From: Gilliamella sp. wkB7
GTDB lineage: Bacteria; Pseudomonadota; Gammaproteobacteria; Enterobacterales; Orbaceae
Length of the DNA stretch: 64,000 nt
NCBI RefSeq assembly: GCF_001693435.1
Contig: NZ_CM004509.1
Coordinates: 2,790,001-2,854,000, forward strand
Reading direction: 5' to 3'
Program-made: the position numbers and the translations under genes
Shown here: positions 1-64,000 of the stretch, piece after piece
How the letters are laid out: every line of letters starts with the position of its first letter
How positions within the stretch are numbered: position 1 is the stretch's first letter
Notes under the pieces: generated by a model
Database searches by the model: none
Seen by the model: only the letters and a program-made list of their open reading frames with translations
Told to the model about the DNA's origin: nothing

Positions 1-1183
1 AGAGGTGCTGTTCAGTATCAATGTTTGTTAGCAGCAGATCGATAGAGAGTAGATTTTGATGCAAATTTTTTAAGGATTTAATCAAAAGCATGTCAGCTCT
101 ATTGCTGAATTGATATTGAGCGATGGCTTCCTCAAGATAAGTAAAATAGCGCGCAAACAGTGAATCATGTTGATAGGTTTGGTTTAACTTGATAGCTATT
201 GCTAACTGCGTGCAGGCTTTCGCTTGCAAATTTAAAATTCGCGCAAAGCGAAATAGAATATCGCTATGTTTAAAATGTTCACTTAATGCTTGATACTGTC
301 CATGTGCTGAACTTGCACGTTCATGAATATCTTGCGCTACAAAATAGTAACTTAGCAATTTACGAATGTAAGACTGTCCGCGATAACTTTTTAAACGGTT
401 AAATAGAGAGCGTTTTGTGTCATTAAACGCACCGATTAACTGATTATTACTTTCAGTTAATTGCAAAGTTTGCTTTTTAAATCCGTCAGTTTCATCAGGA
501 TCGAACATTGCTGCTTTGGCATCCAAATATTGCGCTAATTTCATAAAACAGATAGAGAGTGACTGTTGAGTTGTGCGAATAGGTTGAATGATTGATTCAA
601 TTAGCGATACCACGTTGTACCACAGTGCTCCGAGTAATAAAAAGCAGGGTAGAGTGAATTTATCATTAAATAAATTATGGCCAAGCATTGTATAAGCAGC
701 AATCAATAACGATCCAAAGGCAATTACTCCATAACGCTGCCCGAGTGAACCCAGCATAATAAAAATAAAGGTAGAAGACACCAGCCCAATCATAAACAGA
801 GCAGGGTAATCAAATAATAACTCGACCGAAAACGTACCCAGTGCAAAACAGAACAACGTCAACACTAGATTAATACAACGGCTGAGTAATCGAGTATCAA
901 TCTCGGTTAATCCAGCTGCCACCACACCAAGCGTGAGCGGAATAACCAGTGTTGTCTGACCAAAATACCAAGGCACTAGAGTAGAGCCAGTTAAGCTAAT
1001 AAGCATGCGGATGCTAAACAGAAGGTTACTGCTGTAAAAGACTTTACGCAAAGTCAAAATAAAAGGATGCACAAATGTTGTTTTTCGTAGAGTTAATAAG
1101 ATGGAGGGTAGAATACTATATTGTTGACAGTTATTAAAGAGGGTGAAATTTTTTGGTTGAAAATTACAATAACTAATACACAT
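1..1183 (-). CDS. yccS: YccS-type inner membrane protein (FUSC family), 3' part missing
   Basis: Reverse-strand frame open from about 1183 to the window edge; the C-terminal half lies outside. The protein has a run of membrane segments in roughly residues 55-185 (for example PLTLGVVAAGLTEID and SLGQRYGVIAFG) followed by a soluble part with YYFVAQDIHERASS and KHSDILFRF. Both blocks match the E. coli YccS/YhfK putative transporter family closely; the function of that family is not established. The start is uncertain: the ATG at 1183 gives about 40 residues more than E. coli YccS, whose N-terminus lines up near position 1060, so a GTG/TTG start near 1072-1060 is possible. No strong Shine-Dalgarno is seen before either. 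Confidence 0.85.
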   Translation of the reverse strand, partial: MCISYCNFQPKNFTLFNNCQQYSILPSILLTLRKTTFVHPFILTLRKVFYSSNLLFSIRMLISLTGSTLVPWYFGQTTLVIPLTLGVVAAGLTEIDTRLLSRCINLVLTLFCFALGTFSVELLFDYPALFMIGLVSSTFIFIMLGSLGQRYGVIAFGSLLIAAYTMLGHNLFNDKFTLPCFLLLGALWYNVVSLIESIIQPIRTTQQSLSICFMKLAQYLDAKAAMFDPDETDGFKKQTLQLTESNNQLIGAFNDTKRSLFNRLKSYRGQSYIRKLLSYYFVAQDIHERASSAHGQYQALSEHFKHSDILFRFARILNLQAKACTQLAIAIKLNQTYQHDSLFARYFTYLEEAIAQYQFSNRADMLLIKSLKNLHQNLLSIDLLLTNIDTEQHL

Positions 1184-1318
1184 CTTATTAATTATTTTAA
1201 CGTTATCTGAATTGAATGTTTTTTCTTAGATTAATGAGTTTGAGTGTTCAAATATGAGTCAATTTTTCTTAGATATTTTTAACAACTTGATAAATAATTA
1301 CATATTAAATTTGATAAA

Positions 1319-1462
1319 AAATCCGAAACGGTATAGACTCCTGAATTATTTTTACAAAAAATCTATTTTCATCTATTATTCATTTTTAATAGAAAACTTT
1401 TAATGCTTTTGGTTACATACAATATTCATGTCTGCGTTGCGCACTAACTGATAATTATATAT
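1319..1462. repeat. Diverged direct repeat, copy 1
   Basis: Begins near ATCCGAAACGGTATAGA (1321) and runs to TGATAATTATATAT (1449-1462). The same order of blocks recurs about 223 bases downstream: CTGAATTATTTTTA, ATCTATTATT, CTTTTGGTTG/A and TGATAATTATATAT. Offsets at the left and right ends are 223 and 224, so the copies are nearly collinear with few indels. Confidence 0.7.
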
Positions 1463-1541
1463 TCATCAATTTCAATATAGGGCATTTCTTTGTGTTGTTT
1501 AGTTACGTGAAAGTTAATTAAGTATTTAATTGGGTAAAAAA

Positions 1542-1687
1542 GAATCTGAAAAGGTATAAACTACTGAATTATTTTTATAAAAAATTATATTTATATCTAT
1601 TATTTATGGGATTTTAAAAAAACTTTTTACACTTTTGGTTGAAAAACATCCACTCTCGTGTTGAATAGTGATTGATAATTATATATA
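1542..1687. repeat. Diverged direct repeat, copy 2
   Basis: Second copy of the block at 1319-1462, beginning ATCTGAAAAGGTATAAA (1544) and ending TGATAATTATATAT (1673-1686). The differences are scattered substitutions rather than a single break, so the duplication is old. Confidence 0.7.
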
Positions 1688-1798
1688 TTTATTTAATATC
1701 TTGTTATAGGTCAAAAAAATTGCTTATTATCGGTATTAAGCGCGGATAATCTACGTTAAGATAATAGGCTAGCAATTAATTACCAAGGAAAAACGTTT

Positions 1799-2140
1799 AT
1801 GACGACTGAAGAAATGACAACACTTGATAAAATCAAAAAGCAGATTGCTGAAAATCCTATTCTTTTATATATGAAAGGTTCGCCAAAATTGCCAAGTTGT
1901 GGCTTTTCGGCTCAAGCAGTGCAGGTTTTATCTCAATGTGGCGTGCCGTTTGCTTATGTAGACATTTTACAGAATCCTGACATTCGTGCAGAACTACCAA
2001 AATTTGCTAATTGGCCTACTTTCCCACAATTATGGGTTGAAGGTGAATTAGTAGGAGGATGTGATATTATGATCGAAATGTTCCAAACTGGTGAACTGCA
2101 AACGTTAATTAAAGAAACCGCGGAAAAGCATCCAATTTAG
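1799..2140 (+). CDS. grxD: Monothiol glutaredoxin Grx4
   Basis: 113-residue CGFS-type glutaredoxin. The family carries a [2Fe-2S] cluster bridged between two Grx4 molecules or between Grx4 and a BolA partner, and acts in iron-sulfur cluster delivery. The CGFS active site is at residues 34-37 (ligand Cys34), with the glutathione-binding WPTFPQLW and GGCDI blocks downstream. Length fits the family (E. coli 115). ATG at 1799 is preceded by AAGGA at a good distance. It converges on rnt, its near neighbour in E. coli too. Confidence 0.95.
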   Translation: MTTEEMTTLDKIKKQIAENPILLYMKGSPKLPSCGFSAQAVQVLSQCGVPFAYVDILQNPDIRAELPKFANWPTFPQLWVEGELVGGCDIMIEMFQTGELQTLIKETAEKHPI

Positions 2141-2183
2141 GATAGTTTCTCAACTTAACTTAGTTAGATTCAAAGGTTATTTA

Positions 2184-2206
2184 AGAGCGCGTATGCGCTC
2201 TTTTTA
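2184..2206 (+). terminator. Intrinsic terminator after grxD
   Basis: Perfect stem AGAGCGC / GCGCTCT with a GTAT loop followed by TTTTTATT. It lies between the convergent grxD and rnt genes; the T-run is on the grxD side. Confidence 0.8.
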
Positions 2207-2905
2207 TTATTCGGTTTGTTGGTCAGATTCTGGGCTTAATTGTTCGCCATTCAACTCATTATCTAACTGTGCTTGTGCTGGTAAATCAGCAAGCGGCCAT
2301 CCTCCTAACCGTTTATATCGATTGACAATTTCACAAAATAAAATAGCTGTTTTTTGGGTATCATAGAGTGCTGAATGGGCTTGCTTATGGTCGAATGGGA
2401 TTTTTGCCGCTTCACAAGCTTTAGCCAAAACTGTTTGTCCAAATATTAACCCACATAGGGATGCGGTATCAAAAGTTGCAAATGGATGAAATGGATTACG
2501 TTTTATTCCTGCACGCTCTGCAGCTGTCATTAAAAAACTATGATCAAAGTGAGCATTGTGAGCAATAATTACCGCACGGTTACAATCGTTTGCTTTAATA
2601 CCCGCTCTAACCATTTTGAAAATTGCTTCAATTGCAATTTTCTCATCCACTGCGCCACGTAAAGGATTATTTGGATCAATCCCATTAAATGCCAAGGCTG
2701 TAGGCTCTAAAATTGCATCTGCAAATGGATTGACATTAAATTGCAAGGTTTGATCAGGCTCAAGCCAGCCATCTTTATTCATTTTTAACGTAATGGCTGC
2801 GATTTCTAAAATTGCATTTTGCTTTGGATCGAAACCAGATGTTTCGATATCAATCACTACAGGATAAAAACCCCGAAAACGTTCACATAATTTTGCGTTT
2901 GGCAC
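2207..2905 (-). CDS. rnt: Ribonuclease T
   Basis: 232-residue DEDDh 3'-5' exoribonuclease that in E. coli trims tRNA and other stable RNA 3' ends. Visible catalytic motifs are VVIDIE (Asp19, Glu21), AHNAHFDH in the middle and AHSALYDT near residue 180, giving all DEDD residues and the general-base His. It matches E. coli RNase T through KRLGGWPL and then carries about 25 extra polar residues at the C-terminus. The start is GTG at 2905; no strong Shine-Dalgarno is visible, but alignment with E. coli puts the N-terminus here within a few residues. Confidence 0.93.
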
Positions 2906-3025
2906 AATAGTTATCTTATTTGTTAAAAAATGAAAATTATTATGCCAGTTTTTAATGTATTCGCCTAGTTTTACCTTTACTGTAGCGCTTTCTTAAGACA
3001 AACATATAGACACACATTTGCTAAA

Positions 3026-3796
3026 TCAATTCACTCCTTTGCTTAATTGATTCAATTTTTGTTTAGATTGTTCAATATTTTTAATCCATTGAGCATTTAA
3101 ACGTTTGGTATGTTTGGGTAGGTAACTTAAACGATGCTCTATGATTAGTAACACATGATTTGCCTTATCAATTTGGTTCCAGCCAATTAAGGTCTGTAAG
3201 TAAAATGAAATTGCTTCTAAACTCGGAAAATAGCTAATTAAAGTTTCTAATTCTTTTTTAGCTTGCTCTCTTTCGTTAAGTGAAACCAAAACTCTAGCAT
3301 AGAGTAAATGACTTTCATCAGAACTATAATTAGGATTTTTTTCACGTAAAAAATTTAATGTCTCTTTTGCTTTAGTATACTGATGATCCATAAATAACGC
3401 ATAAGCATATTGCAGCAAAATATCAGGTGAGGTTGCATTATTACCAGTTAATGCCTGTTGGTAGTATGTCAAAGCTTCATCAGCTCGATTATTGTCAACC
3501 AACGCTTTGCCTAAATTGATTCGTGTGGTGGAGTTTTGTGATGCTTCATATTTTTTTTGGGCTTCATATAATTCACGCTCAGGATCCTGTGTTTTACGTA
3601 GTTTTGTTTCAATTTGGTAACCAACCGGCGTAGAGCGTAACTTAGGTAAACAAATGGCGGCAAAATAGATCAAACTGCCCAAAAATGGCACCATAAATAT
3701 TATACAAATCCAATACCTATCCTGTTGAGTACGAATTGCATGGAATATAAAAAATAATGCAATAGCGCTACTTAATCCAATTCCTAAAAATGGCAC
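3026..3796 (-). CDS. Membrane-anchored TPR protein
   Basis: 256 residues. Two hydrophobic segments at about residues 1-20 and 28-50 have the look of the phospholipase-D-type N-terminal membrane module (DRYWICIIFMVPFLGSLIYF). The rest is helical tetratricopeptide repeats, with motifs such as NLGKALVDNNRADEAL and LLYARVLVSLNEREQA. Homologues of this arrangement are annotated only as TPR proteins; a scaffold role at the inner membrane is an inference from the fold. ATG at 3796 has GGATAT upstream. It stands alone, about 120 bases from rnt and divergent from the NIF3 gene. I do not recognise a specific symbol. Confidence 0.75.
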   Translation of the reverse strand: MPFLGIGLSSAIALFFIFHAIRTQQDRYWICIIFMVPFLGSLIYFAAICLPKLRSTPVGYQIETKLRKTQDPERELYEAQKKYEASQNSTTRINLGKALVDNNRADEALTYYQQALTGNNATSPDILLQYAYALFMDHQYTKAKETLNFLREKNPNYSSDESHLLYARVLVSLNEREQAKKELETLISYFPSLEAISFYLQTLIGWNQIDKANHVLLIIEHRLSYLPKHTKRLNAQWIKNIEQSKQKLNQLSKGVN

Positions 3797-4025
3797 AATA
3801 ATATCCTTTTAGTGAATGTACATAAAACAGCATAATTTGACACAGTGTTAAGTCTAAATAAACTTTTATAATTTAGCAATATTATCAATAAACAAATGTT
3901 TAGTATTTTTGTAAATGCCAGGGGTATTAAATACTTTAAGGACAGCGAGTAAAATATGTTGGTGAGATAATTGGTAAAAGTGATTATAATTATTAACTAT
4001 AATTCCTTTTAATAAGATAGATAAA

Positions 4026-4784
4026 ATGCTTCGCAATGAACTTGAACAAATAATTAATAATGAATTGCAAATAAGTCGATACCGAGACTATGCACCCAAT
4101 GGATTGCAGGTAGAAGGTCGAAATGAGGTTAAGAAAATTGTTACAGGCGTTACAGCTTGTCAATTATTGTTAGATAAAGCTGTGGAATTGCAAGCTGATG
4201 CCGTGCTGGTACACCATGGTTTTTTTTGGAAAAATGAACCGCAAACCATTACGGGTATAAAATATCGACGAATAAAAACGCTTTTGTCACATGATATTAA
4301 TTTGTTCAGTTATCATTTGCCTTTAGATGGTCATCTTGAATTGGGTAATAACGTTGAACTGGCAAATTTGTTGGATATCAAGGTTGATAAACATGATGAT
4401 ATAACTGATTTGATGTTCACAGGCTCCTTAAACAATCCCATTACAGCTATACAGTTTAAACAACAGTTAGAGCAAGCATTACATGATGGTATGCCCCAAG
4501 TGTTGTTTTGTGGTGATAATGCACCGCAAATCATTAAGCGTATTGGTTGGTGCAGTGGTGGTGGACAAGATTTTATAGAGCAAGCAGCTCAACTTGGTTG
4601 TGATGCTTTTTTTACGGGTGAAGTATCCGAACGCACTATTCACATTGCCCGTGAATATGGTATTAATTTTTATGCAGCGGGTCATCATGCTACAGAACGT
4701 TATGGCATAAAAAAATTAGGGGAGTGGTTGGCAAGTCACTATGGGTTGCAATGTATTTTTGTCGATATCGATAATCCAGCGTAA
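4026..4784 (+). CDS. ybgI: NIF3-family metal-binding protein (YbgI type)
   Basis: 252 residues, the size of E. coli YbgI (247). The family forms toroidal hexamers with a di-metal site; its biochemical role is unresolved, and 'GTP cyclohydrolase 1 type 2 homolog' in databases is a label rather than a proven activity. The metal-ligand blocks are present: VLVHHGFFW near residue 60, SYHLPLDGH near residue 100, and AAGHHATERYG near residue 220. It stands as a single gene about 70-100 bases upstream of dapA. Confidence 0.9.
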   Translation: MLRNELEQIINNELQISRYRDYAPNGLQVEGRNEVKKIVTGVTACQLLLDKAVELQADAVLVHHGFFWKNEPQTITGIKYRRIKTLLSHDINLFSYHLPLDGHLELGNNVELANLLDIKVDKHDDITDLMFTGSLNNPITAIQFKQQLEQALHDGMPQVLFCGDNAPQIIKRIGWCSGGGQDFIEQAAQLGCDAFFTGEVSERTIHIAREYGINFYAAGHHATERYGIKKLGEWLASHYGLQCIFVDIDNPA

Positions 4785-4881
4785 CAAAAGTTGAATTTAA
4801 CTTAGAAATAACGCATACTTATTCGTAGTTTTTATAATCTTCAAAGCTGTTTTGAAAACAGATAATATGAGAGGTCATTTT

Positions 4882-5760
4882 ATGTTTACAGGAAGTCTGG
4901 TCGCCCTTATTACACCAATGGATTCAAAAGGAAATGTAGACCACGTAAGCTTAAAAAAATTGGTCGAATATCATATCGCTAATGGTACATCAGGTATTGT
5001 TTCTGTTGGAACAACTGGTGAATCAGCAACGCTCGATCATAATGAGCATATTGATGTTATTAAGCGCACTATCGATTATGCTGATGGTCGTATTAATATC
5101 ATTGCAGGAACAGGCGCAAATGCAACCAAAGAAGCAATTGAATTGACTAATAAAGTTGAAAATATTGGTGTAATTGGTTGTTTAACTGTGGCTCCTTATT
5201 ACAATAAACCAACTCAAGAAGGTATGTATCAGCACTTTAAAGCCATTGCTGAAAGTACCGAATTACCTCAAATTCTATACAATGTACCTGGTCGTACTAG
5301 TAGTGATATTAAACCAGAGACAGTCGGACGTTTGTCAAAAATTAAAAATATTGTTGCTTTAAAAGATGCTACTGGTGATCTCTCTCGTGTTTATAAAACT
5401 CGAAGATTAGTCGGTGATCAGTTCAAACTTTTAAGTGGTGATGACGCAACTTTCTTAGATTTTATGATTTTAGGGGGAGATGGCGTCATTTCGGTTACTG
5501 CTAATGTTGCAGCAAAACAGGTTGCAACAGTTTGTAAATTAGCTGCAAATAATCAAATTCAAGAAGCACGAGCGGTAAATGACAGTCTATTAGCACTCCA
5601 CAACAATTTGTTCATTGAGCCAAATCCAACACCAGTGAAATGGGCGTGTACTCGATTAGGTTTAATAGACAATGGTACAATCCGTTTACCAATGATATCG
5701 CTGTCTGAATCTTCAATTCCAGCGGTAGAGCAAGCATTAAAAAATGCTAATTTACTGTAA
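4882..5760 (+). CDS. dapA: 4-hydroxy-tetrahydrodipicolinate synthase
   Basis: Condenses pyruvate with aspartate semialdehyde, the first step of the lysine/diaminopimelate branch. Motifs are GTTGESATL (substrate-binding Thr pair), the YNVPGRT block with the proton-relay Tyr, and VALKDATGD with the Schiff-base Lys. An ATG at 4852 is in frame, but the ATG at 4882 gives a 292-residue protein starting MFTGSL exactly like E. coli DapA and has GAGAGG just upstream, so I chose it. bamC follows after 39 bases and the pair probably forms an operon. dapE lies 6 kb downstream on the other strand. Confidence 0.96.
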
Positions 5761-5799
5761 TTTATTTTCATACAACTATTAATTTAAAAGCAGATATCT

Positions 5800-6561
5800 A
5801 TGTTTGATAAAACTATATTGCATAATTATGTCTTAAGAAAAACCGCTATTTTGACTACTATCATTTCTCTATTTCTTGTAGGGTGTGGTAGTGATCAAAA
5901 TTATAAGCGCGAAATTGATGGTAATGAAGATTATTTAAACTCACCTGCTTTAAAGCCTTTAATTGTTCCAAAGGGTATGACAATACCAGCAGAAACTGCT
6001 GATTTTTATATTAATAAAATTGACTCCAAAGGTGATTTGGGTAAACAAGTTGATATTCGAGCACCTGTTGTACCTATTCCAACCATTTCTGATTCCTTTG
6101 TTATTTATAATAATGGTGTCGTTACTTTTAATTCACCGCTCAGCGCTGATGTATGGAATAAAATTCCAAATACTTTAAATAATAAAAATATTCCTATTAG
6201 TAGCAGTGATAATTTCACTATAAAAACAAGCAAAGCTTTTATTGTTCAAGCAGATGAAACCCAAACAGCGGAAGCGTCGTTTGTTTTTAAACGAAAAATT
6301 GTTGGTGATACCCAAACTATTACTCTTAGCTTGGATTCGTTAGCTCGTGGTGCTGAAGATATCTCTTCACAACCACTTGAAGTTCAGCGTTATGTTGTCG
6401 GTTTATTTAATTCGTTAATGGATGATATTGCTCCACAATCTTTTCGAGAACCACAAGTGAAAGACTCGAACGAGAATGAAGCGAAAAAAGAAGCTGATAA
6501 AGATACTGAGTCCATGAAAAGGATTAAAGAAGATCTTAAAGATCAGATCCGCGGAAAATGA
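5800..6561 (+). CDS. bamC: Outer membrane assembly lipoprotein BamC, single-domain form
   Basis: Lipoprotein with signal peptide and lipobox LVGC (Cys29), followed by the BamC signature of an unstructured segment (GSDQNYKR, GNEDYLNSP, VPKGMTIP) that in E. coli contacts BamD. One helix-grip-type domain follows (about residues 100-215). The protein then ends in a charged tail (EAKKEADKDTESMKRIKED). E. coli BamC has 344 residues and a second helix-grip domain; here, at 253 residues, that second domain is absent. Position between dapA and purC is the E. coli order, which supports the call. Confidence 0.85.
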   Translation: MFDKTILHNYVLRKTAILTTIISLFLVGCGSDQNYKREIDGNEDYLNSPALKPLIVPKGMTIPAETADFYINKIDSKGDLGKQVDIRAPVVPIPTISDSFVIYNNGVVTFNSPLSADVWNKIPNTLNNKNIPISSSDNFTIKTSKAFIVQADETQTAEASFVFKRKIVGDTQTITLSLDSLARGAEDISSQPLEVQRYVVGLFNSLMDDIAPQSFREPQVKDSNENEAKKEADKDTESMKRIKEDLKDQIRGK

Positions 6562-6742
6562 TAAAACAGTTTTATTTTGTGGATTTGAAAATTAATAACT
6601 TTCTAATTCACAATAACTTTAATTCATAGTGTGGTTTCAAATTTGTAGCTTTTATGACTCGATCTTAGCTATAAACTGATACACAGTTGCTTTTTATGCT
6701 TAAAAAAGTAATAGCAAAAATAGTAGCAATGAGTTTGAATTT

Positions 6743-6762
6743 AGGGAGCGCTTAGCTCCTTA
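6743..6762 (+). terminator. Hairpin between bamC and purC
   Basis: Stem AGGGAGC / GCTCCTT (one G-T pair) with a GCTTA loop, followed by AATTATTTG. The T-run is weak, so partial termination or an mRNA-stabilising role is equally possible. Confidence 0.45.
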
Positions 6763-6797
6763 ATTATTTGTTGGCAAATTGATATAAGGTTATAAAC

Positions 6798-7508
6798 ATG
6801 AAAAAGTTGGATGAGCTTTATCGTGGTAAAGCAAAAACTGTTTACGCAACAGACAACCCTGAGTTATTAATATTGGAATTTCGTAATGATACTTCTGCTT
6901 TTGATGGTTTACGTATTGAGCAGTTAGATCGTAAAGGAATGGTCAATAATAAATTTAACTATTTTATTATGACTAAACTATGTGACGCAGGTATACCAAC
7001 TCAAGTTGAAGCCTTGTTGTCGGACAACGAAGTTTTAGTAAAAAAACTCGATATGGTACCTGTTGAATGCGTCGTTCGTAATCGTGCTGCAGGTTCTTTA
7101 GTTAAACGCTTAGGTGTTGAAGAAGGTAAAGTACTGAATCCTCCAACGTTTGAATTATTCCTAAAAAATGATGCACTGCATGACCCTATGGTCAATGAAT
7201 CTCATTGTAAGGCTTTTGGTTGGGCGACAGACGAGCAATTAGCCACTATGAAAGAACTCAGTTTCAAAATTAACACTATTTTGACAGATATATTTGATAA
7301 AGCAGGTTTAATTTTAGTTGATTACAAACTTGAATTTGGGTTATTCAAAGGGGAAATCACTTTAGGTGATGAGTTTTCACCTGACGGTTGCCGTCTATGG
7401 GAAAAAGAGACATTAAAAAAAATGGACAAAGACCGTTTCCGACAAGGTTTGGGTGGAGTTATTGAAGCTTATGAAGAAGTGGCAACACGAATTGGTGTTC
7501 CTTTGTAA
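6798..7508 (+). CDS. purC: SAICAR synthetase
   Basis: Phosphoribosylaminoimidazole-succinocarboxamide synthase: joins aspartate to CAIR in purine synthesis. 236 residues against 237 in E. coli. Conserved blocks are YRGKAKTVY (nucleotide loop), [20 protein letters not shown] and [11 protein letters not shown]. Its TAA overlaps the ATG of yeaL by one base (TAATG), so the two are likely translationally coupled. Confidence 0.96.
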
Positions 7509-7963
7509 TGTTTGCGCAGTTTGACATTTCTTTTTTTCTACTTTTAGGTCTCGCAGCACTGTGTTATTTAACTCATAATAACACAGTGACTTTTGCAGTA
7601 CTTTTACTGCTAATGTTTAAACTTACACCGTTAGCGGCTTACTTTCCATTTTTGAATAGATATGGTTTAACTATTGGGATTGTAATCCTAACTGCTGCTA
7701 TGATGGTTCCGTTAGCCGATGGTTCATTAAAAGTCGCTGATATTTTAAAATCATTCACGACATGGCAATCTCTCGTTGCTATCGCTGTGGGAATTTTAGT
7801 GTCATGGTTAGGTACTCGTGGCATATCGTTAATTGGTGCTCATCCTACCATTGTTAATGGTTTAATCATTGGCACACTTATAGGTGTGGCCTTTTTTAAA
7901 GGCGTTCCTGTGGGACCTCTCATTGCCGCTGGCATATTGTCATTGTTGATTGGTAAAAATTAA
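7508..7963 (+). CDS. yeaL: YeaL-type DUF441 inner membrane protein
   Basis: 151 residues, almost entirely hydrophobic, with four predicted membrane segments. Blocks SLVAIAVGILVSWLG and GVPVGPLIAAGILS match E. coli YeaL closely. Function unknown. It overlaps the end of purC by one base and is followed three bases later by tmcA, so it lies in a purC-yeaL-tmcA transcription unit. In E. coli yeaL is not next to purC, so this junction is lineage-specific. Confidence 0.88.
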   Translation: MFAQFDISFFLLLGLAALCYLTHNNTVTFAVLLLLMFKLTPLAAYFPFLNRYGLTIGIVILTAAMMVPLADGSLKVADILKSFTTWQSLVAIAVGILVSWLGTRGISLIGAHPTIVNGLIIGTLIGVAFFKGVPVGPLIAAGILSLLIGKN

Positions 7964-7966
7964 CTC

Positions 7967-9976
7967 ATGTCATGCCTTAAAAGCACACGAACATTATGGG
8001 TGTTACAGGGTGAAGCAACACAATTATTTGAGCAACTTAATCACACCATAACGACAAATTTTGGCGATTGGATAACCGTTACCAGTCAGCCAAATGTGCC
8101 TGACTTTTTGCCAAATACTTTTTTACCTACTAAAACCAAACAGCTATTAGGGCAAGAGTATCTGCATGCAATATTTGATGCGACAATAGGATTTAATCTT
8201 GATGCGTTTGCAATGTTAACGGGTACATTGGTTAAAGGCAGTCTGCTGATTTTATTATTACCGAAGCAACTTGAAACTTGGCAAGACCAAGATAGTTTAC
8301 GCTGGAATGAAGCCAATACCCCCATTACTGTGCCGAATTTTGTAAATCATTTGTTAAAAACACTTGCAGAATTTGATATAGCAATTGAGCACACTGTCTT
8401 ATCATCACACAGTAATCTGCCATTATTAAAATGGTCAGACATCGACACTCAAGCTTACGATTTAACTCAGCAGCAAGTAACGTTACAAAAATTATTGAAC
8501 AGTAAACAAAAGATTAATGTCGTTATTGCTAAACGCGGTCGTGGTAAATCGGCTTTGGCAGGGTTATTTAGTCATAACAAGAACTGTATTGTAACTGCAC
8601 CGAATAAAGCAGCACTCAATAGCTTTTTTGTCTTTGCTAACCCAAACACTCCGTTTTATGCACCTGATGAGTTAATCGCTTGGCAACAAAACGATTTTGC
8701 TGATCATTTAATTATTGATGAAGCTGCTATGATACCGCTTCCCATGCTTGAACAATTACTGCATTTAGCTAAGGCTAAAAACAGTCGAGTATTACTCACT
8801 ACCACTGTTGAAGGATACGAAGGTACAGGGCAGGGTTTTTTATTAAAATTGCTCGAAAATAGATCATATCAGTTTTTTTATCTTGATAACCCTATCCGTT
8901 GGCAAACGGGTGACAAATTAGAGTTATTTTGCGATCGGTTATTGTTAAATGGAATATTGGAAAAGAATGAAAACCAAATAGCAATTGATTCATCCATAAA
9001 TTACAGTAAACTCGATCGACATAATATAAACGCATTAACAACGATCTTTTACCTTTTAAAAGGTGCTCATTATCAAACCACATTAGTCGATTTACGACGC
9101 CTTTTTGATGCGCAAAATTTATCGGTTTGGCAAGCAACGGTCAATAATGACTTGTCCCAAAATCATCCAATAACAACTCAACAGATCGCTGCGGCAATTA
9201 CGTTAAATGAAGGCAATTTATCCGATTCACTCATTGAGCAAGTATGGCTTGGTACGCGTCGTCCTAAGGGTAATTTAGTTGCGCAATCATTAGTCGCTCA
9301 TGCAGGTGAAAAACTGGCAGCCAAATTACGCTCTGTACGCATCAATCGCATTGCGGTGATTGATTCTTATCGTCGACAACATATTGCTAAAAAACTCGTA
9401 CAAGCGATATGCGATGAAGCGTATCACCAAAATATCGATTATTTATCGGTAAGCTTTGCGTACAGTCAGCCTAATTATCAATTTTGGATGGCATGTGGGT
9501 TTAATTTGGTGCACATTAGTAGCCATAAAGAGACCCGTAGCGGAAGTTATTCAGTTATGGCGATTAAACCTTTAACCCAGTTAGGACAGGAATTATCTGA
9601 TCAATTGCAACAGAAACTTGTGCGCAATGCTCGCTGGCTTAAAGATATTATCGAATTACCATTTAACGATATGATTACTTTTGATAATAATCAATCCTTA
9701 ACTGCACAAGACTGTTGTGAATTAGCTGGTTTTTGTGATTACTATCGTCCATTTGAAGCGACTTATCCTGCACTTTGTCGATTAAATCTTTATGCACATC
9801 GACATCAGCAATACTTAACATTGCCGATGTTATCAGCCTTAATTGATAGCAAAAATAATCAGATGGATGTTATTAATCGTTATCAATTAGCGGGAAAAAA
9901 TGCCTTAATGCAAGCCATCAAACATGAAGTTAAAACTTGGTTGGCAAATAATCAACGGACTTTAACACTAAAATAA
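7967..9976 (+). CDS. tmcA: tRNA(Met) cytidine acetyltransferase
   Basis: 669 residues (E. coli TmcA 671). The enzyme makes N4-acetylcytidine at the wobble position of elongator tRNA-Met using acetyl-CoA and ATP. Domains in order: an N-terminal DUF1726-like region, an RNA-helicase-like ATPase with Walker A AKRGRGKSAL near residue 190 and Walker B LIIDEAAMI near 250, a GNAT acetyltransferase core (IAVIDSYRRQHIAKKL near 460), and a C-terminal tRNA-binding part. Start ATG at 7967 lies three bases after yeaL. Confidence 0.95.
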   Translation: MSCLKSTRTLWVLQGEATQLFEQLNHTITTNFGDWITVTSQPNVPDFLPNTFLPTKTKQLLGQEYLHAIFDATIGFNLDAFAMLTGTLVKGSLLILLLPKQLETWQDQDSLRWNEANTPITVPNFVNHLLKTLAEFDIAIEHTVLSSHSNLPLLKWSDIDTQAYDLTQQQVTLQKLLNSKQKINVVIAKRGRGKSALAGLFSHNKNCIVTAPNKAALNSFFVFANPNTPFYAPDELIAWQQNDFADHLIIDEAAMIPLPMLEQLLHLAKAKNSRVLLTTTVEGYEGTGQGFLLKLLENRSYQFFYLDNPIRWQTGDKLELFCDRLLLNGILEKNENQIAIDSSINYSKLDRHNINALTTIFYLLKGAHYQTTLVDLRRLFDAQNLSVWQATVNNDLSQNHPITTQQIAAAITLNEGNLSDSLIEQVWLGTRRPKGNLVAQSLVAHAGEKLAAKLRSVRINRIAVIDSYRRQHIAKKLVQAICDEAYHQNIDYLSVSFAYSQPNYQFWMACGFNLVHISSHKETRSGSYSVMAIKPLTQLGQELSDQLQQKLVRNARWLKDIIELPFNDMITFDNNQSLTAQDCCELAGFCDYYRPFEATYPALCRLNLYAHRHQQYLTLPMLSALIDSKNNQMDVINRYQLAGKNALMQAIKHEVKTWLANNQRTLTLK

Positions 9977-10141
9977 TGCAATAGTAAATAAAATAGCCAG
10001 TAAAGATGATTAAACATTATTGAGCTTAGTAGGCGGTATGTTTAAAATATCGCACTGTTTATTTAAAACTATGTATTAATGTATTACCAGTTTATGCCTA
10101 CTTGAGGTATTGACTGACTTGTAAATAAAAAGGAACCAAAT

Positions 10142-10972
10142 GTGACGTCTAATCAAATAGATAATAATACCCAGCATCGACATTCCCACACGGAATCACG
10201 CCCGAAAAATCATCAAGCTAGAAATGGGTTTGAATATTTTTTTAAAGGTTGGTCGTTAGCTTTTAGTCCAGGTATTAAGAAATTTGTTTTTTTACCTCTA
10301 CTTGCCAATATTGTATTAATGTCGGCGCTGTTTTATTGGTTTTTTACCGTTCTCAGTGGCATGGTCGATTGGGGGTTGTCTTATGTACCAAGCTGGTTAC
10401 AGTGGTTAGGATACATCATTGTATTTATTGTAATCCTAACGCTTGTGATTTTATTTTGTTATTTTTTCAGTACGGTGACTAACTTTATTGCTGCTCCTTT
10501 TAATGGAATATTAGCTGAACAAGTTGAAGCACAATTAACAGGTATGTCTGCACCCGATACAACATGGATGAGCTTAATTAAAGATTTACCGCGAATATTA
10601 AATCGTGAGCTGCAAAAATTAGGTCATTATCTATTATGGGCTATTCCTATTTTACTTACCTATTTTATCCCTGTCATTGGACAAACAGTTACGCCAGTGG
10701 TATGGTTTTTATTTACTGCTTGGCAAATCAGCATTCAATATGCGGACTATCCATTTGATAACCACAAAATTAAGTTCCACCGTATGCGTGAACTTTTAAA
10801 GCAAAACAAAGTCGACAATCTGATGTTTGGTGGTTTAGTTAGCTTTTTTACTATGGTACCGCTGCTGAATTTGATTGTGATGCCCATTGCTGTCTGTGGT
10901 GCAACAGCAATGTGGGTAGATCGTTACCGTCATCAAGCTGTATTTGAAAGTGCCAACCAAGATTTACGGTAA
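10142..10972 (+). CDS. cysZ: Sulfate transporter CysZ
   Basis: Inner membrane sulfate uptake protein feeding cysteine synthesis. GTG start at 10142 with AAAGGA ahead. After a polar, His-rich N-terminal extension of about 30 residues (E. coli has about 10), the sequence follows E. coli CysZ, with blocks PGIKKFVFLPLLANI, FIAAPFNGILAEQ, IGQTVTPVVWFLF, YPFDNHKI and CGATAMWVDRYR. About four membrane-embedded helix pairs are visible. cysK is also in the window (46.9 kb), but far away. Confidence 0.94.
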   Translation: MTSNQIDNNTQHRHSHTESRPKNHQARNGFEYFFKGWSLAFSPGIKKFVFLPLLANIVLMSALFYWFFTVLSGMVDWGLSYVPSWLQWLGYIIVFIVILTLVILFCYFFSTVTNFIAAPFNGILAEQVEAQLTGMSAPDTTWMSLIKDLPRILNRELQKLGHYLLWAIPILLTYFIPVIGQTVTPVVWFLFTAWQISIQYADYPFDNHKIKFHRMRELLKQNKVDNLMFGGLVSFFTMVPLLNLIVMPIAVCGATAMWVDRYRHQAVFESANQDLR

Positions 10973-10980
10973 CGCTTAGT

Positions 10981-11166
10981 TTATTTGTTTGATTTATTTG
11001 ATGACGGCCAATCGTCGTCATCATCGCTGTAAGGTATGGGTTTTATCCCGTTCTTTTTTTCCAGATAATTTTTATAACTCAGTCGATTCAGTGCTTTAAT
11101 GCCGTTGATAAAAATTCCAATTAAGATAATTAAAATAATCCACCAATAATCTTTAAGCCATGCCAT
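10981..11166 (-). CDS. ypfN: YpfN-family small membrane protein (UPF0370)
   Basis: 61 residues: one N-terminal membrane segment (YWWIILIILIGIFIN) and an acidic DDDDDWP motif close to the C-terminus, as in E. coli YpfN. Function unknown. It is the last gene of a yffB-dapE-ypfN reverse-strand unit and converges on cysZ with only 8 bases between stops. The same neighbours occur in E. coli. Confidence 0.85.
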   Translation of the reverse strand: MAWLKDYWWIILIILIGIFINGIKALNRLSYKNYLEKKNGIKPIPYSDDDDDWPSSNKSNK

Positions 11167-11200
11167 ATTATCTCCTTTTAGATAAGTGAAACGGGCTTAA

Positions 11201-12343
11201 TTACACCAGTAATAAAGTCTCTAAAATACGTCTATAAATTGCGGTTAAATTAATAATATCTTGGCAGCGGGCATTTTCGTTGACTTTATGGATAGTTTTG
11301 TTAACCACACCAAGCTCAATGACTTGGCACCCCATTTTAGCAATAAAACGCCCATCTGATGTCCCACCACTGGTCGAGAGGCGGGTATCTGTTCCCGTAA
11401 TGTCCTTAATGGCATTGGCAGCGGCATTGGTTAGCTCGCCTTGTGGGGTTAAAAAAGGATGACCTGAAAGACGCCAATTTAAAGTATATTTTAAATTATA
11501 CTTTTGAAGAATCTGTTCAACACGTTCTTTAATTTGTGTGTCGGTAAGTTCACTGCTATAGCGAAAATTGAATTGAACACTCAGATCGCCAGGTATTACA
11601 TTTTCTGCTCCTGTTCCGCCATTGATATTTGCAACTTGCATGGTGGTTTGTGGAAAATAGTCATTGCCATTGTCCCAAATTGTGCTGACCAATTCATTTA
11701 AAGCAGGAGCAAAACGATGCACTGGGTTATCTGCTAGATGAGGATAGGCAACATGACCTTGCACACCATGCACGACTAAATTTGCAGTTAATGAGCCACG
11801 GCGCCCATTTTTAATTTGATCGCCAAGTAAGGTATCGCTTGAAGGTTCGCCAACAATACAATAATCAATGCGTTCATGGCGATTGATTAATAAATCGACT
11901 ACTTTAACGGTACCATCGGTTGCGTCAGCTTCTTCATCAGACGTTAACAAAAAAGCCACACAGCCGTGATGATCAGGATTGTTTTTAATAAAATCTTCTG
12001 CTGCACACACCATAGCCGCGACGCCACTTTTCATGTCTGCTGCACCACGACCGTACAGTACACCATTTTCATCAATGGTTGGCGTAAAAGGCGGATAAAG
12101 CCATTTAGTTTCATCACCTGCGGGCACTACGTCAGTATGACCTGCAAACATCAGTGTTTTACTTTTACGAACACCATGAAAAGCCCACAAATTTTTGGTT
12201 TGCCCAATATTGATTTCTTCAATGGTAAATCCAAGTTTTTTTAAACGTTCGATAATTATTTTTTGACAGTTTTTATCGTCAGGACTTATCGATTTTTCAG
12301 CAATAAGCGCAGTAGTCAGCGCAATAACAGGTTCATTCATCAT
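11201..12343 (-). CDS. dapE: Succinyl-diaminopimelate desuccinylase
   Basis: M20-family di-zinc amidase that frees LL-diaminopimelate from its succinyl form. 380 residues (E. coli 375). Motifs: [13 protein letters not shown] (first zinc ligands His and Asp), [24 protein letters not shown] (catalytic Glu and ligand Glu), [23 protein letters not shown], and [11 protein letters not shown] near the end. An alternative start one codon downstream (MNEP) cannot be excluded. It follows yffB by about 10 bases. Confidence 0.95.
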
Positions 12344-12353
12344 AGTTTTGTTC

Positions 12354-12710
12354 TTATTTTGATTGCGAAATAAATTGTGAATAACTCTCGTCAGAAAATC
12401 CTAACAAAGCACGCTTACCATCGATCAGTAAAGGACGTTTTAAAATGGATGGATTGTCTAACATAATTTTTTTTGCGGCTTGTGCATTATTAATTTGGGC
12501 ACGAACTTGTTCATCTAATTTGCACCATGTTGTACCGCGCGTATTAAGTAAACTTTGCCAATCAACTAATTGTAAAAAAGTGTCGAGCAGGTCAGCCGAT
12601 AATCCATCGGTTTTATAATTATGAAACTGATATTGAACTTGATGATCATCAAGCCAAGTAAACGCTTTTTTCATTGTGTTGCAGTTTTTAATACCATAGA
12701 TGATATACAT
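12354..12710 (-). CDS. yffB: ArsC/Spx-family reductase-like protein YffB
   Basis: 118-residue thioredoxin-fold protein. It carries the single-cysteine KNCNTMKKA motif at the first helix and the R-x-x-x-x-x-x-[13 protein letters not shown] block of the YffB branch. Arsenate reduction is not expected of this branch; in E. coli YffB is described only as glutathione-dependent thiol reductase-like. It is the first gene of the unit with dapE, as in E. coli. Confidence 0.88.
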
Positions 12711-13071
12711 AATTGAGGTGATCCATTTCTTTAATATATTAAAAGATTATATCAGCTATAAGTAATTATCAGCAATTAGGATGATTAATGGGAATATCCG
12801 TTCTGATTTAGTTTTATTATACTTAATAGGATTAACGGGTGATAATTTCACCAACCTTAAAAAAGAGGTTAAAATCGTTTTTTCTGAAGATAGTCTGCAT
12901 TTTTATTCAAAAATAATTGAAAATTTTCTAATTACCCCCATTATTTGACCATTCTTTCCATTTTTTACATGAAAATTTGTTTTTTTCTACATTAATGTGT
13001 ATTAATATTGCGAATCGTTCGCATTTTAATTTGTGCGAAAAAAATAAATAAGCTAAATAAACGTAGGAAGT
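12711..13071. other. Intergenic region between divergent yffB and feoA
   Basis: No coding frame seen. It holds both promoters. A near-perfect inverted repeat GGTGA-N5-TCACC lies at 12838-12852 (binder unknown), and a Fur-like palindrome lies just before feoA (entered separately). Confidence 0.5.
13003..13027 (+). promoter_or_regulatory. Candidate Fur box upstream of feoABC
   Basis: Perfect palindrome TGCGAATCGTTCGCA at 13009-13023 inside an AT-rich flank, about 50 bases before feoA. It resembles the TGCAAAT-ATTCTCATT form of Fur sites, and feo operons are classic Fur targets. FNR control is also common for feo, but no clean TTGAT-N4-ATCAA was seen. Confidence 0.5.
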
Positions 13072-13317
13072 ATGATGTCATCTTTAACTCTTAACCACTT
13101 GCCGATAGGGCGTGAGGCGGTTATTTCTAGATTTTTACCTAAATCGTTACCTTATCGTCGTAAATTACTGGCTATGGGCATTACACCGGGTTGTAAAGTC
13201 GAGGTAGTACGGACTGCGCCACTTGGTGACCCAATTGAGATTAATATGCGTGGATTTTTATTATGCTTACGCCGCCAAGAAGCTTCTTTTATCGAAGTGT
13301 TAGAGGTCGGAGCATGA
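13072..13317 (+). CDS. feoA: Ferrous iron transport protein A
   Basis: 81-residue SH3-like cytoplasmic protein that works with FeoB. Conserved LLAMGITPGCKVEVVRTAPLGDP block. ATG at 13072 (a second ATG follows directly) with GTAGGAAG upstream. Its TGA overlaps the feoB ATG as ATGA, indicating coupled translation. Confidence 0.93.
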   Translation: MMSSLTLNHLPIGREAVISRFLPKSLPYRRKLLAMGITPGCKVEVVRTAPLGDPIEINMRGFLLCLRRQEASFIEVLEVGA

Positions 13318-15641
13318 AGATCGCGCTAATTGGTAATCCAAATTGTGGCAAAACAACATTATTCAATTTGTTGACCGGTGCCAAACAAAGAGTGGGAAAT
13401 TGGCCTGGCGTTACTGTCGAGCGTAAAACAGGTCTGTTTGCCTATAATCAGAAACAATACGATATTGTCGATTTACCGGGAACCTATTCAATTGAATCCG
13501 ATCCATTATGCGTGTCGCAAGATGAGTTAATTGCAAGGCAGTTTGTTTTGAGTGAAGATGATTGCATGATAGTCAATATTATTGATGCGACTAATTTGCA
13601 ACGCAGTTTATATTTGACCTGTCAATTAGTTGATTTGCAATTGCCTATGATCGTTGTGCTTAATATGATGGATGCTGTTAAAGCAATGGGTGAACAGATT
13701 AATGTTGCAAAATTATCTAAATTGCTGGGTTGTCCAGTGGTGGCGATATCATCAAGTAAAAAAATAGGATTGCAAACACTGTATCAGCAAATTGAAGCGA
13801 TGACAGTATCTTCCCAAGTAGCTAATCCTTCAATCAATTTGTTGGGGGATGAACAGCAAGCTATTATTGATGGATATATTAATGAATTACCAGAAGACTG
13901 TGAACTACGTCGATTTAACCCATGGCAGTTGCAAGATGTGTTATTAGATGATTCACACTACAATTTGACCCAACTTGAGAGTGAAAAGCTAACAGCTTGT
14001 CGTCTGTCACTTTCAGCATGGTGCGATAACGAAATTGATGTAGCGCTAGCATCTGCACGTTATGATACGATTGATGCGATTTGTAAAACGGTCATTGACA
14101 AGCCTCGTGAATTAAATGTTCGCTTTTCTGATATGCTTGACAAAATTACTTTAGGACGCATTACAGGTATTCCACTGTTTTTGTTAACAATGTATATCAT
14201 GTTCATGTTGTCGATTAATTTTGGGTCAGTATTTGTTGATTTTTTTGATGGATTATGTGGCACGTTGTTTGTGGATGGTACAGCACATGTACTGCAAACC
14301 ATACAGGCTCCTAGCTGGCTTATCGCCATTTTGGCCAATGGTATCGGGCGCGGTATTCAAACTGTTTCAACCTTCATACCTGTAATTGGGGCAATGTTTT
14401 TCTGTATGTCATTTTTAGAAGATTCGGGTTATTTGGCAAGGGCAGCAGTGGTTGTCGATCGTGGTATGCGCTGTATCGGTTTGCCGGGTAAGGCATTTGT
14501 ACCCATGTTAGTCGGTTTTGGTTGTGGTGTGCCAGCAATTATGGGAACACGTACATTAGAAAGCACGCGCGATCGCATTATGTCAATCTGTATGATTCCA
14601 TTTATGTCGTGCGGAGCAAGATTGCCTGTATATGCGTTGTTTGCGGTTATCTTCGCACCTAGACATGCTTCATTTATCGTTTTCAGTTTGTATATGTTAG
14701 GTGTCGCAGTGGCAATTATCACAGGATTTGTGCTTAAATTTACTTTATTAAAAGGTTCGATTACGCCGTTTATTATGGAGATGCCCGTATATCGAATTCC
14801 TACTTTAAGCAGTTTGCTCAGTTTATCTTGGCAACGTCTGAAAAATTTCATTTTCAAAGCAGGAAAAGCCATTATAATCATGGTGACTGTTTTGAGTTTG
14901 CTTAACTCATGGGGACGAGATGGAACGTTTGGACATGAAGATTCACAAGATTCTATGCTATCTGTAGTTAGTCAAAAGATTACACCAGTATTTGCCCCAA
15001 TGGGTATTAATCAACAGAATTGGCCTGCTACCGTTGGTATTTTTACGGGTATTTTTGCCAAAGAATCGGTTATTGCCACCTTAAACTCGCTTTATTCTAT
15101 GGATGATACGGATACAACACAACAGGCTGAATCATTTAATTTATCGCAAGGGATTTTAGATGCACTTAAAACGATTCCTAAAAATCTAGTTGATTTGTCT
15201 GATGCTGTTTTAGATCCTTTGGGGTTATCTACTGTTAATGATGATATTGACTCATTACAATCCGACTTAGCTGTGGATTCGACAGCAGTATCACAAATTA
15301 AAAATTCCTTTATTACGCCATCGGTCGCCATAGCTTATTTAATTTTTATATTACTTTATACTCCCTGTGCTGCGGCTTTAGGGGCGGTATATCGTGAAGC
15401 AGGTATAAGATGGATGATATTTGTTGGCATTTGGACTTTTATCATTGGTTGGTTATCTGCAACAATTTACTATCAAACAACTTTGATTGGACATTCACAA
15501 TCGGCGGTTTGGTGGCTTTTAGGATGTGGGGCATTTATGCTAATTATGATTATCACCATGCGGATATTAGGGCGATATTCCATTTTTAATCAAACAACCG
15601 TCAGTTCATCTAACTCTAAAAATTCATCCTGCTGTTATTAA
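13314..15641 (+). CDS. feoB: Ferrous iron transporter FeoB
   Basis: 775 residues. The N-terminal G domain has GNPNCGKTT at residues 7-15 (G1), DLPGTYS (G3) and LNMMDA (G4). A helical GDI-like linker follows, then the polytopic membrane part with the two inverted Gate motifs, including GFGCGVPAIMGTR. An earlier in-frame start at 13263 would lengthen the protein by 17 residues. ATG at 13314 gives the standard MKIALIGNPN start and overlaps the feoA stop, so I used it. The C-terminus ends in CCY, as many FeoB proteins end in cysteines. Confidence 0.96.
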   Translation: MKIALIGNPNCGKTTLFNLLTGAKQRVGNWPGVTVERKTGLFAYNQKQYDIVDLPGTYSIESDPLCVSQDELIARQFVLSEDDCMIVNIIDATNLQRSLYLTCQLVDLQLPMIVVLNMMDAVKAMGEQINVAKLSKLLGCPVVAISSSKKIGLQTLYQQIEAMTVSSQVANPSINLLGDEQQAIIDGYINELPEDCELRRFNPWQLQDVLLDDSHYNLTQLESEKLTACRLSLSAWCDNEIDVALASARYDTIDAICKTVIDKPRELNVRFSDMLDKITLGRITGIPLFLLTMYIMFMLSINFGSVFVDFFDGLCGTLFVDGTAHVLQTIQAPSWLIAILANGIGRGIQTVSTFIPVIGAMFFCMSFLEDSGYLARAAVVVDRGMRCIGLPGKAFVPMLVGFGCGVPAIMGTRTLESTRDRIMSICMIPFMSCGARLPVYALFAVIFAPRHASFIVFSLYMLGVAVAIITGFVLKFTLLKGSITPFIMEMPVYRIPTLSSLLSLSWQRLKNFIFKAGKAIIIMVTVLSLLNSWGRDGTFGHEDSQDSMLSVVSQKITPVFAPMGINQQNWPATVGIFTGIFAKESVIATLNSLYSMDDTDTTQQAESFNLSQGILDALKTIPKNLVDLSDAVLDPLGLSTVNDDIDSLQSDLAVDSTAVSQIKNSFITPSVAIAYLIFILLYTPCAAALGAVYREAGIRWMIFVGIWTFIIGWLSATIYYQTTLIGHSQSAVWWLLGCGAFMLIMIITMRILGRYSIFNQTTVSSSNSKNSSCCY

Positions 15642-15690
15642 ATAGCAGATCCTTAAAACATCTTATTTAATTAACCATTCAATCATAAAT

Positions 15691-15732
15691 TAAGGAGAAG
15701 ATGCAGGACATAACCCTGCATCTTTTATTATT
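15691..15732 (+). promoter_or_regulatory. Hairpin lodged between Shine-Dalgarno and start codon of feoC
   Basis: TAAGGAG at 15691-15697 is too far (35 bases) from the feoC ATG at 15733 for normal use. The bases between form a 10-bp perfect stem AAGATGCAGG / CCTGCATCTT with a 7-base loop (15698-15724), leaving TTATTATT before the ATG. Folding the stem would bring the Shine-Dalgarno to about 8 bases from the start. The same hairpin could be read as a weak terminator because U-rich sequence follows. A 12-codon frame starting at ATG 15701 overlaps the feoC start. Confidence 0.6.
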
Positions 15733-15978
15733 ATGCTAGTAACTTCAATTCGAGATTATGTGCAATTAAAAGGTCGTGCCGAGTTGCAAGACATTGCCCG
15801 ACATTTTCGTATACCTAACAGTGCCACAGCACAAATGCTGGATTTTTGGATTAAAAAAGGAAGTATTGAGCAAATTACCATAGGGGATAATCAAAGCGCA
15901 TGCACACCTAATCAATGCAAAACGTGTTCAGGTTGTAATATCACTCAGCAAATAGTTTATGTTTGGTTAAATAAATGA
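15733..15978 (+). CDS. feoC: FeoC-like iron transport accessory protein
   Basis: 81 residues: an N-terminal winged-helix part (IRDYVQLKGRAELQDIARHF) and a cysteine cluster C-x4-C-x2-C-x2-C (CTPNQCKTCSGC, about residues 56-67), the layout of FeoC, which in Klebsiella/E. coli binds an oxygen-sensitive cluster or protects FeoB from proteolysis. It is 91 bases after feoB on the same strand. The unusual translation start region is described separately. Confidence 0.85.
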   Translation: MLVTSIRDYVQLKGRAELQDIARHFRIPNSATAQMLDFWIKKGSIEQITIGDNQSACTPNQCKTCSGCNITQQIVYVWLNK

Positions 15979-16240
15979 GTCATATCACTTTCAAAATCAT
16001 TATGTTCAAATGTGTTTATATTTAACCTTTGATTGAATCATGTAAAAAATTTTACTATAGATACTCTATTTAGGTAGTACTCTTTGTAATTAATAGCATA
16101 AATTATTGCTATATTTTCTTAAAAAATATTTTATTTTCGAGACTTTCATCACATAATTGAATTAATTTATATCTCAAAATATCAAATGATATTAATATGA
16201 ACTTATGTTCATTTTTTGAATTAAATTGAGGTAAAATAAT

Positions 16241-16696
16241 ATGAAACCAATAGCCATTGGCGCTGATGATGCCGCTTTTGAATTTAGAAATAGCATAGTT
16301 GATTATTTGACTAAACAAGGTATTGAAATTGTGGATTATAGCAGTGACAAACAAGTAAAAAATGCTTTGTATCCTGATGTCGCAAATGCCGTAGCCTGTT
16401 CTATCAAAGAAGGTAAACATGAACGAGGTATCTTAATTTGTGGTACAGGTATCGGTGTTGCCATTGCTGCCAATAAGATACCCGGTATTCGCGCAGCTCA
16501 ATGTCATGATGTATTTTCGGCTGAGCGTGCTAGAAAGAGCAATAATGCTCAAATTATGACAATGGGTGCTAGAGTAATTGGTGTTGAGCTAGCTAAAAAA
16601 CTTGTACAAGCATGGTTAAATTCTGAATTTGAAGGTGGTGGTTCGACAGCTAAAGTTGAGCGCATCAACCATTATGATCAACTTTATAGTAAATAA
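16241..16696 (+). CDS. RpiB/LacA/LacB-family sugar-phosphate isomerase
   Basis: 151 residues with the RpiB fold signature GILICGTGIGVAIAANK, including the family Cys, and the C-terminal AWLNSEFEGGG. Compared with E. coli RpiB, the N-terminal Asp-His is Asp-Asp (GADDAAF) and the RQHND loop carrying the ring-opening His reads RKSNNAQ. Those forms are, to my recollection, those of tetrose/other sugar-phosphate isomerases rather than classical ribose-5-phosphate isomerase B. Ribose-5-phosphate isomerisation therefore remains possible but unproven. It lies 200 bases upstream of tal and tkt. Confidence 0.8.
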   Translation: MKPIAIGADDAAFEFRNSIVDYLTKQGIEIVDYSSDKQVKNALYPDVANAVACSIKEGKHERGILICGTGIGVAIAANKIPGIRAAQCHDVFSAERARKSNNAQIMTMGARVIGVELAKKLVQAWLNSEFEGGGSTAKVERINHYDQLYSK

Positions 16697-16899
16697 TCAC
16701 TATTAGTTAGAATTTTTTTGGTTAAAAGCAGATTAAATTTGCAAACAATGAGAACATTTCGATATTTAATTTTACCTTATATTTGTCTGTTTTTTAATCT
16801 ATTATGTGTGCGAAATAGCAATAGGGCACTGTCGTTTTATTTTTGAATAAATGCTATTATATTTTTATTAAACTAAAAGCTGTAGAGGATAAAAGAAGT

Positions 16900-17850
16900 A
16901 TGAGTCAATTAGATGAATTTAAAAAATTTACTGTAGTTGTTGCCGATACTGGAGATATCGATTCAATTAAACAATTTTCCCCTGAAGATGCCACTACCAA
17001 CCCATCCCTTGTACTGAAAGCAGCTCAACTTCCTCAGTATCGCTATCTAATCGATTCTGCTGTAGAAACCGCTAAAAAACTGGGCGGGAGTAAAGAACAA
17101 CAATTAGTTAATGCGTGTGATCAAGTCGCTGTTAATATTGGTGCTGAAATTTTAAAATTTGTTCCTGGTCGTATCTCGACAGAAGTGGATGCCCGTTTAT
17201 CATTTGACACACAAGGTTGTATAGACAAAGCACGTCGTATCATTGAACTTTACCAAGCAAAAGGTATCGATAAATCACGTATCTTAATTAAAATCGCTTC
17301 TACTTGGGAAGGGATTAAAGCAGCAGAAATTCTTGAAAAAGAGGGAATTAACTGTAATTTGACATTACTTTTCTCATTTGCACAAGCAAGAGCATGTGCT
17401 GAAGTAAATGCCTTTTTAATTTCTCCGTTTGTTGGCCGTATCTATGATTGGTATCAAGCTAAAAAACCAATCGATCCTTATGTTGCAGACGAAGATCCTG
17501 GTGTAGTTTCGGTTCGTAATATCTTCAATTATTACAAACAACATGGTTATAAAACGATTGTGATGGGCGCAAGTTTCCGTAAAGTTGACCAAATTTTAGC
17601 ACTAGCGGGTTGTGACCGTCTAACCATTGCACCGAGTTTGCTTGCTGAAATGCAGCAATCAACAGCCCCTGTAACACAAAAACTTAATCCAAATCAACAG
17701 GTAGTCGATCGCCCAGCGCCGATGACTGAGGCTGAATTTAGATGGCAACACAATAGTGATGCCATGGCAGTTGAAAAACTTGCTGAAGGTATCCGTGCTT
17801 TTGCTGTTGACCAAGGCAAATTAGAAGATATGATTAGTGCATTACTTTAA
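16900..17850 (+). CDS. tal: Transaldolase
   Basis: Transfers dihydroxyacetone units in the non-oxidative pentose phosphate pathway. 316 residues, matching E. coli TalB throughout: [17 protein letters not shown], the Schiff-base region ILIKIASTW (Lys131), [16 protein letters not shown] and LTIAPSLL. An upstream TTG in frame at 16843 would add 19 non-conserved residues. ATG at 16900, preceded by AGAGGA, gives the [10 protein letters not shown] start and is preferred. It is followed by a terminator and then tkt. Confidence 0.96.
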
Positions 17851-17866
17851 GCATATAGAATACAAA

Positions 17867-17889
17867 GGGGAGCTAGCTCCCCATTTTTA
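17867..17889 (+). terminator. Intrinsic terminator after tal
   Basis: Perfect 16-base palindrome GGGGAGCTAGCTCCCC followed by ATTTTTAC. It separates tal from tkt. Confidence 0.75.
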
Positions 17890-18002
17890 CATTATTTAAT
17901 TCGATTTGATTAACAAATTTGGCAGGTGACAGCATTTGTTGCTGAGAATAGTAACTTGCTAGATTAGGAATTTTTAATTAAAAATATTTTGGAGATTACA
18001 AC

Positions 18003-20009
18003 ATGAATGCAACGACTTTATCTCACCGCGAACTAGCGAATGCGATAAGAGCATTAAGTATGGATGGTGTGCAAAAAGCTAAATCTGGTCATCCAGGTGC
18101 ACCTATGGGTATGGCCGATATGGCGGAAGTACTTTGGCGTGGATTTTTAAAACATAATCCTACTAACCCTAATTGGGCGGATCGCGATCGTTTTGTATTA
18201 TCAAATGGTCATGCATCTATGTTGATTTATAGCTTGCTGCATTTAACTGGATACAATGTCACGATTGATGATCTTAAAAACTTTCGTCAACTGCATTCAA
18301 AAACCGCAGGTCATCCTGAATATGGTTATGTTCCGGGTGTTGAAACAACAACAGGCCCGTTAGGACAAGGTATTGCTAATGCGGTAGGTATGGCTATTGC
18401 TGAAAGAACATTAGCTGCGCAATTTAATAAATCAGGCCATACCATTGTTGACCATCATACTTATGTCTTTATGGGTGATGGTTGTATGATGGAAGGAATT
18501 TCACACGAAGTATGTTCATTAGCAGGTACGCTTAAATTAGGCAAACTCATTGCATTTTATGATGAAAATGGTATTTCAATTGATGGTGAAATTGAAGGTT
18601 GGTTTACTGATGATACGGCAAAACGCTTTGAAGCTTATGGTTGGCATGTAATTCGTGGCATTGATGGTCATGATGCTAAAGCTCTAAAAGAAGCCATTGA
18701 ACAAGCACAAGCAGTAACCGATAAACCGTCATTGTTAATGTGTAAAACAATTATTGGTTTTGGTTCACCAAATAAAGCGGGTAGCCACGAAAGTCATGGC
18801 GCACCTTTAGGTGATGCTGAAATCGAAGCAACACGTAAAGAACTGGGTTGGAATTATCCTGCCTTTGAAATTCCAAAAGAGTATTACGATGCTTGGGATG
18901 CAAAAGCCAAAGGTAAACAAGTTGAAGATGAGTGGAATGCACGTTTTGATGCATATGCTAAAGCTTATCCTGATTTAGCTCAAGAGTTTAAACGTCGAGT
19001 TAGTGGCGATCTACCTGCTAATTGGCAACAAGTAGCAAAAGATTTTGTGAATAAACTGCAAGCAAATCCAGCAACAATTGCAACACGTAAAGCATCACAA
19101 AATGCGATTGAAGCGTTTGCTCCTACTTTAACTGAATTTTTGGGTGGTTCTGCCGACTTAGCACCAAGTAATTTAACCATGTGGTCAGGTTCAAAAGAGA
19201 TTTTAGCCAACCCAAATGGAAATTATATCCACTATGGTGTACGTGAGTTTGGTATGTCAGCGATCATGAATGGTATCGCATTACATGGTGGCTTTATTCC
19301 TTATGGCGCAACTTTCCTAATGTTCATGGAATACGCACGTAATGCTATCCGTATGGCTGCGTTAATGAAGATTCGTTCATTATTCGTTTATACTCATGAT
19401 TCTATTGGTTTAGGTGAAGATGGACCAACACATCAACCTGTTGAGCAAATGGCAAGTTTACGTGTTACACCAAATGTCAGTACTTGGCGACCATGTGACC
19501 AAGTTGAATCAGCTATCGCTTGGCAATATGCGATAGAACGCAAAAATGGTCCAACAGCGCTAATCTTCTCAAGACAAAATCTTAAACAACAAGATCGTAG
19601 TGCTGAGCAATTAGCTAATGTTTATCGTGGTGGTTATATTCTTAATGATTGTACTGGTACACCAGAATTAATTATCATTGCTACTGGTTCAGAAGTTGAA
19701 CTTGCTGTTGAGGCATATCATAAACTTACCGAAGCTGGTAAAAAAGTAAGAGTTGTCTCAATGCCATCGACAGATGCATTTGATAAACAAGATGAAACTT
19801 ATAAAGAATCTGTATTACCATCTTCAGTGACGGCTCGCTTAGCGATCGAAGCAGGTATCAGTGATTATTGGTATAAATATGTTGGTCTTAACGGTAAAGT
19901 TGTTGGTATGACAACATTCGGTGAATCAGGCCCAGCCGATCAACTATTTAAAGAATTTGGTTTTACTATTGATAATGTCTTAAATCAGGCGAAAAGTTTA
20001 TTGAAATAA
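18003..20009 (+). CDS. tkt: Transketolase
   Basis: 668-residue thiamine-diphosphate enzyme of the pentose phosphate pathway, cytoplasmic. Visible: [25 protein letters not shown], the ThDP motif [14 protein letters not shown] to [10 protein letters not shown], the [13 protein letters not shown] pyrimidine-domain block with the catalytic Glu, and [15 protein letters not shown]. Length equals E. coli TktA within a few residues. GGAGATTACAAC lies before the ATG. With the isomerase and tal upstream it makes a pentose-phosphate cluster. Confidence 0.96.
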
Positions 20010-20033
20010 ATTATAGTCTGCTTAACAGAATAA

Positions 20034-20068
20034 AACTTCGCTAATAACTTTAGCGAAGTTTTTTTTTG
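20034..20068 (+). terminator. Intrinsic terminator after tkt
   Basis: Stem AACTTCGCTA / TAGCGAAGTT with a 7-base loop and a run of eight T residues. Confidence 0.9.
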
Positions 20069-20615
20069 CTTATTTTATGTTTTTTAGAAAACTTATCCTA
20101 TTTATAAATATTCTCTAATAGATTATTGAGTGATCAATATATCTTAATCTCATCCTTGAAACTGATTATATAAATTTCTATTTTCTAATTCATTGGAATT
20201 TTTCAGACAGCTGCATACCCCAAATACCATACAGTATAACCCCAATAATTATCTCATTGTTTCAAGGTGTTTTAGCATTTTTACAGAAAAAAGAATAAGG
20301 TATTTGATAAATGTTTTATATAAAAATAATTTACCAAGCTTAAATCTTGTCATTTATGTAGTTCAATAAAAATATCCTAGGGAATTTTGTGTTGTGTATT
20401 ATCTCAATATCATTTAACTAATCGTAACGTATGATAATTATTATTAACTATTACTTTAATTCATTATAGTTAATATTGTTTATTGACGTTTTTAAATGCT
20501 AATGGTGGTTAAAATTTGATTTGATGTTTGATTTTTCAATTTATGCTACTATTAGTTAAACATTTGTTTTATTGATTGACTATTGTTAATTATAAAAACT
20601 CAATAGGAGTGAGTT
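20069..20615. other. Intergenic region upstream of the SorC-type regulator
   Basis: No coding frame seen. AT-rich. It contains a perfect 9-base inverted repeat (20443-20474, separate entry). The regulator's GGAG ribosome binding site is at the right end. Confidence 0.5.
20443..20474. promoter_or_regulatory. Inverted repeat, candidate operator for the SorC-type regulator
   Basis: ATTAACTAT (20443-20451) and ATAGTTAAT (20466-20474) are exact reverse complements 14 bases apart, about 140 bases upstream of the regulator. SorC-family regulators often bind such sites near their own gene; the link is inference. Confidence 0.35.
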
Positions 20616-21563
20616 ATGAGATGGGAAGAAAAGCGAGATTTAGTTAAAATTGCAACTTGGTATTACCAATATGGTTGGACTCAGGCTCAAATAGCTCAGA
20701 AGATAGGTATTTCACGATCAATAATTTCTAAAAAATTACAAGATGCTAAAGAGTTAGGTATTGTTGAAATTTTTATCAAAGATGAAACTGCATATACAGT
20801 TGAATTAGAGCAGAAACTTGAAACTAAATTCAAACTAGAAGAAGCGATTGTTGTTGCTACACATAATCTATCTTATGAAGAATCCACAAATTGGTTAGCT
20901 AAAAAAGCTGCTTATGCATTGAATAAACGAATTTTAAAAGTTAATAAATTAGGTATTTCGTGGGGAAAAACAATTAGGAAATTTGTTAATGAATTTCCGT
21001 ATATTACTAATAAAGAATTAGTTATTGTACCTTTGATAGGTGGTATGGGTGCTGAGGAAGTTGACCTACATTCGAATCAAATTTGTTATGATCTTAAAAA
21101 AAAGATGCAATGTACATGTAAATACCTATATGCACCAGCATTAGTGGAAGATCAAACAATGAAAAATGATCTATGTAAAAATAAATATATAAATGAAGTA
21201 CTCAATGAAGGTAAAACGGTTGATATGGCGATCGTAGGTATCTCTAATCCTTATCAAAATAGTACTATGGAAGAAATTGGTTATATTAATAAAAAAGATC
21301 TTGAAGAGTTTCGTTATTATGATGTAGTTGGCGATTGTAATTCACGTTTTTATACTTCTGACGGAAAAGAAGCAAATAGTCCAATAAATCAAAAGATTAT
21401 AGGTTTAAGTTTAGATGATTTACGTGAAATTCCAACAGTAGTTGCCATTGTATCAGGTGAAAATAAGGAAAAAGCGGTTATTGCAGCTTTAAATTCTAAG
21501 ATTATTGATATTATCGTAATGACAGACAAAATGGCTGAGTATGTCTTAAATACTAGTCACTAA
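20616..21563 (+). CDS. SorC-family sugar-responsive transcriptional regulator
   Basis: 315 residues. The N-terminal helix-turn-helix (ATWYYQYGWTQAQIAQKIGISRSIISK, about residues 13-40) is the SorC/DeoR-like form. The remainder is the NagB-like sugar-phosphate-binding domain (LGISWGKTI, VIVPLIGGMG, VDMAIVGISNP and the C-terminal VVAIVSGENKEKAVIAAL). It reads toward the PTS operon 212 bases downstream and most likely controls it in response to a sugar phosphate. E. coli uses GutR/SrlR (DeoR family) plus GutM for the same job, so the pairing of a SorC regulator with gutM is a difference. Confidence 0.88.
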   Translation: MRWEEKRDLVKIATWYYQYGWTQAQIAQKIGISRSIISKKLQDAKELGIVEIFIKDETAYTVELEQKLETKFKLEEAIVVATHNLSYEESTNWLAKKAAYALNKRILKVNKLGISWGKTIRKFVNEFPYITNKELVIVPLIGGMGAEEVDLHSNQICYDLKKKMQCTCKYLYAPALVEDQTMKNDLCKNKYINEVLNEGKTVDMAIVGISNPYQNSTMEEIGYINKKDLEEFRYYDVVGDCNSRFYTSDGKEANSPINQKIIGLSLDDLREIPTVVAIVSGENKEKAVIAALNSKIIDIIVMTDKMAEYVLNTSH

Positions 21564-21586
21564 TGATTCTTTAATTTTTATAGTTA

Positions 21587-21622
21587 AAAAGCCTCTTTAT
21601 TTGTATAAAGAGGCTTTTTTTT
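21587..21622 (+). terminator. Intrinsic terminator after the SorC-type regulator
   Basis: Long stem AAAAGCCTCTTTAT / ATAAAGAGGCTTTT with loop TTGT and a T-run. It isolates the regulator from the PTS operon. Confidence 0.9.
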
Positions 21623-21657
21623 GTCCAAAATTTAAATTAGTGACAAATGACAATTAC

Positions 21658-21673
21658 TGTGACAAAAGTCACA
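21658..21673 (+). promoter_or_regulatory. CRP-cAMP binding site of the glucitol-type PTS operon
   Basis: TGTGA-N6-TCACA is an exact match to the CRP half-site consensus. Its centre is about 60 bases upstream of the start expected from the -10 candidate below, which is the class I spacing. It implies catabolite control of the operon. Confidence 0.8.
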
Positions 21674-21690
21674 TAATATTGATCTGTCAA

Positions 21691-21718
21691 TTGTGGTTAT
21701 GATTTATTATGTTATCTT
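21691..21718 (+). promoter_or_regulatory. Candidate promoter of the PTS operon
   Basis: -35-like TTGTGG (21691-21696) and -10-like TATCTT (21713-21718), 16 bases apart, between the CRP site and the oxidoreductase gene. Both elements are weak, as expected for an activated promoter. Confidence 0.4.
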
Positions 21719-21775
21719 TATGATAAATAGTTAATAAACCTATTTAATATTAAATTTAACAAGGAGAATACAAAA

Positions 21776-23023
21776 ATGACCATCTATAGACAATTGTTAC
21801 AAAGAGAAGAAAATGACAATCCAATTCGAGTTGGGGTTATTGGTGCGGGGCAAATGGGAACAGGAATGATAGCGCAGATAGCAACCATTCCGGGAATGTG
21901 TGTAACTGGAATTAGTGATATTAATTTAGAAGCTGCGAAACAAGCAGCAAAAGATTATAAAGCAAGCGCCAGTAAGGAAAATAATATTCTTGTTTCTAAA
22001 AATTTTAAAGAAGTAATTCAATCAAAAGAGGTTGAAATAATTGTTGATGCTACAGGAGTACCTGAAGTAGGTGCGAAAATTGCTTTAGAAACATTATTAG
22101 CCAAAAAGCATTTAGTTCTTCTTAATGTGGAGATAGATATCACAATAGGCCCTTTGATGCATAAACTGTTTAGTGCCGCTGATCTTATTTATACCGGTTC
22201 TGATGGAGATGAACCAGCAGCAACACTTGAGATGTATGAATTTGCAAAATCAATGGGAATGGAAGTTCTTGTTGTAGGTAAAGGTAAAAATAACAAATTA
22301 AAAATAGAAGCAAACCCTGATACAGCACAAGCTGAGGCTGATTCAAAACATATGTCATCACACATGTTAGCAGCATTCCAAGATGGAACGAAGACTATGG
22401 CAGAAATGAATTTACTTTCTAATGCAATGGGTTTTATTCCTGATGTAGTTGGCATGCATGGCGTCAAAGGTGATTTAGATTCAGTCCTCAAAGATTTAAA
22501 CCTTAAAGAAAATGGAGGCGTTCTTAATAAATTTGGTGTCGTTGAATATGTTGATGGTTTAGCCCCTGGTATTTTTGCTATCGTTAAAGGTCAAAATCCT
22601 AATGTTAGTAATGAATTAAATTATTTAATGAAAAAAGGTGAAAGAGATCATCACATTTTATATCGTCCTTTCCATTTAGCTAGCCTTGAAACACCAATGA
22701 CTATTGCGAAAGCTATTTTAAATCACGATACCGCTATTGTCCCTTGTGGTGCTCCAGTATCTGAAACAGTTGCTGTCGCAAAAAAGGATATCAAAATTGG
22801 AGAACGACTTGATGGAATCGGTGGTTTTTGTGTTCGTGGTGTAATTGAGACTCATGCGGATATGAAGAAAAACAAAAATATTCCAATTGGCCTTATCAGC
22901 GGTAATGTTGTTGCCAAACGAGATATACCAAATGGTAAGTTTTTAACTGAAGAAGATGTTGTTTTAGATGAAACAACAACAGTTTGGAAATTACGTAAAC
23001 TTCAAGATGAAGTCTTTAGTTAA
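21776..23023 (+). CDS. NAD(P)-dependent oxidoreductase with C-terminal SAF domain (COG4091-like)
   Basis: 415 residues. The N-terminal Rossmann fold has VGVIGAGQMGTGMIAQIA (residues 18-35), followed by a homoserine-dehydrogenase-like middle and a C-terminal SAF domain (GLISGNVVAKRDIPNGKFLTEEDVV). The family is known only as a predicted homoserine dehydrogenase with a SAF domain. As first gene of a glucitol-type PTS operon that lacks the usual SrlD (sorbitol-6-phosphate dehydrogenase), it is the best candidate for oxidising the imported polyol phosphate; this is inference. AAGGAG precedes the ATG. Confidence 0.8.
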   Translation: MTIYRQLLQREENDNPIRVGVIGAGQMGTGMIAQIATIPGMCVTGISDINLEAAKQAAKDYKASASKENNILVSKNFKEVIQSKEVEIIVDATGVPEVGAKIALETLLAKKHLVLLNVEIDITIGPLMHKLFSAADLIYTGSDGDEPAATLEMYEFAKSMGMEVLVVGKGKNNKLKIEANPDTAQAEADSKHMSSHMLAAFQDGTKTMAEMNLLSNAMGFIPDVVGMHGVKGDLDSVLKDLNLKENGGVLNKFGVVEYVDGLAPGIFAIVKGQNPNVSNELNYLMKKGERDHHILYRPFHLASLETPMTIAKAILNHDTAIVPCGAPVSETVAVAKKDIKIGERLDGIGGFCVRGVIETHADMKKNKNIPIGLISGNVVAKRDIPNGKFLTEEDVVLDETTTVWKLRKLQDEVFS

Positions 23024-23102
23024 AAATATAAGAACTGCTGACTAATAAGATTCAGCAGTTTCTTGCGTTATAAGTTAAGTTGTTTTTATGGGGTTTGTAA
23101 AC

Positions 23103-23489
23103 ATGAATATTGTAATCATCGCCAGTGTTGTTTTTGTTTTACAGTCAATATTGAGTTTAATGCAAATTAGGTATTATCAAAGATATATGTACAACATCAC
23201 TCAACAATATTCAAATTCTAAAAATTATCATCTTTATTCATCTATTGAACGTAAAAGGTTAGGTTCAAGTGCGATTGTGGTTATGGTGATAGATGAAAAC
23301 AAAATGGTTAAAGAATGCCAACTTTTGAAAGGAACATCAATCTTTGCCAAATTTAAACCGTTACCAAGATTCTATGGATGCCAATTGTCACAAATTTTAA
23401 CCAATTTAAGAGCAGAAAGTGAAACCAGAAAACTTTCTGTTGAAGAAAAAGCAATTATAAAAATGGGAACAAACCAACTTCCTGTTTAA
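23103..23489 (+). CDS. gutM: GutM-like glucitol operon activator
   Basis: Small protein with an N-terminal hydrophobic segment (IVIIASVVFVLQSILSLMQ) and the GutM block of AIVVMVIDENKMVKECQLLKG plus a C-terminal IFAKFKPLP region, matching E. coli GutM in layout. In E. coli GutM activates the glucitol operon; its location at the membrane is suggested by the N-terminus. Two ATGs are possible: 23088, and 23103 with GGGG at a good spacing. I used the latter, which gives 128 residues. Confidence 0.85.
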   Translation: MNIVIIASVVFVLQSILSLMQIRYYQRYMYNITQQYSNSKNYHLYSSIERKRLGSSAIVVMVIDENKMVKECQLLKGTSIFAKFKPLPRFYGCQLSQILTNLRAESETRKLSVEEKAIIKMGTNQLPV

Positions 23490-23534
23490 TTTAACTTATT
23501 AAAATCTTAGAAGACAACAACAAAGGAGATAATA

Positions 23535-24056
23535 ATGGAATATATTGAATGGTTTGGAACCCATTTTATTGGGTTATTTCAAGCTGGTGGGAAAGTTTTT
23601 GTTGGTTTTATGACAGATATTATCCCGCTTTTGATTGTGTTATTAACATTCACCTATTCTTTAATTGCTTTTATTGGTGAACAACGAGTCACTAAGGCAA
23701 TTCAATTTTCGGCAAAAAATATGTTATTACGCTACAGTTTAATGCCAATTCTGTCTGTTTTAATGTTGACTAATCCAATGGCTTATACTTTTGGTCGCTT
23801 TGTTAAAGAAGAACAAAAACCAGCTTTTTATGATTCGGTTGTTTCTTTCTTGCACCCTGTAACCGGTATGTTTCCTTATGCCAATGCTGGTGAGTTATTT
23901 GTATATCTGGGGATTGCAAATGGTGTTATGAATGCAGGTTATAGCATTTCGAGTCTTTCTGTTCGGTACTTTTTAGCGGGTATTATCATTATTTTAATGC
24001 GTGGTGTTATTACCGAAATTATTACTAAATTTTTGATGCGTAAAAAAAATCTGTAG
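23535..24056 (+). CDS. srlA: PTS glucitol/sorbitol-type transporter subunit IIC
   Basis: 173 residues with about four membrane segments; the block LRYSLMPILSVLMLTNPMAYTFGRF and the VTGMFPYANAGELFVYLG region are those of the glucitol-family EIIC (SrlA, about 187 residues in E. coli). It forms the membrane channel with the IIC-type half of SrlE. AAAGGAG precedes the ATG. It is followed 12 bases later by srlE. Confidence 0.92.
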   Translation: MEYIEWFGTHFIGLFQAGGKVFVGFMTDIIPLLIVLLTFTYSLIAFIGEQRVTKAIQFSAKNMLLRYSLMPILSVLMLTNPMAYTFGRFVKEEQKPAFYDSVVSFLHPVTGMFPYANAGELFVYLGIANGVMNAGYSISSLSVRYFLAGIIIILMRGVITEIITKFLMRKKNL

Positions 24057-24068
24057 GAGAGTGATGCT

Positions 24069-25097
24069 ATGTATAAAACAATTATGATAGATAAAGGACA
24101 AGGTGGCTGGGGAACAGGTTTTTCTTTAACGCCAACGACTGAAAAACATATAATACTTTCTGTAACAGGCGGTGGTATTCATCCAGTTGCCCAAAGAATT
24201 GCTGAACTTTCGGGTGGGGAAGCGGTAGACGGTTTCAAAAATGCAATTCCAGAAAATGAAATTTTGTGCGCAATTATTGATTGTGGTGGAACCGCTCGAA
24301 TTGGTGTTTATCCAATGAAAAAAATTCCTACAATTGATGTTATTCCATCAGCACCAACTGGTCCTTTAGCAAAACATATTACTGAAGATGTCTTTGTTTC
24401 AGGGGTTAAGCCTCAAAACATAAAACTATTAGAAGGTCATAATGAACAACCAACAGCATCTGCGCAGAATCAACAACAGCAAACACAAACGGCTGAAGAT
24501 CCAGTTTTGGATCGCGAAAAATTTAAAGAAAAATATGCACAAATAAAAGAAGAACATCGACAAAATCAAAAAGAAAGCTTATTGATTAAATTATCCCGAA
24601 GTATTGGTAAAGCCATGGGAATTTTTTATCAAGCAGGTCGTGATTCGACTGATATGTTAATTAAAAACATTATACCTTTTATGGCATTTATTAGTATGTT
24701 AATAGGTATTATCAATTACACAGGTATTGGCCATATAATCGCTACAACATTATCACCTTTAGCTGGCTCAATATGGGGTATGATGGTAATTGCATTTATT
24801 TGTAGCTTACCATTTTTATCACCAATTCTTGGTCCGGGCGCTGTTATTGCTCAAGTTATTGGTGTCTTGATAGGTTCACAGATTGCAATTGGTGCAATTC
24901 CTGTTGCTTATGCCTTACCTGCGTTGTTTGCTATTAATGCTCAAGCTGGATGTGACTTTATTCCAGTTGGACTATCTTTAGGGGAAGCAAAACCTCAAAC
25001 TGTTCAAATTGGGGTACCCGCTGTATTGTATAGTCGAATGATCACTGGAATATTGGCTGTTATTGTTGCTTGGATTATGAGTATTGGAATGTACTAA
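24069..25097 (+). CDS. srlE: PTS glucitol/sorbitol-type transporter subunit IIBC
   Basis: 342 residues. The N-terminal IIB domain begins with [10 protein letters not shown] and carries the phosphorylated cysteine in [14 protein letters not shown] (about residue 76). A Gln-rich flexible linker (about 125-165) leads to the membrane domain with [36 protein letters not shown] and [19 protein letters not shown]. It is longer than E. coli SrlE (319) mainly through the linker. Substrate could be sorbitol or a related polyol; sequence alone does not decide. Confidence 0.93.
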
Positions 25098-25115
25098 GTT
25101 ATAAAAGAGGTAAGT

Positions 25116-25475
25116 ATGTCAAGAAGTGTTATTACTGATATTGGTGCTATTGTTCCGGAATTTGAAGAAGAAAAAGTTATCATTTTATTTGGTCCAATGG
25201 CAACACCTGATTTAAGGGAAATTTGTGTAATACATGAGTTTCATAAAAAGCCTAATCAAACATTGATTGAAGGTAAAGAATTTATGTTAGGTGAACATAA
25301 GTATATTATTAAACAAGTTGGTAGCGAGGCAAATAAAAACTTTGAAGAATTGGGGCATATTTCTATTTATTTTAAACAAAATGATAGTGACATTCTGCCA
25401 GGAGCAATTGCAGTTGAACCAGATGTTTTTCCAAAATTGAATATTGGAGATAATATTTGTTTTGATTTAGGTTGA
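25116..25475 (+). CDS. srlB: PTS glucitol/sorbitol-type transporter subunit IIA
   Basis: 119 residues; SrlB family (E. coli 123). The phosphorylatable His lies in CVIHEFHKKP (about residue 44-48), and LGEHKYIIKQVGSEANKNFEELGH is the family's second block. Last gene of the operon, followed by a hairpin terminator. Confidence 0.92.
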   Translation: MSRSVITDIGAIVPEFEEEKVIILFGPMATPDLREICVIHEFHKKPNQTLIEGKEFMLGEHKYIIKQVGSEANKNFEELGHISIYFKQNDSDILPGAIAVEPDVFPKLNIGDNICFDLG

Positions 25476-25528
25476 TTGGTTATTTATTGTTTTTTTGTGA
25501 TTTTGTTATTTTCAATTAAATTTAAAAA

Positions 25529-25566
25529 CCATCACTAGTAATTTAGTGATGGTATGATGTTTTTAG
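25529..25566. terminator. Terminator between srlB and the convergent transferase gene
   Basis: Stem CCATCACTA / TAGTGATGG with loop GTAATT. T-rich sequence follows on both strands (TATGATGTTTTT on plus, TTTTTAAATTT on minus), so it can serve both convergent genes. Confidence 0.75.
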
Positions 25567-25583
25567 TCAAAAAATTAAATCTT

Positions 25584-27146
25584 TTAATATGGATTAGGAT
25601 CTTTTTTCAAATCATTAAATGGAAATAGCTTATTCTTCCAATCTTTAATTTGAATATTTTTTTGTTCAGGTATATCCATCAAATGATATTGCATGTAATC
25701 ATGTTGGATGTTCAATTTAATCCCCATCCAATGACTTAATAAATAAACGAATTGATATCCTGAAATTTGTTTATTGATTTTAATATGATTATTTTCTGAT
25801 GAATCAAAAAATATTAATGGCACTTGGTAACTATTTTGGTTTTCCCAATTATGTCTTAAATCTTGGTATTGTTCAGTATGAGAAAGCCCATGATCTGCAA
25901 AGTAAACCACAGAATAATCTTCATTATGTCGTTTTAATATCTCTATTGTTGATTTTATAAAATCATCTGTTTCTTTAATACTACTGACATAACATGATAT
26001 ATTTTTATTGTTGAGATCAAATTGCACATCAAACTGTAGTCTTTTACAAAAATGAGGATGTGAACCAATTAAATGCATAACAATAAGCTTTGGTTTATCG
26101 TGCTTTTCTGTTAATAAGTTATCTAGTTCAGGTAAAAGTAAGGTATCATATTTACCTCGAGATGATTTACCGTTATATTCCCCTTTTTTGGTGTAGAAAA
26201 TATTTTTGCTATAAGCGGTAATTCTTGGCACAGTTATTTCCATTCTACCTAATCGGCCTTGGTTTGAAAGCCAGTAGGTATCAAATCCAGCATCATTAGC
26301 AATAGTAATAATATTATTGTTTATTTGTGCATTAACTTCTTTATTATCTGAATAACTAGATTGACTAATTAAATGAGGAATTGATGATTGAGTATTTGAT
26401 GCAGGAGCAATTAATCCATCCCAAATTAATGAGGCATGGTCATTTGTAAAAGGAGTATTATTATATTTGAATCCATAAGCGCTCATGTAATCTTTACGAA
26501 CACTTTCACCAATGATAATAACATAAGTTTTATATTTAGGATTTACAGAAACAATGGGTATTGTATTAGTTTTTTCAATTTGTCTAAGTTGCTCTTGCTT
26601 TTCTGTTGTGTATAACTTATAGCTTGAGTATAAATCGATACAAAATTCAAAAGGTGGATATTTAAAATTATGAATTAAAATTGTTGTAATCGAGGTAGTA
26701 TGACTTTTAAAAAATATTTTGACAGGTTTATAACAGCATAGCAATAAAAACAAAATAATAAAATATTTGTTATTAATCGTTGGAAATTTAACTTTATAAA
26801 ATATATAAATGAATAAAATTACGAGTGCAATTGGAATAAAATAAAGATAAATAGGTAATTGATTAAAGAATTCTAATACTTCATCAAAATCGGTTTCTGA
26901 TACCGCACTGATAACTGCAACATTTGGACTTCCATAATAAAATCCTACTGGGAAATAAAGTGATGCAATGACAAATATCGACCCAAAAAAGAAACGAAAT
27001 AACGTGAATCTAGCTAAAAAAATTAGAGATAAATAAGTGAGTAGTATCCTATCAAATCTTTGTGTATAACCTAATAAGTAAACCAATACTATTGAGAGAC
27101 AAATGCAAATAACATATGCAAATAATTTGCTTTTTATAAATATCAC
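25584..27146 (-). CDS. Phosphoethanolamine transferase (EptA/CptA/OpgE-like)
   Basis: 520 residues. About five N-terminal membrane segments (residues 5-145) precede a periplasmic alkaline-phosphatase-superfamily domain. Motifs are IIGESVRKDYMSAYGF (metal ligand Glu), the nucleophile region ASNTQSSIP with the catalytic Thr, MHLIGSHPHF, and YFADHGLSHTE with Asp-His ligands. The family moves phosphoethanolamine from phosphatidylethanolamine to lipid A, core heptose or periplasmic glucans; which acceptor applies here cannot be told. No neighbours indicate it. Lipid A modification by this class affects cationic peptide sensitivity. Confidence 0.87.
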   Translation of the reverse strand: MIFIKSKLFAYVICICLSIVLVYLLGYTQRFDRILLTYLSLIFLARFTLFRFFFGSIFVIASLYFPVGFYYGSPNVAVISAVSETDFDEVLEFFNQLPIYLYFIPIALVILFIYIFYKVKFPTINNKYFIILFLLLCCYKPVKIFFKSHTTSITTILIHNFKYPPFEFCIDLYSSYKLYTTEKQEQLRQIEKTNTIPIVSVNPKYKTYVIIIGESVRKDYMSAYGFKYNNTPFTNDHASLIWDGLIAPASNTQSSIPHLISQSSYSDNKEVNAQINNNIITIANDAGFDTYWLSNQGRLGRMEITVPRITAYSKNIFYTKKGEYNGKSSRGKYDTLLLPELDNLLTEKHDKPKLIVMHLIGSHPHFCKRLQFDVQFDLNNKNISCYVSSIKETDDFIKSTIEILKRHNEDYSVVYFADHGLSHTEQYQDLRHNWENQNSYQVPLIFFDSSENNHIKINKQISGYQFVYLLSHWMGIKLNIQHDYMQYHLMDIPEQKNIQIKDWKNKLFPFNDLKKDPNPY

Positions 27147-27733
27147 AAAATAAATCCATTTTAAAACAATCAGTTGATAAGCTGCAAAATTATATTAATA
27201 ATTTAATTTTAATCAACATATATTTATATTAAATGAACATAAATAATCATAATATATTTGGGCAATGATTATTCATAAAAAAATTAATTTTTGGATTATT
27301 TTTTATTCTATACATTAGAATTATTGGTCCAAGCGCTGAAAAGCATTAATTCATGGATGTTGGTTAAACTGCCAACAAAACCGTATAAATATTAAAAAAA
27401 TAATAAGATATATATAAGACTGATGTGCGTTTATAATTTATAGTACCAATTAAAATGATTAAAACATTTTTAGATATGAGTTCTTAAACATGTGCAAAGA
27501 ATGCTCCATATAGAGCAACTTTCGGACGAACTTATATGCTAATTAAAAGAACAACAGCTATAGATGAAAGAAAAGCAATAAAATTTAGTTTTATGAGGTT
27601 TATTATATAGGCTAATATAGCTAATATTCCCACTTTTGATTGAACACTAGGGTGTCCATAACGTTCAAAGGATTAATATATTTTTGTATAGTTCAAACAA
27701 AATTATATTAATCCTTTTCATGTTATATATATA
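27147..27733. other. Intergenic region, no gene seen
   Basis: No frame of useful length on either strand. Base composition is mixed and short coding-like stretches are broken by stops, so decayed coding DNA is possible. A perfect 14-base inverted repeat lies near its right end (separate entry). Confidence 0.5.
27667..27717. repeat. Perfect 14-base inverted repeat downstream of mdtK
   Basis: AAAGGATTAATATA (27667-27680) and TATATTAATCCTTT (27704-27717) are exact reverse complements around a 23-base loop. No clear T-run follows on the minus strand, so it may be a poor terminator, a protein site or a remnant of an inverted-repeat element. Confidence 0.55.
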
Positions 27734-29122
27734 TTATCTTGAAGATTTATTTAAAATTACTTCTTGTGGTTGTTTTTGAATGTAGATCATTCTAGCAATA
27801 AGTAAAAATGCAGCAACCGCCAGTCCTAATATAATCCCTATCCAAAAACCTGCAGCACCTATTGGTTGCATAATTAGATCGGTTAATCCTAAAATGTATC
27901 CAACTGGAAGGCCAACGCCCCAATAAGAGATAAGCGTGATGTAAAAAATACTTTTCGTATCTTTGTAACCACGTAATACATTACTTGCTACAACTTGAAG
28001 ATAATCAGAAGCTTGATAAATAGCGAGCAAAATGATCAGTTGTAAGCAAATAATAATAACATCTACTTCTTCTGTGAATATATTAATAATTGGCTTTCTA
28101 AAAATAACCAGAACTAATGCCACTATTACGGCAATCATTAACGATATCGCCAGACTAATATAAGCAGTTTGTTTCGCTAATGATGGTTTTTTATTACCGA
28201 GTAAAAAACCTACACGGATACTTGATGCTACACCGAGCGATAATGGTATTGCAAAAGTTAAGCTGCTGATAGTAAAGATAATTTGATGTGCAGCAACAGT
28301 GACTTGACCAAGTGGAGCAATCAGTAAAGCTATCACAGCAAATAAGCTCATTTCGAAAAAGTAGGCTAGTGCCAGAGGCATACCGAGCACAACGATATTT
28401 TTGATTACACTAAAATCAACCCATTTGGTCAATTGTGTTTCACGAATATCACGTTGACTTGCGGTAGTTAAGGTATATAAGCGGATTAAGCCAAACATTA
28501 GCCAAAAAATGATGGCAGCAGTAATACCACAACCAACACCACCAAATGCAGGTAATCCTAACTTGCCATAAATTAAAACATAGTTAATTGGAATATTAGC
28601 AAGTAACGCAATGAATATGATTACCATAGCTGGTTTAGTATTGGATAATCCCTCACATTGATTGCGATAAACTAAAAACAGTAAGAATGCAGGTACTCCC
28701 CACATGATTGCTCGTAAAAATTTTACGGCCACATCCATCATTTCGGGATCAATAGGATGATCAACGGAACTTCTTAGACCGATTATTTGGTCTGAATGAT
28801 ATAAAATCAACATTATCAACACAGATAAAAATAGGGCGATCACTACACCTTGACGTGTGTGATTCGCAACTTGATCTCGTTTTGCTGCACCATTTAAGTT
28901 GGCAATGATGGGGGTTAAAACTGTTAACAGTCCTTGCCCAAACAAAACTGTTGGTAACCAAATTGATACTGCAATAGCAACACCAGATAATGCCGTTTTA
29001 CTGTAATGTCCCGCCATAATGGTGTCAACAAAAGTGATGGCTGTTTGTGATACTTGCGCAATAAGTACTGGTACTGCCAATTTCCCAAGATTTTTTATTT
29101 CATGTTTATAATGTTGTTTCAT
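27734..29122 (-). CDS. mdtK: MATE-family multidrug efflux pump
   Basis: 462 residues with twelve predicted membrane segments; matches E. coli MdtK (NorM) from LAVPVLIAQVSQTAITFVDT through NQCEGLSNTKPAMV to GYKDTKSIFYITLISYWGVGLP. Cation-coupled export of cationic drugs and dyes is known for the family. It starts 6 bases after the rimO stop, so the two are probably cotranscribed. Confidence 0.93.
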   Translation of the reverse strand: MKQHYKHEIKNLGKLAVPVLIAQVSQTAITFVDTIMAGHYSKTALSGVAIAVSIWLPTVLFGQGLLTVLTPIIANLNGAAKRDQVANHTRQGVVIALFLSVLIMLILYHSDQIIGLRSSVDHPIDPEMMDVAVKFLRAIMWGVPAFLLFLVYRNQCEGLSNTKPAMVIIFIALLANIPINYVLIYGKLGLPAFGGVGCGITAAIIFWLMFGLIRLYTLTTASQRDIRETQLTKWVDFSVIKNIVVLGMPLALAYFFEMSLFAVIALLIAPLGQVTVAAHQIIFTISSLTFAIPLSLGVASSIRVGFLLGNKKPSLAKQTAYISLAISLMIAVIVALVLVIFRKPIINIFTEEVDVIIICLQLIILLAIYQASDYLQVVASNVLRGYKDTKSIFYITLISYWGVGLPVGYILGLTDLIMQPIGAAGFWIGIILGLAVAAFLLIARMIYIQKQPQEVILNKSSR

Positions 29123-29128
29123 GATTTA

Positions 29129-30451
29129 TTACCGTTTAACCGTTCCCCATAAGTCATACTCATCAGAATGCTCAATGGTGACTTGAACAATGTCCCCGAC
29201 GTTGACATCTTTTTCTTCATTTAAATATACAACACCGTCAATTTCAGGCGCATCAGACATACTACGTCCTATTGCACCTTCTTCATCGACTTCATCAATA
29301 ATCACCGCTAAAGTTTTACCTATTTTAGCTTGTAATTTTTGCATTGATATCTTTTGCTGCAACTGCATAAACCTATCAAATCGCTGTTGTTTGATTTCGT
29401 CTGGAACTTGATTAGCTAATTCATTCGCTGCTGCACCTTCAACGGGGCTATAAGGAAAACAACCAACGCGATCTAATTGCGCTTTTTCTAAAAAGTCGAG
29501 CAATAATTCAAAATCTTGTTCAGTTTCGCCTGGATAACCAACAATAAAAGTTGAACGCAGAGTGATTTCAGGGCAAATTTCACGCCAGTGATGAATTCGT
29601 TCAAGTGTTCTTTCAATTGTTCCAGGGCGTTTCATTGATTTTAAAACCGTTGGGCTGGCATGTTGTAAAGGAACATCTAAATAAGGTAAGATTTTTCCTT
29701 CCGCCATTAATGGAATTAAGTCATCAACACTCGGATATGGGTACATATAGTGTAATCTTACCCAAATACCAAGACTAGATAATTGTTCACAGAGTGTTTG
29801 GATATTAGTTTTTAAAGGCATACCATTCCAAAAGTTGGTGCGGTTTTTGATATCAATACCATAAGCTGAGGTATCTTGAGCAATGACTAAAAGTTCTTTT
29901 ACTCCGCTATCAACTAATCGTTTCGCTTCATCAAGTACATTACCAATAGGACGACTTACCATCTCACCACGTAAAGAAGGGATGATGCAAAATGTACAGC
30001 TATGATTACAACCTTCTGAAATTTTTAAGTATGCATAATGTTTAGGCGTTAACTTTACTCCTTGCTCTGGTACTAAACTGGTAAATGGATTATATGCAGG
30101 TTTTGGCGCATATTTATTTACATGACTTAGCACAGCTTCGTAACTATGGGGACCAGAAATTTCAAGCACTTTTGGGTGTACACTTCGGATCTGATCTTCT
30201 TTAGCGCCAAGACAACCGGTAACAATCACTTTACCATTTTCATCAAGAGCTTCACCAATAGCTTCAAGCGATTCTTGTACAGCGCTGTCAATAAATCCAC
30301 AAGTGTTAACAATCACCAGATCAGCATTTTCATAAGTAGGTACCACTTGATAACCTTGGGTACGCAGTTCAGTTAATATTCGCTCTGAGTCAACTAAATT
30401 TTTAGGACAACCGAGGCTCACAAATCCAATTGTTGGGGATGATATATTCAT
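29129..30451 (-). CDS. rimO: Ribosomal protein S12 methylthiotransferase
   Basis: 440 residues (E. coli 441). Radical-SAM enzyme that methylthiolates an aspartate of ribosomal protein S12. N-terminal UPF0004 domain with its three cluster cysteines ([22 protein letters not shown]), the radical-SAM motif CNHSCTFC near residue 150, and a C-terminal TRAM domain ([13 protein letters not shown]). Start ATG at 30451. mdtK follows directly. Confidence 0.95.
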
Positions 30452-31220
30452 AGTATTGTAATAATTTTAAAATTTATAGAGGTATTTCTCGAGAATCTAA
30501 AAGTCTGTCAATTTAGATTTAGACAATAGGCGAGCATTTTAACATATTTAAATTGATGCTAATAAAAATTTTTAGGTTGTTATGATTTATATAAAATAAA
30601 ATTATTAAAGGCGTGTATCTAACATGACCGTCAACCATATAAAGTAAATTATAATTTATCTTCAATAGCAACTGATGGCTCTGTCTCGTTAATTGTTGTT
30701 TAGGTATATAATCTATGGCAAGTAAAGTCGATAGACTATTTTATAACGGTTTATAATATTGTAATTGAAGAGCACTATAAACTTGTTCATTTGGAACCAC
30801 ATTTATTAAATGTATCATCTTAAGAATTTAAAAGTATCATATTGAAATCCTATTTTTAAGATTTTAAAAAAAGACTGATTGAAATTTGAAGTGTTGATAA
30901 GAGCAAAAGGATTATTCCTAAATAGTAAATTTATTCATGTTAAAGAGTAGATTATTTTCAAATATTAATTATCGGTTCAATAATAAAATTTAAACTTTTG
31001 GCATGACATCATTTAAGTATCAAATAATCTACAATTGTATAGCAATTTTTAGTACTGTTTTTAGTAAACCAAATGTTGAGCAGCATTGATAGTATTACAA
31101 AACATTAGAATACTAAGAACAGTAACGAAAACAATCTATATAGCTATATAGTAAAAAAACCCTTACTAACTGCATAAGGGCAAATAGGAAGTTAAACAAT
31201 TAACAATAATAATAACAATC
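30452..31220. other. Long intergenic region, no gene seen
   Basis: Downstream of the siderophore-binding gene and upstream of rimO on the minus strand. AT-rich; all frames are broken. The only structure I can support is the terminator at 31153-31181. A stretch starting GGCTCTGTCTCGTTAATTG (about 30674) reminded me of insertion-sequence ends but has no partner. Confidence 0.5.
31153..31181 (-). terminator. Intrinsic terminator after the siderophore-binding protein gene
   Basis: On the minus strand, CCCTTAT-GCAGTTA-GTAAGGG followed by seven T residues, 40 bases after the stop codon. Confidence 0.85.
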
Positions 31221-32141
31221 TTATTTTAGACCATTAATTACTTCATCAATTTGACGATCTAAACTTTCTGCACCGCCACCAGATAAGTACCAAAGATCGG
31301 GCGTTAGATAAACAACTTCAGTTTTGCTCTCAGCTAATACTTTTGCATCAAAAAAGTCTTCTTTCATAGCCGTCTGGCCAATTGCTTTACTACGATCAAC
31401 GACATAAATAATGTCAGGTTTAACATCACTAACGTAATTATTATCAATAAAAGTCGGTTTTGGCCTTTCACCATTATTTACTGGTTGAATAAAAAATGGA
31501 ACAGCCCGTTTTACTTTTAAAACATCATGAATTAACGCAGCACTTGAACTTGCGTTAATTAGAATCAATTTATCATCATTATGGATTGCAACAATTGCTT
31601 TTTTATGACTTGATTGAGCAACAGATTGAGCATTTGTTATTTTTACATCAAGGGCTTGAATTAAATTACTTGCGTTTTTTTCAGTGCCAGTGATATCTGC
31701 TAATAAATTAATATGTTTTTTGGTTGATTCAAGGTAGTTTTTTGCATCAACGCTTAAATTAATTACAGGTGCAATCTTAGATAGCTCTTGAGTTCGGCTA
31801 GCTTGACGACCATCAATAATAATCAATTGCGGTTTAGCTTGTTTGATTGCATCTATACTCGGTTCTTTCATATTACCTGTGTCAGCAATGTTTGCATTTT
31901 TATACTGCTCAAGATAAGAAGGCAGAACAGAAAGAGGTGCTCCTGCAACAATTGAACCTTTACCTAAAGCATCTAACGTGTCTAGTGCACCATAGTTCAT
32001 CACAACAACTTTACTTGGTGATTTAGGTACTACAACTGATTGATTATTATCGGTTGTTACCGTCATTGAAGATTGACAACCCGTTAACCCTAAGACAAGT
32101 GCAGCTAATGAGCTTAATAGTAATTTTTTCTTGGTATTCAT
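31221..32141 (-). CDS. Siderophore-binding periplasmic lipoprotein (class III, FatB/CeuE/YclQ-like)
   Basis: 306 residues. Lipoprotein signal ending LGLTGC (Cys22). The mature protein has the two-lobed cluster A-8 form with VVVMNYGALDTLDALGKG, the long connecting helix, and KPDIIYVVDRSKAIG in the second lobe. The family captures ferric siderophores for an ABC importer. No permease or ATPase gene is adjacent, which is unusual. Divergent from the TonB-dependent receptor with two Fur boxes between them, so the pair is almost certainly iron-repressed. Confidence 0.87.
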   Translation of the reverse strand: MNTKKKLLLSSLAALVLGLTGCQSSMTVTTDNNQSVVVPKSPSKVVVMNYGALDTLDALGKGSIVAGAPLSVLPSYLEQYKNANIADTGNMKEPSIDAIKQAKPQLIIIDGRQASRTQELSKIAPVINLSVDAKNYLESTKKHINLLADITGTEKNASNLIQALDVKITNAQSVAQSSHKKAIVAIHNDDKLILINASSSAALIHDVLKVKRAVPFFIQPVNNGERPKPTFIDNNYVSDVKPDIIYVVDRSKAIGQTAMKEDFFDAKVLAESKTEVVYLTPDLWYLSGGGAESLDRQIDEVINGLK

Positions 32142-32162
32142 CTCGGTTCCTTTGTTTACTCT

Positions 32163-32181
32163 GCAAATGATAACTATTATT
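32163..32181. promoter_or_regulatory. Fur box 1 (siderophore-binding protein side)
   Basis: GCAAATGATAACTATTATT matches the 19-base Fur consensus at 14 positions. It lies just upstream of the lipoprotein gene start. Confidence 0.7.
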
Positions 32182-32226
32182 GTTTAAAGTGTATAAATTG
32201 TCTAGCAATAAATAATTTTTTGAAAA

Positions 32227-32245
32227 GATATTGATAACTATTCTC
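32227..32245. promoter_or_regulatory. Fur box 2 (TonB receptor side)
   Basis: GATATTGATAACTATTCTC matches the 19-base Fur consensus at 15 positions. It sits about 65 bases before the receptor ATG, in promoter position. Confidence 0.8.
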
Positions 32246-32309
32246 ATATAGTATATTGTACTTTCGCACTTCAGTTGAAAATATCAATATAAATAATAGG
32301 GTTATACAA

Positions 32310-34283
32310 ATGAATACTAAGTTTAAATTGGCAGCACATGTCATTAACACTAGTCTTTTATTATCATTGTCTGGCATTGCTGTGGCTGCAAGCGATAAAG
32401 ACACAGATACCATGGTAGTGACAGCATCAGGATTTTCACAGCAAATTAAAGAAGCACCGGCGACAATTTCAGTGATCACACCAGAAGAAATTAGCAAAAA
32501 ACCTTATCGTGATGTGACTGATGCACTTAAAGATATTCCGGGTGTTACTATAACTGGTGGCGGTGATTCGACAGATATTAGTATTCGTGGTATGGATGCA
32601 AAATACACTTTATTATTAATTGATGGTAAAAAAGTCAGCACACGTGAAACAAGACCTAATAGTGATAACTCAGGTTTTGAGCAAGGCTGGTTACCACCTT
32701 TAACTGTTATTGAACGTATTGAAGTTGTCCGTGGACCTATGTCTTCTTTATATGGTTCAGATGCCATGGGTGGGGTAGTTAATATTATCACTAAAAAAGT
32801 GTCTAACAAATGGCACGGTGGTTTACGCATTGAGTCAGTTATTCCTTATCGTGCAGATGAAAAAAATACCTATATTGGTAGTTTCTCCACCATGGGACCT
32901 ATAATTGATGATATTTTGGGTATTCAGTTATATGGTCAATATACCAAGCGTCATGAAGATAAATTCCTAAATGGTCATTCGGCACAAAAATTACGTAGCC
33001 TAAATGGTAAAATATCGCTTAATGCAACTGAAACACAAACATTTGATCTCGACTTTGGGCGATCTTTACAAAATAGTAATGCTACAGGTGGTAAAACAAG
33101 ACCAGTTAATCGTGGCGATTTTAATCGAGATAACCGTCGCAACTCTTTTGCTTTGACTCATAATGGTTTATTTGGTGATGTCTCAACGACATCTTTTATT
33201 GCTCATGAAAGTAATAATAATCCAGAAAGAAAAATGAAAATTCGTAATACCAATGTTGACTCTCGTGTGACCATTCCTTTCTCGATTAATATGTTAACCG
33301 CTGGTGGAGAATATACTTATCAAGAACTTCACGATAATGGTAATCAGTTAAATAAAAAATTAACAAAAATCGATCGTTGGAGTTATGCATTCTTTGCTGA
33401 TGATGAGATCAGAATTATCGATAATTGGAGTATTACTGCCGGCGTACGCTATAATAAAGATGAAAACTACGGTCATAACTGGAATCCAAAGATTTATAGT
33501 GTCTGGAATATTGATGATAACTTTACTTTAAAAGGTGGTTACTCAACTGGATTTGCAACACCACAACTACGCCAAGTTGTTTCAGACTGGGGACAAGTTA
33601 CAGGTGGATCAGGAACAGGTAATAAAGGGATGATAATGGGAAATCCAAATTTAAAACCTGAAAAAACGAATTCATTTGAAATGGGTGTTGGTTATACCAA
33701 TGAATATGGTGTTGATGCATCTGTAACAGCTTTTTATACCAAATATAAAGATAAAATCCAATCTTATTATATTTGCCGAGGTGAAGCTGGATCTAGAAAT
33801 TGCCAGATCAATGGTTATCGTGAAAAATTTGATTTTGTTCAGGGGCGTGAGAATGTGGATAAAGCAGATCTTAAAGGTTTAGAGCTATCATTCAAAACAC
33901 CTCTATTTACTGATTTCTTATTAAGTTCTAACTATTCTTGGAATAAATCAGAACAAAAAACCGGAAAAAATAAAGGTAAACCTTTAAACCGTACACCAAA
34001 GCAAAAATTCAATACTCAACTTGATTGGTATGTAACTCAAGAATGGGATTTATGGACTAAAGTTGCTTATTATGGCGTCGAAAGTACAACAGATCGTAGC
34101 GGTAAGAAAATTGAATATCCAGGCTATACTTTCTGGGATGTAGGTGCATCTTTCCATATAAATAAAAATGCTAAGATTTATGGTGGAGTTTATAACTTAT
34201 TTGATAAAGATGTTTCAAACGCTGACTTTGGTAAAACTTTAGAAGGTCGACGTTACTTTGTGGGTACTGAGATTAACTTCTAA
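32310..34283 (+). CDS. cirA: TonB-dependent catecholate siderophore receptor (CirA-like)
   Basis: 657 residues from ATG at 32310, which gives a clean signal peptide ending GIAVA; an in-frame upstream start at 32256 would add 18 residues and spoil it. TonB box DTMVVTAS follows the cleavage site. Plug domain: PATISVITPEEI, VSIRGMD-like ISIRGMDAKYTLLLIDGKK, and IERIEVVRGPMSSLYGSDAMGGVVNIITKK. The 22-strand barrel ends RRYFVGTEINF with a terminal Phe. Best resemblance is E. coli CirA, a receptor for linear catecholates and colicin I. Ligand here is unproven. Confidence 0.9.
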   Translation: MNTKFKLAAHVINTSLLLSLSGIAVAASDKDTDTMVVTASGFSQQIKEAPATISVITPEEISKKPYRDVTDALKDIPGVTITGGGDSTDISIRGMDAKYTLLLIDGKKVSTRETRPNSDNSGFEQGWLPPLTVIERIEVVRGPMSSLYGSDAMGGVVNIITKKVSNKWHGGLRIESVIPYRADEKNTYIGSFSTMGPIIDDILGIQLYGQYTKRHEDKFLNGHSAQKLRSLNGKISLNATETQTFDLDFGRSLQNSNATGGKTRPVNRGDFNRDNRRNSFALTHNGLFGDVSTTSFIAHESNNNPERKMKIRNTNVDSRVTIPFSINMLTAGGEYTYQELHDNGNQLNKKLTKIDRWSYAFFADDEIRIIDNWSITAGVRYNKDENYGHNWNPKIYSVWNIDDNFTLKGGYSTGFATPQLRQVVSDWGQVTGGSGTGNKGMIMGNPNLKPEKTNSFEMGVGYTNEYGVDASVTAFYTKYKDKIQSYYICRGEAGSRNCQINGYREKFDFVQGRENVDKADLKGLELSFKTPLFTDFLLSSNYSWNKSEQKTGKNKGKPLNRTPKQKFNTQLDWYVTQEWDLWTKVAYYGVESTTDRSGKKIEYPGYTFWDVGASFHINKNAKIYGGVYNLFDKDVSNADFGKTLEGRRYFVGTEINF

Positions 34284-34346
34284 ATAAATTGAACTAATAA
34301 ATATTTTTCTGTGAAAAAAGGTGGCTGTTCAAACACCCATCTTTTT

Positions 34347-34497
34347 ATGTTCCCTGTATGCAGAGGGATAAACCGGGGACTACTCGGGCAGAGGTTGAGG
34401 CACAAACATGTTCCCTGTATACACAGGGATAAACCGAAATATCACCCAACCTGTTTTTCATTATCCACATGTTCCCTGTATGTACAGGGATAAAATA
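34347..34497 (+). CRISPR. CRISPR array A (type I-E-like repeats, 3 repeats, 2 spacers)
   Basis: Repeats at 34347-34375, 34408-34436 and 34469-34497, spacers 34376-34407 and 34437-34468, both exactly 32 bases. The repeat opens ATGTTCCCTGTA and closes CAGGGATAAACCG, the type I-E form; in the third the last bases are changed to AAATA. First base is A where array C has G, and the first repeat has an A in place of C in the 3' arm. No leader of the array C kind precedes it; cirA ends 63 bases upstream. Likely an old, inactive array. Confidence 0.88.
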
Positions 34498-34509
34498 CAA
34501 AACTACTAC

Positions 34510-34532
34510 AAACCGCTCGCATGGCGGTTTTT
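34510..34532 (+). terminator. Intrinsic terminator ahead of secreted-protein gene 1
   Basis: Stem AAACCGC / GCGGTTT with a 7-base loop, then TTCATTGCC. It closes whatever is transcribed across array A. The bases after it resemble those after the terminator at 35304-35327. Confidence 0.75.
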
Positions 34533-34594
34533 CATTGCCAAACTTTATTAAATAACATACCATTGCAAAAAAACATAAAGAATAAGGAAATGAT

Positions 34595-35266
34595 ATGGAA
34601 AAGATTATTTATTGTTTGTTGTTATTCCCATTTTTTGTATTTGCTGATGATTTCTATAATTGTAAATATGCAATGGGTATTGAAACAGAAGAAAATCTAA
34701 ACTATTTGGCGAATGCAACTGTTCGGGTAACCAATGATAGATTTGTTGCTCAAGATTTAACACACAAGGAGCATAAATCGCCTAAATTTACAGAGTTTAC
34801 AGAATTTGCTGATAATTTATCTATTGCAGAGGACTCAGAGAAAGTATATGTTCTGGCAAATGATAGAACAAAGTATGTGATTACGACTAAAATAAGTAAT
34901 CTTGTTTTTAAATGGGGTAATTGTACTCTTGATTTATCTATTGACTTCGAGAATGAAAAATTTGGTAACAAACCAGTAAATTTTTTTCCTAAGATAAAAT
35001 CGTATTTTCGGGACGTATTGAAAGATCCTGATTCTGCAAAATATTCTAACATTTCTAAACCTCAGAAAGATTTCATAATTGAATATGGAAAGGTTATCAC
35101 CGGATATTCGGTCTGCCTATATGTCAATGCTAAAAATTCATTTGGCAGTTACACAGGAAAAAAATTATATTGGGCTTTCTTAAAAGACAATAAATTATTA
35201 AGAGTAAATGATGCGCAAGATTCAATAGTAATAACCCGATGGCATAATATTAGTTGTAGCTATTAA
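34595..35266 (+). CDS. Secreted protein of unknown function (signal peptide, C-terminal DPDSAKY domain)
   Basis: 223 residues. Signal peptide MEKIIYCLLLFPFFVFA, then an N-terminal beta-rich part with a Cys pair region (YNCK, GNCTLD), and a C-terminal domain with LKDPDSAKY, VCLYVNAKNSFGSYTGKK and a late WAFLKDN. I recall the 'DPDSA...VNAKNSFGGYTG' block from small uncharacterised bacterial and phage lipoproteins; its function is unknown. AAGGAA precedes the ATG. Its upstream region and signal peptide are closely related to those of the next gene. It lies between CRISPR arrays A and B. Confidence 0.75.
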   Translation: MEKIIYCLLLFPFFVFADDFYNCKYAMGIETEENLNYLANATVRVTNDRFVAQDLTHKEHKSPKFTEFTEFADNLSIAEDSEKVYVLANDRTKYVITTKISNLVFKWGNCTLDLSIDFENEKFGNKPVNFFPKIKSYFRDVLKDPDSAKYSNISKPQKDFIIEYGKVITGYSVCLYVNAKNSFGSYTGKKLYWAFLKDNKLLRVNDAQDSIVITRWHNISCSY

Positions 35267-35303
35267 AAATATTGTTTTTTAGCATAAAGTATCAAATCAA
35301 TTC

Positions 35304-35327
35304 AACCCTCTAACGAGGGTTTTTTAT
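35304..35327 (+). terminator. Intrinsic terminator between the two secreted-protein genes
   Basis: Stem AACCCTC / GAGGGTT with loop TAAC and TTTTATT. It is followed by ATTGCCAAAAACTATTAAATAAA, closely matching the sequence after the terminator at 34510-34532. Confidence 0.85.
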
Positions 35328-35386
35328 TGCCAAAAACTATTAAATAAAATAATATTGTAAATAAATGTAAAGATTTAGGAAATGGT

Positions 35387-35863
35387 ATGAAGAAAATTAT
35401 GTTTTGCTTGTTGTTTGTCCCCTTTTTTGTTTTTTGCGACTCAGTAAAAACCGGTAACTGGATAGTTGATATCAATGAAGACCCTATTACTGATGAGAAA
35501 ACAGTTAGAATCTTCACGCTTGATAAAACAAAATTGAATAATGAAACTGCTGCGTTTTTATTTAATTGTAATTCAGTTAGCCTCTTATCATTTGATATAA
35601 ATGATTTACCAAAAATAAATGAAAGAGGAAATTCAACAAAAGTCGTATTAAGAGTGGACAAAAAAACTCCCATTGAAATGGATTGGACTAAAGAAGAGAT
35701 AGGATATGAATTTTCGGATATTAATGAAATTAATAATTTGATAAAAAAAGGGAAAAAGTTAGTGGTTAGAGCTGAATTTTCAAAAACTAAAGATTTTGAG
35801 TTCTCTCTAGCTGGCTTTGCAAAAGCCTATAAAAAATTGCAAAAAAATTGTTCTACCAACTAA
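35387..35863 (+). CDS. Secreted protein, TagO/VasI-like
   Basis: 158 residues with signal peptide MKKIMFCLLFVPFFVFC. The mature part has GNWIVDINEDPITDEKTV, an LFNCNS motif with a central Cys, WTKEEIGYEF, and a C-terminal FSLAGFAKAYKKLQKNC. That order (W...sP...D, RC/NC strand, W-S, F-x-x-x-G, terminal Cys) is the pattern I know from the TagO/VasI-like family linked to type VI secretion accessory proteins and from phage-encoded relatives. No secretion genes are nearby, so the role is open. It ends three bases before CRISPR array B. Confidence 0.7.
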   Translation: MKKIMFCLLFVPFFVFCDSVKTGNWIVDINEDPITDEKTVRIFTLDKTKLNNETAAFLFNCNSVSLLSFDINDLPKINERGNSTKVVLRVDKKTPIEMDWTKEEIGYEFSDINEINNLIKKGKKLVVRAEFSKTKDFEFSLAGFAKAYKKLQKNCSTN

Positions 35864-35866
35864 TCA

Positions 35867-35956
35867 ATGTTCCCTGTACGCGCAGGGATAAACCATATTT
35901 GACGTAATACATAGTGGTTTAGATCCTATATCCCCTGTGCACACAAGGATAAATCG
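35867..35956 (+). CRISPR. CRISPR array B (2 repeats, 1 spacer, decaying)
   Basis: Repeats 35867-35895 and 35928-35956 around one 32-base spacer (35896-35927). The first repeat has CGCGCAGGG in its middle and ends ACCA; the second is heavily changed (ATATCCCCTGT ... AAGGATAAATCG). It starts three bases after the stop of the upstream secreted-protein gene. Same orientation as arrays A and C. Confidence 0.8.
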
Positions 35957-36054
35957 GCAAGCATCAATATTACATAGTATTTTTTGCTATTCAAAAATCG
36001 CAATTATATATTTCATTATTTACCATTTATTAATTACATGAAAAATATAAATTT

Positions 36055-36217
36055 ATCGGTAGAATCTCGTGCAATCTAATTTTAATTTACATTAATTTTA
36101 ATTAATCTAATAAAAACATATGGTTATAGATATTGATTTTAATAAAAAATAGCTTAAAAAATCGGTAGAAATTTAAAAGTCAATATTTTAATTATAAAAC
36201 AGTATGTTATAATTAGA
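36055..36217 (+). promoter_or_regulatory. CRISPR leader of array C
   Basis: AT-rich region with two copies of TCGGTAGAA (36056 and 36162), AGCTTAAAAAATC (36151-36163) and AGTATGTTATAATTAGA directly before the first repeat. The E. coli type I-E leader has GGTAGA, GCTTAAAAAATC and GGTTATGTTTAGA in the same order, so this is the leader-proximal end. TATAAT at 36207-36212 could be the -10 of the array promoter. Confidence 0.7.
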
Positions 36218-36429
36218 GTGTTCCCTGTACACACAGGGATAAACCGTACTCTTGTTGCTGCAAATAAAGCGCGAGAGCGTGTTCCCTGTACACACAGGGA
36301 TAAACCGCTATAAAATACGCTGATTCAATGGCTACCTCTGTGTTCCCTGTATACACAGGGATAAACCGTATTCCACATGAGGGGCATTCAAATTCATCAT
36401 GTGTTCCCTGTACACACAGGGATAAACCA
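36218..36429 (+). CRISPR. CRISPR array C (type I-E, 4 repeats, 3 spacers)
   Basis: Repeats 36218-36246, 36279-36307, 36340-36368 and 36401-36429; three spacers of exactly 32 bases. The repeat opens GTGTTCCCTGTA and closes ACACAGGGATAAACCG, with the CCCTGT / ACAGGG hairpin arms. One repeat has TATACA in place of TACACA, and the last ends ACCA, marking the leader-distal end. It is the best preserved of the three arrays and has a recognisable leader. No cas gene is in the window. Confidence 0.95.
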
Positions 36430-36497
36430 ATATATTCTATAGATAAAACTCGTTATTATTAATAAGAACTATATTGCTAATTTAAGGATGAATTTTC

Positions 36498-37088
36498 ATG
36501 TGTGCATCTAATAAGGATAACTTCCCAAAAAAATTAATAAAAACTCCACTAAAAAATGGATTCTATTATAATAGAAGACCAAATAATAAAGTTGACTTTT
36601 CTAATCTTCAGACTTTTCCCACATTTTACAGTCGTCATGACAACTTTTTGTGGATCAAAGAATTTGTTTTTTATAAAAATGGTATTCGAGTATGTGTTTT
36701 TCATGATGTCGCAATTAACCTAGAAAAAACAATTATAATGATAGGAAAATTCGAAGTTGAACTAAAATATTTGCTAGAGCTAAAACGTCGAAATGGAGGT
36801 AGAGATTCTCTAATCGCTTTAGCCAATGAAGTAAAAAAAACAATTGACTCAGTTAATCAGATTCAATTTAAACTTACACTTACACCATGGACATATTCAT
36901 CCACGATTATTGATAATACATTAGTCCGCGCAGAGACAAAAAGAGATTCGCTTAATTATACATTACTTTTAGCAGAGAAAATAAGAGATTTACTTAATAA
37001 AATTAAGGCAAATGGAGTTTATCTTGACAAAGATAATAACTCGGATTCAATTATAGTCAGTGCTAAATGGTTAAAAAAAGATTGGTAA
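36498..37088 (+). CDS. Uncharacterised protein downstream of CRISPR array C
   Basis: 196 residues, not recognised. No signal peptide or membrane segment. The N-terminal half is mixed with aromatic residues (FPTFYSRHDNFLWIKEF), the middle has a basic-acidic helix (ELKYLLELKRRNGG), and the C-terminal third is helical with a Lys-rich end (SAKWLKKDW). AAGGA at good spacing before ATG 36498. It follows the array by 68 bases on the same strand, where cas genes might be expected, but shows no motif of Cas1, Cas2, Cas3 or Cascade subunits. Confidence 0.65.
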   Translation: MCASNKDNFPKKLIKTPLKNGFYYNRRPNNKVDFSNLQTFPTFYSRHDNFLWIKEFVFYKNGIRVCVFHDVAINLEKTIIMIGKFEVELKYLLELKRRNGGRDSLIALANEVKKTIDSVNQIQFKLTLTPWTYSSTIIDNTLVRAETKRDSLNYTLLLAEKIRDLLNKIKANGVYLDKDNNSDSIIVSAKWLKKDW

Positions 37089-37524
37089 TATTCGTCTTAG
37101 AGCTATTTTGATATCTTTGCCGGATTTTAATGCGATAAGGTAGTGGTGATTTACTATGATTATTGATAACAAATGTTGATATTGTCCATATTTAACAATT
37201 AGTTTTGGTTTGATTTTTCTTGTTTTTATTAAAATAATTTACACATGATTATATTAATTTTTTAATTATGACGATGCTTTCCTTTCGCTTTTTGATACAT
37301 AGTGTTACCAGTCTTTATAGCAGGAATATTGTTGGTGTAGTTTAATAGAAATCAACGAGAAAAGCCGAATAATAGAGCTTACTATAAGTTAGGAAAGTTT
37401 ACAGTTATTTTAATTTTAATTGATTTTATTATATTACTGCTTGCTATTATAGCCGTATTCAATCAGTGAAAATTTTATCGGAAATAGACTTAAGATCAAA
37501 ATAGCTATAAATTCTTAAGAAGAA
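37089..37524. other. Intergenic region with a possible decayed membrane-protein gene
   Basis: No intact gene. It contains the candidate pseudogene at 37302-37469 and then runs to the tRNA-Val gene. The rest is AT-rich without visible structure. Confidence 0.5.
37302..37469 (+). pseudogene. Possible remnant of a small two-helix membrane protein
   Basis: A frame beginning GTG at 37302 reads a hydrophobic helix (LPVFIAGILLV), an in-frame TAG at 37338, a polar loop (FNRNQREKPNNRAYYK) and a second hydrophobic helix (FTVILILIDFIILLLAIIAVF), ending TGA at 37467. The hydrophobic-polar-hydrophobic order on both sides of the stop suggests a real gene broken by an amber codon. No ribosome binding site is clear. 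Chance composition cannot be excluded. Confidence 0.35.
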
Positions 37525-37601
37525 TGGTACGCCCGGGTGGACTCGAACCACTGACCCCCACCATGTCAAGGTGATGCTCTAACCAACTGAGCTACGGGCG
37601 T
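37525..37601 (-). tRNA. tRNA-Val (anticodon GAC)
   Basis: 77 bases on the minus strand. Acceptor stem ACGCCCG / CGGGCGT with discriminator A and encoded CCA; D arm TAGCTCAGTTGGTTAGAGC; anticodon loop CTTGACAT gives GAC; T loop GGTTCGAGTCC. Matches E. coli tRNA-Val(GAC) except in the stems. Confidence 0.95.
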
Positions 37602-37886
37602 ATATCGGAAACACGCAAATATTAACGGGCAATTCGATTTGTATCAAGTAAAAAATTTAAAAATAGCCGTTTTTTTAATCTGTCGGAACATAACGTTGAT
37701 AAAATAATCAATAAATGGTATTTAATTGTTAAGTTAAAGATGATTGATAGATGAATGTTTTCTCATTGTTTCTGTTAACCGAAAAATTTTATGCTTTATA
37801 TAAACAGCAAATAAATGTAAGTCGGTAGTGGTTTGTTGAAATTATTTTAGCTATACTCCCTGAATTGATAAAAGGGGTTATTTGTT

Positions 37887-39734
37887 TTGGTTAATATGTC
37901 GATAAAAGATCAGATTGAAGATGTTTTACACAATGTATTTGGTTATAAATCATTTAGAAATCAACAAAAAGAAATTATTGAATCAATTATCGATGGACGA
38001 GATACATTAACAATTATTCCAACTGGTGGAGGAAAATCGTTATGCTATCAAATTCCTGCGGTACTATTGCCAAGCACTGCGTTAATCATTTCCCCATTAA
38101 TTTCATTAATGAAAGATCAGGTTGATCAATTGCTTGCTAACGGTATTCCGGCTGCGCTTCTCAATGCTACCCAGTCCTTGGCAGAACAGCAAGAGGTAGT
38201 TGAAAAATATTTAAATCACTCGATAAAATTATTATATATCTCTCCTGAAAGGCTTGCCGTAGGTTCATTTATATCAATGATTCAAAGCCATCCCCCTTCA
38301 CTTATTGCGATTGATGAAGCTCACTGTATATCACAATGGGGGCATGATTTCAGACCTGATTATCGACAATTAGGGCAGTTGTCCTCTCGATTTCCGAACG
38401 TTCCGATTGTTGCATTAACCGCCACCGCCGATAAGATGACACAAACGGATATCATTCATCAACTTCAATTGGTCGATCCTTTGGTTGTTGTTCGTAGTTT
38501 TGATCGCCCCAATATTCGATATACCGTTGTTGAAAAATTTAACTTAACAGAACAAGTAGTCTCTTTTATTGAAACGCAAAAAGGAAATAGTGGAATAATT
38601 TATTGTTCTAGCCGTTCCAAAGTTGAAGATATGACAACTCGACTTGCCAGTCGGGGATTTTCTGTTATGGCTTATCATGCAGGGCTTACTTACAGTGAGC
38701 GTCAAATAGCGCAGGAAGCGTTTTTAAAAGATAATGTGCAAATCATTGTCGCTACCGTTGCATTTGGAATGGGGATTAATAAACCTAATGTAAGATTTGT
38801 CGTGCACGCTGATTGTCCTAGAACTATCGAAGCCTATTATCAAGAAACGGGCAGAGCGGGGCGAGATGGCGTCCCAGCAGAAGCAATCTTATTGTTTAAT
38901 AAAAATGATTTAAATTGGTATTATCAACAAATCGCCGAAAAAGCAGATGGGGTACATAAAGAGATTGAACAACATAAAATTGAGGCTATGGAATCATTTG
39001 CTCAAAGTTTAACTTGTCGACGAATTGTATTGCTTAACTATTTTGGCGAAAAACGAACGGAGCCTTGTAATAATTGTGATATCTGTCTTTATCCACCTGA
39101 ACAATACGATGGCTTAGTTGATGCACAAAAAGTTTTATCTTGCATTTATCGAGTAGAACAACGTTATGGTGCACAATACATTGTCAATGTTTTACGAGGT
39201 TCTGCTCGTTCTCAAATTAAAGAAAATGGTCATGATAAACTGTCCGTTTATGGTATTGGTAAAAGTCAATCTAGTAATTATTGGTTAAGTGTGATTCGAC
39301 AGCTAGTTCACTTAGGTTATTTAATTCAAAATATTTCAACGTCTTCAAGCTTGCCAACCTTACAATTAACTCAAGAAGCTAGAAAAATACTTAGAGGTGA
39401 AATTCCTTTATCGTTAGCCAAACCTCGTCTTGAAATTGTTAAGAAAAGCCGTCTAAATCGTTATGCTCGATCAATAAATATGACAGCAATGTTATCTTTT
39501 GAAGAACGTATGTTATTCAATAATCTTAAACGATTACGCAAAGATATTGCTGATAGTGAAGATGTACCACCTTATATTATTTTTAGCGATGCAACATTAT
39601 TAGAAATGGTACAAACAACACCAGCAAGTAAAAAAGAGCTGATAAATGTTACTGGGGTTGGAAAAATCAAATTGGAAAAATATGGCAATCTATTTTTAGA
39701 GGAAATTAAAGATTTTATAATGAAAAATATATAA
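37887..39734 (+). CDS. recQ: ATP-dependent DNA helicase RecQ
   Basis: 615 residues. Walker [13 protein letters not shown] (residues 44-55), DEAH box [17 protein letters not shown], motif [14 protein letters not shown], the zinc-binding C...CNNCDIC, the RQC winged helix and the C-terminal HRDC domain. Acts in recombination repair (RecF pathway) and fork restart. TTG at 37887 lies 9 bases after AAAGGGG; the ATG at 37896 is 18 bases away, so I took the TTG, though the ATG cannot be ruled out. Confidence 0.95.
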
Positions 39735-39822
39735 CCTTATGAATTATATGGCTATAATAACGGTTATCGAAAAAATATAGTATTTCAAAATAGTAAATAA
39801 AAATAGTAAAAATGGAGTTTTT

Positions 39823-41073
39823 ATGTCACCAATGAATGACATGCCACAAATGTTGGCATTAGTGCTGTTACTGGTTATTCTTTATCTTGGCGATATCGTT
39901 TCGATCCGCACCAAAGCATGGGTTCCGTCTGTATTTATCTGCGCTGTTCTTTTTTTATTAGGATATTGGACATTCTTTCCTGCCGATATTGTGGCACGTG
40001 CTGGAGTACCAACAGTCGTTGCTGTTATGTTTATGTATTTACTCATTGTTAATATGGGTACTCTTTTATCAGTTAAAGAATTATTATTGCAATGGAAAAC
40101 TATCTTAATTTCTCTTGCTGGAATTGTTGGTATTATTATTATTGCTATCATAGTTGGGTATCTGTTCTTCGATTTTAATACGGTAGTGGTTGCTATTCCT
40201 CCTTTAGTAGGTGGTATTGTTTCGGCAATTATTATGGCTAATGGGGCAAAAGACGCAGGATTGCCTGATTTGGCTGTTTTTGCCATTATTATTTATGTGA
40301 TGCAAGGATTTATTGGTTATCCACTTACTTCTATTATGCTAAAGCGCGAAGGGCGAAAAGTTTTAAAGCAATATCATGCAGGTACTTGGCATGTAAGTGA
40401 TGACCCCAAATCCACCATTGATAAACAACAAACAATATCGTTTGATGAAAATCCAATGCCAAGTTTGTTTGCAAAAATTCCCTCTAACTATAATTCATCG
40501 TATTTCATTTTTTTACGTATTGCGGTCATCGGTTTCTTAGCTTACTTTGTTTCAGAAGTTTTAAAACCGATAGTTAGTGTAAGTCCATTTGTATTATGTT
40601 TGTTATTTGGTGTGATTGCTGCGTCATTTGGTTTTTTAGAACGCCATCCATTAAAAAAAGCAGGTGGATTTGGGATAACTGTGATGGGGTTAATGTTATT
40701 TATTTTTGATACATTGAGTCGAGCAACACCTGAAATGCTTATGCGTTTGCTAACGCCTCTAGTCATCTTTATTTTATCTGCAGTTGTCGGTATGTTTATT
40801 TTTTCAGTTATTGTAGGCAAAATATTAAAAGTGAGTAAAGAATTGGCTTTTTCAATTGCGCTTACAGCGTTGTATGGTTTTCCTGCCGATTACATAATCA
40901 CTAATGAAGTCATTAATAATTTAACTAAAGATCCAAAAGAGAAAGAAGTACTAACCAGTCATATGTTACCGCCAATGTTGATTGGAGGATTTATATCGGT
41001 GACTATCGTTTCAGTTGTATTAGCAGGAATAATGGTGAATATGATAGTAGGCCCTGCATCAGCAGTGCAATAA
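39823..41073 (+). CDS. Multi-pass membrane protein, transporter-like
   Basis: 416 residues with about eleven predicted membrane segments and a soluble loop near residues 185-225. The small-residue segment VAIPPLVGGIVSAIIMANGAKDAG and the second-half IALTALYGFPADYIITNEV recall the inverted repeats of glutamate:sodium-type (ESS-like) carriers, but I cannot name the family. The following gene is an M20 amidohydrolase, so uptake of an N-acylated amino acid or small peptide is a reasonable guess. ATG with GGAG upstream. Confidence 0.7.
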   Translation: MSPMNDMPQMLALVLLLVILYLGDIVSIRTKAWVPSVFICAVLFLLGYWTFFPADIVARAGVPTVVAVMFMYLLIVNMGTLLSVKELLLQWKTILISLAGIVGIIIIAIIVGYLFFDFNTVVVAIPPLVGGIVSAIIMANGAKDAGLPDLAVFAIIIYVMQGFIGYPLTSIMLKREGRKVLKQYHAGTWHVSDDPKSTIDKQQTISFDENPMPSLFAKIPSNYNSSYFIFLRIAVIGFLAYFVSEVLKPIVSVSPFVLCLLFGVIAASFGFLERHPLKKAGGFGITVMGLMLFIFDTLSRATPEMLMRLLTPLVIFILSAVVGMFIFSVIVGKILKVSKELAFSIALTALYGFPADYIITNEVINNLTKDPKEKEVLTSHMLPPMLIGGFISVTIVSVVLAGIMVNMIVGPASAVQ

Positions 41074-41222
41074 TTAATTATAAAATCCAAAAAAATTTGA
41101 TAATCACATTTATTAGCATTATCAATAGCAATTAATGGAAATTAACAGTATTTATTTTATGATAGCTCAACAATAGCTATTATTATAAAAGTAGAACAAA
41201 TTGAAATATTAAAGGTAGTGAA

Positions 41223-42401
41223 ATGACGAATCCAAATATAAAAAAATTGATACAACAAAATATTGATGAGATGGTCGCTTTTCGTCGCGATCTTCATCGT
41301 CATCCTGAATTACCGTGGGAGGAGTTTAGAACCACAGATAGAATTGCTCAGGAGCTTGATAAAATAGGAATTGCCTATCGTCGTACGGAACCTACAGGGA
41401 TTATTGCTGAAATTCAAGGAGGCAAGCCAGGTAAAAGAATTTTATTAAGAGCAGATATTGATGCGTTACCAGTACAAGAACTGAGTGAACACATTGATTA
41501 TAAATCAACGATTGACGGTAAAATGCACGCTTGTGGTCACGATACCCATGCTTCTATGTTACTGACAGCGGCAAAAGCGCTTTATGAGATTCGCGATCAA
41601 CTAAAAGGTAATGTAAGGCTTGTTTTTCAACCCGCTGAAGAGGTTGCTCAAGGTGCCAAAGGCATGATTAAACAAGGTGTGCTTGATGGTGTAGATAGTG
41701 CATTTGGTATGCATATTTGGTCACAAATGCCAGTTGGTAAAATATCTTGTGTGGTTGGTTCGAGTTTTGCTTCTGCTGATTTGTTGACTGTGCGTTTCAA
41801 AGGAAGAGGTGGTCATGGTTCTATGCCACATGATACCGTTGATGCGGTAATGGTTGCTTCCGCATTTGTTATGAATGTCCAATCCATTGTGTCGCGCGAA
41901 GTGTCACCACTTGATCCTGCTGTTGTGACAATTGGTCGTATGGATGTTGGTACTCGCTTTAATGTTATTGCCGAAAATGCAGTATTAGATGGAACAGTAC
42001 GTTGTTTTAACGTTGCCGTGCGTGACAAAATTGAATCGGCAATCCGACGTTATGCTAATCAAGTTGCTGCAATGTACAGGGCAACAGCCGAAGTAGAATA
42101 TATTTATGGCACTTTGCCTGTAATTAATGATAAAGAAAGCGCATTACTAGCACAAAAAGTAATTGTCGAATCATTTGGTGAAGAGGCACTATACTTTGAA
42201 GCACCAACAACAGGTGGTGAGGATTTTAGCTATTATACAGAAAATATCCCCGGTGCTTTTGCTTTAGTTGGTTCGGGTAATCCTGATAAAGATACTCAAT
42301 GGCCACATCATCATGGTTGTTTTAATGTGGATGAAGATGGTATGGCATTAGGCGCTGAATTCTATGCGCAATATGCTTGGGCTTATTTAAATCAAAATTA
42401 A
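41223..42401 (+). CDS. M20-family amidohydrolase (HipO/AbgB-like)
   Basis: 392 residues. Opens with the family signature FRRDLHRHPELPWEE. Metal-ligand motifs are MHACGHDTHASMLL, FQPAEEVAQGAKGMI (catalytic and ligand Glu) and TTGGEDFSYY near the end, with the dimerisation domain FKGRGGHGSMPHDTVDAV inserted. The family cleaves N-acyl amino acids, hippurate, indole-acetyl amino acids or aminobenzoyl-glutamate; substrate here unknown. The cytoplasmic enzyme probably works with the membrane protein encoded 149 bases upstream. Confidence 0.88.
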   Translation: MTNPNIKKLIQQNIDEMVAFRRDLHRHPELPWEEFRTTDRIAQELDKIGIAYRRTEPTGIIAEIQGGKPGKRILLRADIDALPVQELSEHIDYKSTIDGKMHACGHDTHASMLLTAAKALYEIRDQLKGNVRLVFQPAEEVAQGAKGMIKQGVLDGVDSAFGMHIWSQMPVGKISCVVGSSFASADLLTVRFKGRGGHGSMPHDTVDAVMVASAFVMNVQSIVSREVSPLDPAVVTIGRMDVGTRFNVIAENAVLDGTVRCFNVAVRDKIESAIRRYANQVAAMYRATAEVEYIYGTLPVINDKESALLAQKVIVESFGEEALYFEAPTTGGEDFSYYTENIPGAFALVGSGNPDKDTQWPHHHGCFNVDEDGMALGAEFYAQYAWAYLNQN

Positions 42402-42547
42402 ATTTTGTAAAAAAGTTTCAGGTTAAGCATACGTTTATGTAAAAAGAGGCTGTCTAATATTAGGTCGGTTATTGTCTTGTTGCAGACTAACTTAGGACTT
42501 TATGCTATGATAAAAACCAATTTCATTAGTAATAAGCAATGGTGATT

Positions 42548-44608
42548 ATGAGTTATCAAGTTCTAGCACGTAAATGGCGGCCTAAATCATTTTCTGAAGT
42601 GGTAGGTCAACAGCATGTTTTAAAAATTTTATCTAACGCGCTATCTTTAGGACGAGTTCATCATGCTTATCTGTTTTCGGGTACTCGAGGAGTTGGGAAG
42701 ACATCTATTGCTCGTCTATTAGCAAAAGGTTTAAACTGCGAAACAGGTATAACCGCCACACCTTGCGGTGAATGTGATAATTGCCGTGATATTGAGTTAG
42801 GACGCTTTGTAGATCTGCTTGAAATTGATGCAGCTTCTCGTACTAAAGTAGAAGATACTAGGGAGATCTTGGATAATATTCAATATCTTCCTACCAAAGG
42901 TCGTTTTAAAGTCTATCTAATTGACGAAGTGCATATGTTATCACGCAGTAGCTTTAACGCCCTACTCAAAACATTAGAAGAGCCACCAGAACACGTCAAA
43001 TTTTTGTTAGCTACGACTGATCCTCAAAAATTACCTATTACTATATTGTCGCGCTGCTTGCATTTACATTTAAATGTACTTGATACGTCGCTCATTGGTG
43101 AGCAACTTACTCATATTTTAAAATTGGAGCAGATTAAAAACGATCCCAAAGCGATATCGTTATTGGCTAAAGCGGCTAATGGAAGTATGCGTGATGCATT
43201 AAGTTTAACTGACCAAGCCATCGCACTTGGTAATGGCGAAGTTGATACAGCATCAGTGACGTTGATGTTAGGTACTCTTGATAAATCTATCCCTTTTTCA
43301 CTGATCGAAGCACTGTACTATAATGAGGGTAATGCCTTAATGCAGCAAATTGATATGGCAGCAGCACAAGGTGCAGATTGGGATAATTTATTAGCAGAAA
43401 GTATTGCACTTTTACATCAAATTGCTCTGTTGCAAGTTGTACCAACCGCATTAGGCGATTATACCGATCAAGAAGAACGAATTCGTTTTCTAGCAAAATA
43501 TATGGCGCCAAATGATGTGCAGCTATATTATCAAATCCTATTGATGGGTAGAAAAGATTTGGCGTATGCTCCAGATAAAAAAATTGGTACTGAAATGAGT
43601 TTTTTACGTGCTTTAGCTTTCATGCCTAAAAATAATGATAAAACTGTATCATCTAAACCAAGTATTAACTCACAGGTTGAGTCATCAACTGTTGCTGAAA
43701 CTAAGTCACACACACAATCAACTCAGTTTTTATCAAAAAAAAAGAGCAATCCCGAATCTAACTTAATTTCAAATCAAAATAGCAACATACCCGTTGACTC
43801 TCAATCTGTACCAATTGCTCAATCAAGTGTTCAAGATTCATCTATTCCTGATGATGTATCCTCTGTTACAAAAAATATATTAGAAATGCGGATGCAGTTA
43901 ATCAAAGGAGAACAAAAAGCAAAAAAGTCTAAACCAAAAGTTGAGCCTTTAGAGCCAAAATCAGAGGTAATTCATTCACAATTACCTTATGCTAAAAATA
44001 TCACTCAACTTGCTGATAATAATCAAATCGATTTTAAAAATAATGACGAAGATGAGAGTGACAACGAGACAGAAGAAGTCATTACGGCTGAAAATTATCA
44101 GTGGCAAGCTTGTGGTTATGTTGAGACTAAAGATGATTTAATTATTGACACTAAAACTTTTCGGGAATCGCTCAACGGTGATAAAACACCTGAAATGACA
44201 AAAAAATTAGTTGAGGAAATGGCACAGAAAGATGCGTGGTGTTCTGAAATAGAACAATTGGATTTATCGCCACTTATCAAACAAATTGTCAGTAATTCGT
44301 TCATTGAACAAACAGATGAAAATAATATCATTTTACATATGCGATCTGCGGTAAAACATCTGATCAACTCATCAAGTAATGTGGCTAAAGTTCAAAAAGC
44401 GATAGCTAATCATCGTCAACGAGCATTAAATGTTAAGATCATTCTTGATGATAATAAGGATAGTAAAACGCCTTTAGAGATGCGTGAAGATCTTTATCAA
44501 CAAAAGCTTGCACAAGCTAAGCTGACCATAAATGAAGATCCAAAAGTATCGATGATTTGTCAATATTTTGAAGCGAAGATTGATGAGGCGAGCATTCGTC
44601 CTGTATAA
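42548..44608 (+). CDS. dnaX: DNA polymerase III subunits tau and gamma
   Basis: 686 residues from ATG at 42548 (MSYQVLARKW as in E. coli); an in-frame ATG at 42539 adds three residues. Clamp-loader ATPase: Walker A SGTRGVGKT at 44-52, zinc Cys64, 73, 76, 79, Walker B LIDEVHML, sensor TTDPQKLP. A long low-complexity Ser/Gln/Asn linker leads to the tau-specific C-terminal domains that bind DnaB and the polymerase alpha subunit. An A9G run at 43735-43744 in the linker can yield the short gamma form (separate entry). ybaB follows, as in E. coli. Confidence 0.96.
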   Translation: MSYQVLARKWRPKSFSEVVGQQHVLKILSNALSLGRVHHAYLFSGTRGVGKTSIARLLAKGLNCETGITATPCGECDNCRDIELGRFVDLLEIDAASRTKVEDTREILDNIQYLPTKGRFKVYLIDEVHMLSRSSFNALLKTLEEPPEHVKFLLATTDPQKLPITILSRCLHLHLNVLDTSLIGEQLTHILKLEQIKNDPKAISLLAKAANGSMRDALSLTDQAIALGNGEVDTASVTLMLGTLDKSIPFSLIEALYYNEGNALMQQIDMAAAQGADWDNLLAESIALLHQIALLQVVPTALGDYTDQEERIRFLAKYMAPNDVQLYYQILLMGRKDLAYAPDKKIGTEMSFLRALAFMPKNNDKTVSSKPSINSQVESSTVAETKSHTQSTQFLSKKKSNPESNLISNQNSNIPVDSQSVPIAQSSVQDSSIPDDVSSVTKNILEMRMQLIKGEQKAKKSKPKVEPLEPKSEVIHSQLPYAKNITQLADNNQIDFKNNDEDESDNETEEVITAENYQWQACGYVETKDDLIIDTKTFRESLNGDKTPEMTKKLVEEMAQKDAWCSEIEQLDLSPLIKQIVSNSFIEQTDENNIILHMRSAVKHLINSSSNVAKVQKAIANHRQRALNVKIILDDNKDSKTPLEMREDLYQQKLAQAKLTINEDPKVSMICQYFEAKIDEASIRPV
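43735..43761 (+). promoter_or_regulatory. dnaX slippery sequence producing gamma
   Basis: Nine A residues then G (43735-43744) read TCA AAA AAA AAG in frame (Ser396-Lys399), which includes the E. coli slippery heptamer A AAA AAG in the correct phase. A -1 shift leads through GAG CAA TCC CGA ATC to TAA at 43759-43761, giving a gamma of about 404 residues. The nine-A run would also permit transcriptional slippage, as described for Thermus thermophilus dnaX. Confidence 0.75.
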
Positions 44609-44640
44609 TTATGGGCTAAATTTTTTAATGAGGAATAAAT

Positions 44641-44979
44641 ATGTTTTCAGGTGGAAAAGGTGGTTTGGGCAATTTAATGAAGCAAGCTCAACAAATGCAA
44701 GCAAAAATGCAACAAGCACAAGAAGAGATTGCCAAATTAGAGGTGACAGGTGAATCAGGCGCTGGTTTAGTTAAAGTAACAATAAATGGTTCACATAACT
44801 GTAAACGTGTTGAAATTGATCCCTCTTTAGTTACTGAAGATGATAAAGAGATGTTGGAAGATCTGATTGCTGCTGCATACAATGATGCGACTCGTCGTTT
44901 AGATGACGCACAAAAAGAGCGAATGGCACAAGTAACTGGCGGTATGCAGTTACCACCAGGCTTTAAAATGCCGTTTTAA
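44641..44979 (+). CDS. ybaB: Nucleoid-associated protein YbaB/EbfC
   Basis: 112-residue small DNA-binding protein (E. coli 109). Near-identical blocks: [39 protein letters not shown] and the ending LPPGFKMPF. It dimerises and binds DNA without a helix-turn-helix. In E. coli ybaB is followed by recR; here a terminator follows and recR is not in the window. Confidence 0.95.
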
Positions 44980-45010
44980 TTGATATTATTATATTAATTT
45001 AATCTAATTT

Positions 45011-45047
45011 TTTGCCGATTATTAATTAGTAATCGGCAAATTTCTTT
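45011..45047 (+). terminator. Intrinsic terminator after ybaB
   Basis: Perfect 11-base stem TTTGCCGATTA / TAATCGGCAAA with an 8-base loop, followed by TTTCTTT. Confidence 0.85.
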
Positions 45048-45238
45048 CAGCTATTGCCTGTCTATTTATACAGTTTTTCTTTATTAATTTTTTTCTATCA
45101 GGTAAACTAACGACCACTTACTTTCAAATTAATTGTTACTCTTGATCGTCAAATAAAAATTAATGATTAAATAATGAATATGTTATTTACAAGAGCCGTC
45201 AATTATTTCAACCAACAGTAAATTATTAAGGATAAATT

Positions 45239-45847
45239 GTGATAGGTCGTCTACGTGGAACCATTATTGAAAAGCAACCACCTAAAGTTTTGATTGAAGT
45301 GGGTGGCGTCGGCTATGAGGTTTTTATGCCGATGACCTGTTTTTATGAACTTCCTGACAATGGGCAAGAAGTTATTGTATTAACTCATTTTGCGGTGCGG
45401 GAAGATGCACAAATATTATATGGCTTTAATCAAGAACAAGAGCGAGAATTGTTTCGTGAACTGATTAAGGTCAATGGCGTAGGCCCTAAATTAGCGTTGG
45501 CAATTTTGTCTGGAATGTCTGCACAACAATTTATTAGTGCAGTTGAGCAGGGTGAAATCAAAACGTTAGTCAAATTGCCAGGTGTCGGCAATAAAACAGC
45601 AGAACGTTTGATTGTGGAAATGAAAGATCGCCTTAAACGTTTTGCTGAGCAGCTCTCACCGATGAGTACAGTTATCGAAACCAGCAGCGTTAAAAAATCA
45701 TCCAACCAAATTGAAAGCGAAGCTGTATCGGCACTCATTGCATTAGGTTATAAACCACAAGAAGCCAGTCGAATTATCAATAAAGTTATGTTACCAGATA
45801 TGGATTGTGAAACGCTTATTCGCGAAGCATTAAAATCAGCATTATAA
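45239..45847 (+). CDS. ruvA: Holliday junction branch migration protein RuvA
   Basis: 202 residues (E. coli 203), GTG start with AAGGA ahead. Three domains: OB fold ([15 protein letters not shown] to [13 protein letters not shown]), the two helix-hairpin-helix motifs ([16 protein letters not shown] and [15 protein letters not shown]) that grip the junction, and the C-terminal three-helix domain that contacts RuvB. ruvB begins 13 bases later. ruvC, upstream in E. coli, is not here. Confidence 0.96.
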
Positions 45848-45860
45848 ATAGGGATTTACT

Positions 45861-46865
45861 ATGATTGAAGCGGATCGCTTGATTGCTCCTCAAGCCAAAA
45901 AGGAAGAAGAATCACTGGATCGTGCTATTCGTCCTAAAAGTTTGGACGAATATATTGGGCAAGAACAAGTACGTGAACAGATGAAAATTTTTATTCAAGC
46001 TGCCAAGCAACGTAGTGACGCACTTGATCATGTGTTGATTTTTGGTCCACCCGGACTAGGTAAAACAACCTTAGCTAATATTGTTGCTAACGAAATGAAC
46101 GTTAATTTACGTACCACCTCTGGCCCTGTATTAGAAAAGGCTGGTGATTTAGCTGCAATGCTAACCAATTTAGAGCCTAACGATGTACTATTTATTGATG
46201 AAATCCATCGTCTTTCACCTGTAGTAGAAGAGATTTTATATCCAGCCATGGAAGACTATCAGCTTGATATTATGATAGGAGAGGGTCCTGCAGCACGTTC
46301 AATTAAAATCGATTTACCTCCATTTACACTTATTGGCGCAACAACACGAGCAGGTTCGTTAACATCGCCATTACGCGATCGTTTTGGTATTGTGCAACGC
46401 CTTGAGTTTTATCGGGTTGAGGATTTGGAATATATCGTTAGTCGTAGTGCTAAATTTTTAGGTATGGACTTATCTGATGAAGGTGCATATTTGATTGCCA
46501 AACGTTCACGTGGAACGCCTCGAATTGCTAATCGTTTATTGCGTCGCGTGCGTGATTATGCTGATGTAAAATCAAAAGGTGTGATTGATCAAAAAATTGC
46601 TGCCCAAGCACTCGATATGTTAGATGTGGATAACGAAGGTTTTGATTATATGGACCGTAAACTATTACTCACCATTATTGAAAAGTTTATGGGTGGGCCT
46701 GTAGGACTTGATAACATTGCAGCTGCCATAGGTGAGGAACGTGAAACAATCGAAGATGTACTCGAACCGTTTTTGATTCAACAAGGTTATATTCAAAGAA
46801 CGCCTAGAGGTCGAATTGCGACACCACATGCTTATCGGCATTTTGGTATTATTCAAGATGAATAA
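45861..46865 (+). CDS. ruvB: Holliday junction helicase RuvB
   Basis: 334-residue AAA+ motor of the RuvABC resolvasome. Walker [11 protein letters not shown] (residues 61-70), Walker [11 protein letters not shown], sensor 1 GATTRAG, arginine finger LRDRFGIV and sensor 2 [18 protein letters not shown], then the winged-helix DNA-binding domain ([13 protein letters not shown]). Confidence 0.97.
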
Positions 46866-46892
46866 TTACGTTTTTCAGAAGTAAAAAGGTAA

Positions 46893-46925
46893 AAAAAGCG
46901 CGACTCAAACTCAGTCGCGCTTTTT
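46893..46925. terminator. Bidirectional terminator between ruvB and cysK
   Basis: Stem AAAAAGCGCGACT / AGTCGCGCTTTTT with a 7-base loop. The A and T flanks give a T-run on each strand, fitting two convergent genes. Confidence 0.92.
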
Positions 46926-46940
46926 GTTTCGAGGTTTGGT

Positions 46941-47906
46941 TTAACCAAGTTCTTTTTCAGTAAAAATACCACTAAACAAATCCGTACTAAGGTAACGTTC
47001 ACCTGATGAAGGTAAGATTACCACAATGGTTTTATTCGCATTTTCGGGTAATTTTGCTAAACGATCAGCTGCATAAACGGCTGCACCAGATGATATACCT
47101 GCTAATATACCCTCTTTTTCCATTAATTCTCGCGCAGTTTCAATGGATTGTTCATTTGTCACTTTTTCAACTATATCAATCAAGCTTAAGTCTAAATTTC
47201 CTGGAATAAACCCAGCGCCAATACCTTGAATTTTGTGTGGTCCTGGTTTAATTGGCTCACCTGCTAGGGCTTGGCTAATAACTGGAGATGTAGCCGGTTC
47301 AACAGCCACTGCTGTTATGTTTTTGCTTTGAGTCTTTTTAATATAACGAACTGTACCTGTAAAAGTACCTCCAGTACCTACACCAGCGATAAAAATATCT
47401 ACTTGGCCATCCGTATCGTTCCAAATTTCTGGTCCAGTGGTTTTTTCGTGAATTTCTGGGTTGGCTGGGTTACTAAATTGTTGCAGCATGATGTTTTTTT
47501 GAGGATTACTTGCAACAATCTCTTCGGCTTTTTCAATTGCACCTTTCATGCCTTTTGCAGCTTCAGTCAAAATTAGATTAGCACCTAAAGCTTTAAGTAA
47601 TTTTCGACGTTCTATACTCATACTTTCTGGCATGGTTAAGGTTAGTTTATAACCTCGTGCTGCAGCGACTGCTGCAAGAGCAATACCTGTATTACCACTA
47701 GTAGGTTCGATTAATTCAACATCTGATGTTAATAACCCGCGTTTTTCTGCATCCCAAATCATATTTGATGCAATACGACATTTAACACTAAAACTAGGAT
47801 TGCGAGATTCCACTTTGGCTAAAATATTACCGTTACCAAAATGTTTTAAACGAACTAGAGGCGTGTGACCGATGGTTTGTGAATTATCATCAAATATTTT
47901 ACTCAT
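46941..47906 (-). CDS. cysK: Cysteine synthase A
   Basis: 321 residues (E. coli 323). PLP-dependent O-acetylserine sulfhydrylase. The PLP lysine is Lys42 in PSFSVKCR; substrate loop [11 protein letters not shown]; phosphate-binding [23 protein letters not shown]; and SSGERYLST near the end. Shares the bidirectional terminator with ruvB. A CysB site is expected upstream but none could be identified by eye. Confidence 0.96.
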
Positions 47907-48240
47907 TAAATAATCCTTATAAATAACTTTAAAGGGAATAGCGTTTTAATAATCGCTGACGATAACAATATTATAAAGGTAACTTAAAAAGATGATACTA
48001 AATAATAATTATAACAATATTCGTTTTTGATATAAGAAAGATGTAATTTTATTGATAACTAAAAATGTGCCAATAAAATAGTACACAATTGAAGTTAATA
48101 TAATTTGATATCATTCCAGTACAAAAATTCAGAATTATTTGATAAATTATTGACTTTTAATGAAGCAAAACTATAAAACAAATAGTGTTAGGTTGGCAGT
48201 AAATTAGTTTTTATTTATGGATGGTATTTAAGGAAATCGA
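47907..48240. other. Intergenic region between divergent cysK and the SUKH gene
   Basis: AT-rich, no frame of useful length, no clear repeat. It must hold both promoters. Confidence 0.5.
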
Positions 48241-48885
48241 ATGTTTGAATCAAAATATGCTGTGCCAAGAAATATTGATAAGCTTATTTCTAAATTAAAA
48301 ATTACGACAGATTCTCATAATTCTTATATTAAATTTTTAAAGAAATATAATGTCATTGCTTTTGATGAGGATGTGTTTGATTATTCCATTGACTGTCAAG
48401 GTGAATCACTTCCGCTTGAAGTAATGTTCGGATTCTCTAAGAAACGAGATCGGGAAGATGTAATTGCTAATAACTGGATGTATTTAAATAGAATCCCTAA
48501 ACGGTCCATTGCTATAGCATCTTTAAATTTCGGAGATTTACTTTGTTTGTATCCAAATGGCAAAGTTTATCATTGGGATCATGAAGTTAATGATCTTTAT
48601 TTTGATATGACAGTCAGAAATGGTTATTTAGAGCAGAATCTAGATTTAAAGCTTGTCGCTAATTCCTTTGATGAGTTTTTAACAAAAATTATTAAAACCG
48701 AAATCGAAGGTTTTGATCCTAATGTTCCTTATTCTGATGATTATATAGATTTTTTGATGAACGATTCTAAATACTTTTTTATGTCTTCGAAAAAAATAAT
48801 TCAGGTGAGTTTAAAAAAATTAGAACTTTCTGAAAAAGGACGTGAGTTGATAGCGAAATTTAAAAGAGAAGGGCTTATAAGATAA
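48241..48885 (+). CDS. SMI1/KNR4 (SUKH)-family immunity-type protein
   Basis: 214 residues. The SUKH core is visible at about residues 35-150: YNVIAFDEDVF, FGFSKKRDREDVIANNWMYL, RSIAIASLNFGDLLCLYPNGKVYHWDHE and LVANSFDEFLTKI. In bacteria this family mostly neutralises nuclease toxins delivered by contact-dependent or type VI systems. No toxin gene is adjacent, so it is an orphan immunity gene or protects against neighbours' toxins. AAGGAAATCG before the ATG. A second immunity-like gene follows 34 bases on. Confidence 0.78.
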   Translation: MFESKYAVPRNIDKLISKLKITTDSHNSYIKFLKKYNVIAFDEDVFDYSIDCQGESLPLEVMFGFSKKRDREDVIANNWMYLNRIPKRSIAIASLNFGDLLCLYPNGKVYHWDHEVNDLYFDMTVRNGYLEQNLDLKLVANSFDEFLTKIIKTEIEGFDPNVPYSDDYIDFLMNDSKYFFMSSKKIIQVSLKKLELSEKGRELIAKFKREGLIR

Positions 48886-48919
48886 AAAAGGGATAATTTC
48901 ATTAAAAAGGCTCATCCAA

Positions 48920-49378
48920 ATGATAGATTTTAATGCAGATATAATAAGCTACAAATCTTTGGGTAATATTGAGATTGGTCGTGATGTGGAATTTTATGCA
49001 GACGAATTATATGAAAATTTTGATGTTGAAGAAAGAATATGGGAAAAACCATATAATTCAAATGAAGTTGGATACGAACTAAAATATTTGTACTCCTTGA
49101 ATAATGGAACGATAACTATTTCTACAAATAGTAATGGTCGAATTGAAGAGCTATGGTGTAATCAAAATTATAAAGGAAAATATAGAAATAAATATAAAAA
49201 TGAATTATATGCTGGCATTACAATGGGAGAACTGCTTAATTTAACAAAAAAACAGCTTATTTTTTGGGGTGAACTTATTCTTGATGACGACTATGGTATG
49301 GCTATTACACTTCCTTCTCCATGGGATGAACTAGATGACTATTTTTTAAGATATTCCATAAGATTTAACGCTAAATGA
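48920..49378 (+). CDS. Small acidic protein, likely toxin-immunity type
   Basis: 152 residues, acidic, no signal peptide. Features: FNADIISYKSLGNIEIG, a strand pair LNNGTITISTNSNGRIEELWCNQNYKGKY, then AGITMGELLNLTKKQLIFWGELILDDDYG. The 'nngt...i..l.C...YkGk...l..GmtmgelL' pattern is one I associate with immunity proteins of polymorphic toxin loci, but I cannot name the family. It is transcribed with the SUKH gene, and its 5' end recurs in decayed form about 530 bases downstream. Confidence 0.65.
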   Translation: MIDFNADIISYKSLGNIEIGRDVEFYADELYENFDVEERIWEKPYNSNEVGYELKYLYSLNNGTITISTNSNGRIEELWCNQNYKGKYRNKYKNELYAGITMGELLNLTKKQLIFWGELILDDDYGMAITLPSPWDELDDYFLRYSIRFNAK

Positions 49379-49450
49379 GATTTATGTTGGTAATCGTGAT
49401 TGTCATCGGACAGTATATAAAAAAAGAGAAGAAAAAAATGTGGAAAGCAA

Positions 49451-49512
49451 GACGAGGTAGATAATAATACAGATATAATAAGCTCAAAATTTATAAGAAA
49501 TATTGATTTTTA
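49451..49512 (+). pseudogene. Decayed 5' fragment of a second copy of the 48920 gene
   Basis: GTAGATAATAATACAGATAT and the following AATAAGCTCAAAATTTATA track the first 55 bases of the 48920 coding region, with CAGATATAATAAGCT identical in both. The frame is then lost. It shows that this immunity gene was once present in tandem. Confidence 0.6.
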
Positions 49513-49644
49513 ATGTAATTTCAAGCTCTATTTTATTGAATATTATAATTTTATTGTAATGAAACAAATCTTTTAAGTACCCAGATTTCCATCGAGACAG
49601 ATGTCATAAGTTGTATTAAAAAAGAGCAGATGTAAGTAAATAAT

Positions 49645-50151
49645 TTAATCCAAGCTATCATTTTCCATTTCTAATTCAATTTTTTTTATCGCTTGTTCAC
49701 AGCGATAGATTCGATTATCTAATGTAGCAACTTTAATATGATCAATTGACTCTGATGAAAATTCAAATTCATATTTCATATCTTGTAATCGCCTTAGATA
49801 ATCCAAATGTCTCGAGTGTTTTTCTGCAAGTGTTTCCAGAATAACATAGTCTGTTGGCTGTTTACGTAAATATCCAGTAGCAAGCTCACGGGTAAGGGCG
49901 GTGATTTGATCAATAAGCTTTTCCGAAAAAAATTCAATTTGTGTCAATTTTTGAGAGAGTACCGCATCACAAAATGCTTGATAAGTCTGTTTTATTTTAT
50001 CAAGATAGAACTGGTTATTAGACTCGATTTTGCTTGTGTTAAACAAATGTTCATCAAAATAATGTTCTTGAAAAGATTGTTGTTCTGTTAAATTGATCTC
50101 TTGTTCAAGTGCATTTATTTGATTTTTTAATTTTTCCAAAAAATTTTGCAT
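49645..50151 (-). CDS. priC: Primosomal replication protein PriC-like
   Basis: 168 residues from ATG at 50151 (MQNFLEKLKNQ), with GAAG upstream; an in-frame TTG at 50196 would overlap yfbV and add 15 residues. The protein is wholly helical. PriC hallmarks are the central Leu/Gln heptads and the C-terminal HLDYLRRLQDMKYEFE and NRIYRCEQAIKKIELEM blocks. PriC loads DnaB at stalled forks through SSB contact. The family is weakly conserved, so the call is moderate. It follows yfbV by 13 bases. Confidence 0.72.
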   Translation of the reverse strand: MQNFLEKLKNQINALEQEINLTEQQSFQEHYFDEHLFNTSKIESNNQFYLDKIKQTYQAFCDAVLSQKLTQIEFFSEKLIDQITALTRELATGYLRKQPTDYVILETLAEKHSRHLDYLRRLQDMKYEFEFSSESIDHIKVATLDNRIYRCEQAIKKIELEMENDSLD

Positions 50152-50164
50152 GAATAAATCTTCA

Positions 50165-50638
50165 TTATTGGTTAGATGTATCATCATCTTGTCCAAAATA
50201 ATTGCCTAAATGAATTTTAGATAAGTTTATAAGTTGCATAAATGATTCAAAAGTTAATTTTTCATTTGGGTTTGCGTTAATATCTAATACCTTCTTCTCG
50301 ATGAGTTGTAATTTGATTCGGTTATAGCAATCCACTAAATTAAGGGGTAAAGGTGATTGCGAACGTCTACCCAACCAAACTATACCTTGTAATGGTAAGC
50401 TCAAGGCAAACAAAATAGTTAAGATTGTTACTGCAAGCTGCGCAGGCATATAATATTGCCATACAATCAGGCCGACAATGATTGGTGGCAAATATTTTGT
50501 TATGGTTTTTATGTGGTTAATGATTTTTAATTCAGGAAATGAATGCATCAATTGCTGATCAGTCGGACAAAGCTTCATATACCTTTGTCCAGCCTTAAAT
50601 GTATTAACTAAATTCATCTTGTTGGGATTCCTCGACAT
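50165..50638 (-). CDS. yfbV: YfbV-family membrane protein (UPF0208)
   Basis: 157 residues (E. coli 151). Two central membrane segments and the signature ALSLPLQGIVWLGRRSQSPLP match E. coli YfbV, which has been linked to limiting macrodomain mobility together with MatP; evidence for that role is limited. It sits divergently before ackA, the E. coli arrangement. Confidence 0.87.
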   Translation of the reverse strand: MSRNPNKMNLVNTFKAGQRYMKLCPTDQQLMHSFPELKIINHIKTITKYLPPIIVGLIVWQYYMPAQLAVTILTILFALSLPLQGIVWLGRRSQSPLPLNLVDCYNRIKLQLIEKKVLDINANPNEKLTFESFMQLINLSKIHLGNYFGQDDDTSNQ

Positions 50639-50812
50639 TCACTTCTTATTGTCTTAAAATAATGTCATTCAAATTGGAGACTCTCTCTATTTTATCTCAA
50701 AAAGCAAGATATCAGAAGTCACCTTAACGTAGTCACATCGATTTTAAAATCATGTGTTGAGTTACCAATTTTGATTGGTATATATCTTTTTATTCAATTT
50801 ATAGGAATTACT

Positions 50813-52018
50813 ATGTCATCAAGTAATAACGCTCTTGTTCTTAATTGCGGAAGTTCTTCATTAAAATTTGCCATTATTAACCCTGAAAATGGTGATGAGT
50901 TTTTATCTGGGTTAGCTGAATGTTTTAATCTTCCTGATGCACGTATTAAGTGGAAACTTGATGGTGTTAAGAACGAAGCTTCTTTAGGTGCTGGCGCTGC
51001 TCATAGTGAAGCAATCAGATTTATTGTTAATAGCATCTTCCCTCAAAAACCAGAATTATTAGATAGTATTAAATCTATTGGACACCGTATCGTTCACGGT
51101 GGTGAAAAATATACTCAATCTGTCGTAATCGATGATTCAGTATTAAAAGGTATTGAAGAAGCTGCAGCATTTGCACCTTTACATAATCCTGCGCATTTAA
51201 TCGGTATTCGTGAAGCTTTTGCAGAGTTCCCTCATCTAAAAACTAAAAATGTTGCCGTATTTGATACTGCATTCCATACAACTATGCCGAAAGAAGCTTA
51301 TTTGTATGCTATTCCTAACGAACTTTATACAAAACACGGTATTCGTCGTTATGGTGCACACGGTACTAGTCACTATTATGTTAGCCGTGAAGCTGCAAGA
51401 TTATTGAATAAACCAGTAGAAGAAACAAATGTAATCACTTGTCATTTAGGTAATGGTGCATCAATTACTGCTGTTAAAAACGGTAAATGCGTTGAGACTT
51501 CAATGGGCTTAACTCCACTTGAAGGTTTAGTAATGGGTACACGTAGTGGTGATATCGATCCTGCTATCATGTTCTTCTTACACGATAACTTAAATATGTC
51601 AGTTGCTGATATTAATAATCTTTTAAATAAAAAATCTGGTTTATTAGGTTTAACAGGTGTAAGTAGCGATTGCCGTTATGTAACTGACAACTATGGCAAA
51701 GATGAAAATGCAACAAATGCTTTAGATGTCTTTGTTCACCGTTTAGTTAAATACATTGGTGGTTATGCAATGCTTTTAGACGGTCGTTTAGATGCAATCG
51801 TATTTACTGGTGGTATTGGTGAAAATTCTGAAGAAGTTCGTCGTATGGCATTACAAAAATTAAGTATTCTAGGTTTTGAACTTGATCAAGAACGTAACCT
51901 TGCTGCACGTTTTGGCAAAGGTGGTACAATTACTAAAGACGGTTCTGCCGTTGCAATGGTGATTCCAACCAATGAAGAACTTGTTATTGCTCAGGATGCT
52001 GCGCGTCTAACTGCTTAA
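50813..52018 (+). CDS. ackA: Acetate kinase
   Basis: 401 residues from ATG at 50813 ([19 protein letters not shown]); an in-frame upstream ATG at 50771 would add 14 hydrophobic residues and has no ribosome binding site, while TAGGAA precedes 50813. ASKHA-fold motifs: [49 protein letters not shown] and FTGGIGENS. Makes ATP from acetyl phosphate at the end of mixed-acid fermentation. Paired with pta. Confidence 0.97.
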
Positions 52019-52028
52019 TAAACGATTA

Positions 52029-52055
52029 AAACCGCCGAAATGGCGGTTTGTTTTT
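52029..52055 (+). terminator. Intrinsic terminator or attenuator between ackA and pta
   Basis: Perfect stem AAACCGCC / GGCGGTTT with loop GAAAT, then GTTTTT. It starts 11 bases after the ackA stop and lies before the pta ribosome binding site. Confidence 0.8.
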
Positions 52056-52083
52056 ACATAAAAGAATTAAGAGGAAAATAATT

Positions 52084-54234
52084 ATGTCTCGTACTATTAT
52101 GCTAATTCCAACCGGAACCAATGTAGGGTTAACAGGTGTGAGTCTTGGTGTTATTCGAGCTATGGAGCGTCAAGGTATTAACTTAAACGTTTTTAAACCA
52201 GTTGCGCAGCCAAGAGAGGGGGGGGATGCTCCTGACAATACCACGACTTTAGTTAGTAATAACACAACAATTCCCGTTTTAAAACCACTTAAAATGAGCC
52301 ATGTTGAGAACCTATTAGGTTTAAATCAACAAGATGTATTAATGGAAGAAATTGTTGCCCTTTATGCTGAAAATACTAAAGGTGCTGATGTTGTATTAGT
52401 TGAAGGTATTGTTCCAACTGCTGATTATCCGTTTGCCAATGAATTAAATAATAACATCGCTAAAACGCTTGGCGCTGAAATAGTCTTTGTTGTTAATATG
52501 GGTAAAGACACACCAGAACAATTAAAAGATCGCATTGAAATTGCCCGTTCTAATTTTGGTGGCGTTAAAAATGAAAAAATCGTGGGTGTCATTGTTAATA
52601 AAGTAAATGCACCTGTAGAAGAGCAATCTCTTGCTCGTCCAGATGTTGCAGAAATTTACCATACTCATAAATTTGATGGTGAAAAAATCACAATTGAAGA
52701 TTTAAATCGTCATAGCCCAATTCCTGTTCTTGGTTGTATTCCTTGGAATATTGATTTAAGTGCTTGCCGTGCAATTGATATCGCTAAACATTTTGATGCC
52801 AAAATCATTAATGAAGGTTCAATTCAAAGCCGTCGTATTAAACATATCTCATTCTGCTCGCGCAGCGTGCAAAATATCATTAGTCATTTGCAACCAAATG
52901 CATTACTTGTGACTTCGGCTGACCGTTCTGATGTATTAGTAACAATCAGTTTAGCTGCTATGAATGGTGTAGCAATTGGTGGTGTATTGTTAACTGGCGG
53001 TTATGAAATTGATGAAAAAATCTATAAATTATGCCAACCAGCCTTTGATACAGGCTTACCTGTATTTACTGTTAAAACAAATACATTCCAAACTTCAATT
53101 AATTTACAACAATTCAATTTAGAAATTCCGGTTGATGACAAAGAACGTATGGATAATACACAAAACTTTGTTGCTGACCATATTGATGCAAATTGGATCA
53201 AATCATTAAATGAAGTGGTGAATTCAACTCGTCGTTTATCACCTCCTGCTTTCCGTTATCAGCTAACGGAGCTTGCACGTAATGCGAAAAAAGTGGTAGT
53301 TTTACCGGAAGGTGATGAACCAAGAACAATTAAAGCTGCAGCAATTTGTGCAGAGCGTAATATTGCAAAATGTGTACTTATTGGTAATCCTGATGAAGTT
53401 CGCAAAGTAGCAGCGTCTCAAGGCGTTACATTAGGTGCTGGCGTTGAAATTGTTGATCCAGAAAATATCCGGGAAAAATATGTACCGCGCTTAGTTGAAT
53501 TACGTAAAAATAAAGGTATGACTGAAGTTATTGCACGTGAGCAATTAGCTGACAATGTTGTACTTGGTACAATGATGCTTGAAGCTAATGAGGTTGATGG
53601 TTTAGTATCAGGTGCAGTCCATACCACTGCGAATACCATTCGCCCACCGCTACAATTAATTAAAACTGCTCCAGGTAGTTCACTTGTTTCGTCTGTCTTC
53701 TTTATGTTAATGCCAGACCAAGTTTATATCTATGGTGACTGTGCAATCAATCCAGATCCGAACGCACAAGAACTTGCAGAAATTGCTATTCAATCAGCCG
53801 ATACAGCAATTGCCTTTGGTATTGAACCACGTGTTGCGATGATCTCATATTCAACAGGTAGTTCTGGTCAAGGTGCTGATGTTGAAAAAGTGAAAGAAGC
53901 GACTCGTATTGCTCAAGAAAAACGCCCAGATCTAATGATTGATGGTCCATTACAATATGATGCAGCGGTTATGCCTGATGTGGCTAAATCTAAAGCACCA
54001 AATTCACAAGTAGCGGGTAGAGCAACCGTGTTTATCTTCCCTGATTTAAATACTGGTAATACCACATATAAAGCAGTACAACGTTCTGCTGATCTTGTAT
54101 CAATTGGTCCAATGTTACAAGGTATGCGTAAACCTGTTAATGACTTGTCTCGTGGTGCATTAGTTGACGATATCGTTTATACTATTGCATTAACAGCTAT
54201 TCAATCAGCGCAAGAGCAAAATGCTGGTAAATAG
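52084..54234 (+). CDS. pta: Phosphate acetyltransferase
   Basis: 716 residues from ATG at 52084 ([15 protein letters not shown]) with AAGAGG upstream; an in-frame start at 52048 inside the hairpin tail is rejected. Three-part long form: N-terminal P-loop/BioD-like domain, middle DRTGG domain (about 220-340) and the C-terminal PTA catalytic domain with [29 protein letters not shown] and [18 protein letters not shown]. Converts acetyl-CoA and phosphate to acetyl phosphate. Confidence 0.97.
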
Positions 54235-54257
54235 TTTATATTGATGTTTCAATTTGT

Positions 54258-54281
54258 GAGAGGTTATTCAATAACCTCTCA
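54258..54281 (+). terminator. Hairpin after pta
   Basis: Stem GAGAGGTTAT / ATAACCTCTC with a 3-base loop. Only ATTTC follows, so termination efficiency is uncertain. Confidence 0.55.
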
Positions 54282-54606
54282 TTTCAACCAATCTATAACG
54301 TTTTGTCCTTTATAAAAACAAAAATAGTTAAAAATAATGTTTGTTATATATTGTTTATAGCTGTTATTGCGTTTAAATTCATTACATTTAAGAATAATTT
54401 ATTTAGTTTAATTTATTTTTAGTTTTAAGCTAATTCTATTTTCAGTGATCTAATTAAATAGTTATTTTTTGTATTTGCTCATTTCATTCATTTTTAAATG
54501 ACTAAACAAGTAATGTTTATGTCAGTAATTCTAATTTACTACATAAAAATAACTCTTATCTTTTAATAAATTGGTTTTAAATTAATGTTATTAGAGGTAA
54601 AACGAA
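54282..54606. other. Intergenic region after pta, nothing recognised
   Basis: Strongly AT-rich, no frame, no clear repeat. It ends with AGAGGTAAAACGAA, the ribosome binding site of the HlyC-like gene. Confidence 0.5.
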
Positions 54607-55083
54607 ATGAACAGTTCTAATCAAAACTTAATCCAAATCATTGCACCAAATATTTATCAAGATACTGCGTGGAATGAATCCGAAGTATTAGGCTATACCA
54701 TGTGGTTATGGAATAGAAATCCTAATTATCGAAATGCGGCGATAAGTTCAGCATTAGAAGCATTACTTCCTATCATCAAGTCTAAAAACTTTATTTTATT
54801 GATTAAAAATAATAGACCATTAGGGTACCTCAATTGGGCTTATTTGAATAAGGAAGAAGAATGGCAATATTTAAATAAAATGAAAAGTTATCTCAATTTT
54901 GTCCAATGCAACGAAAAGGATGAAACGAAAAGGCTATGGCTTTTATCTTTTTTTTGCCCATTTGGATTAAATGAAGTTTTACTCATGAAATCAATATGTA
55001 AAAAAGTATTGAAAAATAATCTTTGTTTTTTTGGTTATCACAAGTCAAAAGCAAAACCTGTTATTAAAACAGTTCAATGTTAG
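54607..55083 (+). CDS. HlyC-like toxin-activating acyltransferase homologue without catalytic residues
   Basis: 158 residues. Clear similarity to HlyC/ApxIC: SEVLGYTMWLW, LLPIIKSKNFILLIKNNRPLGYLNWAYLN and the CPFG block. HlyC-type enzymes use acyl-ACP to fatty-acylate two lysines of RTX toxins. The essential His of the family motif PLHRNW is Tyr41 here (PNYRNA), and the essential Asp of IDWIAPFG is Ser114 (LSFFCPFG). The C-terminal third is short and diverged. The product is therefore probably inactive or repurposed. No RTX toxin gene is next to it; about 0.8 kb of broken sequence follows. Confidence 0.75.
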   Translation: MNSSNQNLIQIIAPNIYQDTAWNESEVLGYTMWLWNRNPNYRNAAISSALEALLPIIKSKNFILLIKNNRPLGYLNWAYLNKEEEWQYLNKMKSYLNFVQCNEKDETKRLWLLSFFCPFGLNEVLLMKSICKKVLKNNLCFFGYHKSKAKPVIKTVQC

Positions 55084-55933
55084 GGTATATAAGCAAAGAA
55101 TTTCGAATCACATATCCAAAAAAATTAATATTATTATTGGTGCGGGCATTGTTTGTTCTGAATTGGTAAGACGTATTACTCAAGAAATAATAACAGTTTT
55201 AATTTTGTTGATTTAACCTTTTACTTATATTGCACAAAAGTGCTTATGGATTCTGTTGAGTGTGACAAAATATAATGGTAATAACAATACTGCTTGCTAC
55301 AGTAACTCAAAGTCTCATGCAAGTTTTTATATCTTAACTCAAAGCAAATTGCATGAGTAACTTATCATAATTAGGATAAATTTTGACAGCTGGCTATGAT
55401 TTATAGCGTCGCCAATGTTTGGATTAATTTTATAAAATCTAGTCACGTAGATATAAGTAAATACCAATTTGAAAAATATAATAATACTGGGGGAATTGGT
55501 AGGAACTGAAACACTCATAATTAAAGATACTTATTTATAGAATGATGCATGTTTTGAACATGATCTTGTCAATACTATACCAGAAGGTATCGAAATAATA
55601 TTAGGATTTAACAAAATGGTAATTGTTGTTTCAAATAAAAAGCAAACAATAAACTAACATCCTAATTAATATATATCTAATGAAATTATATTTACTGTAT
55701 ATATATTTCAATTATTCAGATATTTTATTTTAAATATTGATCAGTGAGTAAGCCTGCAAATCCCTCAGCCATGTTTCACCTTAATTGCAAGTTTTATTTC
55801 CCTAATTTGCTAAATATATTTTTTATGAATATTTATTACATAAAAAATACTGATACGCTATTTAAGCATAATGATTAGATGATACAATACCAAGCAATTT
55901 TTATATTGGCTTATATTTTAGGAATTGAAATTG
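55084..55933. other. Long non-coding stretch, probably decayed genes
   Basis: No intact frame. Coding-like pieces remain, for example a frame ending near 55657 that reads GELVGTETLIIKDTYL, a stop, then NDACFEHDLVNTIPEGIEI. Loss of frame on both sides fits a gene remnant. I could not assign it to RTX toxin or any other family. The right end carries the guaA promoter region. Confidence 0.45.
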
Positions 55934-57517
55934 ATGAATAAAGACATCCACCAACAGCGTATATTGATTTTGGATTTTGGTTCACAAGTAACGCAATTAA
56001 TTGCTCGAAGAGTTCGTGAAATCGGTGTGTATTGTGAACTTTGGCCATGGGATGTTTCGGAAGAAAAAATTAAACAATTTAATCCTAAAGGCATCATTTT
56101 ATCAGGTGGCCCTGAAAGTACCACCGAACAAAATAGCCCAAGAGCGCCTGAATATGTATTTAACGCTGGCGTGCCTGTGTTAGGTATCTGCTACGGTATG
56201 CAAACTATGGCAATCCAAGTAGGTCAGGGCGGACAAGTTACTGCATCTAATCAACGTGAGTTTGGTTATGCTAAAGTTGATATTGTTGCAAAATCCAAAT
56301 TAACCGAAGGTATTTTAGATAGCACAAGTGATGCGGGGTTTGAGCAACTTGATGTTTGGATGAGTCATGGCGATAAAGTTACTTCATTACCCGATACGTT
56401 TACTTTAATTGGGCAAACAGAAACATGTCCATTTGCCATTATGGCTAACGATGAAAAACAGTTTTATGGCGTGCAGTTTCATCCAGAGGTAACGCATACT
56501 GTTAAGGGATTAGAGTTATTGCAACGTTTTGTAATTGATATTTGCCAATGTGAAAAATTATGGACACCTTCCTCTATTATCACGGATGCAGTTGCTCGTA
56601 TTAAAGAAAAAGTTGGCAAAGATAAAGTATTATTAGGTCTTTCTGGTGGCGTTGATTCATCTGTTACCGCATTATTATTACATCAAGCTATTGGGGATCA
56701 GTTAACTTGTGTCTTTGTTGATCATGGTTTACTGCGTTTAAATGAAGCAAAGCAAGTAATGGAGATGTTTGGTGATAAATTTGGTTTAAATATTATTGCT
56801 GTTAATGCAGAAAACCGTTTTATGGCTGCATTAAAAGGCGAAACCGATCCAGAAGCTAAACGTAAAATTATTGGTCGTGAATTTATTGCCGTTTTTGATG
56901 AAGAAGCAGCAAAATTAAAAGATGTCAAATGGCTTGCTCAAGGAACCATCTATCCTGATGTTATTGAATCCGCTGCTGCTGACACAGGTAAAGCTCATGT
57001 CATCAAATCTCACCATAATGTGGGTGGTTTACCTGAAGATATGAAAATGGGCTTAGTTGAACCATTACGTGAATTATTCAAAGACGAGGTACGTAAAGTC
57101 GGTCTGGAGCTCGGTTTACCTTACGATATGCTTTATCGCCATCCATTCCCGGGACCGGGTTTAGGTGTTCGGGTATTGGGTGAGGTAAAAAAAGAGTATT
57201 GTGATTTATTAAGACAAGCCGATGCGATTTTTATCGAAGAACTTTACAAAGCCGATTTATATCACAAAGTTAGCCAAGCATTTACCGTATTTTTACCAGT
57301 ACGCTCGGTTGGTGTCATGGGCGATGGACGCAGATATGATTGGGTTGTCTCACTGCGTGCTGTTGAAACAATCGACTTCATGACCGCCCACTGGGCTCAT
57401 CTTCCATACGACTTTTTAGGAAGGGTATCGAACCGCATTATCAATGAAGTAAATGGCATATCACGAGTTGTATACGACATAAGCGGAAAACCACCTGCGA
57501 CTATAGAGTGGGAGTAA
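55934..57517 (+). CDS. guaA: GMP synthase (glutamine-hydrolysing)
   Basis: 527 residues (E. coli 525), ATG at 55934 with GGA upstream; a TTG in frame at 55925 adds three residues. N-terminal class I glutamine amidotransferase with catalytic Cys86 in GICYGMQ and FHPEVTHT; then the PP-loop ATP pyrophosphatase ([11 protein letters not shown]) and the C-terminal dimerisation domain ending [12 protein letters not shown]. Converts XMP to GMP. guaB, its usual upstream partner, is not present here. Confidence 0.97.
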
Positions 57518-57553
57518 AGATTTTTTTAGTTGTTAATTATAATTAGTGTATGT

Positions 57554-57590
57554 AAAAGCCAGTGATATTAGTTATATCACTGGCTTTTTT
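57554..57590 (+). terminator. Intrinsic terminator after guaA
   Basis: Perfect 15-base stem AAAAGCCAGTGATAT / ATATCACTGGCTTTT with a 5-base loop, then TT. Confidence 0.92.
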
Positions 57591-57735
57591 AATTATCTAA
57601 TTTAGTATTGCTTATTTTTTTACAAATTTATATTATTATTTTATTAAATTCTAGCAGAAGTTAGATCCTTTTTTAGAATTAATTAGGAATTAGTTTTTTA
57701 TATTATAGAAGAAATTATAAACATGGTGAAGCACA

Positions 57736-59082
57736 ATGGATGATACATGGTTTTTTAGATTAATTTCTTTTGTTGAAAGGAAAGGTTGTATAATTCTTCA
57801 GTTTGATTCCGAGATGGTTGAAAGGGCATCATTATCTAAACATGGCCTTAATGAGTTTACCAAAACTTACCCTCATGATTTAACTCAAAAAATATCACCG
57901 CCATTAGTTTGTTTTATTTTATACCAACCACTTGAATCATGCAAAACCCAATTAAATATAGGTGTACTGAGTTCAAATGCTGCAATTTCAACGTTTGAAA
58001 GTAGAATTAAGTATAAAAATGGCAAAAAATTATTTAGTAGCTTAAAAGATCTGTTATATGAGAATTACGATTTGGCTTTGAGTGAAATATTATCAATAAA
58101 GAAACAAGTCACTTATGTAAAACCAAATCTTAGCGTGAAATTAATAGAGTTGTTGAGTAGTTTTACTAGTAATCATAATTCTTTACAATATATATCTGAA
58201 TCTCTCAATACTCCAACAAAATACAGTAATAATTCAGCCTTGCAAGAGGATGCAATTCAAACAGCATTAAGAGCATTTGGTATTAATAACAATGAATTTG
58301 CTTTAGATATCACTTTGATGGAAGATAAATCTACAGGATTGCTTAGATTAAAGGATAAAAGCGATTTAATATCAGAAAACTTCGGAGATCCTGAATTAAA
58401 ACTTTTGAAACCTACTAGATTTATTGAAGATAATGCCATTACTAAAGATGTTTACTCCTTATTATCGAAGTATTCTTTAGAAATAAATTCACTAACAGGT
58501 AAAGCATTATTTGAAAAAAATGGTGAGTATCTAGAAATTTACACCGCAAATAGAACAACTTTGGAACAAGCATTAGGTGTTGATTTAATTTATATTAATT
58601 TAACTCAAAAAAACACGGTCATGGTGCAATATAAAATGTTAGAACAAAATGAGAATTCAACACAAAGAGATTGGATTTATTATCCTAATGAAAAAATGAG
58701 GGATGAACTTACTCGAATGCGACTTTTTAATCAATGTTTAGGACCTGATACTAATGAATATCGTCTTAATAAAAGTGCATTTTACCTTAAATTTGTAAAA
58801 CGTGATGCCGCATTAAAAAATGGATCTATTATTCTTCCACTAGACCATTATGAAAAAATTGTAGATAGTTCAAGAGCAAGAGGTCCCAGAAAAGGAGTAA
58901 GAATTAGTTACAATCAACTAAAAGGGCAATATTTAAGGCAAGGCCCTTTTTTAGGGTTAATTCAATCAGGGTATATTGGAAGTTATAGCAAAACGACTGG
59001 AGCATTGAGAACGATAATTAATGAAATAATTGATGATAATAGATCTGTCATTACGGCAATTCAGCGGCAAGCAAAAGCATAA
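57736..59082 (+). CDS. Uncharacterised 448-residue protein
   Basis: Not recognised. No signal peptide or membrane segment. It is mixed alpha/beta with no P-loop, HNH or PD-(D/E)xK motif that I can see. Recognisable blocks are IGVLSSNAAISTFESRIKY-like LNIGVLSSNAAIS near residue 75, LTRMRLFNQCLGPDTNEYRL near 335, and a basic C-terminal GPRKGVRISYNQLKGQ. Base usage is AT-rich like the neighbours. It is flanked by the guaA terminator and converges on a HEPN-type gene, an accessory-region setting that makes a defence function possible but unproven. Confidence 0.6.
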   Translation: MDDTWFFRLISFVERKGCIILQFDSEMVERASLSKHGLNEFTKTYPHDLTQKISPPLVCFILYQPLESCKTQLNIGVLSSNAAISTFESRIKYKNGKKLFSSLKDLLYENYDLALSEILSIKKQVTYVKPNLSVKLIELLSSFTSNHNSLQYISESLNTPTKYSNNSALQEDAIQTALRAFGINNNEFALDITLMEDKSTGLLRLKDKSDLISENFGDPELKLLKPTRFIEDNAITKDVYSLLSKYSLEINSLTGKALFEKNGEYLEIYTANRTTLEQALGVDLIYINLTQKNTVMVQYKMLEQNENSTQRDWIYYPNEKMRDELTRMRLFNQCLGPDTNEYRLNKSAFYLKFVKRDAALKNGSIILPLDHYEKIVDSSRARGPRKGVRISYNQLKGQYLRQGPFLGLIQSGYIGSYSKTTGALRTIINEIIDDNRSVITAIQRQAKA

Positions 59083-59120
59083 CTTTTATGATAATTATAT
59101 AGATTAAAATACAAAATAAT

Positions 59121-59924
59121 TCATCGTTGTCCTGTCAAATTAGCAATAGCAGCTTGTAAAACTTGCCAGCTGATTTTAGCTGTATAATTATCAGGATTAA
59201 ATTTTTGAGCTAATTGTTGTCTTGGATGAATATAGTTTCTAAAGTCTCTCAGTGTGTGTCCATATTTCTTTATATCTAGAGAAATAAGCCCTATTTCATA
59301 AGCAACATCTATAAGCTGCGCTAATGACCAATCGTGAAATTGAAGAACTATACCTGTATTTTTATCTTTAGCCGCGCAATTTGCTTGATTAAATAATTTA
59401 GGGTTTTTGCCTGCTACGTCAAGTAATATACCCTCTAAGGTACTACCACATAAAAAAATTGCAGCTAAAGGTGCATTATTAATAGTGTATTTAATTTCAT
59501 GGAGTCGTTGTTTTATGACTGTTTCAAAACTAGTGTCTAAATTTAGTTTGCTAATGTTAATTGAAGAATAATCTATATTTAAAAATTCTTTTTCTGTTTT
59601 TTCATTACTAGGTTTGTTAAGTAATCTATTAATAATAGCTTGTACTGCTTTTTTATTTTCATCAGATACTATTTCTGTAGTACAAGCGTATTCTAAAAGA
59701 GCCTCAAGTAATTTACCTGTAGTTTGATCATCTTCTAACTCCCAAAATGAGCGTAATCGATTTATTTTAGAATTACCATTGAAGTTATATTTTTCAGTAT
59801 AAATATCTATACCATTTTCTTGGAAAAAATTAGAAAAAGTTCGATTACTGAAATTTAAAACATAACCTCCGCGATTAAAAAGTTTTTCTAGTATGTTTTT
59901 TTCATGTATTTTAAGTGATGACAT
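59121..59924 (-). CDS. Abortive-infection-type protein with C-terminal HEPN-like domain
   Basis: 267 residues. The N-terminal segment RGGYVLNFSNRTFSNFF ... IDIYTEKYNFNGNSKINRLRSFWE (about 18-66) is a small domain I know from many defence-associated proteins (AbiJ-type N-terminal domains). The C-terminal half, about residues 140-265, is helical and ends LRDFRNYIHPRQQ (225-237), carrying an R-x6-H / RNxxxH arrangement typical of HEPN RNases (Arg226, Arg229, His233). Suggests RNA cleavage on phage infection; direct evidence is lacking. It ends 38 bases from the convergent 448-residue protein gene. Confidence 0.7.
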   Translation of the reverse strand: MSSLKIHEKNILEKLFNRGGYVLNFSNRTFSNFFQENGIDIYTEKYNFNGNSKINRLRSFWELEDDQTTGKLLEALLEYACTTEIVSDENKKAVQAIINRLLNKPSNEKTEKEFLNIDYSSINISKLNLDTSFETVIKQRLHEIKYTINNAPLAAIFLCGSTLEGILLDVAGKNPKLFNQANCAAKDKNTGIVLQFHDWSLAQLIDVAYEIGLISLDIKKYGHTLRDFRNYIHPRQQLAQKFNPDNYTAKISWQVLQAAIANLTGQR

Positions 59925-60063
59925 TCAAAATATCTCTATAATATAACAAAGAATTCCTAATATTATGGCATAGCTCATTTTTATATACACTATAAAATAC
60001 TATACTATTAATCATATATACAATTATACATTTAATTTAAAACTCTTAAGACTTAATGAGGAT

Positions 60064-60095
60064 AAAAGCCATTCATTTCAGAATGGCTTTTTTAA
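60064..60095 (-). terminator. Terminator after the EthD gene
   Basis: Stem AAAAGCCATTC / GAATGGCTTTT with loop ATTTCA. T-rich ends on both strands; the only gene ending toward it is the EthD gene on the minus strand. Confidence 0.8.
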
Positions 60096-60155
60096 TTAGA
60101 ATAAAATTATCATCATTTAAAATGATAACAACGAATTATAGTAAAGCATGTGAAT

Positions 60156-60527
60156 TTAAAAAATCGTTCGTTCCGTAGCATACCAGATTAACGATTGTGA
60201 ATGATCGACAAACTGGTTTTCATCATCCAATAATAGTTGTATAGCTTTTTTTGCTTCAGGCGAAGTTCTGATATTTAGCATCTTTTCTTTACTTTGCCAC
60301 CAAATTTCTGCCATTCCATCAAAATCAAAAATGGGCGCACCTCTACTATTGCGCATAGCATTTCCCGGTTTTTTATCTTGTAATGGTACGCTTTGGACAT
60401 AATGAAGAATTCCCAGTGCTTCTTTTTGTGAATTAACTAAAGTTGCATGATGGTTACGCCAATAATTATCAAATTCTTGATAACTTAATGTCTTTTTGCG
60501 TTTAACTAGCGTTATTAATTTAATCAT
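60156..60527 (-). CDS. EthD-domain protein
   Basis: 123 residues, ferredoxin-like dimeric alpha/beta barrel. EthD motif IKLITLVKRKKTLSYQEFDNYWRNHHATLV at the start, HYVQSVPLQ and DGMAEIWW in the middle. EthD proteins act in diverse oxidative or cyclase reactions, often with unknown substrate. GGAGGT lies ahead of the ATG. Divergent from a MerR-type regulator 75 bases away that probably controls it. Confidence 0.82.
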   Translation of the reverse strand: MIKLITLVKRKKTLSYQEFDNYWRNHHATLVNSQKEALGILHYVQSVPLQDKKPGNAMRNSRGAPIFDFDGMAEIWWQSKEKMLNIRTSPEAKKAIQLLLDDENQFVDHSQSLIWYATERTIF

Positions 60528-60602
60528 TTAATACCTCCGTTTAAAAATAATCTAATCATATGATAAAGTATGACATTGCTGTAAGAGTCAATAGGAGGTG
60601 AT
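60528..60602. promoter_or_regulatory. Divergent promoter/operator of the EthD and MerR genes
   Basis: On the minus strand TTGACT is followed 20 bases later by TATCAT, the over-long spacer typical of MerR-controlled promoters, and TGAC / GTCA form a partial dyad inside it. Strong ribosome binding sites (GGAGGT) lie at both ends. Confidence 0.45.
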
Positions 60603-60947
60603 ATGAAAATTGGTGAATTATCAAAATTAAGTCAGATCAGTGTTAGAATGCTTAGATATTATGAAGAAGAAGGACTTCTTTCACCAAAACGCACAGTTTC
60701 AGGTTATCGTCAGTTTGAAATAGAGGACATTGAAAGAGTTAAACTAATTCATAAGTTAAATAATGCAGGATTAACATTAAAAGTGATTCGTAAGATCCTC
60801 CCTTGTTGGCAAAATCAGAGAAAAAAATTTTCTCCATGTGAAGAATTTAAAATGGGGTTGAATGAAACTTTGTTAAAACTAGATGAACAAATTCAACTTT
60901 TACAGCAAAGTCGTAATCGTTTATTAACCTTATTAGAAGAAAATTAA
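60603..60947 (+). CDS. MerR-family transcriptional regulator
   Basis: 114 residues. N-terminal winged helix with KIGELSKLSQISVRMLRYYEEEGLL and a GYRQFEIEDIERV wing, then a dimerisation coiled coil (NETLLKLDEQIQLLQQSRNRLLTLL). The short C-terminus has one Cys (SPCEEF, about residue 80) and no metal-binding cluster, so an organic or oxidative signal is more likely than a metal. AGGAGGTGAT before the ATG. Confidence 0.88.
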   Translation: MKIGELSKLSQISVRMLRYYEEEGLLSPKRTVSGYRQFEIEDIERVKLIHKLNNAGLTLKVIRKILPCWQNQRKKFSPCEEFKMGLNETLLKLDEQIQLLQQSRNRLLTLLEEN

Positions 60948-61278
60948 GATTCATTTTCACCGCCTGAATAGGTTGTTAATAGCAAAATGCTAAAATAAAG
61001 TAGGTAATTACATTATTGATACTTATAACAAAAGAAAATATTACATTTACAAAAAATCTAACTAATTTTTTACTTTCAAATAAGATTATATGTATCAATG
61101 ATCATTCTCAATATTAATTTTAAAAGATAAGTAGTATTTTTTGAAAAGTCTTATTCAATAAGGTTTTTGGATGTAATAGGTTCATACATTTGACGACTTA
61201 AAAGTAAAATTAATTAGCTTTTAGATCTATCTTTGATATCATTAAATTTAATAACTAGTTAATTATGAAGGCAATATA
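60948..61278. other. Intergenic region, nothing recognised
   Basis: AT-rich, frames broken on both strands, no clear hairpin. GAAGG precedes the next gene. Confidence 0.5.
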
Positions 61279-61803
61279 ATGTTTAATCTTAAAAAATATT
61301 TACTTGGTTTATTAGTGCTGTTTAGTGCTTCTTGTTTTTCGCTTGATCGTGTTGTCATGTTTGTTTGTACAGGTAATACTGGACGTAGCCCCATGGCAGA
61401 AGCTTTAGCTAAAGATTATGTGAAAAAACATAATTTAAATATTTCAGTTCAATCACGTGGTGTGAATGTTGATCCTAATGAAATCAATCCAGAAGAAGGT
61501 ACCGTTAAAGTATTAAAAGATAGAAACATTGACATTTCTTCGCATAAAGCAACTCAATTAGTCAAAGAAGATATTGATTCATCAGATTATTTATTAACAA
61601 TGACACAAAACCATAAAGATCGTATTTTAAGCAAATACCCAGAAGCTGAAGGGAAAGTATATACATTGGCTGAATTTGCAACAGGAAAAAATGAAGATCT
61701 TTCTGATCCTTATAAAATGCCAATATCTGCTTATATCAAAGTTGAAAATCAATTAGATAAATTTTTACCATTAGCGCTTGATAAAATTGCAAAAGAGGAA
61801 TAG
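61279..61803 (+). CDS. Exported low-molecular-weight phosphatase, YwlE-like
   Basis: 174 residues. Residues 1-19 form a signal peptide or lipoprotein-like leader (KKYLLGLLVLFSASC). The catalytic P-loop VCTGNTGRSPMAEAL starts at Cys30, with Arg36 (C-x5-R-S); the general acid is the Asp of LSDPYKMP near residue 142. Thr34 in CTGNTGRS corresponds to the Thr that gives Bacillus YwlE its preference for phosphoarginine, where tyrosine phosphatases have Ile. An exported member is unusual since LMW phosphatases act in the cytoplasm. Isolated gene 680 bases before the peptide synthetase. Confidence 0.85.
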   Translation: MFNLKKYLLGLLVLFSASCFSLDRVVMFVCTGNTGRSPMAEALAKDYVKKHNLNISVQSRGVNVDPNEINPEEGTVKVLKDRNIDISSHKATQLVKEDIDSSDYLLTMTQNHKDRILSKYPEAEGKVYTLAEFATGKNEDLSDPYKMPISAYIKVENQLDKFLPLALDKIAKEE

Positions 61804-62486
61804 TTCATAAATTAAATTTAGTTTTGCCAGTTTATAAATACCCAGAGATTTTTTACTTAATGATTATTGAATTAAATCTTTGGGTGTTATTAAAGCAACT
61901 TAATAAAGCTAAGAAATATTAGTTTACGTCACTTTGTTAGTTTAAAAAAAATTAAAGATAAATAATACAAATAGTTATAATTAATATGAATTTTGTGATT
62001 TCTTAAAAAATAGTAAAAAAATATTGATAATAAAAATGGTTAATATGAGTATCATTATACTTGGCATTCTTTCAAATTGATTAAAAATCCGCCAAAGTCG
62101 CTAAAATTTATTTAACAAAAAATTTTTTGTAAAAAAATTTAAAGTTTTGTAAATCTCACTAATATTGAGTAACGTATTGAATTTTATTATAATTATTTGA
62201 ATTTGTCAAAAAAACTCCATTTTCGTAACCTACTAAAAAAATCCCTCCACATATAACCAAATTAATAAAATGTGATTAATATCATAAAGTTAATTTAAAT
62301 TTTACTTAAACAGTTTACATGAACAGATAATCTATATAATATTGTAATTTGTAAAGAATGCATAAATTAACAGCATTATTTACTAAGCTTTTATAAATGA
62401 TTTGAAAGCTTGTTTCGTAGGACGAAAAAAGAGCAGTACATAATGATTATAAATTAATAAAATTAATACATTTTACAGGCAAAAAA
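61804..62486. other. Long region upstream of the peptide synthetase gene
   Basis: No coding frame. It contains an imperfect 15-base inverted repeat (61837-61851 with 61874-61888) just after the phosphatase gene, probably its terminator, and a weak Fur-like site at 62041-62059 (13 of 19 positions). The synthetase promoter should be in the right half; I could not fix it. Confidence 0.5.
61837..61888 (+). terminator. Hairpin after the exported phosphatase gene
   Basis: AATACCCAGAGATTT and AAATCTTTGGGTGTT pair over 15 positions (13 Watson-Crick) around a 22-base loop. Only ATTAAAG follows, so termination is uncertain. Confidence 0.45.
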
Positions 62487-64000
62487 ATGAAAGAAATAAA
62501 ACTTACTCCCTATCAATCAATATTTTATTATGAATGGCTAGCAAATCCGTCAAGAAGTGATTACAACATTGTCTCTGATAATATAATCTCTGGAGAGCTT
62601 AATAGAGAAAAACTTTTTGAAAGTTTCATGAATATTATTAGTGAGCATTTTGTTTTTCGCAGTTTCATTGTAAATCAGGACGATGGTATTTTTTGGAAAA
62701 AAAGAGAATCAATTACCGAAGAGGATTTAAAAACACTCTTAGTTTATCACGATCAACCCTTAAGTAACGAAGATATCAGTAAAATAGTTTCGGAGCCCTT
62801 TGATTTAGAGAAAGATATTCCTGCACGATTCCATATTATTCAAATCGGTCATCAACAATATCGAACTATTTTAGTATTTCATCATATTTTAGTTGATGGA
62901 GTAAGTACTCAAGAGTTTTGGGATAAATTAGGTCAATATTATAATGATATACCTTATGAGCTACCGTCATATGAAGTACAAGCTCAAATGCATCAAAAAC
63001 TTAATGATTCGTATCATGAAATTTTAACAACTCAAAAACAACAGATGGAAGATTTCTGGAAAGAAGAGTTACAAGATGTTAAAAATATCGATTTTACTTT
63101 CTTAAAGTTATCAACCGAAAAACCAAAGCAATCAAATCAATTTAAGCCTTATATTAGTGAATTTACTTTTAGCTATGATGAAAATATTTATAATCAAGTT
63201 AAAGCAATACGACGTAAACATAAGATAACACCTTATTTATTCGGTCAATTGGTAATGGCTTTGCTATTAAACAAAATGACCTCTCAAACCGCAATTCCTC
63301 TTGTTTATCCAATTGCTTTCAATGAAGGTAAAGAATTAATCTACGGCGCTCATATTAATACATTACCTGTTGTTTACCATTTTGAAGAAAATTCAACCTT
63401 AGAATCTGTTATACAAAATATTCTGGTTCATTATAAAAAGGTTAAACAAACTGGTGCTAAATACTTACCAATTTACGATATCATGCAATTTGCTGAAAAT
63501 CCTAATATTCTGGATGTAGCGTTTGTGCAAACCTTTGTTCGAGATCATAAAATGAATCTGAATGGGATGATTGATGGAGCGGTTAATCATGAATTTCAAA
63601 TAGATTTATCTAATAAATTGGTGTTTGAACAAGAAGAACATAACAACCGAATTAACTATCGTGTTAAATTTAGTGAACAGCAATTAGATAAACAATTGGT
63701 TGAACAACTTGTGATGTTCTATCAGAGACTGTTTATAAAATTACTTAACTATTTAAGCAATGATCAAGCCGATATTTTAGTAAATGATATTGAGTTACTG
63801 AATGAAGATGATTTAAAAGTTTTAATTCATGATATAAATCAAACCCAACAACCTTATAAGAGTGATAAAATAATTGCTCAGTTATTTGAAGAACAATGCC
63901 AAAAGACACCAAACAATACTGCTGTGTTTTTTGAACAAATTGAGATGTCTTACTCTGAATTGAACAACAAAGCTAATCAATTTGCTCATTATCTTCAAGA
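62487..64000 (+). CDS. Non-ribosomal peptide synthetase, 5' part (runs off the window)
   Basis: Open frame from ATG 62487 to the window end, 504 residues visible. Begins directly with a condensation domain: LTPYQSIFYYEWLANP, catalytic HHILVDG at 132-138, a long middle, and the usual C-domain ending near residue 440. An adenylation domain starts at about 460 (IAQLFEEQCQKTPNNTAVFF, SYSELNNKANQFAHYL). A condensation domain as first module fits either acylation of the first amino acid (lipopeptide) or a product received from another synthetase. No carrier domain precedes it. Product unknown. Confidence 0.9.
   Translation, partial: MKEIKLTPYQSIFYYEWLANPSRSDYNIVSDNIISGELNREKLFESFMNIISEHFVFRSFIVNQDDGIFWKKRESITEEDLKTLLVYHDQPLSNEDISKIVSEPFDLEKDIPARFHIIQIGHQQYRTILVFHHILVDGVSTQEFWDKLGQYYNDIPYELPSYEVQAQMHQKLNDSYHEILTTQKQQMEDFWKEELQDVKNIDFTFLKLSTEKPKQSNQFKPYISEFTFSYDENIYNQVKAIRRKHKITPYLFGQLVMALLLNKMTSQTAIPLVYPIAFNEGKELIYGAHINTLPVVYHFEENSTLESVIQNILVHYKKVKQTGAKYLPIYDIMQFAENPNILDVAFVQTFVRDHKMNLNGMIDGAVNHEFQIDLSNKLVFEQEEHNNRINYRVKFSEQQLDKQLVEQLVMFYQRLFIKLLNYLSNDQADILVNDIELLNEDDLKVLIHDINQTQQPYKSDKIIAQLFEEQCQKTPNNTAVFFEQIEMSYSELNNKANQFAHYLQ

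Follow-up and report, generated by a model that had tools for sequence, protein, structure and literature searches.

Integron cassettes occupy slots that are delimited by short repeats, and the cargo of these slots is exchangeable. Recombination at CRISPRs was considered in a paper of 2010, the authors of which we take to be Touchon and Rocha. In passages of that paper, which deal with cas loci in Escherichia and Salmonella, it was proposed that loci next to CRISPRs may be replaced through recombination at the CRISPRs, which might also persist after the loss of cas genes and offer a hotspot for integration (PMC2886076). Orphan effector/immunity arrays of the T6SS, as described in passages of two further papers, are variable sets of orphan toxin and immunity genes, some of them in Gilliamella, that are moved by recombination, the mechanism described being one in which the 3′-ends of genes are displaced in rhs and vgrG (PMC5361080; PMC8125069). 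T6SS toxins are treated in parts of both bee T6SS papers, the first of which includes orphan Rhs toxin domains in Gilliamella, and the word CRISPR is absent from the main text of the two (PMC8125069; PMC5727410). Among the open-licence PMC papers listed by our searches, no published link of CRISPR arrays to the T6SS or to gene cassettes was found; recombination at CRISPRs was proposed for cas loci as early as 2010, and no description of repeat-bounded cassettes of secreted and PAAR-type proteins was found among the papers listed.

The locus described here lies within 64,000 nucleotides (C1:2790001–2854000; hereafter, the window) of the genome of a Gilliamella, a bacterium of the bee gut, which comprises 2.9 Mb in one contig (G000). 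As CRISPR arrays, the arrays of the window are ordinary: they are trans arrays of a complete type I-E system and share with other type I-E systems whose arrays are distant from cas the 29-nt repeats, the 32-nt spacers, an AT-rich leader, a degenerate distal repeat and a complete cas set. In contrast to those systems, the Gilliamella arrays are small and multiple and alternate with protein-coding cassettes. The presence of secreted-protein and PAAR-type genes in places between CRISPR repeats is a recurring arrangement, and the comparison of species points to the CRISPR repeats themselves as the places where the gain, loss and swapping of these genes occur. Our main reading, to which we assign a probability of roughly 0.6, is that the locus consists of repeat-bounded gene cassettes and that direct CRISPR repeats and leaders recombine with one another to exchange them. 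Short-repeat-delimited slots with exchangeable cargo are common to these loci and to integrons, but no integrase-like ORF was seen in the interval, the slots are formed by CRISPR repeats, and several of the cargo genes come with a terminator and a 5′ region of their own. Recombination at CRISPRs is common to this reading and to that of the 2010 paper, at least as the latter is set out in part of the text, whereas the Gilliamella loci differ in having several sites at which secreted-protein and PAAR-type genes lie between repeats, with their edges on the repeats (PMC2886076).

Arrays, leaders and cas genes

The nine palindromic 29-nt type I-E repeats of the window are located at 34347–36429, all on the + strand, and fall into groups of three (array A; starts at 34347, 34408 and 34469), two (array B; 35867 and 35928) and four (array C; 36218, 36279, 36340 and 36401). 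The spacing inside each group is 61, corresponding to a 29-nt repeat plus a 32-nt spacer, and there are six whole spacers (two in A, one in B and three in C). The initial annotation, which had recognized three arrays of 3 + 2 + 4 repeats with 32-base spacers in one orientation, and six spacers in total, is correct on all of these points and in its positions. Compared with GTGTTCCCTGTACACACAGGGATAAACCG, the repeats of array C have 0–1 mismatches, those of A have 2–7, and those of B have 4 and 6. A search of the genome for the repeat core at ≤3 mismatches gave 44 matches, versus 0 for a control sequence read backwards, indicating that the repeats of the window did not arise by chance.

The conserved left flank of the site is a TonB-dependent receptor gene (32313–34283, + strand; Pfam Plug and beta-barrel), the start codon of which was chosen at 32313 within a frame that is open from 32256. 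It is followed, on the same strand, by array A (34347–34497), which has three repeats, two spacers, no leader and a decayed last repeat; by two cargo genes, discussed below; by array B (35867–35956), a repeat-spacer-repeat; by the leader of array C (35957–36217); and by array C itself (36218–36429), with four repeats and three spacers. Downstream of C, a gene at 36498–37088 (+ strand), which has no repeat to its right, encodes a 196-aa protein of no recognized kind, for which no family was found in Pfam, NCBIfam or PADLOC. The conserved right flank is an ORF at 37887–39734 (+ strand; taken from the ORF list), which we take from its sequence to be a recQ-type helicase gene and which is also present downstream in G014 and in loci L085 and L088. 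A gene for tRNA-Val (gac) lies between array C and this ORF, at 37525–37601 on the minus strand.

A leader, which is approximately 260 nt long and adjoins the first repeat, is present at array C only, and A and B are leaderless; the earlier description of A and B as degenerate and leaderless, and of C as possessing a leader, therefore holds, as judged by the mismatch counts and the comparison of leaders. Over approximately 316 nt, the C leader shares approximately 86–87% identity with the leaders at 977.6 and 2730.6 kb; at all three sites of the genome the homology begins in an upstream repeat located 290–293 nt before the array (repeat-to-repeat distances of 290, 293 and 291). Therefore, the second repeat of B (35928) belongs to the leader unit of C, of which it forms the conserved upstream edge, and the interpretation of B as an isolated decayed array was mistaken.

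A different role for B, as a CreTA-type regulatory mini-array whose crRNA-like RNA would guide Cascade to repress a neighbouring gene, is very improbable. With two degenerate repeats and one spacer, B has the size described for CreTA in part of the relevant source (PMC9458426), but its spacer has no seed-plus-PAM match in the 64 kb (at least 10 of 11 seed positions), the equivalent repeat pairs at the other two sites of the genome carry unrelated spacers, and one repeat only precedes the three leaders of the 977-kb site in G011 and the leader in G014. Repeat pairs before the leader are present in G004 and at another site of G011. Spacers A1, A2, C2 and C3 likewise have no seed-plus-PAM match within the 64 kb, and C1 has a single one (10/11 seed positions, 15/32 overall), which was equalled by one of five shuffles. 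CreTA-like control by B was rejected on the basis of the missing seed match in the window.

The best match of the C leader in other genomes is the leader at the orthologous site of G014 (91% over 286 nt), which is also its best relative over the full 287 nt, and the C leader is 87–91% identical to those leaders of other sites and species that are nearest to it. Among 65 leaders, the nearest one is found in the same genome in 25 cases and in another genome in 37, the remaining three having no second leader in their own genome. Leader relationships follow site orthology only in part and do not prove movement. An IHF site in the leader was rejected as a signal, as it is hardly informative in such AT-rich DNA, the best match having one mismatch in 56 and none in nine of the 65 leaders, versus one in 39, none in four and two in 22 of 65 letter-shuffled leaders.

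The profiles of cas8e and cas3 match the genome only outside the window, and a tblastn search of the window with the seven Cas proteins of the distant operon gave no match, while a positive control worked; the absence of cas genes from the 64 kb was correctly noted at the outset. A complete type I-E operon (cas8e-cse2-cas7-cas5-cas6e-cas1-cas2) with its own array is located 1.6 Mb from the window. The genes cas8e, cse2, cas7, cas5, cas6e, cas1e and cas2e exceed the NCBIfam cut-offs; cas3, the core of which exceeds its own cut-off, lies approximately 10 kb from the operon. Because the genome contains a complete cas set, array C can be served in trans, which bears out the option of Cas proteins encoded elsewhere that the initial annotation had left beside that of a relic; the reading as a cas-less relic was discarded as unneeded. 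Similarity between the C leader and the leader next to the cas operon is limited to approximately 106 nt (76%), so that the service of array C by this operon, which is probable, is deduced from the shared repeat. The genome has four repeat regions, at 977.2–977.9 kb, at 1190.8–1191.4 kb (beside the cas operon), at 2725.6–2731.8 kb and in the window, and the leader pattern is present in 21 of 35 genomes from across the genus.

Breakpoints at the window site and at other array sites

On the left flank of the window site, the homology of three relatives (G011; L082, from G. apis NO3; and L084, from a MAG) ends at 34346–34348, and array A begins at 34347; the other five of the eight left-flank relatives stop at or just after the stop codon of the TonB receptor gene, 59–64 nt before A. 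G014 is colinear again from 35927, and the second repeat of B begins at 35928. The orthologous site of G011 contains a single leader-plus-array unit with no protein module upstream. Relatives in which A to C form one normal array had been envisaged in the initial annotation; one array, not three, is indeed present at the orthologous site of G011 and G014, but A, B and C joined as one array were not seen in any relative examined.

These observations bear on the explanation offered initially, namely that a single insertion of a secreted-protein module divided an old array, which is now in decay, and that the CRISPR repeats had no part in gene movement. The decayed and leaderless state of A and B is consistent with such a split, as is the single array of G011 without the module upstream, and the module itself is present in the window; however, it separates A from B and not B from C. 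Moreover, the insertion was initially treated as a local event, but interleaved secreted and T6SS-type genes, with cargo other than that of the window, are found again at several sites and in other species, where the junctions are also at repeats, and a single split is accordingly unlikely.

In G011 (L101), the array at the window's orthologous site is followed, approximately 1.1 kb downstream, by a lipoprotein gene resembling that of the 2.73-Mb site. In G014, inspection by eye of a stretch located upstream of the leader (L096, 6508–7069) revealed an apparent broken start of a PAAR-type gene and an insertion-sequence-like stretch between two single repeats.

At the 977-kb site, the alignment of G000 with G004 is identical in 192 of 200 columns once the terminal repeat begins, versus 62 of 138 ahead of it. 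G004 has an extra 6.4 kb that ends at the terminal repeat; on it lie an array, genes for a PAAR protein, a lipoprotein and small membrane proteins, and two other ORFs. The flanks of G000 and G011 at the same site are common up to the first repeat and from the second repeat of a repeat-spacer-repeat, and 8 kb with two leader-array-PAAR units is located between those repeats in G011. At the 2.73-Mb site, G012 and G029 agree in 192 of 200 columns after the terminal repeat, versus 65 of 133 before it, and the slot from the array to the terminal repeat is empty in G012, the array of which includes the terminal repeat, and occupied by a 213-aa lipoprotein in G029; with the same flanking gene, G000 and G011 have a 168/164-aa lipoprotein in the corresponding place, their terminal sequences not aligning to G012. 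The module consisting of leader, array, lipoprotein and terminal repeat occurs twice in G029, 22 kb apart (L142, 8246–9426; L143, 7002–8185), the two copies having 733 of 813 aligned cargo bases identical, the same last spacer and a homology that ends inside the terminal repeat. At a fourth site, beside a gene that is presumably birA-like, G029 has one array and G012 has two with 7 kb between them, and the single array of G029 matches the start of one G012 array and the end of the other. For seven breakpoints, the product of the interval fractions within 5 nt of a repeat is 2.3e-7, a value that is a guide only, as the breakpoints were chosen by hand and alignments tend to end where both sequences have a repeat.

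The anatomy of direct repeats, the presence or absence of segments between species, the breakpoints at repeats and the occurrence of different cargo in the same place are all seen directly at these sites. We infer that homologous recombination, and not another enzyme, is the agent, and we infer the direction of each change, the order of events being unrooted. The proposed model has two layers. In the first, array C and its leader constitute a normal trans array, for which transcription, processing and extension could be provided by the distant cas operon, and A and B are leaderless decayed pieces. In the second, the repeats in direct orientation and the leaders, present at several places, would serve as homology for recombination between arrays, by which intervening DNA would be lost and array-carrying DNA would be added at another array. 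The outcome would be repeat-bounded gene cassettes in place of a very large spacer; in the window, the cassette would be the two signal-peptide proteins between A and B, each equipped with a terminator and a 5′ region of its own. A point against this model is that 29 nt is a short length for recombination by RecA. In the 14 fetched stretches with two or more arrays, when each array is required to have at least two repeats and the gaps to be <9 kb, the arrays face the same way in all 14, stretches L091 and L092 being one site; outside this rule, two arrays located 18 kb apart in G007 (L155) face opposite ways. A single orientation is needed by the recombination model, yet it also follows from duplication in place.

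If the exchange of repeat-bounded cassettes is real, the arrays would be more than spacer stores and would shape the secreted and competition genes of a strain, scattered cas-less arrays would gain a possible use, and differences between strains in the presence of cargo should break at repeats. For annotation, short arrays interrupted by genes may then be cassette sites and not relics. A tentative extension, to which we give less credence, is that the dispersed Gilliamella arrays also act as a platform on which competition genes are exchanged in the manner of integron cassettes, an exchange that the nicking of leader-repeat junctions during spacer acquisition may stimulate. The repeats and leaders of such a platform would be the crossover sites, the cassettes would sit between tandem arrays or in the slot ahead of the terminal repeat, and phage immunity and neighbour immunity would evolve at the same sites.

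Cargo genes and their association with repeats

The cassette of the window begins with a cargo head (34512–34594, + strand), read from the sequence as a terminator-like hairpin, an ATTGCC...TAAATAACATACCATT block and the 5′ untranslated region of cargo gene 1 (34595–35266, + strand), which encodes a 223-aa protein with a signal peptide according to a home-made rule. A second copy of the head (35304–35386, + strand), identified by a terminator scan, comprises a terminator-like hairpin and the 5′ region of cargo gene 2 (35387–35863, + strand), which encodes a 158-aa protein with a signal peptide and a weak VasI-like match. The head copies belong to a 117-nt direct repeat, 79% identical, that precedes each cargo gene, and the coding parts look as if they had been swapped behind a common head. 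A loose form of the block occurs 13 times in the fetched loci; the block begins 13–55 nt past the last repeat at five arrays, including A, and lies mostly ahead of lipoproteins. Cargo genes 1 and 2 have a similar terminator, 5′ region and signal-peptide start, the remainder of the genes not being detected as a repeat.

The protein encoded by cargo gene 1 has only sub-threshold Pfam matches, its C-terminal part resembles 120–156-aa proteins encoded away from repeats, and 0 of 12 homologues besides the query lie near repeats. For cargo gene 2, the match to Pfam VasI (E 7.7e-5) is below the cut-off of that family, and relatives of the gene adjoin repeats in four other genomes; the fold model of the 158-aa protein (pLDDT 79) had no PDB match at E ≤ 0.001, and a search by sequence gave none that was convincing (best E 0.43). 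NCBIfam and PADLOC provided no name for any cargo of the window, and no T6SS effector was found there, the sub-threshold VasI match being the only hint; a T6SS sheath gene is present elsewhere in the genome. The cargo may take part in, or protect against, contact-dependent competition.

At 2725–2732 kb, arrays alternate with a PAAR protein, a 265-aa protein and its DUF7079 neighbour, an OB-like (tRNA_anti-like) secreted protein and a lipoprotein, and the sister sites carry PAAR, DUF4225 and DUF7079 domains. In G011, two regions made up of twelve and six groups of repeats contain PAAR proteins, small membrane proteins that occur repeatedly, and DUF7079 in three copies; one PAAR protein tested carries DUF4225, and the DUF7079 copies are never directly beside a PAAR gene. 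Similar array-cargo sites are found in G004, G012, G015 and G029, not all of them with PAAR genes.

Proximity to a repeat (≤1.5 kb) was found for 5 of 10 loci of the 158-aa family, 6 of 11 of the OB-like family and 4 of 8 of the DUF7079 family (4 of 9 when a dropped weak fragment is counted). Together, 15 of 29 loci of the three families are thus linked (12 of 26 without the query copies), compared with a baseline of 0.7% of the bases of this genome, the family copies in related genomes not being independent and two of the 15 linked copies (G018 and G006) having a single repeat only. Among ORFs of 120–300 aa, a signal peptide or lipobox is present in 15 of 29 that are located between arrays versus 63 of 424 flanking ones (Fisher p 1e-5), a count that relies on a simple home-made rule and treats related genomes as separate. 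A secreted first gene on the same strand is found downstream of the array in 18 of 92 cases and upstream in 14 of 92, which is little difference.

The other 14 of the 29 copies of the three families are away from repeats, and 80 of 85 PAAR matches lie outside array clusters and five inside (coordinates compared by eye), with two further PAAR matches (G034 and G033) located approximately 2.3–2.5 kb from a leader or repeat. These copies and PAAR genes away from repeats indicate that the cargo does not depend on CRISPR. They would also be expected if arrays and T6SS or secreted genes had gathered in plastic regions as hitchhikers of other mobile elements, a reading that gains something from two ORFs in one G011 cluster (L092) that we take to be transposase-like. 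This explanation is nevertheless quite improbable, given that inspection by eye of the ORFs of ≥70 aa between the TonB receptor gene and recQ in the window revealed none resembling a transposase or an integrase, and that the edges lie on repeats at several sites.

Spacers

Of the 671 spacers in the fetched loci, 606 are 32 nt long. The six spacers of the window have no match in 35 Gilliamella genomes except themselves; four of the six, searched as exact 22-mers against viral contigs, gave no match, and none of the six, within a query of 41 spacers, matched a phage at E ≤ 1. Pairs of spacers that are identical or differ by one mismatch between different sites of the same genome were found among the 671 in G012 (two pairs; C7/C38), G016 (C6/C41), G021 (C24/C25) and G029. 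The shared spacer of G029 is the last one, next to the duplicated lipoprotein gene, and the others possibly reflect independent acquisition. The terminal spacer at C1:2731715 of G000 (L034) contains 24 nt that are identical to part of the tRNA-Met genes of Yersinia and Cobetia phages (E 0.03), the match being reported as 25 nt with one base running into the next joined spacer.
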